A DNA stretch of 64,000 bases, from positions 1,736,001 through 1,800,000 of the forward strand of contig NC_019567.1 of assembly GCF_000317895.1 (NCBI RefSeq), written 5' to 3'. Each line of letters starts with the position of its first letter. Positions within the stretch are counted from its first letter, which is position 1. Position numbers and translations under genes: made by a program. Source of the DNA: Bdellovibrio bacteriovorus str. Tiberius. GTDB lineage: Bacteria > Bdellovibrionota > Bdellovibrionia > Bdellovibrionales > Bdellovibrionaceae. Positions 1 through 64,000 of this stretch are shown here, in pieces. Below the pieces are notes generated by a model that saw only the letters and a list, made by a program, of their open reading frames with translations, ran no database searches and was not told the DNA's origin.

Positions 1-974
1 GACCAGGTCAGGGTCTGAGAAGCCATGCACGACGTTGCAAACTGGGTAAGGCCTGAGGAAGTTTTCAAATCATCCACGCCGAAATAAACCGGTTCAAGGC
101 TGCCTGAATTAAATCGATACACCTGACCATCTAGCGGAGTCGTCGTGGCAACAGCCACGCCCTGAACTTTCGCCACAGTGGGATTGGGAAGAGTTCCGGA
201 AAGATCCCCACCCAAAGCAGTACTGCTTTGGAATGCACCGGTGATTCTCGAGTCATTGCCCTGGGCCGCCGTTCCCGCAGTTGTACCATAGTTCACCGCC
301 ACGGTTTTTGTGGTGGTCCCGACGACCGAAACGCCGGTACCAGCAAGCACATCTGAAACCACGCCAGTTCCGCCGGCATCGGTGACACAAGTGAAGTTCG
401 TGCCGTCAAAGAAGACCACCTGTCCTGCCGTACAAGCCGCCCCGGGAAGTGTATTGGTACGAACAAAATCCGTGGCCGAATAATTTCCCAGTTTCAAAGC
501 TGACGAAGCAAAATGCGCATAAGGCACAGAGCGGATTTCATTGTCCGGACTGATTTGCATCCAGCCGGTGCCGTCATGGAATTGCACACTCAGGCGGCGG
601 GATTGGTCCGCGACAGGACCTTTTTGGCTGGCCACGTTGTTACCAGCATCGGCGCAATCCAAAGTGGTGGAGTTATCAAAGACCTCTTTCAAGCCCACGC
701 TGCCGGAAGTGGGGAACAGCTTGGTGCCAGTTCCCAGTGGCACATCAAAGACCCCTTTAGAGTTCATCATGTTCACGCCGTTTTTCTGTTCGCGATAGTA
801 CACGCACAGGCCGTCTTCGGATTTGATTTCAAACAGGAAGCTGACGTTGTTGTATTCCAGCGGGGCTCCATCGGATTTAAGAATGCGACCCTGATAGGTC
901 AAAGTATTCGGAGCAGCCTGCGCCAAAACCGAAAACAACAAAACGGGCAACGTGAATGCAGTAGTTCTAAACAT
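1..974 (-). CDS. Exported fibre/adhesin-like protein (5' part, runs off window)
   Basis: Open reading frame from ATG at 974 to the window edge without a stop, at least 324 residues. It begins with a signal peptide (MFRTTAFTLPVLLFSVLAQA) and then a domain starting NTLTYQGRILKSDGAPLEY, followed by Gly/Thr/Ser-rich, repetitive beta-type sequence (DVLAGTGVSVVGTTTKT, ALGGDLSGTLPNPTVAKVQG) typical of tail-fibre shafts. Bdellovibrio genomes encode many such chimeric trimeric fibre proteins (mosaic adhesive trimer, MAT, proteins, often called cell wall surface anchor proteins), some implicated in prey recognition. The N-terminal domain and shaft fit that family; the C-terminal tip that would decide specificity is outside the window. 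No clear Shine-Dalgarno precedes 974. Family assignment is by resemblance only. Confidence 0.7.
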   Translation of the reverse strand, partial: MFRTTAFTLPVLLFSVLAQAAPNTLTYQGRILKSDGAPLEYNNVSFLFEIKSEDGLCVYYREQKNGVNMMNSKGVFDVPLGTGTKLFPTSGSVGLKEVFDNSTTLDCADAGNNVASQKGPVADQSRRLSVQFHDGTGWMQISPDNEIRSVPYAHFASSALKLGNYSATDFVRTNTLPGAACTAGQVVFFDGTNFTCVTDAGGTGVVSDVLAGTGVSVVGTTTKTVAVNYGTTAGTAAQGNDSRITGAFQSSTALGGDLSGTLPNPTVAKVQGVAVATTTPLDGQVYRFNSGSLEPVYFGVDDLKTSSGLTQFATSCMASQTLTW

Positions 975-1321
975 GCGAAACTTGTCGGTTTGGCAGTTAA
1001 AATTTTTAAATATTTATTTGACGAATTACCAACCTAAGAATGAAACCCGGCCCTGTGATGGGGGTAAGAAGAGGGAACCTCAAAAGGTGAAATTTGGAAA
1101 ACATGAGAATGATTTTTCAGAGTGAAAATGTCTGCCCCGAAAGGGCGATAGAGAAGCATCTTGTCCAGACATTTCAAAGTGGAGCCTGGCGGCATCCTGT
1201 GAAGTTTTGTTCTGCTAATTTCCACTTTTTCAATTGCTTTGCATTCGAAAAAGTTTCGGGTTCTTTGCGTTGACCAAGGCGGCAATTGCACTAGTCTCGA
1301 ATCCTTTCGAAGGAGTACGTC
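975..1321. other. Divergent intergenic region
   Basis: About 350 bases without a convincing gene between the fibre-like gene (leftward) and the exported protein at 1322 (rightward). The part next to the fibre gene is AT-rich (around 1000-1025), as expected for its promoter. The part next to 1322 carries a sigma-70-like promoter candidate, listed separately. Small frames here overlap both strands and show no family features. Confidence 0.5.
1270..1297 (+). promoter_or_regulatory. Candidate sigma-70 promoter for the gene at 1322
   Basis: TTGACC at 1270-1275 and TAGTCT at 1292-1297 are separated by 16 bases. The predicted start lies about 20 bases before the ribosome binding site (GAAGGAG) of the 1322 gene. 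The -10 matches 4 of 6 consensus positions, so the call is tentative. Confidence 0.4.
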
Positions 1322-2002
1322 ATGGTAAATATTCTGGGATTGTTGGCTGTAACTTTGTTTTCTTTCGGTGCCGGAGCGGCCCAAATGAATGTCGAAGGCT
1401 CGTGGGGTGCGGACGCCATTCAGTGGCAGATCACGCAACAGGATCGCCACCAAAGCTGGCACATGCAATCCGGTTCTCAGTATAAAAACCTTGAAGTCGA
1501 CAAATGGTCCAATATTGAATCCCAGGTGACCAGCGCGGATGAAAAAACCAATCTGGAAATTCGTTACACCGAAGGTCTGACTCGTTTGTTTGGCCAGCTG
1601 GATGGTAAAAAAGTTGAAGTTTCCATCGAGCACACCAACAACGGCACGCTTCGTTTTTCAGGTGTTTACAAAAATCATCGTCCGTCTTTGCGGTTTGATG
1701 TTCCGACGGTGAATCGTCCGGGCCGGGCAACAGGGTTCTTTAAAAATGACCTGGCCGACCTGTATATTCTGCCACGAGAAAAGGGCTATCACTTCAAAGG
1801 CTATATGAACGGATACTGGATTGACCTCGAGGTTCTAAAAGTCGCTGAAGGATCTTACACCCTTCAGGGCAGCTATCTGAGCAAGAAGATGTCCTTGTCG
1901 GTGACCACAGAGATCCCCATGGATGATCTGATTGAGTATCTATTGTTGGACACTCCGATGCCGGACATCGATTTCCTGAATCTGAATAAAGCCGGCTTCT
2001 AG
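1322..2002 (+). CDS. Exported protein of unknown function
   Basis: 226 residues from ATG at 1322, preceded by GAAGGAG at good spacing. The first ~20 residues (MVNILGLLAVTLFSFGAGAA) are a signal peptide, so the mature protein is periplasmic or surface-located. The rest is rich in alternating polar/hydrophobic stretches suggesting beta structure, with no cysteines in a metal-binding pattern and no catalytic motif that I recognise. It is a single-gene unit: the gene downstream is on the opposite strand and begins immediately after its stop. Confidence 0.7.
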   Translation: MVNILGLLAVTLFSFGAGAAQMNVEGSWGADAIQWQITQQDRHQSWHMQSGSQYKNLEVDKWSNIESQVTSADEKTNLEIRYTEGLTRLFGQLDGKKVEVSIEHTNNGTLRFSGVYKNHRPSLRFDVPTVNRPGRATGFFKNDLADLYILPREKGYHFKGYMNGYWIDLEVLKVAEGSYTLQGSYLSKKMSLSVTTEIPMDDLIEYLLLDTPMPDIDFLNLNKAGF

Positions 2003-2125
2003 TTATTTGTTGCTGCCGTTTTTTGGGGATGAATTCCCAGAACCACCGGCAGCGCCTCCTCCACGGGCAAAGCCTTGTGAAGCGGCCAGAATGATCACTA
2101 GAATAAGACTGATAAAGTATCTCAT
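2003..2125 (-). CDS. 40-residue exported glycine-rich peptide
   Basis: ATG at 2125 overlaps the TGA stop of the upstream regulator gene (ATGA), with AGGAG seven bases before it, so translation is probably coupled. A longer in-frame reading to 2245 is possible but would run through the regulator gene and lacks a ribosome site. The product starts MRYFISLILVIILAASQGFA, a complete signal peptide, then about 20 residues made of Gly, Ser, Asn, Lys and Ala (GGGAAGGSGNSSPKNGSNK). Its small size and low-complexity tail suggest a secreted peptide or a periplasmic linker. No family recognised. Confidence 0.6.
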   Translation of the reverse strand: MRYFISLILVIILAASQGFARGGGAAGGSGNSSPKNGSNK

Positions 2126-2886
2126 GTAGGCTCCTGAAGCGTGTCGATCACATTGAACATAAATATCGGCAAGGGGCCGCGTGACGAGGGGTCTTCTAAC
2201 AGGCGCATTTTGTCCTGAAAGGCCTGCACATCGATGTCCAGCCACCTGCGATAGGTGGTTTCATTGATGGATTCAAAGAATAAGTTCATATAGTTGGCAT
2301 AGTTTTCGTCGGTGCGTGCGGGTTTTGAGTACTTTTCCGTAAGTCGCAGGCCCACGGATTTGATGGCCTCTGCTGAAAAGGTGGAACGGTTGGTGCCCAG
2401 GGCGTACCGGCCGTTTTCCAGTTGGCGTAGCACGTTCATCTGCTTCATTTTTTCCAGGATTTCCATTCCGTATTCACCGAACCGGGTTCTGACGAATCCC
2501 CTATCAAAAGGACGTGTGTCCGCCAGAACATAGAGTTCGGCAAAGCAAGGGTCTTTGATCAGCTCCTGCTCGACATTGACGTTGTACCTGTGCAGGGGAG
2601 ACGACTTAAGCTGGGGATCGGTGCGTTTTAGTTTTTCCTGAATCAAGGCCGGAGCCGAATTCAGCATCTGTCCCAGGTCCGCGGTCCCGGTCAGGCAGGA
2701 GTACAGCTTGTACAATGTCTGATAGGTGGGATTGTGTTCTTTTTGGACCAGGCGCTTTAAAGTTTTGGTGTGAATTCGGGTCTTGGCAGACAGTTGCATC
2801 AGTCCCTTGCGGGGGTCTTTATGACGTTGCAAAAACCGGCCAATATCCCGACTGACTTGTTCCTGAATCGTGGTGGAGTCCTGCAT
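2122..2886 (-). CDS. HTH-domain regulator, Bdellovibrio-type
   Basis: Start chosen at ATG 2886 (MQDSTTIQEQ...), which has GAGG seven bases upstream; the frame is open to 2973 but that extension is basic, low-quality sequence. The protein is 254 residues. Residues ~15-65 form a helix-turn-helix of XRE type (GLMQLSAKTRIHTKTLKRLV then NPTYQTLYKLYSCL). The remaining ~190 residues are helical and charged, with a winged-helix-like stretch around EYGMEILEKMKQMNVLRQLE. The architecture resembles lineage-specific predicted regulators such as TIGR02147, but I cannot confirm membership. It is translationally coupled to a 40-residue exported peptide downstream. Confidence 0.6.
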   Translation of the reverse strand: MQDSTTIQEQVSRDIGRFLQRHKDPRKGLMQLSAKTRIHTKTLKRLVQKEHNPTYQTLYKLYSCLTGTADLGQMLNSAPALIQEKLKRTDPQLKSSPLHRYNVNVEQELIKDPCFAELYVLADTRPFDRGFVRTRFGEYGMEILEKMKQMNVLRQLENGRYALGTNRSTFSAEAIKSVGLRLTEKYSKPARTDENYANYMNLFFESINETTYRRWLDIDVQAFQDKMRLLEDPSSRGPLPIFMFNVIDTLQEPT

Positions 2887-2994
2887 ACGCAACCTCGCTT
2901 GTTTTCTGATGGCGTAGTGTCCCCTTGGAGGTTTGGCAAGGCTCCTGTGTGAATCCCGAGGCTCGTCGCGCAAGCCTCGGGTGAAAAATGCAGA

Positions 2995-3459
2995 CTAGTG
3001 GCAGGAAGGAACTGTCAAAGCCTTGTTGAACAAGAATTTGTAGGTGTCATTGCGAGAGCTCATTTTTTTGGAAACTTTCACATTTACAGTCAGTGGATAA
3101 GTGCCGGAAACAACTTTGTCTGTGCAAACTTCGCGGTTTTTGCCGATGTATTTGCAGTCAGAAACCGTGCGAGTGTATTTGATTGGAGTGTACAGGTATT
3201 TGTAGCCAGTGATGACTTCTTTAGAACGGTTTTTGCCAATGAAAATGGTTTCTCTTTGAGCAACTGCTTTTTTAGTTCTTAGCATTTGGCCATCAGCGCA
3301 CACGAAAGTGTAATCAACAGCGTGACCCATGAACACGACGGGAGCGTCGATTTTCAGGTTGGTGTCCGCCATCAGCACTTCCCATGAAGTGTCAGCAGTG
3401 TGAGCAGATGCCGCAGAAGCGGAAATCAACAGAGCGATCATTGCGAATACGTTTTTCAT
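2995..3459 (-). CDS. Exported protein of unknown function, 154 aa
   Basis: ATG at 3459 follows AAAAGGAG at ideal spacing. Residues 1-19 (MKNVFAMIALLISASAASA) are a signal peptide ending in an AXA cleavage site. The mature part of ~135 residues has four to five cysteines (VCADG, SDCKYIG, EVCTDK, VPSCH), likely two disulfides in the periplasm, and several Lys-rich strands. It is a single gene with its own ~280-base upstream region. No family recognised. Confidence 0.7.
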   Translation of the reverse strand: MKNVFAMIALLISASAASAHTADTSWEVLMADTNLKIDAPVVFMGHAVDYTFVCADGQMLRTKKAVAQRETIFIGKNRSKEVITGYKYLYTPIKYTRTVSDCKYIGKNREVCTDKVVSGTYPLTVNVKVSKKMSSRNDTYKFLFNKALTVPSCH

Positions 3460-3745
3460 AAGTTCTCCTTTTGGTTTGTTTGATGGGTCTTGATTCCATC
3501 AGTTTCCGCGAGGATTCAACGGGAATTGAGCGTGGATTGGAAGATTGTTGGACAAGGTTATTTTTGTCCACCATGCAACCGGACAAAGATGGGTTTGTCC
3601 TTTAAGGGTACACTTTTTTCATGATGTCAGCTGGCATGGGGAGTTCTGATTCTTATCAATTCTACGGGTATTTTCGGGATGAATTGCGCCCATGACATAT
3701 GACTTTGCTATCCTAGAAAGGACCTTTTGCAACAAGGAGGCTAGC

Positions 3746-3931
3746 ATGTCTGGTCATCATAAAAACAAAGGTTTTAGTCAAACAAGCAAGCGCTTCGACG
3801 GGGCCTTAAAAGCTCAGCACCAGCGCAGTCGCAGCAAACAGATGGATCACTCTGCCGATCACCGCGAGGAAGAATCCGAAAGCCGTGAGTCTCAGAACGT
3901 GTCTTCATCCAAAAAGAACCCACGAGCCTAG
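3746..3931 (+). CDS. Small, highly charged, probably disordered protein
   Basis: Start chosen at ATG 3746, with AAGGAGG nine bases upstream; the frame is open further left to 3692 without a ribosome site. The 61-residue product (MSGHHKNKGFSQTSKRFDG...) is almost entirely charged or polar (His, Lys, Arg, Glu, Ser) with no hydrophobic core, so it is likely intrinsically disordered. It lies 9 bases upstream of the Cys-rich copper-binding-type gene and almost certainly shares its transcript. It could be a partner, a stress-protection peptide or a nucleic-acid-binding peptide; the sequence does not decide. Confidence 0.65.
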   Translation: MSGHHKNKGFSQTSKRFDGALKAQHQRSRSKQMDHSADHREEESESRESQNVSSSKKNPRA

Positions 3932-3940
3932 GAGGGCTTT

Positions 3941-4330
3941 ATGAGAATGAATCCTTTGCAGGACAGTGATACGGCGAAGTGTATCAACTTTTGCTTTACA
4001 ACGTACCGTGTGTGTTTGGAGACGCTCAATCACGTGCAAGAGCAGGGAATGCGTTTTGCGCAAACTGAACTGACGTCGTTGTTGCAGCTTTGCGCAGACA
4101 CCTGTGATCTGCACGCGCGGATGGAGATGGCGGAAGCTGATTTTGCCCCGCAAGCGGCGGAACTGTGCTTCCAGATCTGCAGTCGCACGGCTTTGGAGTG
4201 TGAAAAGTTTCCGGAAGACTCGATTGTCATCAAATGCTCTGATATCTGCCGCAAGTGTGCCGAACACTGCCGGGGGATGGCGGGCATGACCGTGCGGGTG
4301 AAGCCTTCTCAGATGTCCGCTCGACTGTAA
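3941..4330 (+). CDS. Four-helix-bundle cysteine-rich copper-storage-like protein (DUF326/Csp type)
   Basis: 129 residues from ATG 3941, preceded by AGGAGG. Twelve cysteines lie mostly in CxxxC spacing along amphipathic helices (KCINFCFTTYRVC, LCADTC, LCFQIC, KCSDICRKCAEHC). That spacing is the hallmark of the Csp/DUF326 four-helix bundle, whose inward-facing thiols bind many Cu(I) ions. There is no signal peptide, so this would be a cytosolic Csp3-like copper store or buffer. It is co-transcribed with the 61-residue charged protein upstream. Family is recognised from the Cys pattern; copper specificity is inferred. Confidence 0.75.
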   Translation: MRMNPLQDSDTAKCINFCFTTYRVCLETLNHVQEQGMRFAQTELTSLLQLCADTCDLHARMEMAEADFAPQAAELCFQICSRTALECEKFPEDSIVIKCSDICRKCAEHCRGMAGMTVRVKPSQMSARL

Positions 4331-4350
4331 ACCGAACAGGCCTCGCTGTT

Positions 4351-4371
4351 GGAGATCAGTGATTGATCTCC
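4351..4371. terminator. Perfect hairpin between convergent genes
   Basis: GGAGATCA (4351-4358), loop GTGAT, TGATCTCC (4364-4371). It overlaps the last codons of the leftward membrane-protein gene and follows the Csp-like gene. There is no T-run on either side, so termination is only a possibility. Confidence 0.3.
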
Positions 4372-5471
4372 GGCGGCGGTGGTGATTCGACAGGTTTGTC
4401 GATGACTCGCTTGAAAACAGTGGGTTCGGTTTCTTCTGTCATCCACGCACTTAAAAGACGCAAGGTGACAGCCAGAATGACGGGCCCAATGAAAAGGCCC
4501 ACGATACCAAAAGAAATCATTCCACCCAGCACACCCACAGTGATCACCGCAGCCGGCAGGTCAGCCCCGCGTTTGATCAGAATCGGGCGGACAAAACCAT
4601 CCATCAATCCCACCGCCACCGCCCAGCCCAGCAGAATTGTTCCTGCGGTGTTGTGATCTTGCGAATAAAGCCACGCCACTGCGCCCAGCAAAGGCAGCAA
4701 CGGCCCAAGTTGTATCACACAGAAAATCAGAATCACGGCGGTCAGCAGTCCAGGCTTGGGAACTCCGGCAAGCCATGCCCCCAGGCCACCAAGGGCGGTC
4801 TGAATCAGGGCGGTGCCGATAATACCCATGGCCACGGCTTTCACTGATTGGGTGGCCAGCCTCAAGGCTTCTTCGCCGCGCAATCCGGCAAGTCGGCGTA
4901 TGAATGTACGGCAGGATTGGGCGATCTTTTCTCCGTTGGAATAAAATATTGAGGCGACGATGATAGTCAGAATGCAGTGGACCACCAGCATGGTGATACT
5001 GCCAACGCTGCCGACAATCCATTCAAAACCCTGATGAATATAGGGCCGTGCTCTTTCGATCAGCTCTTGAGGGGCGGTGGCCGCCAGTTCATTCCAGCGG
5101 GCCGCAAGGCGGGCTCCACCCAAGGGCAGTTTTTCAAGCCATTCCGGAGCCGGAGGCAGCTGCGTGTTTGCCAGATCCTGCAGGCCTGACACAATCACAT
5201 GACGGTTGGTGAGCAATGAGAAAAGGGCCGCCGCCAGAGGAACGATCACGATGGCGGTCATCAGCAGCGCCATCGTCAGCACGGCCGGGAATCGTTTGTT
5301 GTTGAATCGGGTTTGCAGTTTCAGCATTGTGGACCAGGTGGCAATGACGATCATCGCAGCCCAGATCATCGCTGGTAAAAAAGGCAGCAGCACCCACAGC
5401 GAGATCACCGCCAGCAGTCCCATAAAAAGGGTGCTTAACAATGTCTTGGTCAGGTCGGTTGATGGCGACAT
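4356..5471 (-). CDS. ydiK: AI-2E/PerM-family transporter, YdiK-like
   Basis: 371 residues with about eight predicted membrane segments in the AI-2E exporter (PF01594) arrangement: two or three N-terminal segments (LFMGLLAVISLWVLLPFLPA), a soluble helical region near 110-150, then a C-terminal block (IGTALIQTALGGLGAWLAGV, LLPLLGAVAWLY, MISFGIVGLFIGPVILAV). The N-terminus (LLSTLFMGLLAVISLWVL...IVIATWSTMLKLQ) resembles E. coli YdiK. The family includes putative exporters and Na+/H+ antiporters, so the substrate is unknown. The tail is proline-rich (ESPPPPEINH). ATG at 5471 is preceded by GGAGGAATC. Confidence 0.8.
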   Translation of the reverse strand: MSPSTDLTKTLLSTLFMGLLAVISLWVLLPFLPAMIWAAMIVIATWSTMLKLQTRFNNKRFPAVLTMALLMTAIVIVPLAAALFSLLTNRHVIVSGLQDLANTQLPPAPEWLEKLPLGGARLAARWNELAATAPQELIERARPYIHQGFEWIVGSVGSITMLVVHCILTIIVASIFYSNGEKIAQSCRTFIRRLAGLRGEEALRLATQSVKAVAMGIIGTALIQTALGGLGAWLAGVPKPGLLTAVILIFCVIQLGPLLPLLGAVAWLYSQDHNTAGTILLGWAVAVGLMDGFVRPILIKRGADLPAAVITVGVLGGMISFGIVGLFIGPVILAVTLRLLSAWMTEETEPTVFKRVIDKPVESPPPPEINH

Positions 5472-5546
5472 GATGATTCCTCCTGCATCCCTTCATCGCA
5501 ACCTTGAAGGGCCGGAAAATCAAACTGCCGTTAGGCCTTTGGTAAA

Positions 5547-6728
5547 TTACATTGGAATGAATGGCAGGAATGCCGAGGGCACCGTGATGGATTTTGCAAA
5601 CGCGCGGAAGTAATCGTCGTACATGTGATAATGGCCTTCATCACCTTTTTTGGTGCCCCAGCTGTTGCGGATCTTCCATTTCACCACGCGCCCGGTGCGC
5701 GGATCCAGTTCATAGCCCACGATCTGAACGGCATGGCCACCGCTGTTTGTGTCAAAAGCCTCACGCATCTGGCGCGTGGCCGGACGGGCATAGGTGGGGA
5801 TATGGAAGGCGCGAATGGACATGATGCCGCTGGAAGCATCCACGTATTCAGCGTGGTGATCATAGGACAGATACACGGCTTCGCCTTTATCCAGCATCCG
5901 GCGCGCGGTATCTTCGACCTTGTCGAGCGAGGTGATGAGTTTGCGTCCTTGAGGTGTTTTTTCAAACTTGGTCGCAGCCTTGCGATCATTGTGAATCGCC
6001 ATTTGGGTCATCGGGCCTTCAAAGGATTCAAAATATGCTTTGGCAAAGTCTTTCGGTGTCCATGTCTGTCCCTGGAATTCAAATTGAGCCGGCACTTCGC
6101 CCACCATTTGGCGGAATAGATCTTTGATTTGATTTCGTCCTTGTTCCAGAACCGCTTCGCGGGCCGGACCCTCGGCGGTTTTTTCTGCCTGCCACTGAGT
6201 GCGCACCAGAATGTTTTCAATGAATTCAGACATTTTCTTGGCCTGAGGGTTTAGCATGAAATCGGATTTTGGTTTCCAGGCGCCTTCCGGTATAAGACCG
6301 TATTCCAGAATGCTTTCGCGCGAAAACAACGGGCCGGCTCCCAGTTTGACTTCGACTTCTTTGGATGGTTTTTCCAGGCGCAGCAGGCTGCGCTCCAGCC
6401 AGTGGCGGGCACTTAGGTATTCGTTTGAAAGGGTCAGGGATTGTCCGGTTTTTTGTTCGTAGCCGCGTTCCAGATGTGACATCCACGAGTGCAGGTGACA
6501 GGTGCCAAGGTTGCACTGATTTTTGATTTGCGTGCTTTGTTTCAGGTCCACGGTGTAGCGGGTGTGGTGTTTGAAATCGGCTCGCAGGGTGCCCCAGATG
6601 ACTTCTGCGGGTGCCTGATTTTGGAAGGCCTGAAATTGGAATACGTCGGCGCACAAAGGGGCACCGCCAGCCTGAATAGGCAGGCTCCACAAGCTGAAAA
6701 CAAATAGCAGCGGGAAGAGGAACTTCAT
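5547..6728 (-). CDS. Exported papain-like (C1) cysteine peptidase
   Basis: Start taken at ATG 6728 (MKFLFPLLFVFSLWSLPIQA, a signal peptide); a TTG-initiated reading from 6752 is possible. The mature enzyme shows the papain-fold triad in order: IKNQCNLGTCHLHS with nucleophile Cys ~77, GGHAVQIVGYE with His ~332, and IRNSWG with Asn ~355. The motif around the nucleophile departs from classical QGxCGSCW: the Trp after the Cys is replaced by His. The ~250 residues between Cys and His are far longer than in papain, giving a bleomycin-hydrolase or C1-like layout with a helical insert. Probably acts in the periplasm or outside the cell; in a predator, prey protein breakdown is a reasonable inference. 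Confidence 0.75.
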   Translation of the reverse strand: MKFLFPLLFVFSLWSLPIQAGGAPLCADVFQFQAFQNQAPAEVIWGTLRADFKHHTRYTVDLKQSTQIKNQCNLGTCHLHSWMSHLERGYEQKTGQSLTLSNEYLSARHWLERSLLRLEKPSKEVEVKLGAGPLFSRESILEYGLIPEGAWKPKSDFMLNPQAKKMSEFIENILVRTQWQAEKTAEGPAREAVLEQGRNQIKDLFRQMVGEVPAQFEFQGQTWTPKDFAKAYFESFEGPMTQMAIHNDRKAATKFEKTPQGRKLITSLDKVEDTARRMLDKGEAVYLSYDHHAEYVDASSGIMSIRAFHIPTYARPATRQMREAFDTNSGGHAVQIVGYELDPRTGRVVKWKIRNSWGTKKGDEGHYHMYDDYFRAFAKSITVPSAFLPFIPM

Positions 6729-6755
6729 GCAGCTTAAGAATGCAAGCCGCAAGCC

Positions 6756-6786
6756 AAAAAAAAGGCGTCTCAGAGTGAGACGCCTT
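6756..6786 (-). terminator. Rho-independent terminator
   Basis: On the minus strand AAGGCGTCTCA, loop CTC, TGAGACGCCTT, then an uninterrupted run of eight T. The 11-bp perfect stem lies just after the stop of the leftward gene 6811-7329 and before the peptidase gene, so it separates the two transcription units. Confidence 0.88.
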
Positions 6787-6810
6787 GGGAATTCAAAGAC
6801 AATGACAGCC

Positions 6811-7329
6811 TTAGTGGCGGATCATTTCCGGCGCAGTTTCATTCGCCAGATCATTCAGGCAGTCCACGAAGAACTTGCACACGATAAACAGGTGAACCTG
6901 CTCATTGGCTTCCAAAGCCGGTTCCAGTTCCGGGGACATGAACAGCTCTTCGATGATGTAGTTCAGAATTTCAGGCTGACCTGCTTGAGCAGCTTTGTCC
7001 TGAAGGTCTGCGATCATGTCATCGTTGATTTGCAGATATTTTTCGAATTCAGCTTCGTTCTTTTCAAAACGCTCAACAACTTCATCTTCGTTCATGGCGC
7101 GAAGATTTTTGTATTGTTCTTCAAAAGAACGGTTCAGAATCAATGCCATCATGAAGCCCAGATCCTGAGCGCCTTCGCTCATGTCTTCAATGAACTCCAT
7201 AAAGAAGCCCGCCAGATCCGGTTGAACCTCAAAAAGGTGCTGGGACGCTTTTTCCAGGTCGCTTTCTTCCGTGATGCTGCAGATTTTATCGATGGAATTT
7301 TGCACTGTTTGGAACGGAATTTTTTGCAT
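6811..7329 (-). CDS. Acidic helical cytosolic protein of unknown function
   Basis: Start chosen at ATG 7329 (MQKIPFQTVQ...), with GAGG upstream; the frame stays open to 7362. The 172-residue product is acidic and almost wholly helical (EESDLEKASQHLFEV, FERFEKNEAEFEKYLQ), with no signal peptide or membrane segment. The repeated pattern of paired helices suggests a helical-repeat or adaptor protein, but I recognise no family. It is monocistronic with a strong terminator and is divergent from cti, with about 76 bases between the two starts. Confidence 0.6.
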   Translation of the reverse strand: MQKIPFQTVQNSIDKICSITEESDLEKASQHLFEVQPDLAGFFMEFIEDMSEGAQDLGFMMALILNRSFEEQYKNLRAMNEDEVVERFEKNEAEFEKYLQINDDMIADLQDKAAQAGQPEILNYIIEELFMSPELEPALEANEQVHLFIVCKFFVDCLNDLANETAPEMIRH

Positions 7330-7405
7330 AAGCGACCTCGTCTTTATCTTTCCTTTAATCAAGAAAGAGTTTTATATTTGCAGAATACACAGGGAGTCCC
7401 GTTTT

Positions 7406-9754
7406 ATGCAATTCATTCTGATGCTGGTAATTTGTTTTTCGGCCATAGCCGGCAGTGCCTCGGCCCCGGCCGGCAGAGCGCAGGCGCCATCTGGCGCCAT
7501 AGCTGAAGCAACTCTCTATTCGCGCAAAATCCAACCGCTTTTTGACAATCGCTGTCTGGCCTGCCACAGCTGTTTTAATGCTCCCTGCCAGCTGAATTTG
7601 CAGAATTTCGAGGGGTTTCAGAGGGGCGCGAACAAATTAAATGTCTATGACGGGACTCGTTTAAAAAGTGTCGAGCCCTCACGTATTTGGATTGATGCCC
7701 ATGCGGACGAGTGGCGTAAACGCGGATTCTATGAGGTCAGCACCAGCAAAGATCCTGACCAAAACCTGTTTTTCCAGATCACCCAGCTACGCGCCACAGC
7801 GAAAAATGCAAAAGTCACCAAGCAGGTATCTGAATCTCAAGTCTGCGCACAGACCATGGCCGACTATCAGCTTTTGGCTAAAAACTCGCCAGAGCTGGGG
7901 ATGCCTTACGGTTTCCCGGCCCTGAACGCGGCTGAGCTTGCAACCCTGAAGGGCTGGGTGAAAGCGGGCAGTCCGGGGCCGAATGCGGAAGAATTGAAAA
8001 GCCAGAATACACCTTCTGCTGAATTGCAAAGCCAGGTGCGTGAATGGGAGGAATTCCTGAATCAGGAAACACTTCGCCAGAAGCTGGTCAGTCGCTATCT
8101 TTACGAACATCTTTTCCTGGCGCATATTTATTTTCCGGAAAAGTCTGAAGAATTTTTCAGACTGGTGCGTTCCAAGCAGACCTGCGCGCTGGGGGTTCAA
8201 GAAATCGCCACCCGTCGTCCCAATGACAATCCCGGGACAGCAAAGTTCTGGTACTGCCTGAAAAAGTTCCCGGGCACGGTCGTGAAAAAGACCCACATCC
8301 CATACCAATGGAGCCCGGCAAAGCTAGCCCGCTACAAAGAACTCTTCCTGGCCGAAGCCTGGAAAGTTTCTGCTCTGCCAAGCTATGATCCCGGCGTGGC
8401 GGAAAATCCGTTTGTGGCCTTCAAGGATATTCCCGTGAAGGCCCGTTATCAGTTCCTGCTGGACGATGCCCAGTATCAGGTAAGTACTTTCATCAAGGGC
8501 CCGGTGTGCAACGGCAGCATGGCCGTGAACTCCATTCAGGAACAGTTCTATGTATTCTTCCTGAATCCTTCGTCGGACAACATGGTGCTGTCTGAAAAAT
8601 ACGCCGACAAAGCGGCGAATCTTCTGATGATGCCGGGCGTGTGGGGCAGTGATGTGGATGTGAAAGAAACACCGCTGTTTTATAAAAAGCTGGTCGACCA
8701 TCGGGAAAAGTACCGCAAGCTTCGCACGGATGAAATGGCAAAGCTTCGTCCGGACGGTTACGCGCTGAAAGATGTCTGGGACGGCGGGGGCTTTAATCCC
8801 AATGCCACACTGACCGTGCTTCGCCACGATGACAATGCGGTGGTGATGAAAGGGGCGGTGGGGGATCTGTCCAAGACCGTCTTTATGCTGGATTACCCAT
8901 TGTTTGAACGACTGGTTTACAATCTGGTGGTGAACTTTGATGTCTTTGGCAATGTGTCGCACCAGTTGCTGACCCGAGTTTACATGGACATGATCCGCAT
9001 GGAGGCTGAAGAGCTGTTCCTGACCTTCCTGCCATCGGAAGAACGCTTAAGCTATCGTCGTGCGTGGTATCGTGGGTTGCTGGCTCAGGCAAAGATGGCC
9101 TATGTCTTCCCAACGGTGGGCTCTGCCGAGCCCACAGGCATTAAATTCAACGAAGACAACCACACGAAAAAGCAGTTCGTGCAAAAGGTGCTGTTCTTCC
9201 ATCAGAACGAATCCGTGCGGGGCGCCTGGGACTTTATCAATTGGAAGAATCTGGAAGTCCCCGACAGCATGCAGGGTCAATGGAAAGTGCAGGGGCTGGA
9301 TAAAGAGCTTCGCAAGATCGCGGCCGTGAAAGCGGAAGCATCCCTGCCGTTTTCGCAGTTCTTCCCGGATCTGGCACTTCTGAATATCAAAACAGCCAAG
9401 GGTTTGAAAATATACTCGCTCATTCACAACAAAGAGCATGAAAACATCTCGTGGATTCTGGGTGAATCTTTGCGTATGGACCCTAAAAACGACACGCTGA
9501 CAGTGCGTGAAGGGGTGTGGGGCTCTTATCCGAATATGATCTTTAACGTGAAGGAAAATGAGCTGGCGGCGTTTGCGATTCAAGTGCGTGGGATGAAAAG
9601 TCCGGAAGATTATCAGAACCTGGTCACCCGCTACGGCCTTCGCCGCAGCAATGCCAAGTTCTGGTCTTTCTATGATGATATGCACAGCGCCATGAGAAAA
9701 TCAGATCCAGTGAATTTCGGATTTCTGGATCTGACCCGCTATGAAATGAAATAG
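7406..9754 (+). CDS. cti: Periplasmic cis/trans fatty-acid isomerase
   Basis: Start chosen at ATG 7406, which opens a signal peptide (MQFILMLVICFSAIAGSASA); the frame extends left to 7271 but that part is antisense to the divergent gene. The mature 760-residue protein begins with the haem-binding motif of Cti, CLACHSC at residues ~50-56, followed by NAPCQLNL. The large C-terminal domain matches the CTI family (ending in a conserved Pro/Met/Tyr-rich region with NFDVFGNVSHQLLTRVYMDM and FLPSEERLSYRRAWYRG). Cti converts cis-unsaturated acyl chains of membrane phospholipids to trans without ATP, stiffening the membrane under solvent, heat or osmotic stress. Its last 16 bases overlap the convergent phosphatase gene. 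Confidence 0.85.
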   Translation: MQFILMLVICFSAIAGSASAPAGRAQAPSGAIAEATLYSRKIQPLFDNRCLACHSCFNAPCQLNLQNFEGFQRGANKLNVYDGTRLKSVEPSRIWIDAHADEWRKRGFYEVSTSKDPDQNLFFQITQLRATAKNAKVTKQVSESQVCAQTMADYQLLAKNSPELGMPYGFPALNAAELATLKGWVKAGSPGPNAEELKSQNTPSAELQSQVREWEEFLNQETLRQKLVSRYLYEHLFLAHIYFPEKSEEFFRLVRSKQTCALGVQEIATRRPNDNPGTAKFWYCLKKFPGTVVKKTHIPYQWSPAKLARYKELFLAEAWKVSALPSYDPGVAENPFVAFKDIPVKARYQFLLDDAQYQVSTFIKGPVCNGSMAVNSIQEQFYVFFLNPSSDNMVLSEKYADKAANLLMMPGVWGSDVDVKETPLFYKKLVDHREKYRKLRTDEMAKLRPDGYALKDVWDGGGFNPNATLTVLRHDDNAVVMKGAVGDLSKTVFMLDYPLFERLVYNLVVNFDVFGNVSHQLLTRVYMDMIRMEAEELFLTFLPSEERLSYRRAWYRGLLAQAKMAYVFPTVGSAEPTGIKFNEDNHTKKQFVQKVLFFHQNESVRGAWDFINWKNLEVPDSMQGQWKVQGLDKELRKIAAVKAEASLPFSQFFPDLALLNIKTAKGLKIYSLIHNKEHENISWILGESLRMDPKNDTLTVREGVWGSYPNMIFNVKENELAAFAIQVRGMKSPEDYQNLVTRYGLRRSNAKFWSFYDDMHSAMRKSDPVNFGFLDLTRYEMK

Positions 9755-10332
9755 AATTTTTTCTGTTCGGTGTCCCACTCGACTGTGTACACCACGCAGT
9801 TCGGGGTGGGCAGGCTTTCGGTGATGTCCGGTCGCAAAGAATGCAGGAACCGGCGCATCGCCAGTCCATGAGTGCAAAGACCGATGCTGTCAAAGTCATG
9901 CTGTTCACACAAGTCCGTCAATGCGGCGGCAAAGCGCTCTACTGTGGCCCAGGTGTTTTCCGCGTCCGGGAATGCAAAATCAAAATGCTGGCGATCTACT
10001 GAAATCCATTTTTCCCAAGCGTGGGGGCCATATTCCTGCGCCACCGCTTCACGGGTCATGCCTTCGATTTTCCCCATATTGACTTCACGAAATCCAGCTT
10101 GAAGCAGCAGGGGCTTGGACAGGTGATGATTGGCAATATGGGCAGTCTGCTGGGCACGCTGCAAATCACTGCTGACAAAGAATTCAACCGGATTGTCGCG
10201 GAAGAACAGTTGCAGACTCAAGGCCTGCTGACGGCCTTCGTCGTTCAAAGGAATATCTGTGTGTCCCTGCAGGCGAAGCTGCGAGTTCCAGTCGGTGAGT
10301 CCATGACGGAAGAGATGAATGGTTTTTCGCAT
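9739..10332 (-). CDS. Histidine phosphatase (phosphoglycerate-mutase-like)
   Basis: Start set at ATG 10332 (MRKTIHLFRHGLTDWNSQLR); the longer open frame upstream is antisense to the EI24-like gene. 197 residues, the usual length for a small branch-1 histidine phosphatase. The catalytic RHG box is LFRHGLTDWN with the phospho-accepting His at ~10, then LQGHTDIPLNDEGRQQA, SSDLQRAQQTA and the second catalytic His in GLCTHGLAMRRFL. The family includes CobC/GpmB-type phosphatases for small phosphometabolites; substrate unknown. It is divergent from the 10387 gene with only 54 bases for both promoters. Confidence 0.85.
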   Translation of the reverse strand: MRKTIHLFRHGLTDWNSQLRLQGHTDIPLNDEGRQQALSLQLFFRDNPVEFFVSSDLQRAQQTAHIANHHLSKPLLLQAGFREVNMGKIEGMTREAVAQEYGPHAWEKWISVDRQHFDFAFPDAENTWATVERFAAALTDLCEQHDFDSIGLCTHGLAMRRFLHSLRPDITESLPTPNCVVYTVEWDTEQKKFYFIS

Positions 10333-10386
10333 AGTGGCTCTATTGAAGCACTTGCCAGTGGCATCGGAAAGAGAAAAAATCAGAAT

Positions 10387-11103
10387 ATGAAAAACATTTT
10401 TCGCGCTCTGAAACAGGCTTTTGAATCTCTCTTGCGATTGCGGATGTTTCTTTTGATTCTGGGACCTCCGGTGGCGACGGTCCTTGTGCTGCTGGTTTTG
10501 TTCATCGTTTACTGGAGTGCATGGACCGTGGGAATTGCCGGCGTCATTGGCAATCTGTGGGGCTTTCAGTGGGTGCAACAAACCACGGGTTTGACCGATT
10601 TGGGACTATGGCTGGCAATGATTTTCCTGGTGATGGTCTTTATTCCGCTGGCCTATGTGATATCGGTCTTGATTGTATCGGTGTTTGTGATGCCCATCGT
10701 GCTGAAATGGGTGGGGGATCAGGATTTTCGCACTCTTGAAAAGCGCCGGGGCGGAACCATTGCTGGCAGTGTTTGGAATACGGTCAAAGCCACGATCTTG
10801 TTTGTGGTGGCCTTTATGATGACTTTGCCGTTGTGGCTGATACCGGGGTGTCAGCTGGTCGTGCCGCTGGTGCTGACGGCGTGGCTGAACAAAAAGGTCT
10901 TTTTGTATGACGTTCTTCAGGATTATGCCTCCAAGGAAGAGCGTAAAAGCATCGAATCGGAAGAATCCGGCTCCCTGTACCTGATGGGGCTTTTATTAGG
11001 ACTCCTCTCATATATTCCCCTGGCTTTCTTCTTCGTCCCCATTATATCGGCTTTGAGCTATACCTATTACGGCTTAAACGCCCTGGAAGAGCGCCGAAAG
11101 TGA
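10387..11103 (+). CDS. EI24/CysZ-family membrane protein
   Basis: Start at ATG 10387 (MKNIFRALKQAFESLLRLRM); the longer in-frame reading to 10021 is antisense to the phosphatase gene. The 238-residue product has four to five hydrophobic segments: LILGPPVATVLVLLVLFIVY, LAMIFLVMVFIPLAYVISVL, ILFVVAFMMTLPLWLIP and GLLLGLLSYIPLAFFFVPII. Its amphipathic N-terminal helix and the layout match EI24/CysZ proteins. CysZ is a sulfate permease in some bacteria; no sulfate-assimilation genes lie nearby, so transport of sulfate is not supported by context. Confidence 0.65.
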   Translation: MKNIFRALKQAFESLLRLRMFLLILGPPVATVLVLLVLFIVYWSAWTVGIAGVIGNLWGFQWVQQTTGLTDLGLWLAMIFLVMVFIPLAYVISVLIVSVFVMPIVLKWVGDQDFRTLEKRRGGTIAGSVWNTVKATILFVVAFMMTLPLWLIPGCQLVVPLVLTAWLNKKVFLYDVLQDYASKEERKSIESEESGSLYLMGLLLGLLSYIPLAFFFVPIISALSYTYYGLNALEERRK

Positions 11104-11110
11104 TTTTTCC

Positions 11111-11140
11111 TGCCCGGAAAGTGGATTTTGCCGGGCATTT
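11111..11140 (+). terminator. Possible terminator after the EI24-like gene
   Basis: TGCCCGG (11111-11117), a 13-base loop, CCGGGCA (11131-11137), then only three T. It lies directly after the EI24-like stop and 18 bases before the Fur-family start, so it could also affect transcription into that gene. Confidence 0.4.
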
Positions 11141-11157
11141 GGTGTATCTCCTAGGGT

Positions 11158-11607
11158 ATGACAAAGTGCAGCCATGATCGGAAGAACATTGATATCGACT
11201 CTCTGAACGAGAGAGTGCGCAAAGCGGGGATGAAACTGACCCAGCAGCGCGGTCAATTGCTGAAGATCCTTTTGCATCATCCCGAGCCTATTTCCGCTGA
11301 CGAGATCTTTAAAAAGATCGACGACAAATCCGACGGCATGGATCTGGTGACAATCTATCGCATCCTGAAAAAATTTGAGGAAGGCGGCTTGGTTTCCCGT
11401 CTGGAATTCGGGGACGGCGTTGCGCGCTTTGAACTGACTTTGGAGTCAGGCCACCATCACCACCACGTGATCTGTCGTCACTGCCAGCGCGTGGAACCTT
11501 TGCATATCTGTGATCTGGATCAGCATATCAAGATGGTCGAGGCGATGGGGTACAAACAAGTGGCCCACCGCTTGGATTTCTTTGGCGTGTGCTCCCGCTG
11601 TCAATAG
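11158..11607 (+). CDS. Fur-family metal-responsive repressor
   Basis: 149 residues. The N-terminal winged helix (KAGMKLTQQRGQLLKILLHH, then SADEIFKKI, DLVTIYRILKKFEEGGLVSR) is the canonical Fur DNA-binding domain. The C-terminal domain has the metal cluster GHHHHHVICRHCQRVEPL and a second CxxC at the extreme C-terminus (GVCSRCQ), forming the structural zinc site. The unusual pentahistidine run falls where Fur/Zur/PerR regulatory ligands sit. Whether it senses iron, zinc or peroxide cannot be told from sequence alone. The 3' end overlaps the convergent kinase gene by 7 bases. Confidence 0.88.
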   Translation: MTKCSHDRKNIDIDSLNERVRKAGMKLTQQRGQLLKILLHHPEPISADEIFKKIDDKSDGMDLVTIYRILKKFEEGGLVSRLEFGDGVARFELTLESGHHHHHVICRHCQRVEPLHICDLDQHIKMVEAMGYKQVAHRLDFFGVCSRCQ

Positions 11608-13139
11608 CTAAGAGCTTCTTCTTCCTGCCAGCGCGGCAGACGCACCACAAATGTCGTGTTCGGCGCCTGACGATCCAGGATTAATTCGCCTTTGTGGCTT
11701 TTCATAATACCCGCAGAAATACTTAGGCCCAAGCCCGTGCCTTTGCCGACTTCCTTGGTGGTGAAGAAGGGCAGCATGATCTGTTCGGCGATTTTTTCCG
11801 GGATTCCGTTGCCGGAATCAATCACGTGGATTTCGATGCTGTCGACCTGCTCGACAACTTTGATGCGAATCCATTTTTCCTGTAAATCACTGATGGCATC
11901 AAAAGAGTTATTCAACAGATTCAACAACACCTGTTCGATCTGAATCAGGCGGCATTCCACTTCCAGTTCCGGGCCGATTTCGCCGACTTCGACCTCCACG
12001 CCATGATTGTAAAATCTGGTGCGGCAGAATTCCAAAGTCTCTTCGATGATTTGTTTTAACGGAATGACTTCAAACGGATCGTAAGTGCCTTCGCGGGCGA
12101 AAGAGCGCAGGGACTTGATGATACGGGCAATCTTGTCTGCGGTACGGCTGATGCTTTCAGCGGCCTGCTTGATTTTTGCCGGATCCATTTTGCCAGAGTC
12201 CACCATCTGCTGCAGCTGAAAGGCGCGGGCCTGGATGACGGTGAGGGGATTGTTGATTTCATGCGCGATACCGCCGGACATCTCGCCCAGAGCGGCCATC
12301 TTGGTGGAGGAAATCAGCTTGGCTTTGTTTTCAGCCATTTCGCGTTCTGTCTGGAATTCTTCAGTGGAATCCCAAGCGACGCCGTACATGCGCGGGCTGA
12401 CGGTGTTGCCATTTTGGGTCATGAACTTGCCATAACATTTGATGTGATGGATCTGCTGATTGGAATGGGTCACCCGGTAAGTGACATAGAAATCCTGGCG
12501 GTTTTCAACGGCCTCTTGAATGCGGCGATTGACGCTTTCCATGTCTTCGCGAATGGCGCGCTTCCAGACTTCATCCAGCGGGTTTAAGCCCGGCAGCACC
12601 GGCACGTCATGCATTTCATACATTTTCGTGTCCCACTGCAGGCGGTTTTTTTCGATATCCCATTCCCAGGTTCCCATATTGGCGGCAGAAAGGGACAGGT
12701 TCATTTTTTCAATGGTCTTTTTTAAAGTCTCTTCATAGCTTTTGCGATCATCCACATCGGTGGCGATGCCCAAAATAGTGGCGACGTTGCCATCTGCATC
12801 CCGGGAAAAAGGTGTGATGCGGTCATTGATCCAGTGATATTGCCCGTTGTGATCTTTAAAGCGGTATTCGATGGAAATGACCTCGCCCTCTTTCAGGGTG
12901 CGGGACTTTTCAATGGCGGCGTTTAGAACGGGGATGTCGTCTGGATGCATGGATCTGGCGTAGTATTCCGGGCCCAGGGCGCGAAGCTCGGCCAGGGTGT
13001 ATCCATACAGATCCTTCACCCGGTCGTTGAACCACACCATATTGACCTCGTTCAGGTCGAAAATATAGACGCTGTTGGGGATCGTTTTATTGATCTTCTC
13101 TAGCAGAGTATTTTGGTCTTTCAGAAGGTCTGTAATCAT
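11601..13139 (-). CDS. Cytoplasmic PAS-PAS sensor histidine kinase
   Basis: 512 residues without membrane segments. Residues ~10-135 and ~140-270 are two PAS/PAC domains (IPNSVYIFDLNEVNMVWFN, IEYRFKDHNGQYHWINDRIT; NMGTWEWDIEKNRLQWD). The HisKA dimerisation helix carries the phosphorylated His (~293) in GGIAHEINNPLTVIQ, and the HATPase_c domain has N (LLNLLNNSFDAI), G1 (VIDSGNGIP), F (LPFFTTK) and G2 (GTGLGLSIS) boxes. It is an orphan kinase: no response regulator is adjacent. It is transcribed divergently from pstS with 124 bases between, which raises a role in phosphate sensing as a possibility only. Confidence 0.88.
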   Translation of the reverse strand: MITDLLKDQNTLLEKINKTIPNSVYIFDLNEVNMVWFNDRVKDLYGYTLAELRALGPEYYARSMHPDDIPVLNAAIEKSRTLKEGEVISIEYRFKDHNGQYHWINDRITPFSRDADGNVATILGIATDVDDRKSYEETLKKTIEKMNLSLSAANMGTWEWDIEKNRLQWDTKMYEMHDVPVLPGLNPLDEVWKRAIREDMESVNRRIQEAVENRQDFYVTYRVTHSNQQIHHIKCYGKFMTQNGNTVSPRMYGVAWDSTEEFQTEREMAENKAKLISSTKMAALGEMSGGIAHEINNPLTVIQARAFQLQQMVDSGKMDPAKIKQAAESISRTADKIARIIKSLRSFAREGTYDPFEVIPLKQIIEETLEFCRTRFYNHGVEVEVGEIGPELEVECRLIQIEQVLLNLLNNSFDAISDLQEKWIRIKVVEQVDSIEIHVIDSGNGIPEKIAEQIMLPFFTTKEVGKGTGLGLSISAGIMKSHKGELILDRQAPNTTFVVRLPRWQEEEALSY

Positions 13140-13263
13140 AGATTTATTTAGTCTATCCTAGGTTTTTGGTAACGCGAAACGGCTAAAATCATAATAAAAC
13201 CTTAACAATACAGCGCAATATCATAGTGCTAGAGTTTGTCCCATAAATCCATAGGGAGATTTT

Positions 13264-14265
13264 ATGTTGACCAACTTTGTAGTGTCTTTGTCTGTTGTTA
13301 TTGCTGCGGCTTTGGCGCACGCACAAGCTCCAGTTATCAAAATCGATGGTTCCTCCACCGTATTCCCAATCACCGAAGCAATGGCTGAAGAATTCCAGTC
13401 TTCCCAACGTGGTAAAGTGCGCGTGACCGTCGGTATCTCCGGAACAGGTGGCGGCTTCAAAAAGTTCTGCCGTGGTGAAACAGACGTTCAAAATGCGTCC
13501 CGTCCAATTCAAGCCTCTGAAATCGAAACTTGCCGTAAAGCGGGTATCAAATTCCTGGAACTTCCAATCGCTTATGACGCTACTGCTGTGGTGGTAAACC
13601 CTAAAAACACATGGTTGAAGTCCATCACCGTGGCTGAACTTAAAAAAATGTGGGAACCAGGCGCTCAGGGTAAAATCAACACCTGGGCTGACGTAAACCC
13701 AGCTTGGCCAAAAGAAAAACTGAAATTGTACGGTGCAGGTTCTGACTCCGGTACCTTTGACTACTTCACGGAAGCAGTTGTTGGTAAATCCAAGTCTTCT
13801 CGCGGTGACTATACAGCTTCTGAAGATGACAACACTCTGGTGACAGGTGTTTCCAATGATCTTTACGCTTTGGGCTATGTTCCGCTGGCGTACTATGAAG
13901 AAAACAAAGGTAAGCTGAAAGTCGTAGCCATCGTCGGTGGCGACAAAGCCCCTAAGAAAAACGAAGCGGTGCTTCCAGGTCGCGAAACGGTTGAGAACGG
14001 TTCTTACTTCCCACTGTCTCGTCCAATCTTCATCTACGTTAGCGAAAAATCCATGGCCAAAGCTGAGGTGAAAGAGTTCGTGAACTTCTACATCAGCAAG
14101 TCCTTCGAAATCGTTCCTCAGGTGAAGTACGTTCCACTTCCAGCCAAGGCTTATGACATGGTTAAAGACCACGTTAAAAAGAACAAGCTTGGAACCGTCT
14201 TTGGCGGCCACTCTGAAGTGGGTTTGAAAATTGAAGAGTTGATGAAACGTGAAGGTTCGTTGTAG
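13264..14265 (+). CDS. pstS: Phosphate ABC transporter, periplasmic binding protein
   Basis: 333 residues with a signal peptide ([17 protein letters not shown]) and the PstS fold. The phosphate-binding loops are [36 protein letters not shown] and [15 protein letters not shown], the last being the typical GSDSGT phosphate clamp. ATG 13264 follows TAGGGAG. First gene of pstSCAB, which takes up inorganic phosphate with high affinity. I see no convincing pair of PHO-box repeats in the 124-base upstream region. Confidence 0.93.
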
Positions 14266-14274
14266 TTTAGCCAC

Positions 14275-15213
14275 GTGAGTAAAAGCCAACTTAGAAAACT
14301 TTCTGAATTCACATCCGCCGACCACCCGGTCCGGCGGATGCGTCGTTTAAGGGAGCGGGCCATTGAAACGGTCCTGTTCCTGGCGGCGGCTTCCTCGGTT
14401 CTGGTCACTATCGGCATCGTCGGTATCCTAGTGACGGAAAGCATGCCGTTCTTTGCGCATGTGCCCCTTAAAGACTTCTTAACAGACACGCAGTGGACAC
14501 CGCTTTTTGAAAATGCCCGCTATGGTATTTTGCCTCTGCTCAGTGGAACTTTACTTTCCACGGTGATCGCGTTGTCGGTGGCAATACCACTAGGCACAGT
14601 GGCGGCAGCGTTTTTAAGTGAATACGTTCGTCCTTCGGCGCGTGAAATTTTAAAACCTGTCCTGGAACTTCTCGCGGCTGTACCTACAGTTGTTTACGGT
14701 TATTTTGCTTTGTTGTTTGTGACGCCTCTTTTGCAAAAGATCATTCCTAACCTTGGGGGCTTCAACGTCCTCAGTGCCGGAATCGTAATCGGGGTGATGA
14801 TCGTTCCTTATGTGTCCAGTCTGAGTGAAGATGCCATGCGCTCGGTGCCTAATCACCTGCGCGAAGCTTCGTTTGCGGTAGGGGCGTCGCGCATGCAGAC
14901 GGCCTTCCGGGTTGTGATTCCGGCGGCGTTTTCGGGGATCACTTCTGCTTACATTCTGGGCATCTCCCGTGCTTTGGGTGAAACCATGGTGGTGGCGATC
15001 GCGGCGGGCATGCAGCCCAATCTGACGATCAATCCCACCGAACCTGCGGCGACCATCACGGCCTTTATCGTTCAGGTCAGTTTGGGGGATTTGCCTCACG
15101 GTTCGATCGGGTATCAGAGTATTTACGTGGCGGGGTTGAGCCTTTTGGTGCTGACCTTGTGTTTCAATATCGTGGGCCTGTGGCTGCGTAAAAAGTTCCA
15201 GGAGAAAGAGTAA
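14275..15213 (+). CDS. pstC: Phosphate ABC transporter permease
   Basis: 312 residues starting at GTG 14275, nine bases after the pstS stop; no strong ribosome site, so translation may depend on pstS. Six membrane segments with the binding-protein-dependent permease loop LREASFAVGASRMQTAFRVV that contacts PstB. The N-terminal ~30 residues are basic and cytoplasmic. Pairs with PstA to form the channel. The stop codon is directly abutted by the pstA start. Confidence 0.93.
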   Translation: MSKSQLRKLSEFTSADHPVRRMRRLRERAIETVLFLAAASSVLVTIGIVGILVTESMPFFAHVPLKDFLTDTQWTPLFENARYGILPLLSGTLLSTVIALSVAIPLGTVAAAFLSEYVRPSAREILKPVLELLAAVPTVVYGYFALLFVTPLLQKIIPNLGGFNVLSAGIVIGVMIVPYVSSLSEDAMRSVPNHLREASFAVGASRMQTAFRVVIPAAFSGITSAYILGISRALGETMVVAIAAGMQPNLTINPTEPAATITAFIVQVSLGDLPHGSIGYQSIYVAGLSLLVLTLCFNIVGLWLRKKFQEKE

Positions 15214-16131
15214 ATGGATTCACGTCAGGAACTTTTGGCGAATATCAAGCGCCGTCAGATGTGGGATTTTGCTTTTGCCCTGATGGGTTTGTTGTCACTG
15301 CTTTTTGCTTTGGTGACTTTGCTGGCGCTGATTGTGGATCTGGGGATGACCGGGATTCCGCGCATCAATGCTGAATTCTTCGTAAACTTCCCTTCGCGCT
15401 TTGCTGAAAAAGCGGGGATCTTATCAGCATGGGTGGGATCTTTCCTGATCATGGTGACCACGGCGGTTTGTGCCATTCCTTTGGGGGTGGCCGCTGGTGT
15501 GTACTTGGAAGAATACTCCAAGAAAAACTGGGTGTCGCAGATCATTGAATTGAACATCATCAACTTGGCGGGGATCCCATCGATCACTTACGGTCTGATG
15601 GCGCTGGGTCTGTTTGTATACAAGTTAAAACTGGGTCAGAGCATTCTGACCGCCGGTTTGACTTTGGGGTTGTTGGTTCTGCCAATCATCATCGTGACCA
15701 CACGTGAAGCCATCCGTGCGATCCCGAACACCATCCGTGAGGCGAGCTACGCGATGGGGGCCAGCAAGTGGCAGACCATCCGCTATCATATTCTGCCTTA
15801 TTCTTCCGGTGGTATTCTGACGGGTGTGATTATCTCACTGTCCCGTGCTATCGGTGAAACAGCACCGTTGATCACGATTGGCGCTTTGACGTTTATCGCG
15901 TTCTTGCCAACGCCGCCGATTGACGGGCAGTTCCCTTATGTGAATTTCACCTGGCTCATGGATCCATTCACCGTGATGCCTATTCAGATGTTTAACTGGT
16001 TGTCACGACCTCAGCCCGAGTTCCACGTGAACGCGGCGGCCACGGGTGTGGTGTTGCTTGTGATGACTTTGATTATGAACGGTGGGGCGATTTACCTGCG
16101 CTCCCGTTTCCGTAAAAAGATGAAGTGGTAA
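15214..16131 (+). CDS. pstA: Phosphate ABC transporter permease
   Basis: 305 residues, ATG immediately after the pstC stop and AGGAGAAAG upstream within pstC. Six membrane segments, with the EAA-type coupling loop IREASYAMGASKWQTIRYHI and the PstA-typical stretch SRAIGETAPLITIGA. Partners PstC in the membrane channel of the phosphate importer. Three bases separate it from pstB. Confidence 0.93.
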   Translation: MDSRQELLANIKRRQMWDFAFALMGLLSLLFALVTLLALIVDLGMTGIPRINAEFFVNFPSRFAEKAGILSAWVGSFLIMVTTAVCAIPLGVAAGVYLEEYSKKNWVSQIIELNIINLAGIPSITYGLMALGLFVYKLKLGQSILTAGLTLGLLVLPIIIVTTREAIRAIPNTIREASYAMGASKWQTIRYHILPYSSGGILTGVIISLSRAIGETAPLITIGALTFIAFLPTPPIDGQFPYVNFTWLMDPFTVMPIQMFNWLSRPQPEFHVNAAATGVVLLVMTLIMNGGAIYLRSRFRKKMKW

Positions 16132-16134
16132 TTT

Positions 16135-16902
16135 ATGCAGTTGAATTTGCGCGCTGAAGTTAAAAATCTGGTTTTCTCTTACGGTGATAAAAAAGTTCTG
16201 AACGGCATCACGTTGCCGATTTATGAAAACCGCGTCACTGCTTTGATTGGTCCTTCCGGTTGCGGTAAGACCACGCTGCTTCGTTGTTTCAACCGCATGC
16301 ATGATCTTTACGCCAATGCCCAGTATCAGGGCGAGATTCTGCTTTATCCAAATCAAAGCAACATCCTGGGTAAAGACATCGACCCAATGGAAGTGCGCAT
16401 GCGTATCGGAATGGTTTTCCAAAAACCAAATCCATTCCCAAAAAGCATCTATGACAACGTCGCTTACGGGCTGACGGTTCGCGGGGTCAAAAAGAAAAGC
16501 TTCATCGAAGAACAAGTTGAAAAGTCCCTGCAGCAGGCGAGCCTTTGGAACGAAGTCAAAGATCGTTTGCACTCTTCAGCGACCGCGCTTTCCGGCGGCC
16601 AGCAGCAGCGTCTGTGCATCGCCCGCGCCCTGGCGACCGAACCTGAAATCCTGCTGCTGGATGAACCTACATCAGCCCTGGATCCAATCTCCACTCGTCA
16701 CATCGAAGAGCTGATTCAAGAGCTTCGTAAAGACGTCACAATCGCGATCGTCACCCACAGCTTGCACCAGGCAGCCCGTGTGTCGGACTTCACCGCATTC
16801 ATGTATCTGGGCGACCTGATCGAATTCGGCGCCAGTGATCAGATCTTCACCAACCCAAAAGATCAAAGAACAGAAAACTACATCACAGGCCGCTTCGGCT
16901 AA
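16135..16902 (+). CDS. pstB: Phosphate ABC transporter ATPase
   Basis: 255 residues with a complete ABC ATPase core: Walker [10 protein letters not shown] (39-47), Q-loop [20 protein letters not shown], signature LSGGQQQR (~151) and Walker [14 protein letters not shown] (~171), H-loop VTHS. The QKPNPFP motif is typical of PstB. It is the last gene of the operon: no phoU, phoB or phoR follows, and the next gene is convergent. Confidence 0.93.
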
Positions 16903-16939
16903 AAGGTACCTGCTTACTTTTGCATAAGCGTTGCGTTGT

Positions 16940-17890
16940 TTATTGGAAGGCGATTTTCAGGGCTAGTTTGGCGTAGTAGGCGTTGCCGATATCGACTTGG
17001 TTGCCGGGATCCAGTTCGTAGTTTTCAGCAACGAAGAATCTTCTGTCAAAGGCGTGGCCCACTTCAAAGTCTGCAAAGACGGACTTGGACAATGGCGACT
17101 TGATACCCATCAAGAATTTCTTTTCATCATAGAACAAACGATCTTCGCGGTTTTCGCGACCGTATGGCAAATAAGTTACCTGACTGAAGTCCATTCCCGC
17201 ATACACTTGCGCAAAGTCGTTCAGTTTATAGTACACCGTGCTTTTGATCACCCAGGGAACCAAGGTGAAGAAAGTCAGTCCGAACTTGTCGGCAAACTGC
17301 CAGTTGATCGAAGCAAATGGGGCGCCCAGCACCAGATTCAATTCACGGGACGGGTAATAGAACCACGCAAAACCCGGCAGGGGAATGTTGTTCAGGATCG
17401 GGCGGTTGTTGGAATAGTTGGCCAGTAGCAGCCAGCTGCTGGTGGCATCGCTCGGGTAGGAGTAAAAGGCCGTCACCCCTAAAGTGGAAACCGACGGGTC
17501 ATAGAAGGGTTTGTCGCTGGCAGAACCGTAGTTGACCATCACGGACCACATGCGTTTTTCACCGATCACTTCCGTGTAGCTTGCGCCAAACTTGATGTCA
17601 TATAGCTCGGAATGACCGTTCTGTGCGGGGTCCACGCTCATCTGGCTTCCTGAAAAACTTAAGCCCACGGATTGAGTTTCAGTTTTGTAAACCGGAGAGC
17701 TTAAGTCCACCAGTTGATAGCGCATGTTGGCGCGCTCTTGTGGGAATTCCGCCTTGTCATAGAAAAAGCCCAGATAATTAAATGTCGGACGCTGACGACC
17801 CGGCGGGGTTAAGCCTTGAGCCAATTCAAAGGCCAATGCAGAGGTCGAAACACCCAAAACTGACAGAACGGTGATCAATAACTTTGTCAT
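16940..17890 (-). CDS. Outer-membrane beta-barrel-like protein
   Basis: Start chosen at ATG 17890 (MTKLLITVLSVLGVSTSALA, signal peptide); the frame extends to 17926. 316 residues with many alternating-hydrophobicity strands rich in Tyr, Phe and Trp (SWLLLANYSNNRPI, TVYYKLNDFAQVYAGMDFS, NAYYAKLALKIAFQ) and turns rich in Asp, Asn and Gly. The C-terminal strand ends with an aromatic residue one position from the end, as in BAM substrates. Likely an outer-membrane barrel of 12 or more strands. Specific function unknown; its position opposite pstSCAB does not by itself imply a phosphate porin. Confidence 0.65.
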   Translation of the reverse strand: MTKLLITVLSVLGVSTSALAFELAQGLTPPGRQRPTFNYLGFFYDKAEFPQERANMRYQLVDLSSPVYKTETQSVGLSFSGSQMSVDPAQNGHSELYDIKFGASYTEVIGEKRMWSVMVNYGSASDKPFYDPSVSTLGVTAFYSYPSDATSSWLLLANYSNNRPILNNIPLPGFAWFYYPSRELNLVLGAPFASINWQFADKFGLTFFTLVPWVIKSTVYYKLNDFAQVYAGMDFSQVTYLPYGRENREDRLFYDEKKFLMGIKSPLSKSVFADFEVGHAFDRRFFVAENYELDPGNQVDIGNAYYAKLALKIAFQ

Positions 17891-18041
17891 ATCCCACAGC
17901 TTAAAACCCTCTTTGCTTGCGGACAACAGCTATTCTATCAGGGGTTCAAAGTATTTAAATCTGACGATCTTTACATCAACTTAACTCGAGTTTTCAAAAA
18001 GACCTCGTTAGCCTTGGTTATCCCTTTCAAGTAGGTGAAGA

Positions 18042-18782
18042 ATGAGACGTCAAAGAGGCTTGGTGGTTCTCTTGGGGCTGGTGGTAATCGGCAGTCTTGG
18101 CATCGCCGCTTTTCGCGGATTGTCGACGCCCGAGAAAGCAAACTGCGTTCAGATTTATTTTGATGCCGAGTCCCGGGACCAGTTGGCCTCGGGGAAAGCT
18201 TTTGCCCAGCAGTTGCGGGGGCTTTTGGCGCCGTATGTGGGTTACTCGGTTCACGCATCGGGGATTGGCAGTTATCAAAGCGGGGAAGTCCATCGCTGTG
18301 ATAAAAATATTTATGTTGGAACTCATTTCGACCATCGCGTTCCCCGGGTGTTTGTTGAAGACTTTATGAACACCAAGGGGAGCGTTGTGTGGTTTGGTTA
18401 TAATGTCTGGCAGATGGGCCCACGCTTGGAAAGTGAAATGGGTTTGCGCTTCCTAAGAATGGCGCGCCAGGAATTCACGGGCTTTTTTGATGAGGTTCTT
18501 TACGAAGGCGGGTTCTTTAAAAAAACCAATAAGACCCTGACTGAACAGGTGGAGCTTTTGCCGTCGGATATGAGCAAGTTTTCCATGCTGGCTGAATCGC
18601 GAAACTCCGTCACCCGTGAAATCGTGCCCTATATCGTGCAATCTAAAAATCGCTTCTATGTGGCCGATGTTCCAGAACTTGAGGCGGGTCACATGAACCT
18701 GATGATGGCAGAGGTTCTGGCTCGGTTCATGGAATCCAAAGCGCAGCCTCGCGGGGTTATCGCCTTTGGGCTAGGTCATTAA
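18042..18782 (+). CDS. Membrane-anchored/exported protein with DUF2334-like N-terminal features
   Basis: 246 residues from ATG 18042 (GTAGGTGAAG upstream). Residues 8-25 are a signal anchor (VVLLGLVVIGSLGIAAF). The following region has the pattern seen before the catalytic part of DUF2334/YdaL-type deacetylase-like proteins: a strand (CVQIYFDAES), a helix (AQQLRGLLAP), IYVGTHFDHRVPRVFVEDF and VVWFGYNVWQMG. The catalytic deacetylase half with metal-binding His/Asp is absent. It may be a stand-alone sensor or structural version of that domain. Similarity is by eye and weak. Confidence 0.5.
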   Translation: MRRQRGLVVLLGLVVIGSLGIAAFRGLSTPEKANCVQIYFDAESRDQLASGKAFAQQLRGLLAPYVGYSVHASGIGSYQSGEVHRCDKNIYVGTHFDHRVPRVFVEDFMNTKGSVVWFGYNVWQMGPRLESEMGLRFLRMARQEFTGFFDEVLYEGGFFKKTNKTLTEQVELLPSDMSKFSMLAESRNSVTREIVPYIVQSKNRFYVADVPELEAGHMNLMMAEVLARFMESKAQPRGVIAFGLGH

Positions 18783-18838
18783 ATGCTCTCTCCTGCTTTG
18801 CGATTGCCTCGCATTGGCAGAGTGGTTAGGCTAGTGGG

Positions 18839-19153
18839 ATGACATCACTTCAGACTGATAAGTACTTTATTCGTGAAAGCATGTTCAACCTTGTTGAGCT
18901 TTCTTTGTTGGCCCGTCTTTATGAGGCTCACTGCACGCCATCAGCGTCCAGCGGGAAAATCAGCCCTGAATCTCTGGCTCAGACCTTGTTGAAAATGAAA
19001 GCGACAGAAAAGAACGGTCAGCTGCGTGTGGCGATCTTTGAAACAGACCCTGTGGGCTTTTATTGGAATTATGAAGGCAAGGTTCTGGCGCACTGGGTGC
19101 ACCCGGATCATCGTGGCCATGGGGTGGAGCAAAACCTTCTGGGCGGCGCTTAA
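18839..19153 (+). CDS. Short GNAT-acetyltransferase-like protein, probably truncated
   Basis: 104 residues from ATG 18839. The sequence follows the first half of a GNAT fold: helices (LVELSLLARLYEAHC), strand QLRVAIFETDPVGFYWNYEG, then the acetyl-CoA motif A HPDHRGHGVEQNLL. It stops three residues after motif A, where a normal GNAT continues for 50 or so residues with strand 5 and motif B. The next gene begins three bases later. It may be a remnant of a fused or longer acetyltransferase, or a minimal protein kept for another role. Confidence 0.5.
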   Translation: MTSLQTDKYFIRESMFNLVELSLLARLYEAHCTPSASSGKISPESLAQTLLKMKATEKNGQLRVAIFETDPVGFYWNYEGKVLAHWVHPDHRGHGVEQNLLGGA

Positions 19154-19156
19154 GCC

Positions 19157-20182
19157 GTGACTCAATTCTGGAGCGGTAAAAGAGTTTTCATCACGTGCCC
19201 CACGGGTTTTCTGGGGGCGTGGCTGGTGCAGACTCTGCTTGATTCCCAAGCCCAGGTGTTTGGCTTTGGCGAGCCCGCCGCGACATCTCCGAATCTTTTT
19301 GATTTGAAAAATCTGGGGCAGAAAATCTCGATGACCTACGGGGATATGCGGGATGAGTCCGCGTTGCGCGAGGCTTTGCAGTTTGCTGAAGCGGATGTGG
19401 TTTTGCATCTGGGGGAAAGCGGTCTGATTTCTGACCTTGGCAAAAGACCTTTGGAAACCTTTGGCAAAGCAGCACTTGGAACGGCGACCTTGATGGAGCT
19501 GATGCGGGAAACCGCATCGGTGCGTTCCTTGGTGGTGGTCAGCTCAGATAAGGTCTATGGACGAAAAATTTCCGGCGAGGATCTGACTGAAACAGATGCA
19601 GTGGCGCCGTCAGCGATTTTACCCACAGCAAAGCTCTGTGCCGAGATGATTGCTCTTTCTTATCGTCAGAGTTTTTTTGCCCCTGAAAAATACAATAAAC
19701 ATAAAATCGCCATAGCCACGGCTCGTATTGGTTCTGCCATTGGTGGCGGGGACTTCACCGAGCAGGCGTTGATTCCGCAGGCTGTGCAGGCCTTCGTGGC
19801 TGGCAACAGCTTTGATTTAAAGAACCCTCAGTCCGTGCGCCCGTGGATTCACGTGTTGGATCAGGTGGTGGGCCTGATGAGTCTTGCCGAGGCTTTGTAT
19901 GAACGCGGACCGAAGCTTGCGCCGACCTATAATTTTGCGGCGAAAGATACTAACACAGTCGGTGAAGTTGCGCAAGCTTTGGCGACAGCCTGGGGAGAAA
20001 ATGCCCGGGTGAATTTGGGCGAGGGGTCGAAGTCCTCGTTGTCCGTGCATGCGAATTTGGATTCAAAGCTCGCTCAGAGCGATCTGAACTGGAAAGTTCA
20101 AAGAAATCTCACAGATACTCTGAAAGAAACACTTCAGTGGTATAAAGAATTTTATTCTTCAAGGACTTCTGCTACCTTGTAG
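19157..20182 (+). CDS. Degenerate CDP-glucose 4,6-dehydratase-like SDR protein
   Basis: 341 residues from GTG 19157. Overall layout matches RfbG/CDP-glucose 4,6-dehydratase: WSGKRVFIT...TGFLGAWLVQTLL, YGDMRD, VVVSSDKVYG, TARIGSAIGGGDF, RPWIHVLDQVVGL and TYNFAA. Two key sites are altered. The NAD(P)-binding GxxGxxG loop reads CPTGFLG, with Cys for the first Gly, and the YxxxK catalytic pair reads LPTAK, with Leu where the general-acid Tyr should be; the Lys is kept. It is therefore probably inactive as a dehydratase or has another role, for instance a structural partner. It sits away from the sugar-nucleotide genes, just after a truncated GNAT-like gene. Confidence 0.65.
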   Translation: MTQFWSGKRVFITCPTGFLGAWLVQTLLDSQAQVFGFGEPAATSPNLFDLKNLGQKISMTYGDMRDESALREALQFAEADVVLHLGESGLISDLGKRPLETFGKAALGTATLMELMRETASVRSLVVVSSDKVYGRKISGEDLTETDAVAPSAILPTAKLCAEMIALSYRQSFFAPEKYNKHKIAIATARIGSAIGGGDFTEQALIPQAVQAFVAGNSFDLKNPQSVRPWIHVLDQVVGLMSLAEALYERGPKLAPTYNFAAKDTNTVGEVAQALATAWGENARVNLGEGSKSSLSVHANLDSKLAQSDLNWKVQRNLTDTLKETLQWYKEFYSSRTSATL

Positions 20183-20184
20183 GG

Positions 20185-23100
20185 ATGGCCTTTTCCGGAT
20201 TAAGTCTTCAAAAAATTTCCCAGTTAGTCAGCCCCAAGGATCTTGCGACCCTGGAGCAAATGCCTGTTGCTGAAAACGCATTCCGCATTCTAAAAAAATT
20301 GTCTTTGGACAGCCACAACATCCAAAAGAAGGAAGACGGCGGATTAGACATCCAGTTCGTTTACGCAGAAGAATCCACTTTGCGCAAATCCTATGTGCAG
20401 GTCGAAGAAGACGCTGATGGCGGGGATCTGACCTTCCACTGCGCCCAGTGTGCTGAAAGCCGCAAGGACAAAGAAGACATCTGCGTTCATGAGTGGGCCT
20501 CATTGATTCTGATTTGGTGGGCACTGTCGGTGGATCGTGGATTCCTGCGTAATCACAGCTTCCAGGTCAGTAATTTCTGCGAGGACTTCTGGGATCTGAC
20601 GGAAACCAAAAAAGCCCGCCGCGGTGAGGGTGATGGCAAAGGCCTGCCTGAAAACTTAAAGCTTGAATCCATCAGTCTGGTTTCTGAAACGCTTTCGTTG
20701 GACGACGATCGCGCGTTGGAAGAATACCTGCCAGAATGGAACAAGGTCTATGAGCTGGGCCGTGTTGCCGAAGGGGACGAATCCGGCACCGGGGCGGTGT
20801 GGGGACTGCCTCAGGCTTTCCGCGGGTCTTTGCAAAAAGAAACCGTTTACTGGGCTGATGTGCGCCATCAGGATCAGTTGGCTGGGCTTCTTCGTTATAA
20901 TTTCAATGACGGCGTTCAAATCAGCAGCCGGGATATTCTTCGTCATGCTTATCGATCCGTGGTTCCGCGCGATCTGTTGCCGGGCCCCGCACGCAAGGAA
21001 ACTTTTGAGGTTCTTTGGCCACTTCTTCCCAGTGACCCGCATCGCTTCTTCAGCCGGGACCTTTTGGATATTGAAGCCGTCATGCAAGAGCTTCTTTCCC
21101 GTATCACCCGCCGGGTGAACAAAGGGGATCTGAAGTTTTATTTGCAGGATCAAAAAGATCTTGGAAAAGCCTTCCAGGTTGGCAACATCAGTGTTGAGGC
21201 CGAAGACGCCTTTGAATGGAAAGTTGAATTCAGTGGCTCTGAGGAAGTTAAAACCTCAGCCTTGCTGTCGGCGCAAAAAGATCAGCAGAAATACATCTTC
21301 TTTGATAACTTCGCGGTGGACTTCACAACCGGAGCGGTTGTTGCTTTTGCATGGAAAAAAGAAAGCGAAGCTTTAGATCAGTTTTATTCCCGCCAGTTGA
21401 AGGCAGACCGTCCCAGAGCCTTTTCGCACCTGCATGTTGAAGGCAAGGGTGAAACCGCGGCCTTTATGAAATTCTTGCGCGGACGTTCGCTTCCGGTGCG
21501 CGTTCAGGGTGGCAGCCATGACATGGGCGCTATTGCCAGTGTCCTGAACCTGCATCATCAGGATGATGCAGGCTTTGTCCCGGAAAAGGTTTTCACTCTC
21601 AACGAAAAAGAAACCGTCAGTAAAAAGGGCTTCAGCACTCCGGTGGTGCTGATCATGCGCACGTTGCAAGAGGGGCTGGGCTTTTTACTTCAAACCGAAG
21701 TTAAATCCCTGGCCTCGAGCAGTTTTAAAAAGCGCGAATGGGATTTGAAGATTCTAAAACACCTCGGAGTCTTGCAGTATCTGACTTTGGAGGCTTTGAC
21801 TTATCACTTTGAAGGTCAGCTGACTGATGGCACGACCTGCGACCCGGCGAATATCTTCCCGGTGTTGCATAATCGCGTGCACAGCTTGCTTGTGACCGGA
21901 GACGGCACAAGTCTGACCAAGACTCAGCCGTTGGATGAACTGTGCTCTAAAGGGGTTTTGGGCATTTTTTCTGACTATGTCGCCAAAGTTCTGAAATCTG
22001 TTGGCGAGCGTGAGGCCATTTACAGTTCCAAAGGGGAATACCTGTTCTCGGGCTCGGTTGAACGGGAATTCCGTGTTCTTTATGAAATTCTGAAATACAT
22101 GGCATTGTCCACCCAAGGCAGCGCCTTTAAACGCGCCCGCACCGGCTTTTTAACCAAGGCCTGGGATGGAAAGATCGAAGAAGATCCCATGCTGGAACAA
22201 GGTCATTTCTTTATGCCTTCCTGGGGTAAAGAAGATGTCACACCAACGCAGTCCTTGGGACTGCTGCAGCCGTTGGTGGATCATGGCATTCGCCTGTATG
22301 TGCGCGGTCAGCTGTTACAAGAACTTGGTCAGAACGAATTCGTTGTCGACTTCCAGATTGTCAGCAAACTTGATGAAGGGATGCTGAACTGGTTTGAACT
22401 GAATCCGCGTTTCTTCCTGCAGGGGAAAGAAATTGATGCCACTCAGCTGAAAAGCATGGGCAGTGGCGGTGTGGTTGAATACGATGGAAAGTTCTTCCTG
22501 GTGCCGCGCAAAGAAATTCCGTCTTTGCGTCGTTTGGAAGGATTCTGGCAAAAGCTTCAGGCCGGTAAAAAAGATTCATCCAAAAAAGCCTGGACCGATA
22601 AATACTATCAGCTGCCGAAACACCAGGCGCTTGAATTGCTGGCTTTGCGCGCGTCGGGCTACGCCTTCCGCGGGGACGATGAATGGAAGCGCATCTGTGC
22701 CTTCTATGATGGTTTGGGATCGCGCACAGATCTGGTCAAGCTGCCGGGTTCGGTGAAAGCGGAACTTAAGACTTATCAGCACGAAGGTGTGCAGTGGTTG
22801 CTGGATCTGTTCACTCTGCGTATGGGTGCACTGCTGGCCGACGACATGGGTCTGGGTAAAACTCTGCAAGCGCTGTCATTCCTGGATCTGCTTCGCACGC
22901 GCGAACAGCTGGGCCAGGTGCTGGTCGTGGTGCCTTCAAGTTTGGTGTACAACTGGGAAAGCGAAGTCGCGAAATTCACCCCGGAACTGCCGTTTGAGAT
23001 CTTTACCAGTAAGGACCATGACCGCCTTGGCAAAAGACTTGAAGCCAAAGAACCATTGGTTGTGGTTACGACCTATGGTCTTTTGATGGAAAATGACGAG

Positions 23101-24180
23101 TTCCTAAGCCAGTACAATTGGAATGTGCTGATCTTTGATGAAGCTCAAAATCTGAAAAATATCACTGCTAAACGAACCAGTTCGGCGCGTATGCTGAATG
23201 CCAGATTCAAAATGTGTCTGACCGGTACTCCGATGGAAAATCACTTTGGTGAATTCTATTCGTTGTTGGATCTGGTGGTGCCGGGATGTCTTGGCAAGTA
23301 CGATGATTTCCGCCGTCACTTTGTGAACACCGAAGTGGTGTTGCTTGAAGACGTCGAGGATCTGAAGCTTAAAACCAAACCTTTGATCATGCGCCGAACC
23401 AAGAAAGAAATCCTGGATCAGCTTCCTGAAAAACAGGAAACCAAGGTCAGTATCGCCTTTGAAGACAAGCAAAAGCAGATCTACCGCGATATTGCGATCG
23501 CTTACAATCAGCGCATTCAAGACACCATCCGCGAAGCCGGGGAGTCCCAGTCGCAGTTGCAGATGTTGACCGCTTTACTGCGCCTTCGTCAGGCGTGCTC
23601 TGATCCCGGCGCATTGCCAGAGGTGAAGTACGAAAAGACGCCGCCTAAGTTGGAAGCGTTGATGGACTCTTTGCAGGAAATCATTGAATCCGGCGAAAGT
23701 GCGCTGGTCTTTACTCAGTTCCTGCAGACGCTGGAACGCACTGAAAAGCTTTTGAAAGCGGTCGGCATCCCGGTCTTTGTGTTGCACGGGGCGATCCCAA
23801 CGAAGCAGCGCCAGAAGATTCTGAAGGACTTTAACGAAACCAACGGCGGGGCTGTTCTGGTGATGACTCTGAAAACGGGCGGGGTGGGTTTGAATCTGAC
23901 CAAGGCCAGTTATGTGTTCCATCTGGAGCCATGGTGGAATCCGTCAGTCGAAAATCAGGCCACAGACCGTGCGCACCGTTTGGGGCAGCGTAAGGCCGTT
24001 CAGGTCTTCCGCTATATCATGCACGAATCCCTGGAAGAAAAGATGGAGCTTTTGAAGGAACGCAAGAATCGCAAGTTCCAAAGCCTGTTCTCAGAAGCAG
24101 AAGCCAGCACGGATCTGACCGGGGCCGGCGGCGCCCTGACCAAAGAGGACTTCGACTTCTTGTTGGGCCTTAAATCCTAA
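20185..24180 (+). CDS. SWIM-domain SNF2-family helicase/ATPase
   Basis: 1331 residues. A SWIM-type zinc finger near residues 84-100 (FHCAQCAES...ICVHEW, CxxC...CxH) is followed by ~750 residues of unassigned sequence. The SNF2 ATPase spans ~860-1300: LKTYQHEGVQWL, Walker A LLADDMGLGKTLQ (~888), DEAQ box LIFDEAQNLKN (~982), LTGTPMENH, RRTKKEILDQLPEK, then the helicase C domain ending in DRAHRLGQRKAVQVFRYI. Bacterial SWIM-SNF2 proteins remodel protein-DNA or RNA polymerase complexes; the target is unknown. ATG 20185 comes right after the previous gene's stop, so the two may be co-transcribed. Confidence 0.9.
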   Translation: MAFSGLSLQKISQLVSPKDLATLEQMPVAENAFRILKKLSLDSHNIQKKEDGGLDIQFVYAEESTLRKSYVQVEEDADGGDLTFHCAQCAESRKDKEDICVHEWASLILIWWALSVDRGFLRNHSFQVSNFCEDFWDLTETKKARRGEGDGKGLPENLKLESISLVSETLSLDDDRALEEYLPEWNKVYELGRVAEGDESGTGAVWGLPQAFRGSLQKETVYWADVRHQDQLAGLLRYNFNDGVQISSRDILRHAYRSVVPRDLLPGPARKETFEVLWPLLPSDPHRFFSRDLLDIEAVMQELLSRITRRVNKGDLKFYLQDQKDLGKAFQVGNISVEAEDAFEWKVEFSGSEEVKTSALLSAQKDQQKYIFFDNFAVDFTTGAVVAFAWKKESEALDQFYSRQLKADRPRAFSHLHVEGKGETAAFMKFLRGRSLPVRVQGGSHDMGAIASVLNLHHQDDAGFVPEKVFTLNEKETVSKKGFSTPVVLIMRTLQEGLGFLLQTEVKSLASSSFKKREWDLKILKHLGVLQYLTLEALTYHFEGQLTDGTTCDPANIFPVLHNRVHSLLVTGDGTSLTKTQPLDELCSKGVLGIFSDYVAKVLKSVGEREAIYSSKGEYLFSGSVEREFRVLYEILKYMALSTQGSAFKRARTGFLTKAWDGKIEEDPMLEQGHFFMPSWGKEDVTPTQSLGLLQPLVDHGIRLYVRGQLLQELGQNEFVVDFQIVSKLDEGMLNWFELNPRFFLQGKEIDATQLKSMGSGGVVEYDGKFFLVPRKEIPSLRRLEGFWQKLQAGKKDSSKKAWTDKYYQLPKHQALELLALRASGYAFRGDDEWKRICAFYDGLGSRTDLVKLPGSVKAELKTYQHEGVQWLLDLFTLRMGALLADDMGLGKTLQALSFLDLLRTREQLGQVLVVVPSSLVYNWESEVAKFTPELPFEIFTSKDHDRLGKRLEAKEPLVVVTTYGLLMENDEFLSQYNWNVLIFDEAQNLKNITAKRTSSARMLNARFKMCLTGTPMENHFGEFYSLLDLVVPGCLGKYDDFRRHFVNTEVVLLEDVEDLKLKTKPLIMRRTKKEILDQLPEKQETKVSIAFEDKQKQIYRDIAIAYNQRIQDTIREAGESQSQLQMLTALLRLRQACSDPGALPEVKYEKTPPKLEALMDSLQEIIESGESALVFTQFLQTLERTEKLLKAVGIPVFVLHGAIPTKQRQKILKDFNETNGGAVLVMTLKTGGVGLNLTKASYVFHLEPWWNPSVENQATDRAHRLGQRKAVQVFRYIMHESLEEKMELLKERKNRKFQSLFSEAEASTDLTGAGGALTKEDFDFLLGLKS

Positions 24181-24206
24181 AAGGTTCCTGGTTCTTTTTT
24201 GGCCCA

Positions 24207-24235
24207 TGGCGCGTCATGCTGGCGCGCCAACTTTT
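24207..24235 (+). terminator. Weak terminator after the SNF2 gene
   Basis: TGGCGCG (24207-24213), nine-base loop, CGCGCCA (24223-24229), then ACTTTT. It lies between the SNF2 stop and the convergent toxin-antitoxin pair. The T-run is short. Confidence 0.4.
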
Positions 24236-24539
24236 AAGAGGACTTCCGAACTTGCACAGTCATTTTTAGTCCGGCTTTTCGCAAATAATCGTGAATGGCA
24301 CATTCGACAGCCAATACTTCGGACAAGCCGCATTTCTTTGCAATCTTTGCGGCAAGATCGATGCTCACATTTTGCCGGCCCTTTTCGATATCGCAGAGGG
24401 TGCTTTTAGAGATTTCTAAAAGCATCGCCATTTCTGTTTGAGAAAGGGACTTGGTGGTTCTGGCCGCGCGCAGGAAGCCGCCAAAGGACATCGGGCCTAG
24501 TTCTTTTTCTAAAATCTTTGTGAGGCTCTTAGTACTCAT
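24234..24539 (-). CDS. XRE-family antitoxin (HigA-like)
   Basis: 101 residues. An HTH of XRE/Cro type covers ~20-75 (FLRAARTTKSLSQTEMAMLL, ISKSTLCDIEKGRQNVSIDL), with a helical C-terminal tail. ATG 24539 lies inside the upstream toxin gene and overlaps its last 11 bases, so translation is coupled. It should neutralise the RelE-type toxin and repress the promoter through the palindrome at 24823. A paralogous pair with the same gene order and overlap lies at 60315-60900 (antitoxin similarity: SDIEKGRKAVS, LLQHAGLKYKVQVS versus CDIEKGRQNVS, LRKAGLKMTVQVR). Confidence 0.82.
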   Translation of the reverse strand: MSTKSLTKILEKELGPMSFGGFLRAARTTKSLSQTEMAMLLEISKSTLCDIEKGRQNVSIDLAAKIAKKCGLSEVLAVECAIHDYLRKAGLKMTVQVRKSS

Positions 24540-24810
24540 GTTTGTTCACCTCAATGACGATGATTTCAATCTCTTTGATCGTTTCCACGTAAATTGCTCT
24601 ATAAGAACGATTTAGTCGTATGGATCGTTGTCCCTTGCGGTCTCCCTTAAGAGGCTCGTCATGGTAGCCCGGGAGCTTTCTTGTCTGACTCAAACCGATC
24701 AGCTCGATGGATTCTGCCCAATAACGTAGGGCTTCTTTAATGTGTGAAGGGATTCTTTTTAACTGCTTCTCTGCGAATCTGGATATTCGAACCTGTGTTC
24801 GACTTTCCAT
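24529..24810 (-). CDS. RelE/HigB-family toxin
   Basis: 93 residues with the RelE/ParE fold: N-terminal helices (FAEKQLKRIPSHIKEALRYW), then LPGYHDEPLKGDRKGQRSIR, NRSYRAIYVE and IEIIVIEVNKHEY. The basic residues in the beta-sheet (RSIRL, RSYRA) fit a ribosome-dependent mRNA endonuclease. Toxin precedes antitoxin (HigBA order). The downstream paralogue at 60315 shares the PGYHDEPL..G..KG.RSIRL core. Activity inferred from fold. Confidence 0.82.
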   Translation of the reverse strand: MESRTQVRISRFAEKQLKRIPSHIKEALRYWAESIELIGLSQTRKLPGYHDEPLKGDRKGQRSIRLNRSYRAIYVETIKEIEIIVIEVNKHEY

Positions 24811-24822
24811 AGAACCTTTCAG

Positions 24823-24857
24823 TACGGTAAATTACCGTATTTTGGTGAAATTGTCAA
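24823..24857 (-). promoter_or_regulatory. Promoter and palindromic operator of the toxin-antitoxin pair
   Basis: On the minus strand TTGACA (24857-24852), 17-base spacer, TAATTT (24834-24829). A perfect palindrome, arms TACGGTAA and TTACCGTA around one base, spans 24823-24839 and covers the -10 region. This is the usual geometry for autorepression by the antitoxin. Confidence 0.65.
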
Positions 24858-24988
24858 TATGGGGTGTGAGAGCAAGAAGCAGGAGTGAATAAATTGCGCA
24901 ATACCTGCTTCTGAAGGCGGCCGAGTCCCAGGTTCGGATCAGAAGTGCCAGTTTCTTTTTGGGGTAGAGTGAGTTAGACGCACTGTGG

Positions 24989-25032
24989 CCCAAAAATGGC
25001 AGCAGAACCTTTTTTCTGAGCCATTTTTTGGG
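24989..25032 (+). promoter_or_regulatory. Long leader hairpin upstream of the MBOAT gene
   Basis: CCCAAAAATGGC (24989-25000) pairs with GCCATTTTTTGGG (25020-25032) with one bulged T, and inside it CAGAA pairs with TTCTG. The inner stem GGC-AG-CAGAA / TTCTG-A-GCC is followed by ATTTTTT, a terminator-like layout. It ends 12 bases before the MBOAT ATG and there is no clear ribosome site between, so it may attenuate or gate that operon. Confidence 0.45.
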
Positions 25033-25044
25033 TAGTGTCTGCCC

Positions 25045-26457
25045 ATGCTATTTAACTCCTACGCCTTTTTATTCCTGTTCCTGCCGTTCACTTTGCTCGG
25101 CTATTACTGGATCACGAAAAAGAACCTACAGCTGTGGTTCTTGTTCCTTTCAAGTGTGTTCTTCTATTGCTATTGGAGCACGGTGTATGTTTTCCTGCTG
25201 CTCTTCACAGTGGTTCTGGATTTCTATTTAGCCAAAGCCATTTCAATGACGACCTCACAGGCTCGCCGAAAGACCTTCCTGCTGATTTCGGTGATCGCCA
25301 ATCTCGGCATTCTTGGATTCTTTAAATACTACAACTTCTTTGCGGACTCTTTGAATGGAGCCCTGCAGGTGACGGGGCTTGCGGGACCGCTGCCGATTTT
25401 AAATCTCGTACTGCCCATCGGTATTTCCTTTTACACCTTCCAGTCCCTGTCTTACGTGATCGACGTTTATCGCAAGACCTCCAGTGCGCACGCGCATCTT
25501 TTGGAGTTTGCAGGTTACGTGACCTTGTTCCCGCACCAGATTTCAGGTCCACTGGTTCGTCATAACTACATCGTTCCTCAGTTGGAAGATTCAAAGACCT
25601 ATTTCTTCAATCCCGAGAACTTCTGGAAAGGTTGCTATTTCTTCGTGTTCGGTCTGGCAAAAAAGATGATGATTGCCGACCGTATCGCGGCAGTGGTGGA
25701 TCCGCTGGTGATGAATATGGCCGGGGCTTCTACGGCTGAGGCGTGGATTGCCATGATCGGCTACACCATGCAGTTGTATTTTGATTTCAGCGGTTATTCC
25801 GACATGGCGGTGGGATTGGGATTGATGATGAACATCCAGTTCCCGCAGAACTTCAACTCGCCTTACAAATCTTTGTCCATCACTGAATTCTGGCAGCGCT
25901 GGCATATCACGCTGTCTTCGTGGTTGAAAGATTACCTTTATATTTCCCTTGGCGGAAATCGCGCCGGAGTTTTGAAAACTTACCGCAATCTGTTTTTGAC
26001 CATGGCAATTGGTGGCCTGTGGCACGGGGCGAACTGGACATATCTGGTCTGGGGCTGTTTCCACGGTGGGATCCTGGCGATCGAAAGACTGTTTAAGGAT
26101 CGTGGCTGGTACACGGTTAAAAACAAGTACGTAAGGTGGACCTTCACTTTCTTCCTGGTCTGTGTGGGCTGGGTGTTCTTCCGTGCACATTCCGTTGAGC
26201 AGGCGCTGTTCTGGCTGCAGAAGGTGTTCATGCTTAATGGGGACATCAACTGGGACATCACTTTGATTCCGCTTAAACATAAAGACCGCTTCTTTGCGGC
26301 GCTGGGTGTGGGGATCTTGGTGGCCTTCCTTGCCAAAAACACGTGGGAGCGAGAATTCAAACCGAGGCTTTGGCGGGCGGCATTGATGGCGCTGATGTTT
26401 GTGGTGTGTTTGGCTTACATGGGTGAGGAATCTCCGTTCCTTTATTTCCAATTCTAG
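25045..26457 (+). CDS. MBOAT O-acyltransferase (AlgI/PatA type)
   Basis: 470 residues with about ten membrane segments and the MBOAT hallmarks: PIGISFYTFQSLSYVIDVYR, FPHQISGPLVRH, FSGYSDMAVGLGLMM, EFWQRWHITLSSWLKDYLYI, and the catalytic His in GGLWHGANWT (~325). AlgI-type proteins move acetyl groups across the inner membrane to O-acetylate a polysaccharide. The next gene, 9 bases on, is an SGNH/AlgX-like protein, the standard periplasmic partner. The acceptor glycan is unknown; the surrounding locus makes it likely to be a surface glycan. Confidence 0.9.
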   Translation: MLFNSYAFLFLFLPFTLLGYYWITKKNLQLWFLFLSSVFFYCYWSTVYVFLLLFTVVLDFYLAKAISMTTSQARRKTFLLISVIANLGILGFFKYYNFFADSLNGALQVTGLAGPLPILNLVLPIGISFYTFQSLSYVIDVYRKTSSAHAHLLEFAGYVTLFPHQISGPLVRHNYIVPQLEDSKTYFFNPENFWKGCYFFVFGLAKKMMIADRIAAVVDPLVMNMAGASTAEAWIAMIGYTMQLYFDFSGYSDMAVGLGLMMNIQFPQNFNSPYKSLSITEFWQRWHITLSSWLKDYLYISLGGNRAGVLKTYRNLFLTMAIGGLWHGANWTYLVWGCFHGGILAIERLFKDRGWYTVKNKYVRWTFTFFLVCVGWVFFRAHSVEQALFWLQKVFMLNGDINWDITLIPLKHKDRFFAALGVGILVAFLAKNTWEREFKPRLWRAALMALMFVVCLAYMGEESPFLYFQF

Positions 26458-26466
26458 GTGGGACGT

Positions 26467-27501
26467 ATGAAAAGCAATACTTTGAAAATGATTCTTTTCC
26501 TTGCGGCTTTCATCATCGGACTTATGGCGCTGTTGGCAGGGTTTAACTTTGCTGTGGATCCGATGTGTTATTATCGCTGTGATTCTATCGATACGAATCG
26601 CCAAAGCCAGAACGTCTATTTTCAGGCGGCCCAGATTGTCGGGGCGAATCCTGACACCGAGATTGTGATCCTGGGGTCTTCCCGTGGGGAAACGACTTCG
26701 GCTTTGTGGGTGGAAGAAGTCACAGGGCTTAAGACGATCAATCTTTCGAAGGGAGGCGCTGGCTTGCTTTTGAAAGTGTCCCTGTTACGAACAGCCTTGG
26801 ATCAAAAGCTGCCTTTAAAGAAAGTCATCTGGATTGCCGACTATTTCGAGCTTGCCGGGGAAGTCACCGATGTGAAAGTTCGCCAGACTCCGGTCTTGCG
26901 GGAAAAACTGCTGGCTGATGTCGAAGGTCTTGATGGTATGAAGTACTATCTGGAGCACCTGCAAAGTCTGATCAGTCATAATACTTTAGAAGCGGCAATT
27001 CATCAGTTGAATCAGAAAAAAGCTGACGGCATGTTTGCACCCAAAGGCAGTGGCAGTGGTATTGACTATCAAAAGTGTGCAGCCGCGGATTATGCCGGAA
27101 AAACCACGGCCGATGTTTTGGCCAAAGAAATCGACGTCAGCTATTCCACTTTCGGTGGCCCGATGAAGGCTCCACTAAATCCCGAATTTGTCGAGTTATT
27201 CAAAAAGCAAATCAAAGCCACGGCTGAACAGGGTGTGGAAGTCCTGATCCTGATTCCGCCGTTTCATCCTGAATTTGTTCGCAGACACGCAAAGGACCAT
27301 CCGGATGCAGTGAAGTCCCATCAAGAGTGGCTAGAGATGATCAAGGGCCTGGAATCCGACAAGGTTCACGTGCAGTCGTACTGGGACGGGGTGCCCGGGG
27401 ATGATGCCGGGCCGTCGTTCTGGGATGATGGATCTCACGCCACTTGCAAGGCGATGATGTTGATGCTGAAGCCTGCGCTCAGCGAAGCCGGAGCACATTA
27501 A
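26467..27501 (+). CDS. SGNH/AlgX-like partner of the MBOAT acyltransferase
   Basis: Start chosen at ATG 26467 with GGTGGGAC upstream (a GTG at 26458 is also in frame). 344 residues: N-terminal membrane anchor (MILFLAAFIIGLMALLAGFN), then a periplasmic domain with the SGNH-like nucleophile motif ILGSSRGET (~74) and C-terminal DDGSHAT (~321), the Asp-x-x-His pair. Such proteins complete transfer of the acetyl group delivered by MBOAT. Operon partner of the preceding gene. Confidence 0.75.
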   Translation: MKSNTLKMILFLAAFIIGLMALLAGFNFAVDPMCYYRCDSIDTNRQSQNVYFQAAQIVGANPDTEIVILGSSRGETTSALWVEEVTGLKTINLSKGGAGLLLKVSLLRTALDQKLPLKKVIWIADYFELAGEVTDVKVRQTPVLREKLLADVEGLDGMKYYLEHLQSLISHNTLEAAIHQLNQKKADGMFAPKGSGSGIDYQKCAAADYAGKTTADVLAKEIDVSYSTFGGPMKAPLNPEFVELFKKQIKATAEQGVEVLILIPPFHPEFVRRHAKDHPDAVKSHQEWLEMIKGLESDKVHVQSYWDGVPGDDAGPSFWDDGSHATCKAMMLMLKPALSEAGAH

Positions 27502-27516
27502 GAGAGCAGATTCAAA

Positions 27517-27729
27517 CTACGAATTCTTTAAGCCTTCGCGAATAAATTTAACAATAAGGCTTTGATATTTTGTGTCCTGTATCTTTGCAGTCGTTTTCAG
27601 AGCACGCAGCAAGTTTGCAGGAATGCGCAGGCTGATTGCTTCTGTTGGCTCATCTTTGTCGTGGATCATCTTATTGAATGACTCAATAAACTCCACGGCT
27701 TCTTCGGGAGAGATTTTATTTCTTTTCAT
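27517..27729 (-). CDS. Ribbon-helix-helix antitoxin-like protein
   Basis: 70 residues. The C-terminal half is a ribbon-helix-helix: strand AISLRIPANLLRALK and helices AKIQDTKYQSLIVKFIREGL. The N-terminal part (EEAVEFIESFNKMIHDKD) would contact the toxin. Overlaps the upstream nucleotidyltransferase gene by 14 bases, as expected for coupled toxin-antitoxin genes. Likely binds the promoter palindrome at 28194-28221. Confidence 0.7.
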   Translation of the reverse strand: MKRNKISPEEAVEFIESFNKMIHDKDEPTEAISLRIPANLLRALKTTAKIQDTKYQSLIVKFIREGLKNS

Positions 27730-28189
27730 TCAAAACCTCTTTAATTCGCAAGATGTCTATTTGGTCCTGGGGGCGGTTGGATTCCAGCTTCATTTTCAAA
27801 AGCTCCTTCAGACTGGCGACGGGAATGCGTCGGCCCGCTACGGATATTTTTACAACATCCAAGTCTTTAAGGTTTTTTGTGATAAGAATATCCACCTGAC
27901 GACTTGGATCTTTAAAGTCCACAAATGACCATGCAATTAGATTTCGTTCCTCGATGTATTCTTTGCGAAACTGAATGATGTCCTGAGCGCGCACTGGGAT
28001 GCGTGGTTGTAATCCGAGACTGGCTAGGGCGGTCTCAGCTTTTTGATAGTCTTCTAGTTTTAAATTTAAAACGAAATCCACATCCATGGTAGCGCGTACA
28101 ATGCCATGCAGTGCAAGGGCATAGCCCCCCACCAGGGTGAAAGGGATCTTTTCGTATTGAAATTTGTCGACCAGTTGATATAGCAGCAT
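27716..28189 (-). CDS. Nucleotidyltransferase-fold toxin-like protein (AbiEii/MNT type)
   Basis: 157 residues with the minimal nucleotidyltransferase signature: GGYALALHG (GG/GS loop) then ATMDVDFVL with the DxD metal pair, and a third acidic residue in RQVDILI. Such proteins act as toxins, or as antitoxins that modify a HEPN partner, in MNT and AbiE modules. Here the partner gene is ribbon-helix-helix, so the nucleotidyltransferase is the likelier toxin. The only start is ATG 28189, immediately after the promoter palindrome, leaving almost no leader. Confidence 0.7.
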   Translation of the reverse strand: MLLYQLVDKFQYEKIPFTLVGGYALALHGIVRATMDVDFVLNLKLEDYQKAETALASLGLQPRIPVRAQDIIQFRKEYIEERNLIAWSFVDFKDPSRQVDILITKNLKDLDVVKISVAGRRIPVASLKELLKMKLESNRPQDQIDILRIKEVLNEKK

Positions 28190-28193
28190 CTCT

Positions 28194-28224
28194 CAATTGT
28201 ATATACATGTATATACAATTGCAA
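28194..28224 (-). promoter_or_regulatory. 28-bp perfect palindrome covering a promoter
   Basis: 28194-28221 is its own reverse complement (arms of 14: CAATTGTATATACA...). On the minus strand TTGCAA (28224-28219), 17 bases, TACAAT (28201-28196) form a good promoter inside it. Transcription would start at about 28189, the A of the ATG, implying a leaderless mRNA. The obvious ligand is the ribbon-helix-helix protein of the same operon. Confidence 0.65.
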
Positions 28225-28296
28225 GATAGCAGTTTCAGAATTGTAAACAAATGAAATCATTAGGAAAAAATGTCTTATCTGAAAGGCTGGGGGCTT

Positions 28297-30126
28297 TTAC
28301 TGGAACAAAAGCTCCTGCGACTCTTTGATATAGCTTAAGCCTTCTTCGTGCATTTTTTTGCCATTGGCAGGACATGGGGATTCTTTGGTGAAGCTCATGT
28401 CCTCTTTCCACTTAAAGCATCTTTCTTCACCCGGGTTGCGAATGTTAAAGACCACGGCCCATTCATTTTCAAACCACGCGGACTGACCTAAATGAAAAAC
28501 ACTTGCTCCGGGACTGAATGCTTCCGGACGCGCCAAGGATCTGCCCAGGAATGTCGGAGCTTTCACTCCAGTGATATCAGCTAACGTGGCAGCGATGTCG
28601 GGTTGTGAGAACGCTCCCGGCAAGAGTTTGTTTGGCAGTACCGAGCTTTCCTTGCCGTCTTTAGTATAGTGTTTCATCAAAAACGGAATCGCGTAGTGAT
28701 CAAAGATGCTCGATCCCCCGTAAGTGGTGTGATCGGCAACCAAGACCAGCAGCCAGTCTTTTTCCCACTTGCGGCTTTGCAGTAGTTTGTGGAAGTCCTT
28801 AAGTTCTGTGTCCGCCCACTGGCGAATGGTTTTGTACTTTTGGCGATCCGCTCGCGCCGGGAACAGGTTGTCGTGGGTGGTGTTGGTGTTGATGCCCACC
28901 AGGAATGGTTCGCGCAGGCCCGTCATTTTATCCAGCGCAAATTTATACAAATCAGTGTCGTAAACACCCCAGGCGTTTTGTTCAAGTTTTTCGTAATCTG
29001 GAATATCACGCTTTCCGTAAGAACTTTGGAAGCCGGTTTTCAGCACCAGCAACCCTGTGCCGCTCGTGTACTGGTCAGACCCTTGGAAGAAGGCCGAACT
29101 ATAGCCTTTTTCCGTCAGCAAGCGCGGAAGGCAGATGAAATCTTTGTTTTCAATTTCCGAGTACATGATGCTTTTCCCAAGTGGATTGGGAAGGCTGCAC
29201 ATGCTTGCAAAAATCCCTTCGGTGGTGCGATGGCCCCCGGCCAGGAACAAATCTGTGTGCAGGGACTCGCGGCGAAGTTTGTTGAAGAAAGGCAGGATTT
29301 CCACACCATCTTGAATGCGGTTCACTTCTGAACCCCACCAGCTTTCCAGGAAGACGATCACGATGTTGCCGTCAAAGCCTCCGATGGGTGTGTGGATGCC
29401 ACGCTGGGCTTTCCAAGCGGCAAAGACTTTTTCGGTATCAATGTCTTTGGGGGATGCGACGTTTTCTTTGCTGGATTTTTTTTCGCCCACGGCCGCCCAG
29501 AAAATTCCATAAGCTCCGTTCAGGGCCAGGAAAGCTCCTTGCGGTCCGCCACCGGCGCGATAGGCCCAAGAAGGATCTTGCGGGATGCCCTCAAAGCCAC
29601 GGAAGCCCATGACGGCCAGAATTGCCGCAAGCAGCATCGCAAACGTGCGCCCAACGGGACCGGACGAGGGTTTATAATTCGGAGAAAGCCACAGATTCAA
29701 ACTTGCAGCGGCTGCCAATGACACCAGCACCGCCACCCAGTAACGTCCAAACAGGGTCACCATTGAGCCTTCTATGGTGAACATCGAATAGATTTCATAG
29801 GAAAGATGACGGCCGGTTTCCTTGGCGTACAGGGAATCGGTCACCACCATCACGATGTAAACCCACAGGAAAAGGAAATTCCATCGTCTTGCCGCTTTCG
29901 GTGAAAGGTTGAAAATCAGAATCAGCCAGTAAAGCAGCAAATAAGCCACCGCTCCGATGGCCAAGTCAAAGTGCCAGCCGTGAAGAAAGGCCGGGAAGGT
30001 GTTTTTGATGGTGCTGAAATCCATCAAATCCCAGATTTGTAGATAAATGGCCACGATAGCGCGAAACACAGCGCCGATGATGGTGATGCGAAGAAGAAAG
30101 CCAATGGAGGAAGACAGGAATCTCAT
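28297..30126 (-). CDS. LtaS/sulfatase-family membrane phosphotransferase
   Basis: 609 residues. Five N-terminal membrane segments (residues ~1-160) are followed by an extracytoplasmic alkaline-phosphatase-fold domain: metal site NIVIVFLESWWGSE, nucleophilic Thr in GGHRTTEGIFASM (~297), NTNTTHDN and VADHTTYGG. This is the layout of LtaS, OpgB and EptA-like enzymes that move phosphoglycerol or phosphoethanolamine from lipid donors to a glycan. In a diderm, modification of a periplasmic or surface glycan is likelier than lipoteichoic acid synthesis. Ends with EELSYIKESQELLFQ-type tail of no known meaning. Confidence 0.8.
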   Translation of the reverse strand: MRFLSSSIGFLLRITIIGAVFRAIVAIYLQIWDLMDFSTIKNTFPAFLHGWHFDLAIGAVAYLLLYWLILIFNLSPKAARRWNFLFLWVYIVMVVTDSLYAKETGRHLSYEIYSMFTIEGSMVTLFGRYWVAVLVSLAAAASLNLWLSPNYKPSSGPVGRTFAMLLAAILAVMGFRGFEGIPQDPSWAYRAGGGPQGAFLALNGAYGIFWAAVGEKKSSKENVASPKDIDTEKVFAAWKAQRGIHTPIGGFDGNIVIVFLESWWGSEVNRIQDGVEILPFFNKLRRESLHTDLFLAGGHRTTEGIFASMCSLPNPLGKSIMYSEIENKDFICLPRLLTEKGYSSAFFQGSDQYTSGTGLLVLKTGFQSSYGKRDIPDYEKLEQNAWGVYDTDLYKFALDKMTGLREPFLVGINTNTTHDNLFPARADRQKYKTIRQWADTELKDFHKLLQSRKWEKDWLLVLVADHTTYGGSSIFDHYAIPFLMKHYTKDGKESSVLPNKLLPGAFSQPDIAATLADITGVKAPTFLGRSLARPEAFSPGASVFHLGQSAWFENEWAVVFNIRNPGEERCFKWKEDMSFTKESPCPANGKKMHEEGLSYIKESQELLFQ

Positions 30127-30277
30127 GTTTTTTTCATACTACGGGGATTTGGGGGTGTACATTGATTTCGACAAGCTGTGTCTTTATGGGGTGATGCATT
30201 TTGGCGACTTACTGGTACATTTTTTTCAACAGATTCGGTATTTTAGGTTCCTTGGCTGAAAAAGACGGGTGGGTTCT

Positions 30278-31105
30278 ATGGTCTATGATTGCTTTGTTTT
30301 TTATGATGAGTTGGATCTTCTGGAGATCCGTCTGAATGTTTTGGACAAGGTTGTCGACAAATTCGTGATCATCGAATCTAAAAAGACCTTCCGTGGTACA
30401 GATAAGCCGCTTTTCTATATCGAAAATAAACAACGTTATGCCCAGTTTGAATCTAAAATCATCCACGTGGTGGTTGAGGACTTCCCGAAAATCAACTGGA
30501 GGAAACTGCGTCCCTTCAGCAACTGGGACCGCGAGGACTATCAAAGAAACGCATTGGCCAAAGCTTTGGTGAACTGTGCGCCAGAGGACGTGATCATCTT
30601 CTCGGACGTGGACGAAATCCCGACTCCGGAAAAGGTGACTGAATACCTGCATAAGCCGGGCATCAAGACCTTCTATCAGGAACTTTACTACTATTACTTG
30701 AACAACTTGGCGTATGAGCACACCGAGCCCAACGAAATGTACAAGGACTATATCCCTTGGCATGGAACGGTGATGGCGAACTATTCTTATTTCAAGAAGT
30801 ACGGCTGCAACAACATGCGCACTTATCGCAGTAAAAAAGACAGCGAGCACACCATGGTGATGGACGGGGGATGGCATTTCTCGTTCATGGGTGGGACTGA
30901 GATGATTCTTAAAAAAATGCGCGCCTACAGTCATACCGAATACATGACGGAAGATATGTTCAATCCCCAATGGGTGGAAACCCAAGTTCGCTCTGGAAAA
31001 GACATCTTCAATCGTCCGATGAAGTTTAAGCCTACTGGAGTGGAGCGCTTGCCAAAGTACGTGCAGGAAAATCAGTCCAAGTACTCCAAGCTGCTTTTGT
31101 CATAG
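30278..31105 (+). CDS. Family 17 glycosyltransferase (GT17)
   Basis: Start chosen at ATG 30278; a GTG at 30269 is in frame. 275 residues resembling the GT17 family (MGAT3-like beta-1,4-GlcNAc transferases): MVYDCFVFYDELDLLEIRLN, VVDKFVIIESKKTFRG, EDYQRNALAKAL, the DxD motif FSDVDEIP (~108), and GGWHFSFMGG. Cytosolic, without membrane segment. It is followed after 12 bases by an LtaS-like gene and is divergent from another, so the three probably modify the same glycan. Confidence 0.8.
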   Translation: MVYDCFVFYDELDLLEIRLNVLDKVVDKFVIIESKKTFRGTDKPLFYIENKQRYAQFESKIIHVVVEDFPKINWRKLRPFSNWDREDYQRNALAKALVNCAPEDVIIFSDVDEIPTPEKVTEYLHKPGIKTFYQELYYYYLNNLAYEHTEPNEMYKDYIPWHGTVMANYSYFKKYGCNNMRTYRSKKDSEHTMVMDGGWHFSFMGGTEMILKKMRAYSHTEYMTEDMFNPQWVETQVRSGKDIFNRPMKFKPTGVERLPKYVQENQSKYSKLLLS

Positions 31106-31117
31106 GGCTTTTTCGCG

Positions 31118-32788
31118 ATGCGCTTCAGATTGCCACAGAATAAACAGGTTTTATGGGGATTGCTGAGCTTGAGTGTGCTGAGCGCACTTTTGCAGCTTTA
31201 TGCCTTCAAATATCTTCTGATTGTAAAGCTGTTGATGCCGTGGCTGTTGTATTTTTCTGTGCTGGTATTCCTGCGCCCGTATCCTGCGGCTTTTTTCATT
31301 TTCCTGATCGAGTGCTTGGGGGTTCGGATTCATCTGATGAAGATGGCATTGACGAACTCTCCCTTTGAGGCCTCGGATATCTTTGCCTGGAAACAGGCTT
31401 TTTTCCTGAAAAGTTATACTGATTATGTGATTCCGGCGATTGTGATCGGGCTTTTGCTCTGTGTTTGGAAGGGGATTTCCTTCCAGAAAAAGCAATTGCT
31501 GTTTTTGCCGGTCTTTTTCATGGTGGCGATGTCCATTGTGCAGGAACGCCATCCCACGGAATCCCAGGCCAACCCGGTCAGCTCATTGTTTAAGCTGGCA
31601 CGAGTAACCTATGTGGACTGGAACTTTGCCACCAATGTGAAGGAAAACGGCATTCTAAATCATATTTTCCTGACGCTGCCGACGGGGCAGATTCCGGCCA
31701 AGGGAAAACTTCCTTACGAGGATCTGAATGCGGTGATTGATCCGAAAAAAGCCAAATACGAGCCGGATGTCTTTTTGGTTTTGTGTGAGTCCTGCTATAC
31801 CAGCAGCAACGACAGCTTTGTGACTCCGATTGCGGATCTGGAAAAAGACGGCTTTGCCCATGCGACGGTGATTTCTCCGGTTTACGGGGGGATGACGGCC
31901 GAGGCAGAATTTGAGGTTCTTACGGGACTTCCAAGTCGCCGGTACAAGGGGATTGATTTCCAGTATTTTGCGGAAAGGTATTCGGCCAAGGCCGAAGCCG
32001 TGCCCCGAATTTTTGCAGAAAATGGCTATGACACCTGGTCGGCACACGCCAATGACGGTTTTTTCTGGAAGCGCGATATCGTTCATCCGAAGTTTGGTTT
32101 TGAAAGATCGTTCTTTGCCGATTCCATGAGCTGGTCTGATGGCAGCAAGTACCCGGAAGACAAAGTCCTGTTTGACCTGGCTTTGACCAAGTACGCTGAC
32201 AGCCTGAAGGCCGGGAAGAAGACCTTTGCCTTCCTGATCTCGGTATACACCCATGGGCCGTATGCAGATACTGACGGGGACGGCGGCGAAGCTGTATATA
32301 AGGAAAAGCTCGGAAAAACAGTACAACAGTTCCTGGATTTTAAGAATGCGGCGGTCAAGCTTGCCCAGCAAAACAATCGCCCGGTGATCTTTGTGATCTT
32401 TGGGGATCACAAGCCTGCGATGACCATTTCCTTTTATAAACGCCATGAGTTCGATGATGACTATTTCAGTGCCCGTGGTTCACGGAACGAATCCTTCCAG
32501 TTTTCGACCCTGAATCGGTCCCAGCAGATCGTGTACGGCAAGGTGCCGATGTACGTGAAGGGTTATGGGTTGAAGGACGTTGGTGTGGCGGAGGCGATTG
32601 CCAAAGAGAGCGAGCAACGCCCGATCTTCTGCCTGCCGGGGATCTTGTCAGAGCGGATTGGGATTCAGAATGCTTATTATAACTATCTGGTGGATACCTG
32701 TCGCAAATCTCCAGAAGACCTGGTCGATCCGGAGTTCTTAAAGAAATACTTTGCTGAGGAGATTTACGGGGACCGGTTGTTTGATTAG
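31118..32788 (+). CDS. LtaS/MdoB-family membrane phosphotransferase (second copy)
   Basis: 556 residues. Four to five membrane segments up to ~155, then the extracytoplasmic sulfatase-like domain: DVFLVLCESCYTSS (metal), GGMTAEAEFEVLTGLPSR with the Thr nucleophile (~257), SVYTHGPYAD, and VIFGDHKPAM (metal Asp/His). Distinct from the copy at 28297 in sequence and in the motif around Thr (GGMTAE here, HRTTEG there); it is closer to the MdoB/OpgB or phosphoethanolamine type. ATG 31118 lacks a clear ribosome site, so it may be coupled to the GT17 gene. Confidence 0.8.
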   Translation: MRFRLPQNKQVLWGLLSLSVLSALLQLYAFKYLLIVKLLMPWLLYFSVLVFLRPYPAAFFIFLIECLGVRIHLMKMALTNSPFEASDIFAWKQAFFLKSYTDYVIPAIVIGLLLCVWKGISFQKKQLLFLPVFFMVAMSIVQERHPTESQANPVSSLFKLARVTYVDWNFATNVKENGILNHIFLTLPTGQIPAKGKLPYEDLNAVIDPKKAKYEPDVFLVLCESCYTSSNDSFVTPIADLEKDGFAHATVISPVYGGMTAEAEFEVLTGLPSRRYKGIDFQYFAERYSAKAEAVPRIFAENGYDTWSAHANDGFFWKRDIVHPKFGFERSFFADSMSWSDGSKYPEDKVLFDLALTKYADSLKAGKKTFAFLISVYTHGPYADTDGDGGEAVYKEKLGKTVQQFLDFKNAAVKLAQQNNRPVIFVIFGDHKPAMTISFYKRHEFDDDYFSARGSRNESFQFSTLNRSQQIVYGKVPMYVKGYGLKDVGVAEAIAKESEQRPIFCLPGILSERIGIQNAYYNYLVDTCRKSPEDLVDPEFLKKYFAEEIYGDRLFD

Positions 32789-32803
32789 CTACCTTGGTCG
32801 ATC

Positions 32804-34039
32804 TTAGAGAGTAGTTTGTTGTTGGGGTTTGCCAGCAAGGTAACCGTAAGAAAATCCCAGAAGGATTAAGATGAAGTTCCGTACTTCATGCTGGATGAAT
32901 GGTGTTTCAGTCCAAGAGCAGGCAAAAAGGGCCACGATACAAAGAATCGAGCCAAGTGCCAGCTGCTTTTTGTGGAGTTCAGCAGAGTATTTGAGTTTAT
33001 GATAGAAGAATACGGCGCCCCCGCCGAACGCACCAAGATATCCCGCCAGTCCAAAGATTCCAGCGCCAGCCAGGGTATCCAAAAACTGATTATGAGCATG
33101 GCCGACAACGTACTCATTTGCGTGACCCATCTTTACATAATAAGAAGGGAATAGTTTTGCCGCATTCTCGAAGCCCACGCCGAAGAGAGGATGATCCAGG
33201 AACACTTGCCATGAGACTTTCCAAATGGTCAGGCGGGCGATTTGGGAATTAACACCAGAAAAGTCGAAAGTGTAAAGTATTCTGTCTTTCAGCTCAAAGA
33301 CGTTCAAGGCAACGGCTGCCGCGAATACGGCAAGCGTAAGCCCAGAAATGGCGATGGCCTTTTTGTTCCTGGTATAGAAAAGGGCGACCACTAAAGTGCA
33401 GATCATGCCGATCCAGGAGGTTCTGGTATAGGTGGCAATAAGCGCAATGGTCGCCAGTACTAATGCAAGAGTCGCAGATGTTCTTGACGGGCAGTCGTTG
33501 GAATAAAGAACAAACGATAAAACCATTGCCCAGACTAGGACTAGAGCCAGAGCAAAATAATTGGGGTTGCTGTAAAACCCTTGGAGTCTGTGGTCGGGAG
33601 TGATGAAGTCACCGGCGGTCATATTATACTGGCGATAGATTATCCAGCCCAAAATCCCAATAAGGGCAGTGAATGACCAATTGAACTTCTTGGATTTTTC
33701 TGCAAGCAAATGACCAACAGCATGGCAGGCAAAAAAGCCCCAAATCCAGCGCAGACTAGCGATCTTGTTCCACTCATGCATTTGCATAGGGCTGTTCAAA
33801 AAGTAACCCATGATTCCAGAGCCAAGATATGCGGCAAGGCATGTCAGTAGAAACTTATTGGTAAAACCGAAGGTATTGCGAATGCCGGCCCAGGACTTTT
33901 CTGAGAAGCAGAATGAAATAATTGTTACGATTGCAAAAACGCCGTCCATCCAGAAAAAATTAAACAGATTAAGTGCTAAAGAAAGCGGCACAAAGCATGC
34001 GAGTAGAGTTAAAACTATAGATGATCTGGATGCGGACAT
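32804..34039 (-). CDS. O-antigen ligase/polymerase (WaaL/Wzy family)
   Basis: 411 residues with about eleven membrane segments and the Wzy_C/O-antigen ligase motif in a periplasmic loop (VVGHAHNQFLDTLAGAGIFG) after a conserved Pro-Leu-Phe-Gly (DHPLFGVGFEN). This family either joins O-antigen to lipid A-core or polymerises repeat units. The second candidate in the window is at 46637, so this one, with the classical HNxxL motif, may be the ligase. It follows the acyltransferase gene on the same strand after a 90-base gap. Confidence 0.78.
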   Translation of the reverse strand: MSASRSSIVLTLLACFVPLSLALNLFNFFWMDGVFAIVTIISFCFSEKSWAGIRNTFGFTNKFLLTCLAAYLGSGIMGYFLNSPMQMHEWNKIASLRWIWGFFACHAVGHLLAEKSKKFNWSFTALIGILGWIIYRQYNMTAGDFITPDHRLQGFYSNPNYFALALVLVWAMVLSFVLYSNDCPSRTSATLALVLATIALIATYTRTSWIGMICTLVVALFYTRNKKAIAISGLTLAVFAAAVALNVFELKDRILYTFDFSGVNSQIARLTIWKVSWQVFLDHPLFGVGFENAAKLFPSYYVKMGHANEYVVGHAHNQFLDTLAGAGIFGLAGYLGAFGGGAVFFYHKLKYSAELHKKQLALGSILCIVALFACSWTETPFIQHEVRNFILILLGFSYGYLAGKPQQQTTL

Positions 34040-34129
34040 TGTGAAATTGTAGATTTATATTAATTCGGTGTCACTGGTAAAGTACTCGCTCTCAAGTGAG
34101 GAGAGTGATGCGCTAGGCCATTTGCTGAT

Positions 34130-35272
34130 TTAATGATTTGCTAGGGTTGAGATCGCTCCAATCGCTCTGTATTTTTCCAAAATGTATTTGCGTATAGGCG
34201 TTTCTATATACTCAAAGGAAAGCCAACTTACTAGAGTGGTAGTACTTATTACGCTGATATATAGAATCAAGTTTGGCCAGAGCCCCTTTATGCTACCCAT
34301 GAAAGTCCTAGTGATTGCGAAGCTAATAAACATTAGAATCGGGTGATACATGTAAATACCGTAGGATTTTTGTCCAATCTTGCTTAAGAAGGTATCTTTA
34401 GAGCCAATAGAGTTTGCCACTCCCAGTAGAGCTGCTGAAAAAATTGCTGCCTGCACTAGTGGCGGTATTTGAAAGAAAAAAGACAAAAGAGCTGGCAGGA
34501 TTAAGCTGGCTAAAAATAGGCGTCTCTTTTTATTGGTGGAAAAGGGATGATAGTAAAGCAACCATCCAGACAGTCCTCCCAGTGCCATGTACTCGATCGC
34601 GAACTGACGAATCAGGATTTGCACATATGGGAATGTGCGAATAAAAGGAAAGTAAGACTCAATGTTGTTTAGAAAGAAAGATTTAATCAGGGCAAAGATG
34701 AGCAGTATCCAAGGAAGATGCTTGATTGAAAAATTTTTTATTACATGCGGCCAAGCCAAGTAAAACTGTTCTTCGACTCCAATCGACCAACTTTGACTAA
34801 GTCCAGCTACTCTCATGCCAAGTGAAATGGCTACGTTGGGCAGGACTAGAAAATAAAGGAAGATTTCGTTGAAGCTGAGATTCCCTATTAGATTCTGGAA
34901 GTGGAGTTCGCCATCTGTAAAGGAAAGACTAGCTAAGGCTGGCATTGCGGTGCAAGATGCGAGTATGAGTAAATAATATAATGGTAGGATTCGGGCTGCA
35001 CGACGAAAATAGAAGGTCTTTATGTTGATTGACCCGGTCTTATCCTTTTCCTGAACAAGTAGCCAAGTAATTAGAAATCCTGATAAGGCAAAAAATAGCA
35101 TGACCGCATTGTGACCTAGATTGTCGATAAAATAGAAAAGATTAGTGTCAAATAAACTTGGGTCATTCTGGCGAAATTTGTAGAGTTCAATATGGTGCAC
35201 GACGACCGCTATTGATGCAACTGCTCGGACTTCGTCAAATCCTGTGATGTATGAGTTTGCAGAGGTGCTCAT
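34130..35272 (-). CDS. Acyltransferase 3 (OafA/YrhL-like) membrane protein
   Basis: 380 residues with ten or so membrane segments and the family N-terminus GFDEVRAVASIAVVVHHIEL, with the catalytic His pair. Later motifs: ALSGFLITWLLVQE, YFRRAARILPLYYLL and SWSIGVEEQFYLAWP. These proteins O-acetylate lipopolysaccharide or capsule sugars. Last gene of a four-gene overlapping operon (start overlaps the HAD gene stop by ATGA). Visibly AT-rich. Confidence 0.85.
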   Translation of the reverse strand: MSTSANSYITGFDEVRAVASIAVVVHHIELYKFRQNDPSLFDTNLFYFIDNLGHNAVMLFFALSGFLITWLLVQEKDKTGSINIKTFYFRRAARILPLYYLLILASCTAMPALASLSFTDGELHFQNLIGNLSFNEIFLYFLVLPNVAISLGMRVAGLSQSWSIGVEEQFYLAWPHVIKNFSIKHLPWILLIFALIKSFFLNNIESYFPFIRTFPYVQILIRQFAIEYMALGGLSGWLLYYHPFSTNKKRRLFLASLILPALLSFFFQIPPLVQAAIFSAALLGVANSIGSKDTFLSKIGQKSYGIYMYHPILMFISFAITRTFMGSIKGLWPNLILYISVISTTTLVSWLSFEYIETPIRKYILEKYRAIGAISTLANH

Positions 35273-35925
35273 AGTTCAAAATTCTTTGTGACTTCGTTGA
35301 AGCTAGTAACGCGAACCCCTTTAAAGTTTTTAAAGATATTATTGCGATCAATTAGAATAGTGTTTAGGCCATGCTTTTTCCCAGGTGCAATATCCAATTT
35401 TATTGAGTCTCCAATATAGAGAATTTCCCGTGGATCCAAATCTATCATTTTCAGAGCTTTGTTGAAAAAAAGCTGTGACGGTTTCGAGGCTTGCATCTGG
35501 GCGGACCCAAAAATATTGTTAAAAGATACATCAGGAAAAAACTCCTTGAGTTTCGCTTCCAAGGTCAGGTCCCAATTTGAAAGTATACCTTTAGGCAGTG
35601 AAATGCTATTGAGAAATTCTGTAGAATCTTCGCAGATATGCCATTTAAGTTTTTTGCACGAAGTATAGATGTGATTCACCAGCTCCTCAGAGGGCTCTAT
35701 TCCGAGAGCATATAGTAGCTCTTGATTGAAGTGCTTGTAAAAGGTTTGGTCTGTATTGTCTGGGAATTTGATTAATTCCGTAAGTAATTTATGTTGCTGC
35801 TCAATAAAATTTTCATCTAAGTTATACCCGAATTTTGACAGAGATTTTGAAATTGTCGGGTAGAGCTCAGGCTTGTTAATTAGTGTTCCTGCGACATCCA
35901 GCAGTACATATTTTATTGTATTCAT
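35269..35925 (-). CDS. HAD-family hydrolase with DxAGT nucleophile motif
   Basis: 218 residues. HAD motif I reads LLDVAGTLI: the first Asp nucleophile is present but the second Asp (general acid) is Ala, as in phosphonatase-like members. Motif II GILSNWD, motif III Lys in ASKPSQLFF, motif IV YIGDSIKLDIAPG. A four-helix C1 cap lies between. Sits between an ATP-grasp gene and an acyltransferase gene with 1-base and 4-base overlaps, so it likely works in the same sugar modification. Substrate unknown. Confidence 0.75.
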   Translation of the reverse strand: MNTIKYVLLDVAGTLINKPELYPTISKSLSKFGYNLDENFIEQQHKLLTELIKFPDNTDQTFYKHFNQELLYALGIEPSEELVNHIYTSCKKLKWHICEDSTEFLNSISLPKGILSNWDLTLEAKLKEFFPDVSFNNIFGSAQMQASKPSQLFFNKALKMIDLDPREILYIGDSIKLDIAPGKKHGLNTILIDRNNIFKNFKGVRVTSFNEVTKNFEL

Positions 35926-36899
35926 CAGAAAATCCTATGTGGCGTATGACCATCCAGGACGTCACTAATGTCTTTGTCGGGATAAATAACATCCATCAGA
36001 ATTCGCACTGCGCATCCTTCGCCGAACGCAGTCGCATGGGGCTCCTCATTCAGCAAGAGCTCCTGGACGGTCCATTCTACATCTCGAAATCCAAACTGAC
36101 TACGGATGGAGTTAGTTCCAGATATACGGCAGTTCACCTCAAATGGAATGATGCCGCCAGAGTCTTCGACAATTGCCTGTATATTGCAGCTGCCTTTGAT
36201 CTTAACATTTTTGACGAGTGTTTTAATAATTTCGGCCAGCACTGGGTCATACCTTTTTTCAACTTTACATAACACTGTGGTGCCAGCTTGGAGTTCCCTT
36301 TCGAATGTAAAGGGTCCCAGGACTTTGCCGGTTTTTGTAACATAGAAGGAAGAGGTGATTTCTTTCCCAACGTGTCTTCTTTGTGCAACATACTCTGGTC
36401 CAAAGCCTTCAAGGGTGTCAGGGCAGACAACTATGCCTCGAGACCCTCTTCCCACTCTGGGTTTGACAATTGTTTCTGAAAGTGGAGCTTTGGGGGTATC
36501 AATATTTGGCCTCCAAGACTCCGCGAACGGTAATGTAAGCTTCTCAAATACCAAGGCCGTTTCCCACTTGTCATAAAAAACCGAGCAAGCTGATTGGTCT
36601 GAAACAGCAGTGACGGGAAGTTCGAGCATCATCTTTGCAAGTTCAACAGTTTCCGCATCAGTGCTCGGGATTATTAGGTCAATCTTTTCATCGCGGCAGA
36701 TTCGAATAAGGGCGTCCTTGTATTCGGGGGCTTGGGCGTAGGGAACCTTATATACTTTGTCGCAAAGGTGATTTCCTGCGGAGATGAGTGACGTGTTGGT
36801 TCCAATAAGGTTGAAAGGGCCATTCATGCTTTTGATGTTACGCAAAATGCCCTGGCCAACATTTCCACCAATTCCAGTAACAAGGATATTATAGTGCAT
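35925..36899 (-). CDS. CarB-like ATP-grasp protein
   Basis: 324 residues. N-terminal nucleotide-type pre-ATP-grasp domain (ILVTGIGGNVGQGILRNI, LIIPSTDAETVELAKM), then the ATP-grasp core (TIVKPRVGRGSRGI, GGIIPFEVNCRISGTNSIRS). The Glu/Asn metal ligands (FEVNCR) are present, so it should be active. Such proteins in glycan loci join a carboxylate to an amine, for example an amino acid to a sugar. Overlaps both neighbours (11 bases with the epimerase, 1 base with the HAD gene). Confidence 0.78.
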   Translation of the reverse strand: MHYNILVTGIGGNVGQGILRNIKSMNGPFNLIGTNTSLISAGNHLCDKVYKVPYAQAPEYKDALIRICRDEKIDLIIPSTDAETVELAKMMLELPVTAVSDQSACSVFYDKWETALVFEKLTLPFAESWRPNIDTPKAPLSETIVKPRVGRGSRGIVVCPDTLEGFGPEYVAQRRHVGKEITSSFYVTKTGKVLGPFTFERELQAGTTVLCKVEKRYDPVLAEIIKTLVKNVKIKGSCNIQAIVEDSGGIIPFEVNCRISGTNSIRSQFGFRDVEWTVQELLLNEEPHATAFGEGCAVRILMDVIYPDKDISDVLDGHTPHRIF

Positions 36900-37734
36900 G
36901 TTCTATCATTTCTTTTAAGGTCATATGAAGAGTTTTTGTTGGTTTAAAGGTCAAACTGCTTTGTGTAGTTTGATTGTTGAAAAGTCTCTGGTTTGAAGGG
37001 GGGGCAGATTTATGCCTCACCTCAAGACCAGGTAGCAATTGGGACATTATGTTGATGACGTCGCGGTCACTATGGTTGTTCCATCCGGCCCCAAGATAAA
37101 GGTTCTTTCCATATCTTGCTAGGCCTGCTTCTAGTGCTAGCTGTGCGGCATCGTAGACGTGCATATATGATTGAACTCTTAAGCCATCTCCCCAAAGTTC
37201 GATATAATTGTTTTTTGTCGCATCGTCTACAAGAGTGGGAATGAAAGTTCCCTTGCGCATCCCAGGACCAATCAGTGACGCAAACCGTATAATTCCGTAG
37301 TTCTCCGATAGGTTCTGAACAGTGAATTCACCAGCAATCTTCGATAGTGCATAGTTGGAAGGTTCTTTAATTTCCAAAGTTTCTGTAATGGTGCCAGATT
37401 GGTTGCCGTAAACAGAAACTGACGAGGCATATATAAATCTAGCCTGAGGGAACAAGTTAATTAGCTTGGAAGTTAGCTGTACTTGTGTGTCAAAAAGTCG
37501 CGGATCGGGCAGAGTATAGTCTTGAGGTATATAAGCCGCCAGGTGGAAAATAATGTCTGGCGCATTCGGCAGGACTTCGTTCATGCATGACAAAGGGATC
37601 GTGTGAATATAATCGGACTCTGTTGCAGGAGAGCTTGAGTTAGTTAGAGCAATTGTGTGGATGCCCTTGGCTTCAAGTAAATTTAGTAATGCTGATCCCA
37701 AATAGCCAGAAGCTCCAGTGACGACAACCCTCAT
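36889..37734 (-). CDS. NAD-dependent epimerase/dehydratase (extended SDR)
   Basis: 281 residues. Rossmann motif VVTGASGYLGSALLNLLEA, YASSVSVYGNQSG with the catalytic Ser, and YALSKIAGEF giving the YxxxK pair. Also LWGDGLRVQSYMHVYDAA as in GalE/RmlD relatives. First gene of the leftward four-gene operon (epimerase, ATP-grasp, HAD, acyltransferase). Exact sugar reaction not identifiable. Confidence 0.82.
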   Translation of the reverse strand: MRVVVTGASGYLGSALLNLLEAKGIHTIALTNSSSPATESDYIHTIPLSCMNEVLPNAPDIIFHLAAYIPQDYTLPDPRLFDTQVQLTSKLINLFPQARFIYASSVSVYGNQSGTITETLEIKEPSNYALSKIAGEFTVQNLSENYGIIRFASLIGPGMRKGTFIPTLVDDATKNNYIELWGDGLRVQSYMHVYDAAQLALEAGLARYGKNLYLGAGWNNHSDRDVINIMSQLLPGLEVRHKSAPPSNQRLFNNQTTQSSLTFKPTKTLHMTLKEMIEHAL

Positions 37735-37928
37735 CTATATGTACATCCTTCCAAAGTCGTTTTTTTGAATGGGCTTATAATACAAGTTTAGTGCTTGAAT
37801 GCAATATCCAGCTTGTTCTTTGAGCTATGGTTGCTAGTTGGCGGGGCGTCATGGGCGCCAAGGCTTGCCCACACGAGAGTACAGTCATAGTCTCACAGTC
37901 AAAATATCACGTAGTGATGAAAGGTCGC

Positions 37929-38861
37929 ATGTCTTCTAGTTGTTACTTATCTATCGTGGTTCCTGTCTTTAATGAGCAAGAATGTATCCAGGAATTTATT
38001 GATCAGGTCACGATACAGATGAATTTAATTGAAAAAAGCTGTGAACTTGTTTTTGTTGATGATGGTAGCATGGATAGGACTGTGTCAATCATTCGCACCA
38101 ATATTAGTAGGGACTCCAGAATCGGTCTGATTGAGTTTTCTTATAACCATGGGAAGCCAATGGCGTTGACGGCTGGAATGCAATTTTGCCGTGGAGAATA
38201 TGTATTGATGATGGATCCAGATCTGCAGGATCCCCCGGAGGCAATTTGCAGTTTTTTGACGGAGATTTTGCAAGGTTATGATGTGGTTTACGGTATTCGG
38301 AAGGAAAAGGCAGATACCTTTTTGAGAAAGATCTTTTCCAGTGTTTTCTGGTGGATTTTGGATAGATTCACAGGAATATCTTTACCACGCGGGATCGCAG
38401 CAATGCGCATAATGAGTCGTCGCTTTGTAGACACTTTTCTTCTTTACAAAGAGACGAATAGATTTATCGAAGGACTATTTAGTCATGTTGGCCTGAAGCA
38501 GGGGACCTTATTAATCGACAATAGAAGGCGGTTTGCCGGGGTTTCGAAATTCAATTTTAAGAGGCGCCTTGATCTCGCGTTAAATGCGATATTTGACTAT
38601 TCTGACTTGCCTTTGAAAATTACGATTCGTTTTGGCTTGATCGTAACTGGAGTTGGACTCTTTGCTGCCTTTGGTTTGGTTATCGCAAAACTCGCTTATG
38701 TTGAATTTCAGATTGGTTGGCCTTCTGTGATGACGACTTTGGTCGTTGGATTTGGAATGCAGATATTTTTCATGGGGCTCATCGGAACATATTTAGGGCG
38801 AATATATAAAGAGGTAAAAAACAGACCGCTTTACTCTATACGGGACCGCGTGAATATATGA
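37929..38861 (+). CDS. GtrB/DPM1-like polyprenyl-phosphate glycosyltransferase (GT2)
   Basis: Start chosen at ATG 37929 (MSSSCYLSIVVPVFNEQE), with AAAGG before it; ATG 37917 is the alternative. 310 residues: GT2 domain with SIVVPVFNEQEC, ELVFVDDGSMD, MMDPDLQDPPE and a C-terminal pair of membrane segments (FGLIVTGVGLFAAFGLVIAK, TTLVVGFGMQIFFMGLIG). Such enzymes load a sugar onto undecaprenyl phosphate as a donor for membrane glycosyltransferases. First of three overlapping genes; its last four bases are the ATGA start of the next. Confidence 0.85.
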   Translation: MSSSCYLSIVVPVFNEQECIQEFIDQVTIQMNLIEKSCELVFVDDGSMDRTVSIIRTNISRDSRIGLIEFSYNHGKPMALTAGMQFCRGEYVLMMDPDLQDPPEAICSFLTEILQGYDVVYGIRKEKADTFLRKIFSSVFWWILDRFTGISLPRGIAAMRIMSRRFVDTFLLYKETNRFIEGLFSHVGLKQGTLLIDNRRRFAGVSKFNFKRRLDLALNAIFDYSDLPLKITIRFGLIVTGVGLFAAFGLVIAKLAYVEFQIGWPSVMTTLVVGFGMQIFFMGLIGTYLGRIYKEVKNRPLYSIRDRVNI

Positions 38862-39496
38862 AGAAAATTGCCATAATTGGAAGCGGAGATCTTGGGCAAC
38901 TGATTGCACATCACTTAACAGCTTCCGGAAATTTTGAAATTGCTGGTTTTTTTGATGATTATAAAGACCCGAATGAACTTGTGGGTCATCATCCCGTAAT
39001 CGGGGGGATAGAAGATATAGTATCTAATCACGCCTCGGGGAAGTTCTCTGCATTGTTCATGGCGATTGGTTATAAACACATGAGTGTTCGTGAGTCTTTA
39101 TTTTCTAGATTTAGCAAAACAATTGGGTTTGAAAGTTTCGTGCATTCGTCGTGTTGGGTGGATCCAACTTGTCATCTGGGTTCAGGTGTTGTGGTTTTGC
39201 CCGGGTGTGTATTGGATCGAGGAGTTAGCTTAAAAGATAATGTTTTATTAAATGTTGGCTGCGTTATTGCTCATGACTCCAGTGTTGGAGAAGGATCGTT
39301 TTTCGGGCCTCGAGTGTCGGTAGCTGGTTTTACAGCAGTCGGGAGGAATTGTTTTATTGGTATTGGGACTGTAATAAAAGATAATATTGTGATTTGCGAT
39401 AGTGCTCAAACGGGGGCTGGCGCTGTTGTCTGTAAAAGTATCGACACTCCGGGCGTTTATTTGGGAGTTCCTGCAAGAAGAGTAGAACGTGTCTAA
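38858..39496 (+). CDS. PglD/NeuD-like sugar O- or N-acyltransferase
   Basis: 212 residues. N-terminal Rossmann-type domain (IAIIGSGDLGQLIAHHL, IAGFFDDY) then a left-handed beta-helix of hexapeptide repeats (VDPTCHLGSGVVVLPG, VLLNVGCVIAHDSSVGEGSF) and the acyl-CoA site near VYLGVPARRV. The catalytic His is in the AHD turn. Similar layout to the second homologue at 52668. Overlaps the GT2 gene by ATGA and the next gene by 8 bases. Confidence 0.82.
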   Translation: MKKIAIIGSGDLGQLIAHHLTASGNFEIAGFFDDYKDPNELVGHHPVIGGIEDIVSNHASGKFSALFMAIGYKHMSVRESLFSRFSKTIGFESFVHSSCWVDPTCHLGSGVVVLPGCVLDRGVSLKDNVLLNVGCVIAHDSSVGEGSFFGPRVSVAGFTAVGRNCFIGIGTVIKDNIVICDSAQTGAGAVVCKSIDTPGVYLGVPARRVERV

Positions 39497-40895
39497 GATT
39501 AAAGAGTATATTAATTGTACGATCAATGCTGGCTTTGAAAAGCAGATTTCTGGTATCGGTCTGAGTCTTTTTCGTGTCAGTTTCTACCTCATTCTTTTGA
39601 TTGAGGTTATTCAGATTTTTCTATTTAGGGATGTTATTTTCGGTGTCGACCGGAATTCGTATACAATTCTTATTTTGGCCTGGATTCCGATATTGTTGTG
39701 TCTTGTCCTGGGTTATAGGACAAAGACCGCGGCTTTTTTGAATTTTTGCATAATCATAATGGTACTTGGCCGATTCAGAGATTTTGAATACCACATTGAT
39801 TATGTTTATCTTGGCATTTCGTTAATTGGTTTGTGGATGCCGCTCTCTAATCGTCTTTCGCTTTCGAATTTTTTAGAGAAGAAGAAACCACGATCCGTCC
39901 CTGTGGCTTACTATTATTTAGCGACTGTTATTGGGCTCGGATTTCTGTATCTAGAGTCCTGTTTCCATAAGATTGATTCTAAAATGTGGTTGGATGGCCT
40001 CGGTTTTTGGCTCCCCACGTCATTGCCGCAGATTGCGCAGGATGTGTGGGCCCCTGTTTTGAACAACATTTGGCTCTCGAAGTTGCTAGGCTATGTAACT
40101 TTGGCTTTTGAGACAGCCTTCTTTTTTGCGATGTGGTTCAAGTTGGCCAGGCCTTGGCTTGTGGTGGTGGGTTTATGCCTGCACTTGGGCATTCTGATTG
40201 CGTTTCCCATTCCTTTGTTTGGCGCAGCTATGATTGTTCTCTATTGGCTAGTTGTGCCGGATTCGTGGTTGAAGAGTATTGCTGGATCTAAAAAAGTTGA
40301 TAGATACGAGTACGGTCAATTTGATATTGTGTCGTATAAATGGATTCTCTTTTTTGCAGCGTCCATGCAGGTCATGTCGTTTTTGTCGACCCCGCAAGTA
40401 AGGCGAATCTTGCCGCCGGGTGAAGTTTCTAAGGTTATAAATGATGTTACCTCGAGGACGCTGCAGCTAAGGGTCCTTTCTTTTGGCATGGCGCCTCACG
40501 CGGTTTTTGTTGATGACCACTTCACTTTTGGTTTTCTCGATTATCAGGTTGATGCTGTTGCTGTAGTGGGTGGAAGACGATTAGTTAAAGAGAACATTAT
40601 TGCTCCTTATTTATCGGGTCGGATTTGGGCGAACTGGATGTTTAGGCTGGGGCAGTTCCCAACTACGGAACCAGCGACTCGGGCGCAAATGGAGCTCTAT
40701 TTAAAGCATTGGCTGCGGCATGATGGTCTTGATTTGGCGGGCGATGTGAGTTTTGAAATACGGGCACGACCGTTCAAGATTAATAGAATTGCGTGGGAAA
40801 AGGATTTCTATGCCCAAAAGGCAGCAGAGCCATTTGAAGTTGTGGATCGGGTACACTTTCGTGATGCGCAATTCAATTGGGAGTCCAAAAAATAG
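39489..40895 (+). CDS. HTTM-domain (vitamin K carboxylase-like) membrane protein
   Basis: 468 residues starting at GTG 39489. Several membrane segments in ~1-260 (LFRVSFYLILLIEVIQIFLF, ILILAWIPILLCLVLGY, YYYLATVIGLGFLYLESCFHKI), then an extracytoplasmic/soluble C-terminal half. The H-x-x-D/W region (YLESCFHKIDSKMWLDGLGF) matches horizontally transferred transmembrane (HTTM) domains related to gamma-glutamyl carboxylase. HTTM proteins are poorly characterised, and one embedded in a glycan operon is unusual. It overlaps the PglD-like gene, so it probably acts on the same lipid-linked sugar. Confidence 0.72.
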   Translation: MSKIKEYINCTINAGFEKQISGIGLSLFRVSFYLILLIEVIQIFLFRDVIFGVDRNSYTILILAWIPILLCLVLGYRTKTAAFLNFCIIIMVLGRFRDFEYHIDYVYLGISLIGLWMPLSNRLSLSNFLEKKKPRSVPVAYYYLATVIGLGFLYLESCFHKIDSKMWLDGLGFWLPTSLPQIAQDVWAPVLNNIWLSKLLGYVTLAFETAFFFAMWFKLARPWLVVVGLCLHLGILIAFPIPLFGAAMIVLYWLVVPDSWLKSIAGSKKVDRYEYGQFDIVSYKWILFFAASMQVMSFLSTPQVRRILPPGEVSKVINDVTSRTLQLRVLSFGMAPHAVFVDDHFTFGFLDYQVDAVAVVGGRRLVKENIIAPYLSGRIWANWMFRLGQFPTTEPATRAQMELYLKHWLRHDGLDLAGDVSFEIRARPFKINRIAWEKDFYAQKAAEPFEVVDRVHFRDAQFNWESKK

Positions 40896-41089
40896 GCAGT
40901 AGTTTTGTACTATTTTAGGGAACTAAACCTTGAGCGCACCTGTTCTTGGAAAAGGATTCGGATTTAAAATTCCTATAGGTTGGTCTTTGCTTTGGGAGTG
41001 ACGCATCAAAGCGTGCTAATTTAGAGATAATATTTACTTAGATAAATACTCGGGTTTACTATGCTATTTCCACATTTTGAAGAGGGTGT

Positions 41090-42391
41090 ATGAGTTCTTT
41101 GTTAAGCGAGTTGAGATCAAAAAAAGCTGTCATTGGTATTGTGGGTCTTGGGTATGTTGGGTTGCCATTGGCACTGCGATTTTCTGAAGAAGGATTTTCT
41201 GTTGTTGGGTTTGATATTGATGATTTCAAAATCAAAAAAATTGCGGAAGGACAGAGTTATATTGAGCACATCCCAAGTGAGTCTGTAAAAGCGGCTGTTT
41301 CTAGTCGTTTCTCTGCAACAACGAATTTTCAAGAGATATCCAAAGTTGATGCGATAATTCTTTGTGTGCCGACGCCTTTGAATAAATATCGCGAACCGGA
41401 TTTGAGTTTTGTACTCAATACGATGGATAGTATTGTGCCTTATTTGCGTAAAGGTCATGTAGTATCCCTTGAGAGTACAACCTATCCAGGTACAACCGAT
41501 GAAGAGCTTAAACCTCGAATTGAATCTCGAGGTTTAAAGGTTGGTGAGGATGTTTACTTGGTGTTCTCGCCAGAGCGTGAGGATCCAGGAAATCCTAACT
41601 TTACTACACGGACTATTCCTAAGGTTGTTGGAGGCTATAGTCCTTCTTGTTTGGAAGTTGGATTAGCGCTTTATGGTAGTGTTATTGATAAAGTAGTTCC
41701 TGTTAGTTCAACAAAGGCAGCTGAGATGACTAAGCTACTGGAAAACATTCACCGTGCTGTGAATATTGGCCTCGTCAATGAAATGAAAATTGTGGCTGAT
41801 AAAATGGGTATTGATATTCATGAGGTGATCGATGCTGCGGCTACTAAGCCTTTTGGTTTCGTTGCATATCGTCCAGGCCCAGGAATTGGTGGTCACTGCA
41901 TTCCTATCGACCCTTTTTATCTAACCTGGAAAGCGAGAGAATACGGTTTGCACACGCGGTTTATTGAGCTCGCGGGTGAAATAAACAATTCAATGCCAGG
42001 TTATGTTGTAGGTAAGATTGCTGCTGCTTTGAATGAAAAGAAGAAGTCCGTGAAAGGATCCCGTGTACTAGTATTGGGAATCTCTTACAAAAAGAACATT
42101 GATGACATGCGAGAGTCTCCATCAGTTTTCCTAATGGAAAAGCTGCGAGATGATGGTGCTCTAGTGGACTATACTGATCCTCATGTCCCAGTTTTCCCTA
42201 AGATGCGAGAGCATAAGTTTGACCTGTCATCTATTGCTCTTAGTCCTAAGGTGGTTGCGGAATATGATTGTGTCGTGCTTGCAACGGATCATGACAAGTT
42301 TGACTATGACATGATCCTAAAAAATGCACAGCTCGTGGTTGATACTCGCGGGAAGTATCGAAAAGCTGCGGTCAATCTGGTGAAGGCATAG
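41090..42391 (+). CDS. wbpA: UDP-N-acetylglucosamine 6-dehydrogenase (WbpA)
   Basis: 433 residues. NAD site [20 protein letters not shown], then YIEHIPSE as in Wbp[12 protein letters not shown], the central domain [19 protein letters not shown], the catalytic Cys in [13 protein letters not shown] (~270), and C-terminal [14 protein letters not shown]. Oxidises UDP-GlcNAc to UDP-GlcNAcA, first step to 2,3-diacetamido-uronic acids. The 194-base region upstream is AT-rich near 41020-41060 and probably holds the promoter of a rightward operon running to 46498. Confidence 0.88.
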
Positions 42392-42393
42392 TT

Positions 42394-43281
42394 ATGAATT
42401 TTGCTATTATCGGTGTTGGTGGTTATATTGCTCCGAGACATTTGGAGGCTATCAAGGATCTGGGGCACACTTTGGTTGCCGCCTATGATCAAAATGATTC
42501 TGTTGGAATCATGGATAGATACTTTCCCGATTGTCAGTTTTTCACTGACTTTGAGCGATTTGAAGCTTACGTGGATTCTTTGAAGGGCACTTCGGAACAG
42601 GTGGAATATGTATCCATCTGCACTCCAAATCATCTGCATGCTCCACATATTAAATTTGCATTGAGCCATGGTGCTAATGCAATTTGCGAAAAACCGTTAG
42701 TTCTTTTTGAAAAGCACATAGATGAACTAGCTGAGTATGAACGTAAATATGGAAAAAAAGTTTTTACTGTTCTTCAGTTGAGAGTTCACGATGCTATTTT
42801 GAATTTGAAGGACAAAGTCGAGAAATCTGGCAAGATCTCTCATAAGGTCGATCTGACCTATATGACATCCCGTGGTCAATGGTATCACGAATCTTGGAAG
42901 GGCGATGTTCGTAAGTCCGGGGGGCTTTCCTCGAACATTGGTGTTCATTTTTTTGATATGTTGACTTGGATTTTTGGCGAGCCAGTGGAAATTACCATGG
43001 CCGAAAAATCCGCAATTGCTGAAAAAGGTTTTGTGAAGCTTGCGAAGGCCGATGTGCATTGGGAGCTGACCATTGATAAAACCCGTCTTCCGAAGCAGGC
43101 GGTTGATTCTGGCAAAACAACATTCCGGTCCATTAAGATTGATGGAGAAGAGTTTGAGTTTTCCGAAGGATTTACTGAGCTTCACAAGCGTGTTTATTCG
43201 GACATTTTCTCGGGTAAGGGGTACGGTTTGCAGGATGCGAGAGCCGCAGTTCGAATAGTTGAAAAAATACGTAGCGTTTAA
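42394..43281 (+). CDS. wbpB: UDP-GlcNAcA 3-dehydrogenase (WbpB, Gfo/Idh/MocA family)
   Basis: 295 residues, two bases after wbpA. Follows Pseudomonas WbpB closely: FAIIGVGGYIAPRHLEAIKD, NDSVGIMDRYFP, VSICTPNHLHAPHI, CEKPLV, ILNLKDKV, TYMTSRGQWYHESWKGD, NIGVHFFDML. It oxidises the 3-position of UDP-GlcNAcA with NAD+, using alpha-ketoglutarate for recycling in characterised homologues, and passes the 3-keto sugar to WbpE. Confidence 0.9.
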   Translation: MNFAIIGVGGYIAPRHLEAIKDLGHTLVAAYDQNDSVGIMDRYFPDCQFFTDFERFEAYVDSLKGTSEQVEYVSICTPNHLHAPHIKFALSHGANAICEKPLVLFEKHIDELAEYERKYGKKVFTVLQLRVHDAILNLKDKVEKSGKISHKVDLTYMTSRGQWYHESWKGDVRKSGGLSSNIGVHFFDMLTWIFGEPVEITMAEKSAIAEKGFVKLAKADVHWELTIDKTRLPKQAVDSGKTTFRSIKIDGEEFEFSEGFTELHKRVYSDIFSGKGYGLQDARAAVRIVEKIRSV

Positions 43282-43314
43282 ACTCGTCTTAGAGAGAGTT
43301 TTTTAAGGATATCA

Positions 43315-43908
43315 GTGGATTCGACAGTGTATATTCATGAGACAGCGATTGTGGATTCTGGAGCTCAAATAGGTGCCGGAACCAAGATTTGGCATTGGAC
43401 GCATGTTTCTGCTGGAGCCAAACTGGGTGAAAAGTGTTCATTGGGACAGAATGTCTTTTTAGGCAACAAGGTCGTTCTTGGTAGTAACGTAAAAGTTCAA
43501 AACAACGTGTCTATTTACGACAACGTCTTCATTGAAGACAACGTGTTCTGCGGTCCGAGCATGGTGTTCACTAATGTTATTAATCCACGTTCTGGAGTAG
43601 TTCGAAAAAGTGAATACAAAGATACCTTTGTAAAGAAAGGCGTCTCGATTGGGGCTAATGCAACAATTGTGTGCGGCATCACTTTGGGAGAGTACTCATT
43701 TGTCGCGGCAGGTGCAGTCGTTACAAAAGATGCAAGGCCTTATGCCCTCATTGCTGGAGTTCCTGGCAAGCAGATTGGTTGGATGAGTCAGTATGGGGAG
43801 CGAATTCCGCTGCCTATGAAGGGGCAAGGGCGTTGGCAATGCCCTAGTACTGGATTAATCTATGTTCTGAACGACGAGCAAATTTCTGTAGAGGCATCTG
43901 CGAAATGA
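43315..43908 (+). CDS. wbpD: UDP-GlcNAc3NA N-acetyltransferase (WbpD)
   Basis: 197 residues from GTG 43315 with AAGGAT upstream. Left-handed beta-helix acetyltransferase with WbpD-like motifs: AIVDSGAQIGAGTKIWHWTH, SLGQNVFLGNKVVLGSNVKV, NNVSIYDNV, FCGPSMVFTNVINPRS, GANATIVCGITLGEYSFVAA, AGVPGKQIGWMSQYGE. Adds the 3-N-acetyl group to give UDP-GlcNAc3NAcA. Four bases overlap with the following hisH-like gene. Confidence 0.9.
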   Translation: MDSTVYIHETAIVDSGAQIGAGTKIWHWTHVSAGAKLGEKCSLGQNVFLGNKVVLGSNVKVQNNVSIYDNVFIEDNVFCGPSMVFTNVINPRSGVVRKSEYKDTFVKKGVSIGANATIVCGITLGEYSFVAAGAVVTKDARPYALIAGVPGKQIGWMSQYGERIPLPMKGQGRWQCPSTGLIYVLNDEQISVEASAK

Positions 43909-44519
43909 TTACTATCGTTGATTATGGCATGGGTAATCTTGGATCCATACGTAACATGCTAAAACGTGTTGGAGTCCCATCTGTGATTACCAGTGATCCT
44001 GAGGATATCAAAAAGGCCACCAAGATTGTACTTCCTGGGGTTGGTGCATTTTCGACTGGAATGGAAAAGCTGAATGAAATGAATTTGATTCAGCTTTTAA
44101 ATAGAAAGGTTCTGGAAGAAAAGGTGCCAGTGCTCGGAATCTGTTTGGGGATGCAAATTATGTGCAAAACCTCCGAGGAGGGGGTTGGCCCAGGTCTGGG
44201 CTGGGTTAATGCGGATGTAAAGAAGTTTCAGTTTCCGCTTGAAGATACTTTGCATAAAGTTCCGCACATCGGTTGGAATTATATGGTATCAAAAAAAGAG
44301 CACCCAATAGTTTCTGGATTTGATCAAAAAACACGTTTCTATTTCGTGCATTCTTACTACGTTAAATGCAATGAACAGGCCGATGTCTTAGCGCAGACTG
44401 AATATGGTATTGAGTTTGATTCGATGTTCGCGGTCGACAACATTATTGGTGCTCAGTTTCATCCAGAGAAGAGTCATAGATTCGGAATGGATCTTCTAAA
44501 ACGGTTTGCGGAGATCTAA
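43905..44519 (+). CDS. hisH2: HisH-like glutamine amidotransferase for sugar amidination
   Basis: 204 residues. Class I glutaminase: DYGMGNLGSIRNML, LPGVGAFSTGM, nucleophile Cys80 in GICLGMQIM, and His/Glu in GAQFHPEKSH. Together with HisF it would release ammonia from glutamine. No other histidine genes are near; in O-antigen loci such HisH/HisF pairs feed WbpG to form acetamidino sugars. Nine bases separate it from hisF2. Confidence 0.87.
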   Translation: MITIVDYGMGNLGSIRNMLKRVGVPSVITSDPEDIKKATKIVLPGVGAFSTGMEKLNEMNLIQLLNRKVLEEKVPVLGICLGMQIMCKTSEEGVGPGLGWVNADVKKFQFPLEDTLHKVPHIGWNYMVSKKEHPIVSGFDQKTRFYFVHSYYVKCNEQADVLAQTEYGIEFDSMFAVDNIIGAQFHPEKSHRFGMDLLKRFAEI

Positions 44520-44527
44520 GAGGTCGT

Positions 44528-45286
44528 ATGCGCACAAGAATTATACCCACCTTGTTGTTGAAAGGTCATGGCTTCTATAAGAGCCAAAAGTTCAAAGACC
44601 TTCGCTATTTGGGTGATCCTATCAATATTCTGAAAATATTTAATGAAAAGGAAGTTGATGAGGTTTTGATCCTCGATATTTCGGTCAGTAAGGAAGGGCA
44701 GGAACCTCAGTATGATCTCCTGAGGGACCTTGCCGGAGAGGCTTTTATGCCGCTTGGATATGGCGGCGGCATTAAGGACATTTCTCAGATCAAGAAGATT
44801 CTTAATATGGGTTTTGAAAAGGTTTGCCTGAATTCTTCAGTCCTTCAAAATCCTATGTTTGTTAAAGAAGCTGCAAAGGTTTTTGGCAGTTCGACTATTT
44901 CGGTTATGGTTGATGTAAAAAAGAATTTCTTCGGCAAATACGAAGTCTTTAATCACGTCACATCAAAAAGCTCTTCGGATCCGCTAAAGTGGGCAAAAGA
45001 GCTAGAGGGTCTGGGAGTAGGTGAGATTATTCTCAATAGTGTGGATCGTGACGGGGTTATGAAAGGTTTTGATTTGGAATTGATCAAAACTGTTTCCTCT
45101 CAGGTTTCCGTTCCAGTGGTTGCGTCCGGAGGGGCGGGTTCTGTTCAGGACCTACATACGGCAATTAGTGGTGGCGCTTCAGCTGTAGCGGCGGGGAGTC
45201 TCTTTGTGTTTCAAGGGCCTCTGCGTGCCGTGCTGGTTAGTTATCCAAGTGATGAAGAGTGCGCGCGAGTGGGTTTTAATCGATGA
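44528..45286 (+). CDS. hisF2: HisF-like ammonia-channelling synthase subunit
   Basis: 252 residues with a (beta/alpha)8 barrel: RIIPTLLLKG, VDEVLILDIS, FMPLGYGGGIKDISQI, KVCLNSSVL, VMVDVKKNFFGKY, GEIILNSVDRDGVMKGFDLE, VPVVASGGAGSVQDL. It diverges from true HisF at the substrate loops (RIIPTLLLKG in place of RIIPCLDV), as the O-antigen versions do. With HisH2 it should deliver ammonia to the WbpG-like proteins. Confidence 0.87.
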   Translation: MRTRIIPTLLLKGHGFYKSQKFKDLRYLGDPINILKIFNEKEVDEVLILDISVSKEGQEPQYDLLRDLAGEAFMPLGYGGGIKDISQIKKILNMGFEKVCLNSSVLQNPMFVKEAAKVFGSSTISVMVDVKKNFFGKYEVFNHVTSKSSSDPLKWAKELEGLGVGEIILNSVDRDGVMKGFDLELIKTVSSQVSVPVVASGGAGSVQDLHTAISGGASAVAAGSLFVFQGPLRAVLVSYPSDEECARVGFNR

Positions 45287-45295
45287 GGTTTAGAG

Positions 45296-46498
45296 ATGTT
45301 TAAGGATGTTTTTTCTCTTGCTTCGAGCTCGGTTCTTGGGCAGGTGATTAACCTCTGTGTACTTCTCTTTGTTGCTCGATTAGTTTCGGTGGAAACCTAT
45401 GGCGCTTATGCTGTCTGTATAACTCTGGTTGGTTATATGGTTGTTCTTGTTAGCGCTAAGTATCAGCATGTGATCTTCTCAGGTAGCCTGGCTGAAGCTC
45501 GCAAGTTGACCGCTGGAAACTTTGTATTTACTGGTGGTTTGGCGGTTGTTGGATTTGCAGCCACATCGGCAACAAAATTTTTTTTTGATAAGCTTCAGAC
45601 TGTTTCTTTTGTTGAATTGCTTCTTATTTCAATTGCAGGATTCTGCTCGGCTTCCAATCTCTTTTATTACTATTTGTCTTTGAGGGAAGATCGTTTACGA
45701 GTGATTTTTAGGTCCAGACTAATACCCCCTCTTCTCGGGGGTATTGGAATGGTGATTTATGCATCACTTTACGGAAGCCAAACTGGCTTGTTGTTCTTTT
45801 ATACTCTAACAAATATTTTTGCATTGGTCATTCTTCGGCGTGGTTCTGAGGTGGATTGGACTTTAGAGGATATTTGGCTGCTTTTAAAAAAGTACAGAAA
45901 GTTTCCCATGTTCTTGCTACCTGCGGGTGCCTTAGAAGTGTTTAACAGTGGTTTCCTGCTGTTGGCTTCGTCGGAGTTATTTGGATTGGAGATTTCTGCG
46001 GCATTTGGTCTTTATCTGCGCTTGGTGGCGTCACCACAGGGACTTGTCGTTAATTCGATAGGGGATACTCTGAGAAAGAGAATTGCTTCATCCTCAGCTG
46101 GTGATTTGCCAAGATTGCTGATTCGAATAGGGTTGGTTCTTTTCGGTGTTTCTCTGGCTGGTGCACTCGTGATTTTTCTCTTTTCAAAGTTTGGCCTTGG
46201 GCTGCTTCTTGGAGAGAAGTGGAACTACGCTGGTAAGTATTTTGTCTGGATGCTGCCAGTGTTCGTCTTGTCCTTCGTTGTGCCATCTCTTTCGGTGACA
46301 TTGTACGTCTTTAATGGCCAGAGATATGATCTGTTTATTCAGGTATTTACTGCCGCTCTTTATAGTGGTGTGTATTATTTTTTCAAAGCCAGTCTGGAGG
46401 CTTTTGTTGTGGCGTTTGTTGCATCCAACTGTTTGAAATATGTAGTTGAGCTTGTCTTGTGCTTTAAATGTATCGGGGAAGTGGATGAGACCACATAG
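45296..46498 (+). CDS. wzx: Wzx-type flippase
   Basis: 400 residues with about twelve membrane segments in the polysaccharide-biosynthesis/MOP pattern, starting FKDVFSLASSSVLGQVINLC and FVARLVSVETYGAYAVCITL. Moves undecaprenyl-linked repeat units across the inner membrane. Last gene of the rightward wbpA-wzx operon. No catalytic motif exists for the family, so the name rests on topology, N-terminal motif and context. Confidence 0.8.
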   Translation: MFKDVFSLASSSVLGQVINLCVLLFVARLVSVETYGAYAVCITLVGYMVVLVSAKYQHVIFSGSLAEARKLTAGNFVFTGGLAVVGFAATSATKFFFDKLQTVSFVELLLISIAGFCSASNLFYYYLSLREDRLRVIFRSRLIPPLLGGIGMVIYASLYGSQTGLLFFYTLTNIFALVILRRGSEVDWTLEDIWLLLKKYRKFPMFLLPAGALEVFNSGFLLLASSELFGLEISAAFGLYLRLVASPQGLVVNSIGDTLRKRIASSSAGDLPRLLIRIGLVLFGVSLAGALVIFLFSKFGLGLLLGEKWNYAGKYFVWMLPVFVLSFVVPSLSVTLYVFNGQRYDLFIQVFTAALYSGVYYFFKASLEAFVVAFVASNCLKYVVELVLCFKCIGEVDETT

Positions 46499-46636
46499 AG
46501 GTCTTGGTGTTGTTGGATTTGCGGAATGGTGATAATATTCTCTTTCTCTTTTTATGGTCAGATGGTGCGGTACGGGTCTTTAAAATGATCAAGAAAATTA
46601 CTCTAATATTGTAGTATGTGGAAAACGGTTCAAGTT

Positions 46637-47986
46637 TCAGGATTTATCTCTGAAGAGTAAAAAGATGCCAATTGTTGTGTAAAGAGATATGGGTAGGAAA
46701 CTCCAGTAAGAGAATCCAGATGTTAATGAAAATGAAATTGAAATAAAAAGTCCAATTAATATTTCATGTGCCCATTCGGATTTATGAAGGTAAAGGCCTA
46801 ATAGCGCAATAAGTATACAGCTGCTGATGAGTATAAGGCCAATTGTCCCGGTTGAAATGTAAGATGTCACCAAGAAGTTATGCGGATAGTCAGAGGGGAA
46901 GTTGTTCATTCTTCCCAGTTCCTTTAGATAGAAGGAATTTCCAAATACATGTTGAAGTGGTGTAAACTTCTCTATTAATGAAAATGCTGATTTTAGTCTG
47001 TTTGATCTTGGTTGAAGTGCTAGCTCCCCAATGCTGTCAGCAAAGGTTTTGTACTCTGTAGATACTTTCAAGTGGTCCTGGATATTGTGAACTAAGTCGT
47101 AGTGGAGTTTGTTGAATTCCAATGGGGTCATTGCAAGAGAAAGTGGGCGGATAAGCGGTGCTACAATAGCTTTGCTAATAATATGATTTTTGAATGGTTT
47201 AATATGGGCTAATACAAGGGTTGCGGCGGAGATTGCGAATGCAAAACCAATACCGTATGAAACTTTTCTAAGGTTCGGCAATTTGATGGAAGGCCTTAGT
47301 AGAATTGTTAATGGCAGTAGAAACAGTAAAAGTAGAAACGCGCGTCTTGAAGATGAGAACAAAATACCTATAGAGATAATTGTTGAAAAAACGTAGAAGG
47401 GAAATTTTATTCTTCTCGTGAAAACCAACGAATTAAGGGAAATTAATAGCAGAAAAGCCATTATATTATAATCAATGTTTGAATTTACGAACTCGGTCAT
47501 TGTAATTGTGAGTTCAGTTGATTGCTCTTCAAGTATGTAACTTGCAAATCCAACAACAATTAGTGCCGAGGGGATCAGTGAAAGCGCGGCGCCCGCAAAT
47601 ATTTGGTATTGTCGGAGTCTTGGGACAAAATAATCCAAATTGACTGTTCTGATAAATAGCGCAAAGAGTGCAATTGTTGCGATATTCAAAAGGTCCAAAA
47701 TGAATATTGGTTGAAAGCCGTACTTAAGAGAGTCACGAGTGATACATACCAGGTGAACCAGAAATGCTGGGGTAAGGAGCAACAAAGGTTTGGTAACATT
47801 GTTGATGGTTGGATGAGATCTTGAAACTGCTACCGCATAAAGTAGCGTTAACGCCAGGAGTATTCCTGAGTGAACTGGAAGCCATCTGAAATATAGAGAG
47901 ACAACGGTAAGTAAACAGACAAGAGATTGTTTTCGGCGAGCGTCTGTGAGTCGCGAGAGAGTACTTTTTATTTGCTCTTGTCTCAC
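46637..47986 (-). CDS. wzy: Wzy-like O-antigen polymerase
   Basis: 449 residues, about twelve hydrophobic segments and a large loop (~270-350) between late segments; the short conserved patch is PHNFLVTSYISTGTIGLILI, matching the Wzy_C/O-antigen ligase HN motif. Strongly AT-rich. It follows the GT4 gene on the same strand after 15 bases, so it belongs to the leftward operon started by wbpG. Assigned polymerase rather than ligase from its place among the repeat-unit genes. Confidence 0.7.
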   Translation of the reverse strand: MRQEQIKSTLSRLTDARRKQSLVCLLTVVSLYFRWLPVHSGILLALTLLYAVAVSRSHPTINNVTKPLLLLTPAFLVHLVCITRDSLKYGFQPIFILDLLNIATIALFALFIRTVNLDYFVPRLRQYQIFAGAALSLIPSALIVVGFASYILEEQSTELTITMTEFVNSNIDYNIMAFLLLISLNSLVFTRRIKFPFYVFSTIISIGILFSSSRRAFLLLLFLLPLTILLRPSIKLPNLRKVSYGIGFAFAISAATLVLAHIKPFKNHIISKAIVAPLIRPLSLAMTPLEFNKLHYDLVHNIQDHLKVSTEYKTFADSIGELALQPRSNRLKSAFSLIEKFTPLQHVFGNSFYLKELGRMNNFPSDYPHNFLVTSYISTGTIGLILISSCILIALLGLYLHKSEWAHEILIGLFISISFSLTSGFSYWSFLPISLYTTIGIFLLFRDKS

Positions 47987-48001
47987 AAAAATCCCCGGGA
48001 G

Positions 48002-49135
48002 TTAAAGATAGCCTATTTCTTTATAAATAGAGAATAGAGAATCTTCTTCAGCATGCCATCCAAAGCTGTAGTTTTTTTTCAGTATCTTGTTTCGTTTTTC
48101 ATCAACGATATCTTTTGTGGTGGAGTCAATTAAGTATGAAAGGCTCTCAACAGAAGGATCTATGGACCAGCCAGCTTCGTTTTCGTTGATGAACGAAGAC
48201 ATTTCTGGAAATGCACTTGCTACGACAGGGACGCCGGAGTTTAGGTATTCGTAAACTTTATTGGGAAGGCAGAGATAATAACTCAAGCATTTGTTTTCAA
48301 TTAAAGAAAGTCCAATGTCGGCAGAGGGGGTGATTTGTGGAATTAGCTCTGGTGCGACTGCGGTTTTATAGTGAATATTCGGATACTTTTTTTCGTAGTC
48401 TTCAATGAGGCAGGAGAGTTCTCCGTATCCCATGAAGATGGCATGTTTCCCGGCCTTGCCTTTGAATGCCTCAAGAGTTATGCGAATCCCTCGTCCTTCA
48501 GAGAGAAGGCCTTGGTACAGAAAGACAATATCTGTATGTGGAATGTTAAATGTATCCTTAAGGATATTACTTCTATCGCCTTGGATCTGGCTGCGGTGTG
48601 GAACGTTTTTCACCACAAATGGAGCGGGGATGTTGTAAGTTTCGGAATACCAACTTGCGATTGATTTGTTGACAACGCAGATGGCATCACAATAGCGGAT
48701 AAACATCTTTTCTGTCGCCTTGTACAGCAGTCTTTTGAGTCCCTTGCAGCTGATTGTCTCGGTTTCCAGCTCGTGAGTATCGTAGACTAATTTGCATCCT
48801 TTCAGTGCTTTAATAAGCACAGTCAATGGCAATACGGGCAAGCTGTGTGGGTTGATGCACTCGATTTTATGCTTGGAGAGATAGATGATGGTTCGAATGT
48901 ACCAGGATAAAACAGCGATCACTCTCTCAATCGTGCGTCCCATAAGCTTAAGTCTTAAGGGCTTGATTCGCACAATTTCAACATTACTGTTAATTGAAGC
49001 TCTTTCGGGCAAGCCTTCGCGCCAGCGTCCCAGGATTTCTATTTTATCAAAGATCCCCGACTTAGCTAGCGAGGTTGTGATTTTTAGGATGCGGCTTTCA
49101 TTCTCGATTGTCGATGGGTAGACATGAACGTTCAT
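48002..49135 (-). CDS. GT4-family glycosyltransferase
   Basis: 377 residues, GT-B fold. N-terminal acceptor domain with LVYDTHELETET, then the C-terminal donor domain: FLYQGLLSEGRGI, LSLIENKCLSYYLCLPNKVYEYLNSGVPVVAS with the E-x7-E type loop. Cytosolic enzyme adding one sugar of the repeat unit. Start overlaps the upstream wbpG stop by ATGA-type four bases. Confidence 0.83.
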   Translation of the reverse strand: MNVHVYPSTIENESRILKITTSLAKSGIFDKIEILGRWREGLPERASINSNVEIVRIKPLRLKLMGRTIERVIAVLSWYIRTIIYLSKHKIECINPHSLPVLPLTVLIKALKGCKLVYDTHELETETISCKGLKRLLYKATEKMFIRYCDAICVVNKSIASWYSETYNIPAPFVVKNVPHRSQIQGDRSNILKDTFNIPHTDIVFLYQGLLSEGRGIRITLEAFKGKAGKHAIFMGYGELSCLIEDYEKKYPNIHYKTAVAPELIPQITPSADIGLSLIENKCLSYYLCLPNKVYEYLNSGVPVVASAFPEMSSFINENEAGWSIDPSVESLSYLIDSTTKDIVDEKRNKILKKNYSFGWHAEEDSLFSIYKEIGYL

Positions 49136-50271
49136 TTGATAATTTTTCGCAGCCAGGATCTCAATTTGTACATCAGCTGACGGAGTTCGTAGTTGGAAGG
49201 ATAGTCCCTGAATGTCTTTAATGGCATTGTCAGATAGTGCTTAAACTCCTCTTGTGAGATGCTAAGTTTTTTGCACAAAAACTCAGAGTCTTCAGTTACG
49301 AGTTCAGCAGGAAGGTTAGGCTCATTCATTTTCTCCAGAGCCTCTTGGCGTGAAAGCTGTCCGGCCAAGACAAGGCTCGAGAGGTGGGCGCGTTTTTTGT
49401 CGAATCCGAAACGTGTTGGTAGCAGGTGTCCCTGGAAGAATCGTGTAAATCGGGATTCGTAGTGTTTGCCACCATAGTACTGCCAGCCCAATTTTTCGGT
49501 CATTTCCTGGATTGCCTTGTTTTTGTCGTAATCGATATAGTTCAGCGGTTTGATGATTTTGAAACGCTTAATGTATGGGAAGTAAATATACATTTTGAAG
49601 AAGCTAATTGTTGGATATGTCGCCAGCTTCTTCTTCCCGAAGATCTTGTGTATTGCTTTTAGTTGTTTTGAGTCCATGGCATCATACCCCCAAGCTGTTG
49701 GCAGTACAGATTCCGTGGCAAAGTTGCTTCCGCTGAGCACATATTGAATATCGTGCTTCATCGCGAAGCCATAGAGTGCGGCAAAAAAAGCATGATCTTG
49801 GGGGACATCTAGGTTTGCAACGCCAGATTTGAAGTAGGACAACTGCAGATCTTTAATTTCTTCCCAATTTATGACTTCAGTGAATAGATCAAATCCGAGT
49901 TTTTTTACAATATTTTCAATATTTCTAACTGCCACCTCAGAGTTCCATCCGGCATCAACGTGCACAACAAGTGGGCGGAGTCCGTACTGCTTTGCAAGCA
50001 TGGCAACGTAAGAGCTGTCCACTCCGCCGCTCAAGCCAAGGATGGAGTCATAGGCCTTGCCTTCGCCATCAAGTTTGATTTTGGCCATGATCTGACTCAA
50101 TACTTTTTCGTCTTTGTTCCAGGCAGGCTTTATGACTGAGTCGAAGGTTTTGCAATGGCTGCAGACACCTGCCTCATCAAAGGAGATTTCGGGGTCTGAG
50201 GTGTCCATAATGCAGCGAGTACAAATCTGATAAGTATTATTCATATTGGCATTTGAAACTAGCTGGGGCAT
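49132..50271 (-). CDS. wbpG: WbpG-like N-acetyl sugar amidotransferase, copy 1
   Basis: 379 residues; ATG 50271 or 50244 (MNNTYQIC) could be the start, neither with a clear ribosome site. Two CxxC pairs (CTRCIMDTSDP, GVCSHC) likely bind zinc, followed by the PP-loop ATPase motif LSGGVDSSYVA (81-91). This matches WbpG/PseA-type enzymes that use ATP and HisH/HisF-delivered ammonia to turn an N-acetyl group into an acetamidino group. A paralogue is encoded divergently 84 bases away. Confidence 0.85.
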   Translation of the reverse strand: MPQLVSNANMNNTYQICTRCIMDTSDPEISFDEAGVCSHCKTFDSVIKPAWNKDEKVLSQIMAKIKLDGEGKAYDSILGLSGGVDSSYVAMLAKQYGLRPLVVHVDAGWNSEVAVRNIENIVKKLGFDLFTEVINWEEIKDLQLSYFKSGVANLDVPQDHAFFAALYGFAMKHDIQYVLSGSNFATESVLPTAWGYDAMDSKQLKAIHKIFGKKKLATYPTISFFKMYIYFPYIKRFKIIKPLNYIDYDKNKAIQEMTEKLGWQYYGGKHYESRFTRFFQGHLLPTRFGFDKKRAHLSSLVLAGQLSRQEALEKMNEPNLPAELVTEDSEFLCKKLSISQEEFKHYLTMPLKTFRDYPSNYELRQLMYKLRSWLRKIIK

Positions 50272-50354
50272 CTTTAAAAATCAACTGTTCTTTGTAGGCA
50301 AAAACAAATAAGGCAGTTGGCTATAATCTTTGAAAGATCCGAAAGTCTGATCAT

Positions 50355-51482
50355 ATGAAATATCAAGTTTGTTCTCGTTGTATAATGGATACATCTGATC
50401 CGGAAATTAAGTTTGATAGTGCGGGAGTGTGTAACCACTGTCATCGCTACGATGAGCGGGCTTTGGTGGAGCTTAAGCATGGACCTCAAGGTCAAAAAGA
50501 ATTAGCGGATCTAGTTGAGGTCATCAAGGTCGATGGGAAAGATAAGTCTTATGATTGTGTGATCGGTGTCAGCGGTGGGGTTGACAGCACAATGGTGGCT
50601 TATAAGGTAAAGCAGATGGGATTGCGCCCCTTGGCCATTCATTTTGATAATGGTTGGAACTCTGAATTGGCTGTTTCTAATATTGAAAAGACTATGAAGA
50701 AATTGGGTATTGATCTTTATACCTACGTGATAGACTGGAACGAGTTTCGCGACATACAACTTTCCTTCATCCACGCAGGCGTGGCCAATATTGAGGCACC
50801 TACAGACCACGCAATTGGGGCGCTTCTTTATAAAATGGCTTCCAAATATGGTGTGAAGTACTTGATCAGCGGCGGAAACTTAGAGACGGAAGGGGTAATG
50901 CCTTCTTCATGGCTCTATGACAATAAGGACTGGAAGCATATTAAGGGCCTTCATCGAATCTTCGGTAAGGTTAAGCTTAAGACATTCCCTCATTATGGGT
51001 TGTTGCATATGGTCTACTATGTCTTCTTCAGAGGCATCAAATTTGTGAAGGTTCTAAACTACGCGCCTTACAATAAAAATGAGGCAATGGAGTTGTTCCG
51101 CCGGGAATTTGACTGGGTCCCGTACGCAGGTAAACACTACGAATCTATTTTCACTAAATTTTATCAGGCGTATATTTTGCCTCAGAAGTTCGGTTATGAC
51201 AAAAGAAGACCTCATTTGTCGTCGCTTGTCCTCTCTGGTCAGATGACTCGGGATGAAGCCTTGAAGGAGCTTGAAATGCCGCTTTATCAAGCAGACGAGC
51301 TTGCGCGTGACAAAGAGTATGTTTTGAAAAAGTTTGGTCTTTCTGAAATGGAATTCGATCGAATAATGTCTGAAAAGCCAAAGTCCTACAAAGAGTATCC
51401 ATCAAACCGGCGAATTTTTGAAAATTTGAACAAGGGTTTTTTGGGGATGGTTAAGCGATTCGCGGCGGGTCAGAGGAAGTAG
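50355..51482 (+). CDS. wbpG: WbpG-like N-acetyl sugar amidotransferase, copy 2
   Basis: 375 residues. Same layout as copy 1: CSRCIMDTSDPEI, GVCNHC, PP-loop GVSGGVDSTMVA (SGGVDS 73-78), HFDNGWNSELAVSNIEK, ISGGNLETEGV. The two share long identical stretches (RCIMDTSDPEI, KHYES..T.F.Q, HLSSLVL.GQ) but differ widely elsewhere, so duplication is old. Co-transcribed with the GT4 gene that begins on its last base. Confidence 0.85.
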   Translation: MKYQVCSRCIMDTSDPEIKFDSAGVCNHCHRYDERALVELKHGPQGQKELADLVEVIKVDGKDKSYDCVIGVSGGVDSTMVAYKVKQMGLRPLAIHFDNGWNSELAVSNIEKTMKKLGIDLYTYVIDWNEFRDIQLSFIHAGVANIEAPTDHAIGALLYKMASKYGVKYLISGGNLETEGVMPSSWLYDNKDWKHIKGLHRIFGKVKLKTFPHYGLLHMVYYVFFRGIKFVKVLNYAPYNKNEAMELFRREFDWVPYAGKHYESIFTKFYQAYILPQKFGYDKRRPHLSSLVLSGQMTRDEALKELEMPLYQADELARDKEYVLKKFGLSEMEFDRIMSEKPKSYKEYPSNRRIFENLNKGFLGMVKRFAAGQRK

Positions 51483-52687
51483 TGAAGGTTGTATTTGTAA
51501 ATCAGTTTGCGCTGAGACCTACTGACCGCGGAAGTTTGCGGCATTTTTATTTGGCACAATATCTTGTCAGTCAGGGATACCAGTCTGAAATTGTCACCTC
51601 AGATATTCACTATAACAGCCGGGAAAAGCTGGTTTGGAATCAAAGTATTGAAGTTCACGACGGCGTCACTTTTAAAGTTATTAAAGGTAGACGATATAGT
51701 GGACAGATCAGTCGTCTTTTTAATCATATACAGTGTGCGATAAAAGGATTCTTTTATCTCGTAGGAAGTTTGCGGCCGGGAGATGTGGTGGTGGGTTCAA
51801 GCCCCCAGCCTTTTCTGGCATTTACATCATATCTGGCGGCGAAGGTGAGGCGCGTGCGTTTCATATATGAGGTGAGGGACTTGTGGCCGCAGACGTTGAT
51901 TGATCTTGGCGGATTGAGTCGATCTCATCCAATGGTGCAGGTGATGTTTTGGATTGAGCGTTTGCTTGCGCGGAGATCTGAGAAAATTGTGGTGTTGATG
52001 CCTTTGGCTGGATTGTACTTTTCAGAAGCACATCGAATTCCAGTCGAAAAGATTATTTGGGTTGGGCAAGGGGTGGACACGTCGGTCGCTGTCGCGAAGT
52101 TTAGCTCAGCTTTGGTCGAATCTGCACCTGTAGATATCGTTTATGCCGGCAGTCTTGGTGCTGCGAACAGGATGGAGTTTTTGCTTGAAGTTGCGGGTCA
52201 GCTTCAGTTGGCCAAAGTGAATGTTCATTTTTCAATATATGGTGATGGTCCAGAGAGAAAAGAATTAGAGGCGATGGCGATGCACCTTGGGCTTAAAAAT
52301 ATTACGTTCTTTGGGGCTCTTGCTCGCAAACAAGTTCTTGGTAAGGTTGCGGAATCGGACTTTGCTATTGCGCTTGCACACAATTCTCCGCTTTATAAGT
52401 TTGGGATTAGTTTCAATAAGCTCTTTGACTATTTCTTGGCAAAGAAGCCGGTTATTTTTATTGGCGATGTGGCTAGGAATCCGGTGACTGATGCTGATGC
52501 TGGATTTGTTATACCAGATGGAAGCCCTGGTGAAGTCGCTCAGGAAATGATAAAAATTATCGGCAATACCCCGGAGTATTTATCTTCAATGGGGGACCGG
52601 GGATACAGATTCCTAGTAACTAATCACGACCACAAGGTTACGGGGCAGAAGTTTCTTAATTTAATTTCTAGTCAGTCCGGGATTTAG
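51482..52687 (+). CDS. GT4-family glycosyltransferase (WbuB-like)
   Basis: 401 residues from GTG 51482, which overlaps the wbpG stop by one base. GT-B: NQFALRPTDRGSLRHFYLAQ, RFIYEVRDLWPQTLIDLGGL, VYAGSLGAANRME, FSIYGDGPERKEL, SFNKLFDYFLAKKPVIFIGD. The EVRDLWPQ stretch is typical of WbuB/WcaI-like transferases acting on N-acetylated aminosugars. Its last 20 bases overlap the convergent pglD-like gene. Confidence 0.83.
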   Translation: MKVVFVNQFALRPTDRGSLRHFYLAQYLVSQGYQSEIVTSDIHYNSREKLVWNQSIEVHDGVTFKVIKGRRYSGQISRLFNHIQCAIKGFFYLVGSLRPGDVVVGSSPQPFLAFTSYLAAKVRRVRFIYEVRDLWPQTLIDLGGLSRSHPMVQVMFWIERLLARRSEKIVVLMPLAGLYFSEAHRIPVEKIIWVGQGVDTSVAVAKFSSALVESAPVDIVYAGSLGAANRMEFLLEVAGQLQLAKVNVHFSIYGDGPERKELEAMAMHLGLKNITFFGALARKQVLGKVAESDFAIALAHNSPLYKFGISFNKLFDYFLAKKPVIFIGDVARNPVTDADAGFVIPDGSPGEVAQEMIKIIGNTPEYLSSMGDRGYRFLVTNHDHKVTGQKFLNLISSQSGI

Positions 52688-53306
52688 CTTTAGCGGGATT
52701 TCCCATCGCGCAAACATTTTCTGGAATATCTCTGACAACTACAGATCCTGCTCCTAGAGTTGATTGCGAGCCAATTCTAATCAAAGGAATCGCTACAGAT
52801 CTGGCTCCTATGAGGGTCAGTTCGCCGACAGTGACCCCGCCACAAAGCACGGATCCCGGGGCGATGTGGGAAAACGCACCAATTGAGCAGTCATGTTCAA
52901 TAACTGCGCCGGAGTTAAGAATGCAGCCGCTCTCAATGATAGCATCTGAGTTGACGATGACTCCTGGCATAACAACGGTCCCTGGTCCGATCTTGGCTGA
53001 AGGGGATATGACAGTCTTCGGATGGATAAGCACCGGAAGTTCAAGGCCAATTTGGGAGGCTTCTGCTGCGAGCTTTCTCCTGGCGCTATTGTTTCCGATA
53101 GCAATTGCCGCTTGAGTTATGTTTTTGGTTCTGCAGAAAGTGGCAAGTTGCTGAAGATCGGAAAAGACAGGGTGTCCCAAGAACTCGGAATTTTTCGGTG
53201 TGTTGTCGAAAAAGGCAGCGATTGTGTGGTTGGTGGTTGCTTGAATAATATCCGTAATGACTTTGGCATGGCCACCACATCCGAAAATGACAATCTGCTT
53301 CGTCAT
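52668..53306 (-). CDS. pglD: PglD-like UDP-4-amino-sugar N-acetyltransferase
   Basis: 212 residues. N-terminal IVIFGCGGHAKVITDIIQ with AAFFDNTPKNSEFLGHPVF, then a beta-helix with the catalytic His in SGAVIEHDCSIGAF and ending VCAMGNPAKA. Fits PglD, which N-acetylates UDP-4-amino-4,6-dideoxy-GlcNAc to UDP-di-N-acetylbacillosamine. The dehydratase (55314), aminotransferase (54083) and phosphosugar transferase (53303) of the same pathway lie beside it. Overlaps the pglC-like gene by four bases. Confidence 0.82.
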   Translation of the reverse strand: MTKQIVIFGCGGHAKVITDIIQATTNHTIAAFFDNTPKNSEFLGHPVFSDLQQLATFCRTKNITQAAIAIGNNSARRKLAAEASQIGLELPVLIHPKTVISPSAKIGPGTVVMPGVIVNSDAIIESGCILNSGAVIEHDCSIGAFSHIAPGSVLCGGVTVGELTLIGARSVAIPLIRIGSQSTLGAGSVVVRDIPENVCAMGNPAKAKSRTD

Positions 53307-53923
53307 GTTAAATCCGTTTTTTTGGTATTAGTTTTGGCGGCTTCGGCAAATGGAGTCATGGTTTCCGAGTTCTTAGCCGCAACACCTTCTCTTCGGAAAA
53401 CTTTCCATGCAGTCAGCAGAATAATTTTTATATCAAGAGACAACCCGTGATTGTCCACATACCAGACATCAAGCTTAAACCGCTCTTCCCAGCTTAATAG
53501 ATTTCTCCCATTCACTTGGGCCCAGCCAGTAATTCCGGGTAGAACCTCGTGCCTGCGTGCCTGAAAGGGTGTGTAGTGTGGAATGTATTGCATCAGCAAC
53601 GGGCGGGGGCCAACAAAACTCATCTCTCCTTTTAAGACATTAAGGATCTCAGGAAGCTCATCAAGGCTCGTACGGCGAAGGAATAACCCAAATTTAGTAA
53701 GGCGTTGTGAGTCTGGAAGTAGGTTCCCCGATGAATCGCGCGCGTCCGTCATGGTTCTAAATTTGTACATTTTAAATGGTTTGCCGTATCTCCCCGGACG
53801 AACCTGGCAAAATAAAACGGGTCTTCCAAGGAAAAGAATTACCCCCAAATAGGTCAGAGCTATGGGCACAGCAAAGAGAACGCAACAAAGTAAGGCCAAA
53901 ATGAGGTCAAAGCCTCGTTTCAT
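53303..53923 (-). CDS. pglC: PglC-like initiating phosphosugar transferase
   Basis: Start chosen at ATG 53923 (MKRGFDLILALLCC), which has AGGGAG at ideal spacing; the frame runs to 53941. 206 residues, a small monotopic phosphoglycosyl transferase: re-entrant helix, FKMYKFRTMTDAR, catalytic Asp-Glu in RRTSLDELPEILNV, FVGPRPLL, LPGITGWAQVNGRN. It should transfer phospho-bacillosamine to undecaprenyl phosphate and so start repeat-unit assembly. C-terminal tail is Lys/Thr-rich. Confidence 0.88.
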   Translation of the reverse strand: MKRGFDLILALLCCVLFAVPIALTYLGVILFLGRPVLFCQVRPGRYGKPFKMYKFRTMTDARDSSGNLLPDSQRLTKFGLFLRRTSLDELPEILNVLKGEMSFVGPRPLLMQYIPHYTPFQARRHEVLPGITGWAQVNGRNLLSWEERFKLDVWYVDNHGLSLDIKIILLTAWKVFRREGVAAKNSETMTPFAEAAKTNTKKTDLT

Positions 53924-54082
53924 AAATCTCCCTAGGATCAAGAAGCCTTAGGCTATAGGAAAACAAATTCCCAAACAAGTCTTCTCGCGCGCCGCATCTT
54001 GCATGCATCTGTTAGGTATTTTGAGGACTCAAAGATTTTTTTCCATTATGCTTCGGGGGCTTAGTCTTAAAGAGGGATAGTG

Positions 54083-55294
54083 ATGAAGAGCCATTTGGCA
54101 ATTGATGGGGGAGCCCCAGTTAGAAGTGTGGCTATTGCGCCTTGGCCGTTTTATGATCAAGATGAGGTCGAAAAAACGGTGTCGATACTTAAATCGGGCA
54201 AGGTAAACTATTGGACTGGATCAGAAACGAGACAGTTTGAAGAAGAGTTTGCTCATTATCACGGAATGCGGCACGGAATTGCATTGGCCAATGGCACACT
54301 TGCATTGGAGTTGGCACTTATTGGTTATGGAATTGGGCATGGAGATGAGGTCATTACGACTTGTCGTACATTCATAGCTTCAGCCAGTTGTATTGTTCGA
54401 GTGGGAGCGACGCCCATTTTAGTCGATGTCGATTTAAAGTCGCAGAATCTTCTTGTTTCAGAAATTGAAAAAGTAATTACTCCCCGTACCAAGGCTATTA
54501 TTGCTGTTCACTTGGCTGGTTGGCCCTGTGATATGGATGCAATTCTTGAAGTTGCGCGAAAGCATAGCCTGAAGGTCATTGAGGACTGCGCTCAAAGCCA
54601 CGGGGCAAAATACAAAGGGCAATTTGCCGGATCTTTCGGTGATATGTCGGCCTTTTCATTTTGTCAGGATAAAATCATCTCCACTACAGGCGAAGGTGGG
54701 ATGCTTCTTTTAAATGACACAGAGTTGTATGAAAAACTATGGGCGTTCAAAGACCACGGGAAAAGTTTTGATGCTGTTTTCAGGCGCATACACCCTCCGG
54801 GCTTCCGCTGGTTGCACGAAAGTTTTGGTACCAACTGGCGCATGACCGAAATTCAAGGGGCGGTTGGGCGTATTCAGCTGAAAAAGCTTGAAGGTTGGAT
54901 CCAGAAAAGGCGCAAATTGGCATCCGAAATCACGCAAGGTATCGGCAAAGTTAATGGACTCGTTGTGCACCTTCCGGATGAAACGACGTACCACTCTTAC
55001 TACAAGTACTATGTAATGGTGGAATCGTCATCTTTGAAACCTGGCTGGAATCGGGATCGGATAATGGCTGCAATTAATGCTGAAGGAGTTCCGTGTTTCT
55101 CTGGAAGTTGTAGTGAGATCTATTTGGAACAAGCGTTTAAGAAGGCAGAATTGGGGCCGTCCAATCGATTTGCAAACGCAAAAAAACTGGGAGAGGACAG
55201 TTTGATGTTCCTGGTGCATCCGACTCTGGATTCGGGCTATGTTGCTGACTTGATGACTGCTGTTACTAAAGTGATGAATGTAGCTGCAGAATAA
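54083..55294 (+). CDS. pglE: DegT/DnrJ/EryC1 aminotransferase (PglE-like)
   Basis: 403 residues from ATG 54083 with AGAGGG upstream (GTG at 54080 is in frame). PLP-dependent sugar aminotransferase: NGTLALELALIGYGIGHGDE, VIEDCAQSHGAKYKG, PLP-binding Lys in FCQDKIISTTGEGGM (~197), FGTNWRMTEIQGAVG. By context it aminates the 4-keto product of the PglF-like dehydratase. Followed by that dehydratase after 19 bases. Confidence 0.82.
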   Translation: MKSHLAIDGGAPVRSVAIAPWPFYDQDEVEKTVSILKSGKVNYWTGSETRQFEEEFAHYHGMRHGIALANGTLALELALIGYGIGHGDEVITTCRTFIASASCIVRVGATPILVDVDLKSQNLLVSEIEKVITPRTKAIIAVHLAGWPCDMDAILEVARKHSLKVIEDCAQSHGAKYKGQFAGSFGDMSAFSFCQDKIISTTGEGGMLLLNDTELYEKLWAFKDHGKSFDAVFRRIHPPGFRWLHESFGTNWRMTEIQGAVGRIQLKKLEGWIQKRRKLASEITQGIGKVNGLVVHLPDETTYHSYYKYYVMVESSSLKPGWNRDRIMAAINAEGVPCFSGSCSEIYLEQAFKKAELGPSNRFANAKKLGEDSLMFLVHPTLDSGYVADLMTAVTKVMNVAAE

Positions 55295-55313
55295 AATAGG
55301 GAAGTTTGATTTT

Positions 55314-57161
55314 ATGTTTTTGCGACTGGCTGGATTACCAAGAAGAATAAAAATATTGCTGATGTTGTTTAGCGATTTGGTTCTTCTGCCATTGGCGCTA
55401 TGGTCGTCAGTCGCATTGCGCATGGGGACTCTGAGTCCCGATGTGGCAAGTTATATTTGGCTTTTCTTTGTGGTTCCATTTGTAACAATCCCTATTTTTA
55501 TAAGAATCGGGCTGTATAGAGCTGTAATCCGTTATCTCGACGATAAGATTATTTACACCGTTTTTTATGGGGTTACTCTTTCTGTTCTGTTATTGACTGC
55601 TGTTATAGTCATGGGAAGAGTTTCCTCCATCCCTCGGTCTTCTCTGATTATTTACTGGATTATTGCTATTGCTTATATTGCTTCCAGCCGTTTCTTGGCT
55701 CGAGGATTGATGCGAAGTCTTGAAAGATTCGAAGATCGTCGTCAGCCAGTGGCTATTTATGGTGCGGGTCGTGCCGGGCTGCAGACTGCTTTGGCGCTAA
55801 TGTCGGGACCAGAGTTTCGCCCGGTTGCTTTCTTTGACGACAATCCAGAAGTGCAAGGCACCAATGTTGTAGGCATTCGAGTTTTCGATCCAATGGAAGC
55901 GATTGATGTAATGAAGGCCAAAGAGTGCAGGCAGTTATTAATTGCCATGCCTTCTGCCAGTCGTACGCGCCGTAAAGAAATTATTCAGAAGTTCGAACGT
56001 GAAGGGGTTATTCTTAAGACGCTGCCTGGAATGGGAGAGCTTGTTGATGGTCGCGTCAGAATTGAGGATATTCGTGAGGTGGGTGTAGAGGATTTGCTCG
56101 GGCGTGATCCAGTACCACCTTTTGAAGACCTTATTAAATCCTGTATTAGAGACAAAGTGGTTTTGGTTACTGGGGCTGGGGGCTCTATTGGGTCTGAGCT
56201 TTGTCGGCAGATTATCCTGAATACTCCTAGAAAGCTAATTTTACTGGAGCAGGCTGAGTTTGCTTTGTACAAAATTGAGCAAGATATTCTAAAGCATCGG
56301 ATTAATTTTGAGGTAGTTCCAATTTTAGGTGATGTGCTCAATTCTGACCACATGGAGAAGCTGATTTCAAGATATGGTGTCCAAACTGTTTATCATGCTG
56401 CTGCCTACAAGCACGTTCCGCTTGTTGAGAGTAATGTGATCGCAGGAGTTATGAACAATGTATTTGGCACCTTAGCGGCTTCGAGGGCGGCAATTAAAGG
56501 GAATGTCGAGACTTTCGTGTTGATTTCGACTGATAAGGCTGTGCGTCCTACAAATGTTATGGGGGCATCAAAGCGTCTTTCTGAGCTGGTTCTGCAGGGC
56601 TTAGCTCAGGATCGAAAGTGCTCAACGCGGTTCTGTATGGTCAGATTTGGTAATGTCTTGGGCTCCTCTGGGTCAGTGGTCCCTTTATTTAAAGAGCAGA
56701 TTCGGAATGGGGGGCCTGTCACCGTGACTCATCCAGAAGTTACCCGTTACTTCATGACTATCCCCGAAGCAGCGCAATTGGTGCTTCAGGCTGGTTCGAT
56801 GGGTAAAGGAGGAGATGTCTTCGTTCTGGACATGGGAGAGTCAGTTAAGATTTTGGACCTGGCAAAAAAGATGATCGAGCTTTCAGGTTTAGAAGTCCGT
56901 GATTCTGTTACCGGATCAGGTGACATCTCTATTGAGTTCACTGGATTGCGTCCCGGTGAGAAGTTATATGAAGAGTTGCTTATTGGGAGTAATGTTTCTT
57001 GGACTGCTCACCCGAGAATTATGACTGCCAGTGAAAACTGCTTGGAGTGGGATACTTTGAATAAGCAGTTAGATGAATTAAAAAACGCATGTTTGTCTGG
57101 TGATGACAGAGTTGTCCGAGCGATACTGAAGGCGTTGGTTCCAGAGTATGTCCAAGGATAA
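55314..57161 (+). CDS. pglF: UDP-GlcNAc 4,6-dehydratase (PglF/WbpM/CapD family)
   Basis: 615 residues. Four N-terminal membrane segments (to ~130), a CoA-binding-like Rossmann domain (VAIYGAGRAGLQTALAL, ~150), then the SDR catalytic domain: VLVTGAGGSIGSELCRQI (~285), YHAAAYKHVPLVESN, ISTDKAVRPTNVMGASKRLS with Met in place of the usual Tyr as in this family. Converts UDP-GlcNAc to the 4-keto-6-deoxy sugar, first step to bacillosamine. Overlaps the next gene by 14 bases. Confidence 0.88.
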   Translation: MFLRLAGLPRRIKILLMLFSDLVLLPLALWSSVALRMGTLSPDVASYIWLFFVVPFVTIPIFIRIGLYRAVIRYLDDKIIYTVFYGVTLSVLLLTAVIVMGRVSSIPRSSLIIYWIIAIAYIASSRFLARGLMRSLERFEDRRQPVAIYGAGRAGLQTALALMSGPEFRPVAFFDDNPEVQGTNVVGIRVFDPMEAIDVMKAKECRQLLIAMPSASRTRRKEIIQKFEREGVILKTLPGMGELVDGRVRIEDIREVGVEDLLGRDPVPPFEDLIKSCIRDKVVLVTGAGGSIGSELCRQIILNTPRKLILLEQAEFALYKIEQDILKHRINFEVVPILGDVLNSDHMEKLISRYGVQTVYHAAAYKHVPLVESNVIAGVMNNVFGTLAASRAAIKGNVETFVLISTDKAVRPTNVMGASKRLSELVLQGLAQDRKCSTRFCMVRFGNVLGSSGSVVPLFKEQIRNGGPVTVTHPEVTRYFMTIPEAAQLVLQAGSMGKGGDVFVLDMGESVKILDLAKKMIELSGLEVRDSVTGSGDISIEFTGLRPGEKLYEELLIGSNVSWTAHPRIMTASENCLEWDTLNKQLDELKNACLSGDDRVVRAILKALVPEYVQG

Positions 57162-58929
57162 TGTATCTAGATTGTACTCTCTGAGTGTTGTCATTTTTGC
57201 GACTTTAATCTTTGGGGCAATGGTTTGGCGCGCCCGTTTTGGCTTAGATCTTACTGATGAGTCTTTTTATCTTATTTGGTCTTCCAATCCTTGGATTTAT
57301 CCTGTCTCCACGTCTCAGTTTGGTTTTATTTACTATCCTCTTTATAAGTTAGCAGGGGAAAGTGTTTTCGTCTTTCGGTGTCTTAATCTTTTTCTGACAG
57401 GATCTCTGGCTTTTGTTTTTTGCAGGCTTGCTTTTTTAAGTAGATCCCCAGGATTGTTGTCGAATGCGCAAGTTTACGGTCTGGTTAGTGTTTCAATGGT
57501 TTGTGCGTTCCCGTTTGTTCTTACTCCAAATTACAACATTCTTTCGGTTCAAGCTGCATTGTTAATTGCTTCCTCAATTTGTATCTTAGTAACCCGCCAA
57601 GGACTTGCAGCTTTTGCAGGGTGGTTTTTATTAGGCTTCGGTGGCTGGGTTTCTTTTATGGCAAAACCAACTTCTGCAGCTATTTTGGGCTTAATGGCTA
57701 TGTCATTTATCCTAGTGATTAGGCGTGCGACATGGAAAGGTATTTTGACAAGTGTACTGACGGCAGGAGGATTGCTGTTTTTAACAGCGGTTGTAATTGA
57801 TGGTTCGGTTGCTTTATTTATCGCTCGTCTTTCAGGTGGGGCGAACCTCGCCGTTGTAATGGATCCTAATTATTCGCCTCTCAAGCTTTTTCGATTAGAT
57901 GATATTGATTTTTTGTTTAGAGATTGGGTGAGATTCGCTCTCTATGTCGCGGTGATTTCTTCATGGAACATATTTGATGCTTTAGAGAGTCGAACTAGGG
58001 GAATGCTTTGGCCGGTTTGGTTTTTGGTTCTGATGTCTTTGGTAGACTTTGTCTGGGGTGAAGTACGATACAGTATTGTAAAAGGAATTTTTCTTTTTGC
58101 AGTGCCTTTTGCTGCTATCTTGGTGCTTTGCTGGCGTAGTTTGTTGAAAAGAAGAATTGGGTTCCTGACGGATAGGGATAAAAGAGAGACAGTGCTTCTG
58201 GCATTTTTGCTGATTGCCGTTCCGTATGCTACGGCGTTTGGGACTAATGGTAATTATTGGACTCAAGCTTCAACGGCTGGATTTTTTTGGGTTGTAGGTG
58301 GAGTCTTGATGCTGGCTTTTGATCCTGGTGCTTCACGCCTCTCGATGGGACCTATTTTGGTGGCTCAAATTATTATCCTTAACCTTGTTTACGATAATTT
58401 TAAGTTCCCATATCGCCACAGTCAGGAACTGAGTTTGAATAATAAGTATGTTGAGTTTGGAAAGTCCGGAGGACTATGGATGTCCCGTGATTTTGCTAAC
58501 TACTTGGATTCTATCCGATCCGCTGCGGGGCAGGCGGGATTCGCGGCAGGCATGCAGGTTCTTGATTTAACTGGTCGTTCACCTGGTGTTGTCTATGCGT
58601 TGAACGGAGTTGCAATTGGTCAACCTTGGATGATTGGCGGATACTCAGGTAGCGAGGATTTTGTTCGGAGATCACTGGCTTTGGTTGAGTGTGAAGAGAT
58701 TTACGGCTCGTGGTTATTGGTTGAGCATGGTGGGCCACGTGAAATATCGTTTAAAGTGTTGGATACTTATGATTTGACATTAGATGATTATGAAAATGTT
58801 GGTCAGTTCACTTCTGTTCAAAGTGATTTTTCTGAGAAATACCAGCAAAATCTTTTGAAGCCTAAACGGTCGAGTTATTACATAGAAAAGAATTGTGTCT
58901 CGACCCATGAGCGAAAAAGTGGAAAGTAG
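57148..58929 (+). CDS. GT-C-type membrane glycosyltransferase-like protein
   Basis: 593 residues, about eleven membrane segments over ~1-430. Near the N-terminus an extracytoplasmic acidic pair FGLDLTDESFYLIW occupies the place of the catalytic D/E of GT39/ArnT-like GT-C enzymes. The soluble C-terminal ~160 residues include VLDLTGRSPGVVYALNGVAI. It would add a sugar from a polyprenyl-phosphate donor on the periplasmic side, which suits the GtrB-like enzyme at 37929. No close family recognised. Confidence 0.65.
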   Translation: MSKDNVSRLYSLSVVIFATLIFGAMVWRARFGLDLTDESFYLIWSSNPWIYPVSTSQFGFIYYPLYKLAGESVFVFRCLNLFLTGSLAFVFCRLAFLSRSPGLLSNAQVYGLVSVSMVCAFPFVLTPNYNILSVQAALLIASSICILVTRQGLAAFAGWFLLGFGGWVSFMAKPTSAAILGLMAMSFILVIRRATWKGILTSVLTAGGLLFLTAVVIDGSVALFIARLSGGANLAVVMDPNYSPLKLFRLDDIDFLFRDWVRFALYVAVISSWNIFDALESRTRGMLWPVWFLVLMSLVDFVWGEVRYSIVKGIFLFAVPFAAILVLCWRSLLKRRIGFLTDRDKRETVLLAFLLIAVPYATAFGTNGNYWTQASTAGFFWVVGGVLMLAFDPGASRLSMGPILVAQIIILNLVYDNFKFPYRHSQELSLNNKYVEFGKSGGLWMSRDFANYLDSIRSAAGQAGFAAGMQVLDLTGRSPGVVYALNGVAIGQPWMIGGYSGSEDFVRRSLALVECEEIYGSWLLVEHGGPREISFKVLDTYDLTLDDYENVGQFTSVQSDFSEKYQQNLLKPKRSSYYIEKNCVSTHERKSGK

Positions 58930-58966
58930 TTCCCATTTTTCGGTTTGCGTATTGAATGCTTAAATA

Positions 58967-59001
58967 TTTTTTCGCACGCAATCTAATTGTGTGCGAAAAA
59001 A
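58967..59001. terminator. Bidirectional terminator between convergent glycan genes
   Basis: Six T (58967-58972), CGCACGCAAT, loop CTA and pair-end, ATTGTGTGCG (58986-58995), six A. A 10-bp stem with one G-T wobble; read in either direction it is followed by a T-run, so it serves both the rightward GT-C gene and the leftward wbpE gene. Confidence 0.78.
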
Positions 59002-59002
59002 G

Positions 59003-60097
59003 CTACTTTTGACCAAGCGCCACCTTCACCGCCTTCACCACCTCATCCTGCGTCTCCTCATCCAAATACGGATGCATCGGCAAGCTCACAACACGGCTCG
59101 CTGCCAACTCGGACTTCGGATAAGCCCCCTTCTGATATTGACCCGCATAAACCGGCTGCAAGTGCAAAGGAATCGGGTAGTGAACCGCTGTAGGCACACC
59201 CAGTGTTTTCATCTTTTCAATGAAGCTGTCACGGTTGTCGACCTCAATCGTGTACTGAGCATAAGCTGAAGTGTTTTCAGGCAAGATACGCTGAATCGGA
59301 GCAATACCTTCCAATAGCTTATTGTAACGAGCAGCCACTTTGTGGCGAAGCTGAATCTCGTCATCAAAGATTTCCATCTTTGCCAAAAGGATGGCCGCCT
59401 GAAGAGTATCAAGGCGGGCATTCATGCCAATGTCGGTGTGATAGTATCTTCTAGCCTGACCGTGCGTTCTTAGAACTTTGATTTTCTCTGCAATTTTGTC
59501 GTCGTTGGTGAAACAAGCGCCACCATCGCCATAGCAACCCAGAGGTTTGGATGGGAAGAAGCTCGTGCAGGAAATCGTCGTCAGGTTGCAGGACTTTTTG
59601 CCCTTATAAGTGGCACCAAAGCTTTGCGCAGCATCCTCAATGGTCACAATGCCGTGTTTTGCAGCGATAGCCTCAATGGCTTCGTAATCAGCGCACTGGC
59701 CGTACAAACTTACAGGAATGATCGCTTTGGTTTTCTTGGTGATTTTTTCCTCAATGAGGCTGGCATCTATATTGTAAGTTTCTCTGTCGATATCCACAAA
59801 GACTGGGACTGCGCCAAAGAAGCTGATGACTTCAGATGTGGCAAAGAAACTGAATGGAGTTGTGATGACTTCGTCGCCCGGTTTGATCCCAATAGCCATC
59901 AAAGCCAGCATCAGAGCATCGGTGCCGTTGGCGTTAGAAATACAATGTTTGGAGCCAGTATACTTTGCAAGACGTTCTTCAAGTTCAAACACTTCAGGAC
60001 CCATGATGTACTGACCATTCGTAAGAACGGTGTTAATTCTTTCTTGAATCTGTTTTTGAATTCTTTTTTGCTGTGATTTTAGATCAATAAATTCCAC
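59003..60097 (-). CDS. wbpE: UDP-3-oxo-GlcNAcA aminotransferase (WbpE)
   Basis: Start set at GTG 60097 (VEFIDLKSQQKRI), with AAAAGGA upstream; the frame stays open to 60397 but the extension matches no family. 364 residues, the usual WbpE length. DegT/DnrJ family: NANGTDALMLALMAIGIKPG, IEDAAQSFGATYKG, PLP Lys in TSFFPSKPLGCYGDGG (~184), GMNARLDTLQAAIL. Converts the WbpB product to UDP-GlcNAc3NA before WbpD acetylation. It lies 15 kb from wbpABD, on the other strand. Confidence 0.85.
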   Translation of the reverse strand: MEFIDLKSQQKRIQKQIQERINTVLTNGQYIMGPEVFELEERLAKYTGSKHCISNANGTDALMLALMAIGIKPGDEVITTPFSFFATSEVISFFGAVPVFVDIDRETYNIDASLIEEKITKKTKAIIPVSLYGQCADYEAIEAIAAKHGIVTIEDAAQSFGATYKGKKSCNLTTISCTSFFPSKPLGCYGDGGACFTNDDKIAEKIKVLRTHGQARRYYHTDIGMNARLDTLQAAILLAKMEIFDDEIQLRHKVAARYNKLLEGIAPIQRILPENTSAYAQYTIEVDNRDSFIEKMKTLGVPTAVHYPIPLHLQPVYAGQYQKGAYPKSELAASRVVSLPMHPYLDEETQDEVVKAVKVALGQK

Positions 60098-60314
60098 GAC
60101 ATAGTCCTTTTGGATAGGACTTGTATCTTGTCGATAATTGACCCAAAACTCAAGCTGCCGATAGGGGAATCGTGGCTTGCGATGCGTCGATGCGGCAAGG
60201 TTCAGAGGTGGGCCCGGAGCCCGGATATCCAAGCACCCACCCCTTCGGTCCTCGGGTATTTCACTTTTACATACATTGTGCAGCTTATCGGTTAACTGTT
60301 GAAAAGTAAACCTA

Positions 60315-60602
60315 ATGGGTGTACAAATGTATAGAGTTGAGCTCGGTAAATATGCTAAAAAAGCCCTTGGGCGCATCCCAAAATATATTGTGGCCAACCT
60401 TCTGGACTGGGTTCAGGAGGTTGAAGATAAAGGGCTTGAGAAGGTGCGGAAAATACCCGGATATCACGATGAGCCTTTATTGGGGGCTTGGAAGGGATAT
60501 CGGTCGATTCGCTTAAGTCGTTCTTACAGAGCGATCTACTTCGAGGATGATGGCGAGCTAAAAATTATTACAATTGTCGAGGTAAGCAAACATGAATACT
60601 AA
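60315..60602 (+). CDS. RelE/HigB-family toxin (paralogue of the 24529 gene)
   Basis: 95 residues. Same family as the toxin at 24529: KKALGRIPKYIVANLLDWVQ, IPGYHDEPLLGAWKGYRSIR, SRSYRAIY, and the same C-terminus SKHEY. Start may be ATG 60315 or ATG 60327. Toxin precedes antitoxin, with an 11-base overlap, as in the left pair. The 217-base region upstream is shared with the divergent wbpE gene; I see no perfect palindrome like the left pair's operator. Confidence 0.82.
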   Translation: MGVQMYRVELGKYAKKALGRIPKYIVANLLDWVQEVEDKGLEKVRKIPGYHDEPLLGAWKGYRSIRLSRSYRAIYFEDDGELKIITIVEVSKHEY

Positions 60603-60900
60603 AAAGAAAAGTCAGACAGTTCGATTGCTGGAAAAGTCTCTGGGTGAAGAGCTGACCTTCGGGCTTCGTTTGTCATCAATACGTAAGGCAGAAGGTTTTA
60701 CTTTAGAGACCTTTGCTGAAAAGCTTGATATCTCGAAGCAGCATCTAAGTGATATCGAAAAAGGGCGCAAGGCGGTCAGTCCCGAGCGGGCCGCACGCTT
60801 TGCGCAAGCTTTGGGATATGCTGAGGATCGATTTGTTCAGTTGGCATTGCAGGATCTGCTGCAACATGCGGGGCTTAAATATAAAGTTCAGGTGTCTTAA
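60592..60900 (+). CDS. XRE-family antitoxin (paralogue of the 24234 gene)
   Basis: 102 residues. XRE helix-turn-helix across ~25-80 (LRLSSIRKAEGFTLETFAEK, ISKQHLSDIEKGRKAVSPER), C-terminal helix LLQHAGLKYKVQVS. Start inside the toxin gene. Its stop overlaps the convergent barrel-like gene by four bases. Confidence 0.82.
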   Translation: MNTKKKSQTVRLLEKSLGEELTFGLRLSSIRKAEGFTLETFAEKLDISKQHLSDIEKGRKAVSPERAARFAQALGYAEDRFVQLALQDLLQHAGLKYKVQVS

Positions 60901-61367
60901 AACCTCAACCGCACCCCAATCCCCACGTCCAAATCCACATCCGTCTCCGGCGTCAAATCCACCGCAACGGAAAGCTCCCCAAAGATCTCAATGTCCGGAT
61001 TATTAATATTATAAAGCAGCCCCAACGGGGCCCGCGGCCCGATAGCCAGCTCGCCATCGTGCTCACCCTTATTGAAATTAATCAACCGCACCCCAAGACC
61101 ATAATACATCTCAATCGGCCCACCACCTTGCACAGTAAAAGTCCGGGCGCGGTCCCAAAGATAAGTGGCGTGGATATGAAGTCCGGAGTGGTCCCCCGTG
61201 GCATAGGCCAGGGCGCCTTCGATGGAATGCTGTCCATCCAGGGAAGCTCGTCCTGAGATCCCCGATGGATCGCCCAGCACAATACCGATGGCATTGTCGG
61301 CAAGGGCGTTAGAAGTGGTAATCATCATTGATAGAGACAACGTCGCTGCTGCCATTAACTTCTTCAT
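60897..61367 (-). CDS. Small exported beta-barrel-like protein
   Basis: 156 residues. Signal peptide MKKLMAAATLSLSMMITTSNALA, then alternating strands with Gly/Asp turns (SIEGALAYATGDHSGLHIHA, DGELAIGPRAPLGLLYNI, DIEIFGELSVAVDLTPET, DVDLDVGIGVRLRF). Ends in Phe, as outer-membrane barrels do. About eight strands fit. ATG 61367 is preceded by GGAGGAC. Function unknown. Confidence 0.65.
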   Translation of the reverse strand: MKKLMAAATLSLSMMITTSNALADNAIGIVLGDPSGISGRASLDGQHSIEGALAYATGDHSGLHIHATYLWDRARTFTVQGGGPIEMYYGLGVRLINFNKGEHDGELAIGPRAPLGLLYNINNPDIEIFGELSVAVDLTPETDVDLDVGIGVRLRF

Positions 61368-61563
61368 GAAGTCCTCCGCTGAAGTTCATTATCCGCAATC
61401 GAATAAAGAACTCCATATAAAAGAACAACCTGTTTCAAGCTGAGTGGCAACAGTCAAAAACATCGACAGTTTGTTAAACTTAGTTCGTCATTTCTGCGGG
61501 CTTATTCTGGATATTCGATTTGCACCTTTCTTTTGACTTCTGGAAGGCCTACGAGCAGGGGGA

Positions 61564-61594
61564 GTGATAAACTTCAAATATTGAAGTTTATCAC
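61564..61594. repeat. 31-base inverted repeat
   Basis: Arms GTGATAAACTTCAA (61564-61577) and TTGAAGTTTATCAC (61581-61594) are perfect complements around ATA. GG and CC lie two bases beyond each arm and could extend the stem. No T-run follows, so an operator or stable RNA hairpin is likelier than a terminator. Confidence 0.7.
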
Positions 61595-61630
61595 CCCTAA
61601 GACCATAGATCCCCCTTTAGTCGCCCACAG

Positions 61631-61740
61631 GCAACTTTCTCTATTAAAATCTAGTGTTTTCGATAAAATGTTGCCTGAAGACAACTTTTAGTGGATTTCC
61701 CCCATAATTCCATTAAAATATTTACTGTAAGCAACTTTTG
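61631..61740 (+). repeat. Three CAACTTT elements at 50-base spacing (candidate HipB sites)
   Basis: GCAACTTT at 61631, ACAACTTT at 61681 and GCAACTTT at 61731 are exactly 50 bases apart, with GTTGCC and ATTAAAAT elements between. The last copy adjoins the hipB ribosome site (GGAGG). Regular spacing of about five helical turns suits cooperative binding of a dimeric repressor such as HipB. Confidence 0.45.
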
Positions 61741-61749
61741 GAGGTTCAT

Positions 61750-61974
61750 GTGGAATATATGCGTATTACAGGTGCTTCTCAATTGGCAGAAGAGGTCCGG
61801 AAGATTCGCAAAGAGCAAGGTATTACCAGCGAAAAGCTCGGGCAGTATGCTGACCTTTCTCGTTATGCCGTTTTGAACTTCGAAAATCAAAAGTCGGACA
61901 TCAAGTTGTCGACGCTTTTGAAAATTCTAAAGCTTTGCAATATCGAGATTTATATCAAGGTCAAAAGCAAATGA
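61750..61974 (+). CDS. hipB: HipB-like XRE antitoxin
   Basis: Start chosen at GTG 61750, five bases after GGAGG. 74 residues, essentially one XRE helix-turn-helix (QLAEEVRKIRKEQGITSEKL, DLSRYAVLNFENQKSDIKLS) with a short strand tail (IEIYIKVKSK). Overlaps hipA by ATGA. Represses its own operon and neutralises HipA in characterised systems. Confidence 0.82.
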   Translation: MEYMRITGASQLAEEVRKIRKEQGITSEKLGQYADLSRYAVLNFENQKSDIKLSTLLKILKLCNIEIYIKVKSK

Positions 61975-63233
61975 AGCGGCCGTTGAATGTCTTTTACAAA
62001 AAGCAACATGTTGGAGTGCTGCTGAAAAAGCCTGATGACACTTTGGGTTTTTCATATTCAGAAAAATGGATTTCTGGGAAAGATTCTTTTGTTCTGTCGC
62101 CAGCCTTGCCATTGCAAAAGGACGAGTTTAACAATCGCCTGACCAAGGCGTATTTCGACAATCTTCTTCCTGAAGGTGACACTCTAAAGCTGTTTGAACA
62201 AATTCTGAAAAAAAGCTTCGAGGATCCCTACCAACTTTTGGAAAGCTACGGTCTTGACTGTGCGGGAGCCCTTGAAATTACGCCGTTGGACGAGGCGCCA
62301 GAGACGGTATTAAAAGGGGATCTGGAAGAGATTTCATTTGAGGAAATAGACCGGGTTATCAATAACAAAGAAAGCCTGTATGTGCACAGCCTTGTGAGCC
62401 ATAAAGGGCGTTTTTCATTGGCCGGGGCTCAGGATAAAATTCCGGTGATTTTTCAGAGCGGGAAGATTTTTTTGCCGGCGGATGCAAGACCCACAACTCA
62501 TATTCTAAAGCCACCCACTCGGATATCGGGAGTTCTAAATTCGGTGCAAAATGAGTATCTGTGCATGAGGCTTGCGGGACTTTGCGGACTGAGTATCCCG
62601 GCTATTCAGTTGGTCGGGGAAGAGCATTTATTATTCTTAGTAGAGCGTTACGATCGTAAAATCGAAAAAAATGGAACGGTTGAGCGCCTTCATCAGTTCG
62701 ACTTGTGTCAGGCCCAAGGGGTCCCTTCTGCAGAAAAGTACGAGGAAGGTGGTGGGCCGTCATTTGCGCAGAATTATAAGGTCGTAGGGGATATTTCGGA
62801 CAATAAGATTCAGGATCTCGAGGCCATCTTGAAGTGGCTGGCCTTTAATTTGTTGGTTGGAAACAACGATTCCCATTCTAAGAATCTGTCTTTTTTATAC
62901 GTAGATGGCCATACTCAATTGGCACCTATGTATGATTTGCTTTCTACTAGCATCTATAAAAATATGTCGTCGGCATTTGCGTTCTCGGTCGGAGGGCAGC
63001 GACAGCCAGCGAAAATGAAAAAGAAAAATTTTGAGATGTTGGCTGAAGAATTGGGTTTCTCTAAGAAGAAAGACATCTTTGTGAAAACTCTGAAGGAGAT
63101 GTCCGTATTAGTGGAAGAAAAAGTGGAAACGCTATGGTCAGAAATCGCGGATGATGATCGCTTTAAGTATATTAAAGGTAATCTTCGCGGCGAAATTCAA
63201 AGCCGTTTGAACCTCTATAAATCCGTGCGATGA
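61971..63233 (+). CDS. hipA: HipA-family serine/threonine kinase toxin
   Basis: Start set at ATG 61971, overlapping the hipB stop. 420 residues. N-terminal subdomain (VFYKKQHVGVLLKK, FDNLLPEG), P-loop-like GRFSLAGAQDKIPV, THILKPP, LVERYDRK, catalytic NLLVGNNDSHSKNLSFLY (~300) and APMYDLLST with the metal Asp. HipA kinases phosphorylate glutamyl-tRNA synthetase or related targets and induce dormancy. All key kinase residues are present, so it is likely active. Confidence 0.9.
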   Translation: MKRPLNVFYKKQHVGVLLKKPDDTLGFSYSEKWISGKDSFVLSPALPLQKDEFNNRLTKAYFDNLLPEGDTLKLFEQILKKSFEDPYQLLESYGLDCAGALEITPLDEAPETVLKGDLEEISFEEIDRVINNKESLYVHSLVSHKGRFSLAGAQDKIPVIFQSGKIFLPADARPTTHILKPPTRISGVLNSVQNEYLCMRLAGLCGLSIPAIQLVGEEHLLFLVERYDRKIEKNGTVERLHQFDLCQAQGVPSAEKYEEGGGPSFAQNYKVVGDISDNKIQDLEAILKWLAFNLLVGNNDSHSKNLSFLYVDGHTQLAPMYDLLSTSIYKNMSSAFAFSVGGQRQPAKMKKKNFEMLAEELGFSKKKDIFVKTLKEMSVLVEEKVETLWSEIADDDRFKYIKGNLRGEIQSRLNLYKSVR

Positions 63234-63340
63234 CGCGAACTAAGACTTAAGAAAAACTTGATATTTACATATAATTTACATATACAATATCTTTTTGTAG
63301 AATATGGCTTATTTAACTATTTGAAAATACAGGCTTAGTA

Positions 63341-63369
63341 TTGACTTAAACTGAGTTTAAGTGTTTATT
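63341..63369 (+). promoter_or_regulatory. Promoter with palindromic operator of the MqsR-like operon
   Basis: TTGACT (63341-63346), 17 bases, TTTATT (63364-63369). A perfect palindrome, CTTAAACT G AGTTTAAG, spans 63345-63361, overlapping the -35 and spacer. The AT-rich stretch upstream (63255-63300) has a repeated TTTACATATA element. Confidence 0.5.
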
Positions 63370-63412
63370 GATTTGGTCCGATAACCTGTTATGATGAAAG
63401 AGACTCTTTGTT

Positions 63413-63826
63413 ATGCCAGCACATTATCCCCTTATAGATGTGAAAAAGCTGGTAGAGGAGGAACTGAATGACTCATCTGCAGGGAAAGTTATTTTTTCGG
63501 CCAAATCTAGATCGATTAATGCGGTTATTGCTGTGCATAAAAATCTTAAGGGGCACCGAATGACTTCGGAAAAAGCGGCCCAGTTTATTTTGTACAGGCT
63601 GTTGGAGATTCAGGAGAGAGATTTCTGTAAAACTAAAGTCGGGCAGTGGGATGATCCACACTTTATTGTGGATCAATATGGGTTTTCCTACGAAGGCGTA
63701 TCGTATTTTATTAAGTTCAGAATTGATTCTCAATCTGGAGAGCTTGACGAGATTTCTTTTCATCCATTGGAAAAAGATATGATTTTAGAAAGTGGTGTAA
63801 CTTTAAAGGCACAAGGTGGTGTGTGA
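63413..63826 (+). CDS. MqsR-like toxin, N-terminally extended
   Basis: 137 residues. The second half resembles MqsR: LLEIQERDFCKTKVGQWDD, then FIVDQYGFSYEGVSYFIKFR, as in MqsR's helix and central sheet. MqsR is about 98 residues, so this has a ~40-residue N-terminal extension (VKKLVEEELNDSSAGKVIFS). It is followed, with a one-base overlap, by a protein with two CxxC pairs like the MqsA zinc domain. Similarity is by eye. Confidence 0.55.
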   Translation: MPAHYPLIDVKKLVEEELNDSSAGKVIFSAKSRSINAVIAVHKNLKGHRMTSEKAAQFILYRLLEIQERDFCKTKVGQWDDPHFIVDQYGFSYEGVSYFIKFRIDSQSGELDEISFHPLEKDMILESGVTLKAQGGV

Positions 63827-64000
63827 TGAGGCGCTGTGGAGAGTGCGGTAGCACATACTTGAGTAAGAAAAACATTAAAGGTTCTTTGCACCCATGGAAA
63901 GATTATTCTCAGGTGGAGCTTTTGTTGGATCAAGAGGTCTTGACCTGCGAAAAGTGTGGAAATCAGATTATGACAGTGCAGGATCTGAGGAATTTGGATG
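63826..64000 (+). CDS. YgiT/MqsA-type zinc-finger antitoxin (5' part)
   Basis: At least 58 residues, open to the window edge. Starts MRRCGECGSTYLSKKNIKG and continues to LTCEKCGNQIMTVQDLRNLD, giving CxxC...CxxC, the zinc knuckle of MqsA/YgiT antitoxins. The C-terminal HTH expected for MqsA would lie beyond the window. Start overlaps the toxin stop by one base. Confidence 0.65.
   Translation, partial: MRRCGECGSTYLSKKNIKGSLHPWKDYSQVELLLDQEVLTCEKCGNQIMTVQDLRNLD

Follow-up and report, generated by a model that had tools for sequence, protein, structure and literature searches.

Pseudoenzymes of both the GNAT fold and the SDR fold are already known. In working members of the two folds, C4 oxidation requires bound NAD+ plus a base, and an acetyltransferase requires the β4-β5 cleft; the GNAT loop motif is Q/RxxGxG/A. 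The Tyr-free UDP-GlcNAc 4,6-dehydratases PglF and WbpM form another branch of the SDRs. WbpM has a membrane N-terminal region. PMC8987622 describes both enzymes as active with Met replacing Tyr, assigns removal of the C4 proton in PglF to Thr395 and Asp396, and gives (its Table 1) the acid/base set that we write as [ST]DK.

The window analyzed here is a stretch of 64,000 nucleotides from Bdellovibrio bacteriovorus str. Tiberius, whose genome is a single contig of 3,988,594 bases. It encodes, on the + strand, a half-length GNAT-fold protein of 104 aa (18839..19153), which stops right past motif A, and a Tyr-less homologue of CDP-glucose 4,6-dehydratase, an extended SDR of 341 aa (19157..20182). 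The SDR begins with a GTG, 3 bases past the half-GNAT stop, and the first-pass annotation had placed both genes, with intact frames, correctly. Scans of 17900-20400 gave 3 promoters (shuffle mean 1.8) and 3 terminators (shuffle mean 3.1), in both cases close to the shuffles, and a search of 16900-25000 for structured RNAs had no hit to Rfam at the gathering score. Our literature search found no work joining Bdellovibrio with a pseudoenzyme, and one that links Bdellovibrio to CDP-glucose, apparently in connection with Nudix proteins. The main texts of PMC6561027 and PMC12034629 do not mention dehydratase, epimerase, GNAT or acetyltransferase; that of PMC7529429 uses acetyltransferase and lipopolysaccharide only about other genes, with no dehydratase, O-antigen or dTDP. 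No description of the half-GNAT/SDR pair was found, in searches of which some were broad and which left most subscription journals outside.

The window SDR is homologous over its full length to CDP-glucose 4,6-dehydratase (RfbG, TIGR02622; 1rkx, 1wvg), with 31-33% identity, and its model (8-row alignment, pLDDT 84, pTM 0.87) shares the fold of that enzyme, with TM-scores of 0.87-0.89 relative to query length. The best PDB matches were 1wvg and 1rkx (1wvg_A, E 5.4e-33, TM 0.89/0.86), and the overall SDR fold is intact in the model. Against TIGR02622 the protein scored 258.4 bits (E 1e-76), under the cut-off of 278.45, which is reached nowhere in the window's genome. These SDRs descend from CDP-glucose 4,6-dehydratases, and the window protein keeps [ST]DK, the Lys, R190, GGGD and RPWxH. 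The first-pass annotation had called the two neighbors sugar-enzyme homologues, a description that stands for the SDR and is conjectural for the GNAT. Unlike the enzyme, the window SDR has no adjoining cytidylyltransferase gene; canonical relatives outside the genus follow such a gene, as judged by eye, in 8/8 loci read.

Residues were compared between the 22 Tyr-less SDRs of the genus and 14 canonical enzymes. As had been read from the window alone, the NAD glycine loop is altered to TCPTGFLG (19193..19216, + strand; residues 13-20; canonical TGHTGFKG), that is CxxGxxG in place of GxxGxxG, with the first Gly changed to Cys and the second and third kept, and LPTAK (19619..19633, + strand; residues 155-159) replaces YxxxK. 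In the alignments, L155 falls at the position of the canonical Tyr and K159 at that of the Lys. Catalytic residues had been described as lost, which proved true of the Tyr (0/22, against 14/14 canonical) but not of the acid/base set S130-D131-K132 (19544..19552, + strand), kept in 22/22 orthologues, nor of the Lys, kept in 20/22 and replaced by Arg in two. Q88, N105, N193, R204, Q231 and E295 are each absent from all 22 and present in 14/14 canonical enzymes, whilst R190, R228 and loop Gly20 are kept throughout. Position 155 is occupied by A, L, F or S, never by Met. Comparison with orthologues, as the first-pass annotation had advised, thus returned a uniformly missing Tyr and a variable loop: the first Gly is present in 9/22, the second in 11/22 and all three in 7/22, at least one being replaced in the remaining 15. 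The Tyr-less SDRs also have invariant residues of their own, including K178, Y179, N180, K183, S296 and H298; the first four occur in 22/22 of them vs at most 3/14 canonical enzymes, and belong to the segment K-Y-N-K-H-K (19688..19705, + strand; residues 178-183), invariant at all six positions in the 19-row alignment A2.

In the tree the 22 Tyr-less SDRs form one clade (support 100/100), with the 14 canonical enzymes on the other side. A sub-clade of eight (97/88) comprises seven rows with a TGH loop (100/99) and G011 (LGHTGFLG), and seven of these eight keep all three loop glycines, the exception being G023 with Ser17. In the window sub-clade of 14 (100/99) every member has at least one loop glycine replaced, the first in 13 and the second in 10. 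Because all 22 lack the Tyr while some keep the loop, loss of the Tyr probably preceded the change in the NAD loop, an order that depends on rooting the tree at its midpoint, with the canonical enzymes on one side and the Tyr-less SDRs on the other. The pair would then offer a natural sequence of changes, in which the Tyr and later loop glycines of an SDR disappear under continuing selection, and with it a test of how an enzyme turns into a binding protein.

The kept [ST]DK (22/22) and Lys (20/22) are odd for a plain pseudoenzyme and count against a non-enzymatic reading of the SDR. By analogy with PglF, the protein could be an active Tyr-free dehydratase or epimerase, with Thr/Ser-Asp serving C4 oxidation and Lys serving dehydration. 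It resembles PglF and WbpM in having a residue other than Tyr before x3K together with an intact [ST]DK, and since that set is intact in 22/22 and PglF and WbpM work with Met for Tyr (PMC8987622), this rival is a serious one. The seven orthologues that keep all three loop glycines also speak for it, as does a PglF/WbpM-like protein that carries TDK and MGASK and is encoded 35 kb downstream in the window. That relative, unlike the window SDR, has an intact Gly loop (VTGAGGSIGSE). In the window's sub-clade the replaced loop glycines make NAD+ binding doubtful, although the window protein itself has lost only the first; the six further residues from Q88 to E295 are gone in 22/22; and position 155 is variable, so no single replacement appears to have been selected. 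A Tyr-free enzyme is strongest as an explanation for the seven loop-intact orthologues and weaker for the 14 of the window's sub-clade, and for the SDR as such we consider it unlikely.

The half-GNAT ends, as the first-pass annotation had observed, just past its acetyl-CoA motif, with 7 residues following HPDHRGHGVE. Its β4 strand and acetyl-CoA loop, WVHPDHRGHGVE, lie at 19094..19129 (+ strand; residues 86-97), and E97 of the loop, where Gly or Ala is usual in the GNAT motif, is invariant in 15/15 rows of alignment A1. By sequence its GNAT identity is weak: Pfam Acetyltransf_7 matched the window protein at E 0.044 and 14.6 bits, below the cut-off of 27, and weak matches to GNAT models occurred in 10/15 family members of A1, the window's included (best E 0.0019). 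By predicted fold, in a model of moderate confidence (6-row alignment, mean pLDDT 68), it is clear. The predicted topology, β1-α1-α2-β2-β3-β4 and a short start of α3, is that of the N-terminal half of a GNAT with the acetyl-CoA loop; unlike GNAT acetyltransferases, the protein ends at about 102 aa without the C-terminal β5-α4-β6-β7. The titles of the 50 Foldseek PDB matches listed all denote acetyltransferases, save for 1yre (hypothetical protein PA3270) and RibT, whose title gives just its name; 8gxj names the 1yre protein an N-acetyltransferase. The best E, 9.8e-4, is the sole one <0.001 among the matches listed. In VIA the best row, 5us1_A (Z 10.5), placed model residues 1-104 onto chain residues -5 to 102 of 189. 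A frameshift or sequencing error behind the short GNAT was ruled out, because 22/23 homologues end near the same place; none of the 23 is full-length.

Within the genus the half-GNAT occurs in 23/24 genomes and the SDR in 22/24. One genome, G018, has neither; PstB is also missing there at E<=1e-60, which makes a gap in the assembly the probable cause. A second, G022, carries the half-GNAT alone, and in G014 the half-GNAT start is cut by a contig end. A profile search of the phylum found the half-GNAT in 23/368 genomes, all of one genus, and in 0/344 genomes outside it. A full-length or mobile-element source was also sought and rejected, with no match in plasmids, phages, viral contigs or those 344 genomes. 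Beyond the phylum, coverage was by two short peptide patterns run against genome contigs, which hit six loci, each with Bdellovibrio or Bdellovibrionaceae in its title. The half-GNAT is thus a conserved and apparently genus-limited protein of a predator, for which our literature search found no described role.

Half-GNAT and SDR lie within 40 bases of each other in 19/22 pairs, and the GNAT stop overlaps the presumed ATG start of the SDR in at least six genomes (G005, G010, G013, G015, G016, G020). The three split pairs are about 440 (G023), 830 (G007) and 6,300 bases apart (G012), with small toxin-antitoxin-like genes (judged by eye, without a family search) or polysaccharide genes between them. 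In G012 the insert includes a canonical CDP-glucose dehydratase and a putative cytidylyltransferase gene. Upstream, pst genes lie on the same strand in 18/22 relatives' stretches; of the others, the contig ends first in G014 and G017, and none lies within 5 kb in G012 and G020.

Selection was assessed by dN/dS, as had been suggested, on 10 pairs, of which five had dS below 1 and the other five were near or past saturation. In the five unsaturated pairs the half-GNAT gave ratios of 0.012-0.027 and the SDR ratios of 0.023-0.129, both far below 1, compared with 0-0.037 for the pst genes and 0.034-0.081 for the neighbors h328 and h246. Where a ratio could be given among the other five pairs, it was 0.044-0.049 for the half-GNAT and 0.051-0.107 for the SDR. 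Both genes are under purifying selection. The SDR frames are open in 22/22; in G015, G016 and G020 the flagged stops are those at the natural end. The half-GNAT and the SDR are therefore an old, genus-wide, enzyme-derived pair that purifying selection has kept in its altered form.

The first-pass annotation had left a choice between reuse in a new role and recent decay, and had held that orthologues with intact Tyr and Gly and a full-length GNAT would point to simple decay in this strain. Orthologues with all three glycines were found (7/22), but none with an intact Tyr or a full-length GNAT; reuse fits these results, and recent decay in the window strain alone is ruled out by the shared alterations together with the low dN/dS. 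A slower decay, in which both genes would be vanishing relics of an old polysaccharide locus, could draw on the missing SDR in G022, the broken half-GNAT frame in G007 and the lost pocket residues of the SDR. Against this stand the dN/dS of 0.01-0.13 for both genes, the open SDR frames and the new invariant residues (e.g. K178, Y179, N180, K183, H298), and we hold such decay to be very improbable. Because C4 oxidation depends on a base as well as on bound NAD+, and acetyl transfer by a GNAT on the β4-β5 cleft, neither protein is likely to carry out its ancestral reaction in the window's lineage. The reading that we favor, and consider fairly probable, is that in this lineage the two are conserved, neofunctionalized non-enzymes, not products of decay. 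The names that homology would supply, acetyltransferase and sugar dehydratase, are both probably wrong as to function.

Only adjacency and the overlap of stop and start suggest that the half-GNAT and the SDR might act jointly. The correlation of distance matrices was also considered as a sign of partnership and set aside as positive yet unspecific: the partial r for GNAT-SDR was 0.33 given PstB (n=15) and 0.73 given PstA (n=12), and the neighbor h328 correlates too (given PstB, n=12: 0.47 with the GNAT, 0.62 with the SDR). The half-GNAT may instead be a functional protein in its own right, such as an adaptor, with the SDR a neighbor that is kept independently for its own role. Such independence would account for the half-GNAT being the better conserved of the two (65-80% identical to the window's copy, vs 41-62% for the SDR, leaving out the nearest relatives G001, G004 and G007), for its presence without the SDR in G022 and for the three split pairs. 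It fits poorly with 19/22 pairs lying within 40 bases and with the stop/start overlaps, which are as in translational coupling, and we give it a low, though appreciable, probability. The G022 and split-pair cases also count against a joint unit, as does G007, where the GNAT is broken and the SDR intact.

The two products may act jointly as a non-catalytic binding or scaffold unit tied to the polysaccharide locus found downstream in many cases, a proposal that we put forward as a guess, less likely than not. The SDR fold, in which R190, GGGD and RPWxH are largely kept, could still bind a nucleotide-sugar-like ligand, whilst the half-GNAT could dock on a protein partner through its unpaired β4 edge. 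In its most specific and more speculative form, the halved GNAT would dock on the silenced CDP-sugar dehydratase, and this genus-specific unit would sense or present the ligand and so tune surface-polysaccharide assembly, the genus preserving both steps of the change into a non-enzyme (first loss of the Tyr while the loop stayed intact, then alteration of the loop). This fuller reading we think rather unlikely.

The putative surface-polysaccharide locus occupies 25-59 kb of the window, downstream of the pair. A nucleotide-sugar dehydrogenase, HisH and a WbuX amidotransferase scored over their NCBIfam cut-offs, and a DltB/MBOAT-like protein, an initiating sugar transferase, a PseC-like aminotransferase and a 615-aa dehydratase were below cut-off yet clear. 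The last, a membrane protein at 55314-57161 with TDK and MGASK (Met replacing Tyr), we take to be PglF/WbpM-like from its length and these motifs. Its gene is present in 14/24 genomes. In eight it is on one contig with the SDR and always downstream, on the same strand and 16-52 kb off; in six it is on a different contig. This marker gene is missing from 10/24 genomes (E<=1e-80), which counts against the polysaccharide link.

Directly downstream of the SDR, with its start 3 bases past the SDR stop, lies a gene for a 1331-aa SNF2 helicase (20185-24180). It was considered as a partner and rejected, as it adjoins the pair only in the window and three relatives, a count in which some relatives' contigs end early. 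Downstream of the SNF2 gene, on the minus strand, is a pair of genes that look by eye like HTH and RelE (24234-24810), present in some relatives and absent from others. Upstream of the half-GNAT, a 246-aa protein with a signal-like start (18042-18782) had no Pfam or NCBIfam match and diverges fast, with 30-94% identity among the relatives that have it. In G007 (L095) the frame of the half-GNAT is disrupted close to its end by a short tandem duplication, and the SDR is intact; small toxin-antitoxin-like genes, by eye, lie on both sides of the half-GNAT region. In G023 (L105) a small gene that looks ribbon-helix-helix-like by eye (reversed coordinates 5430-5717) lies between half-GNAT and SDR, and a similar gene sits upstream of the half-GNAT in G007.
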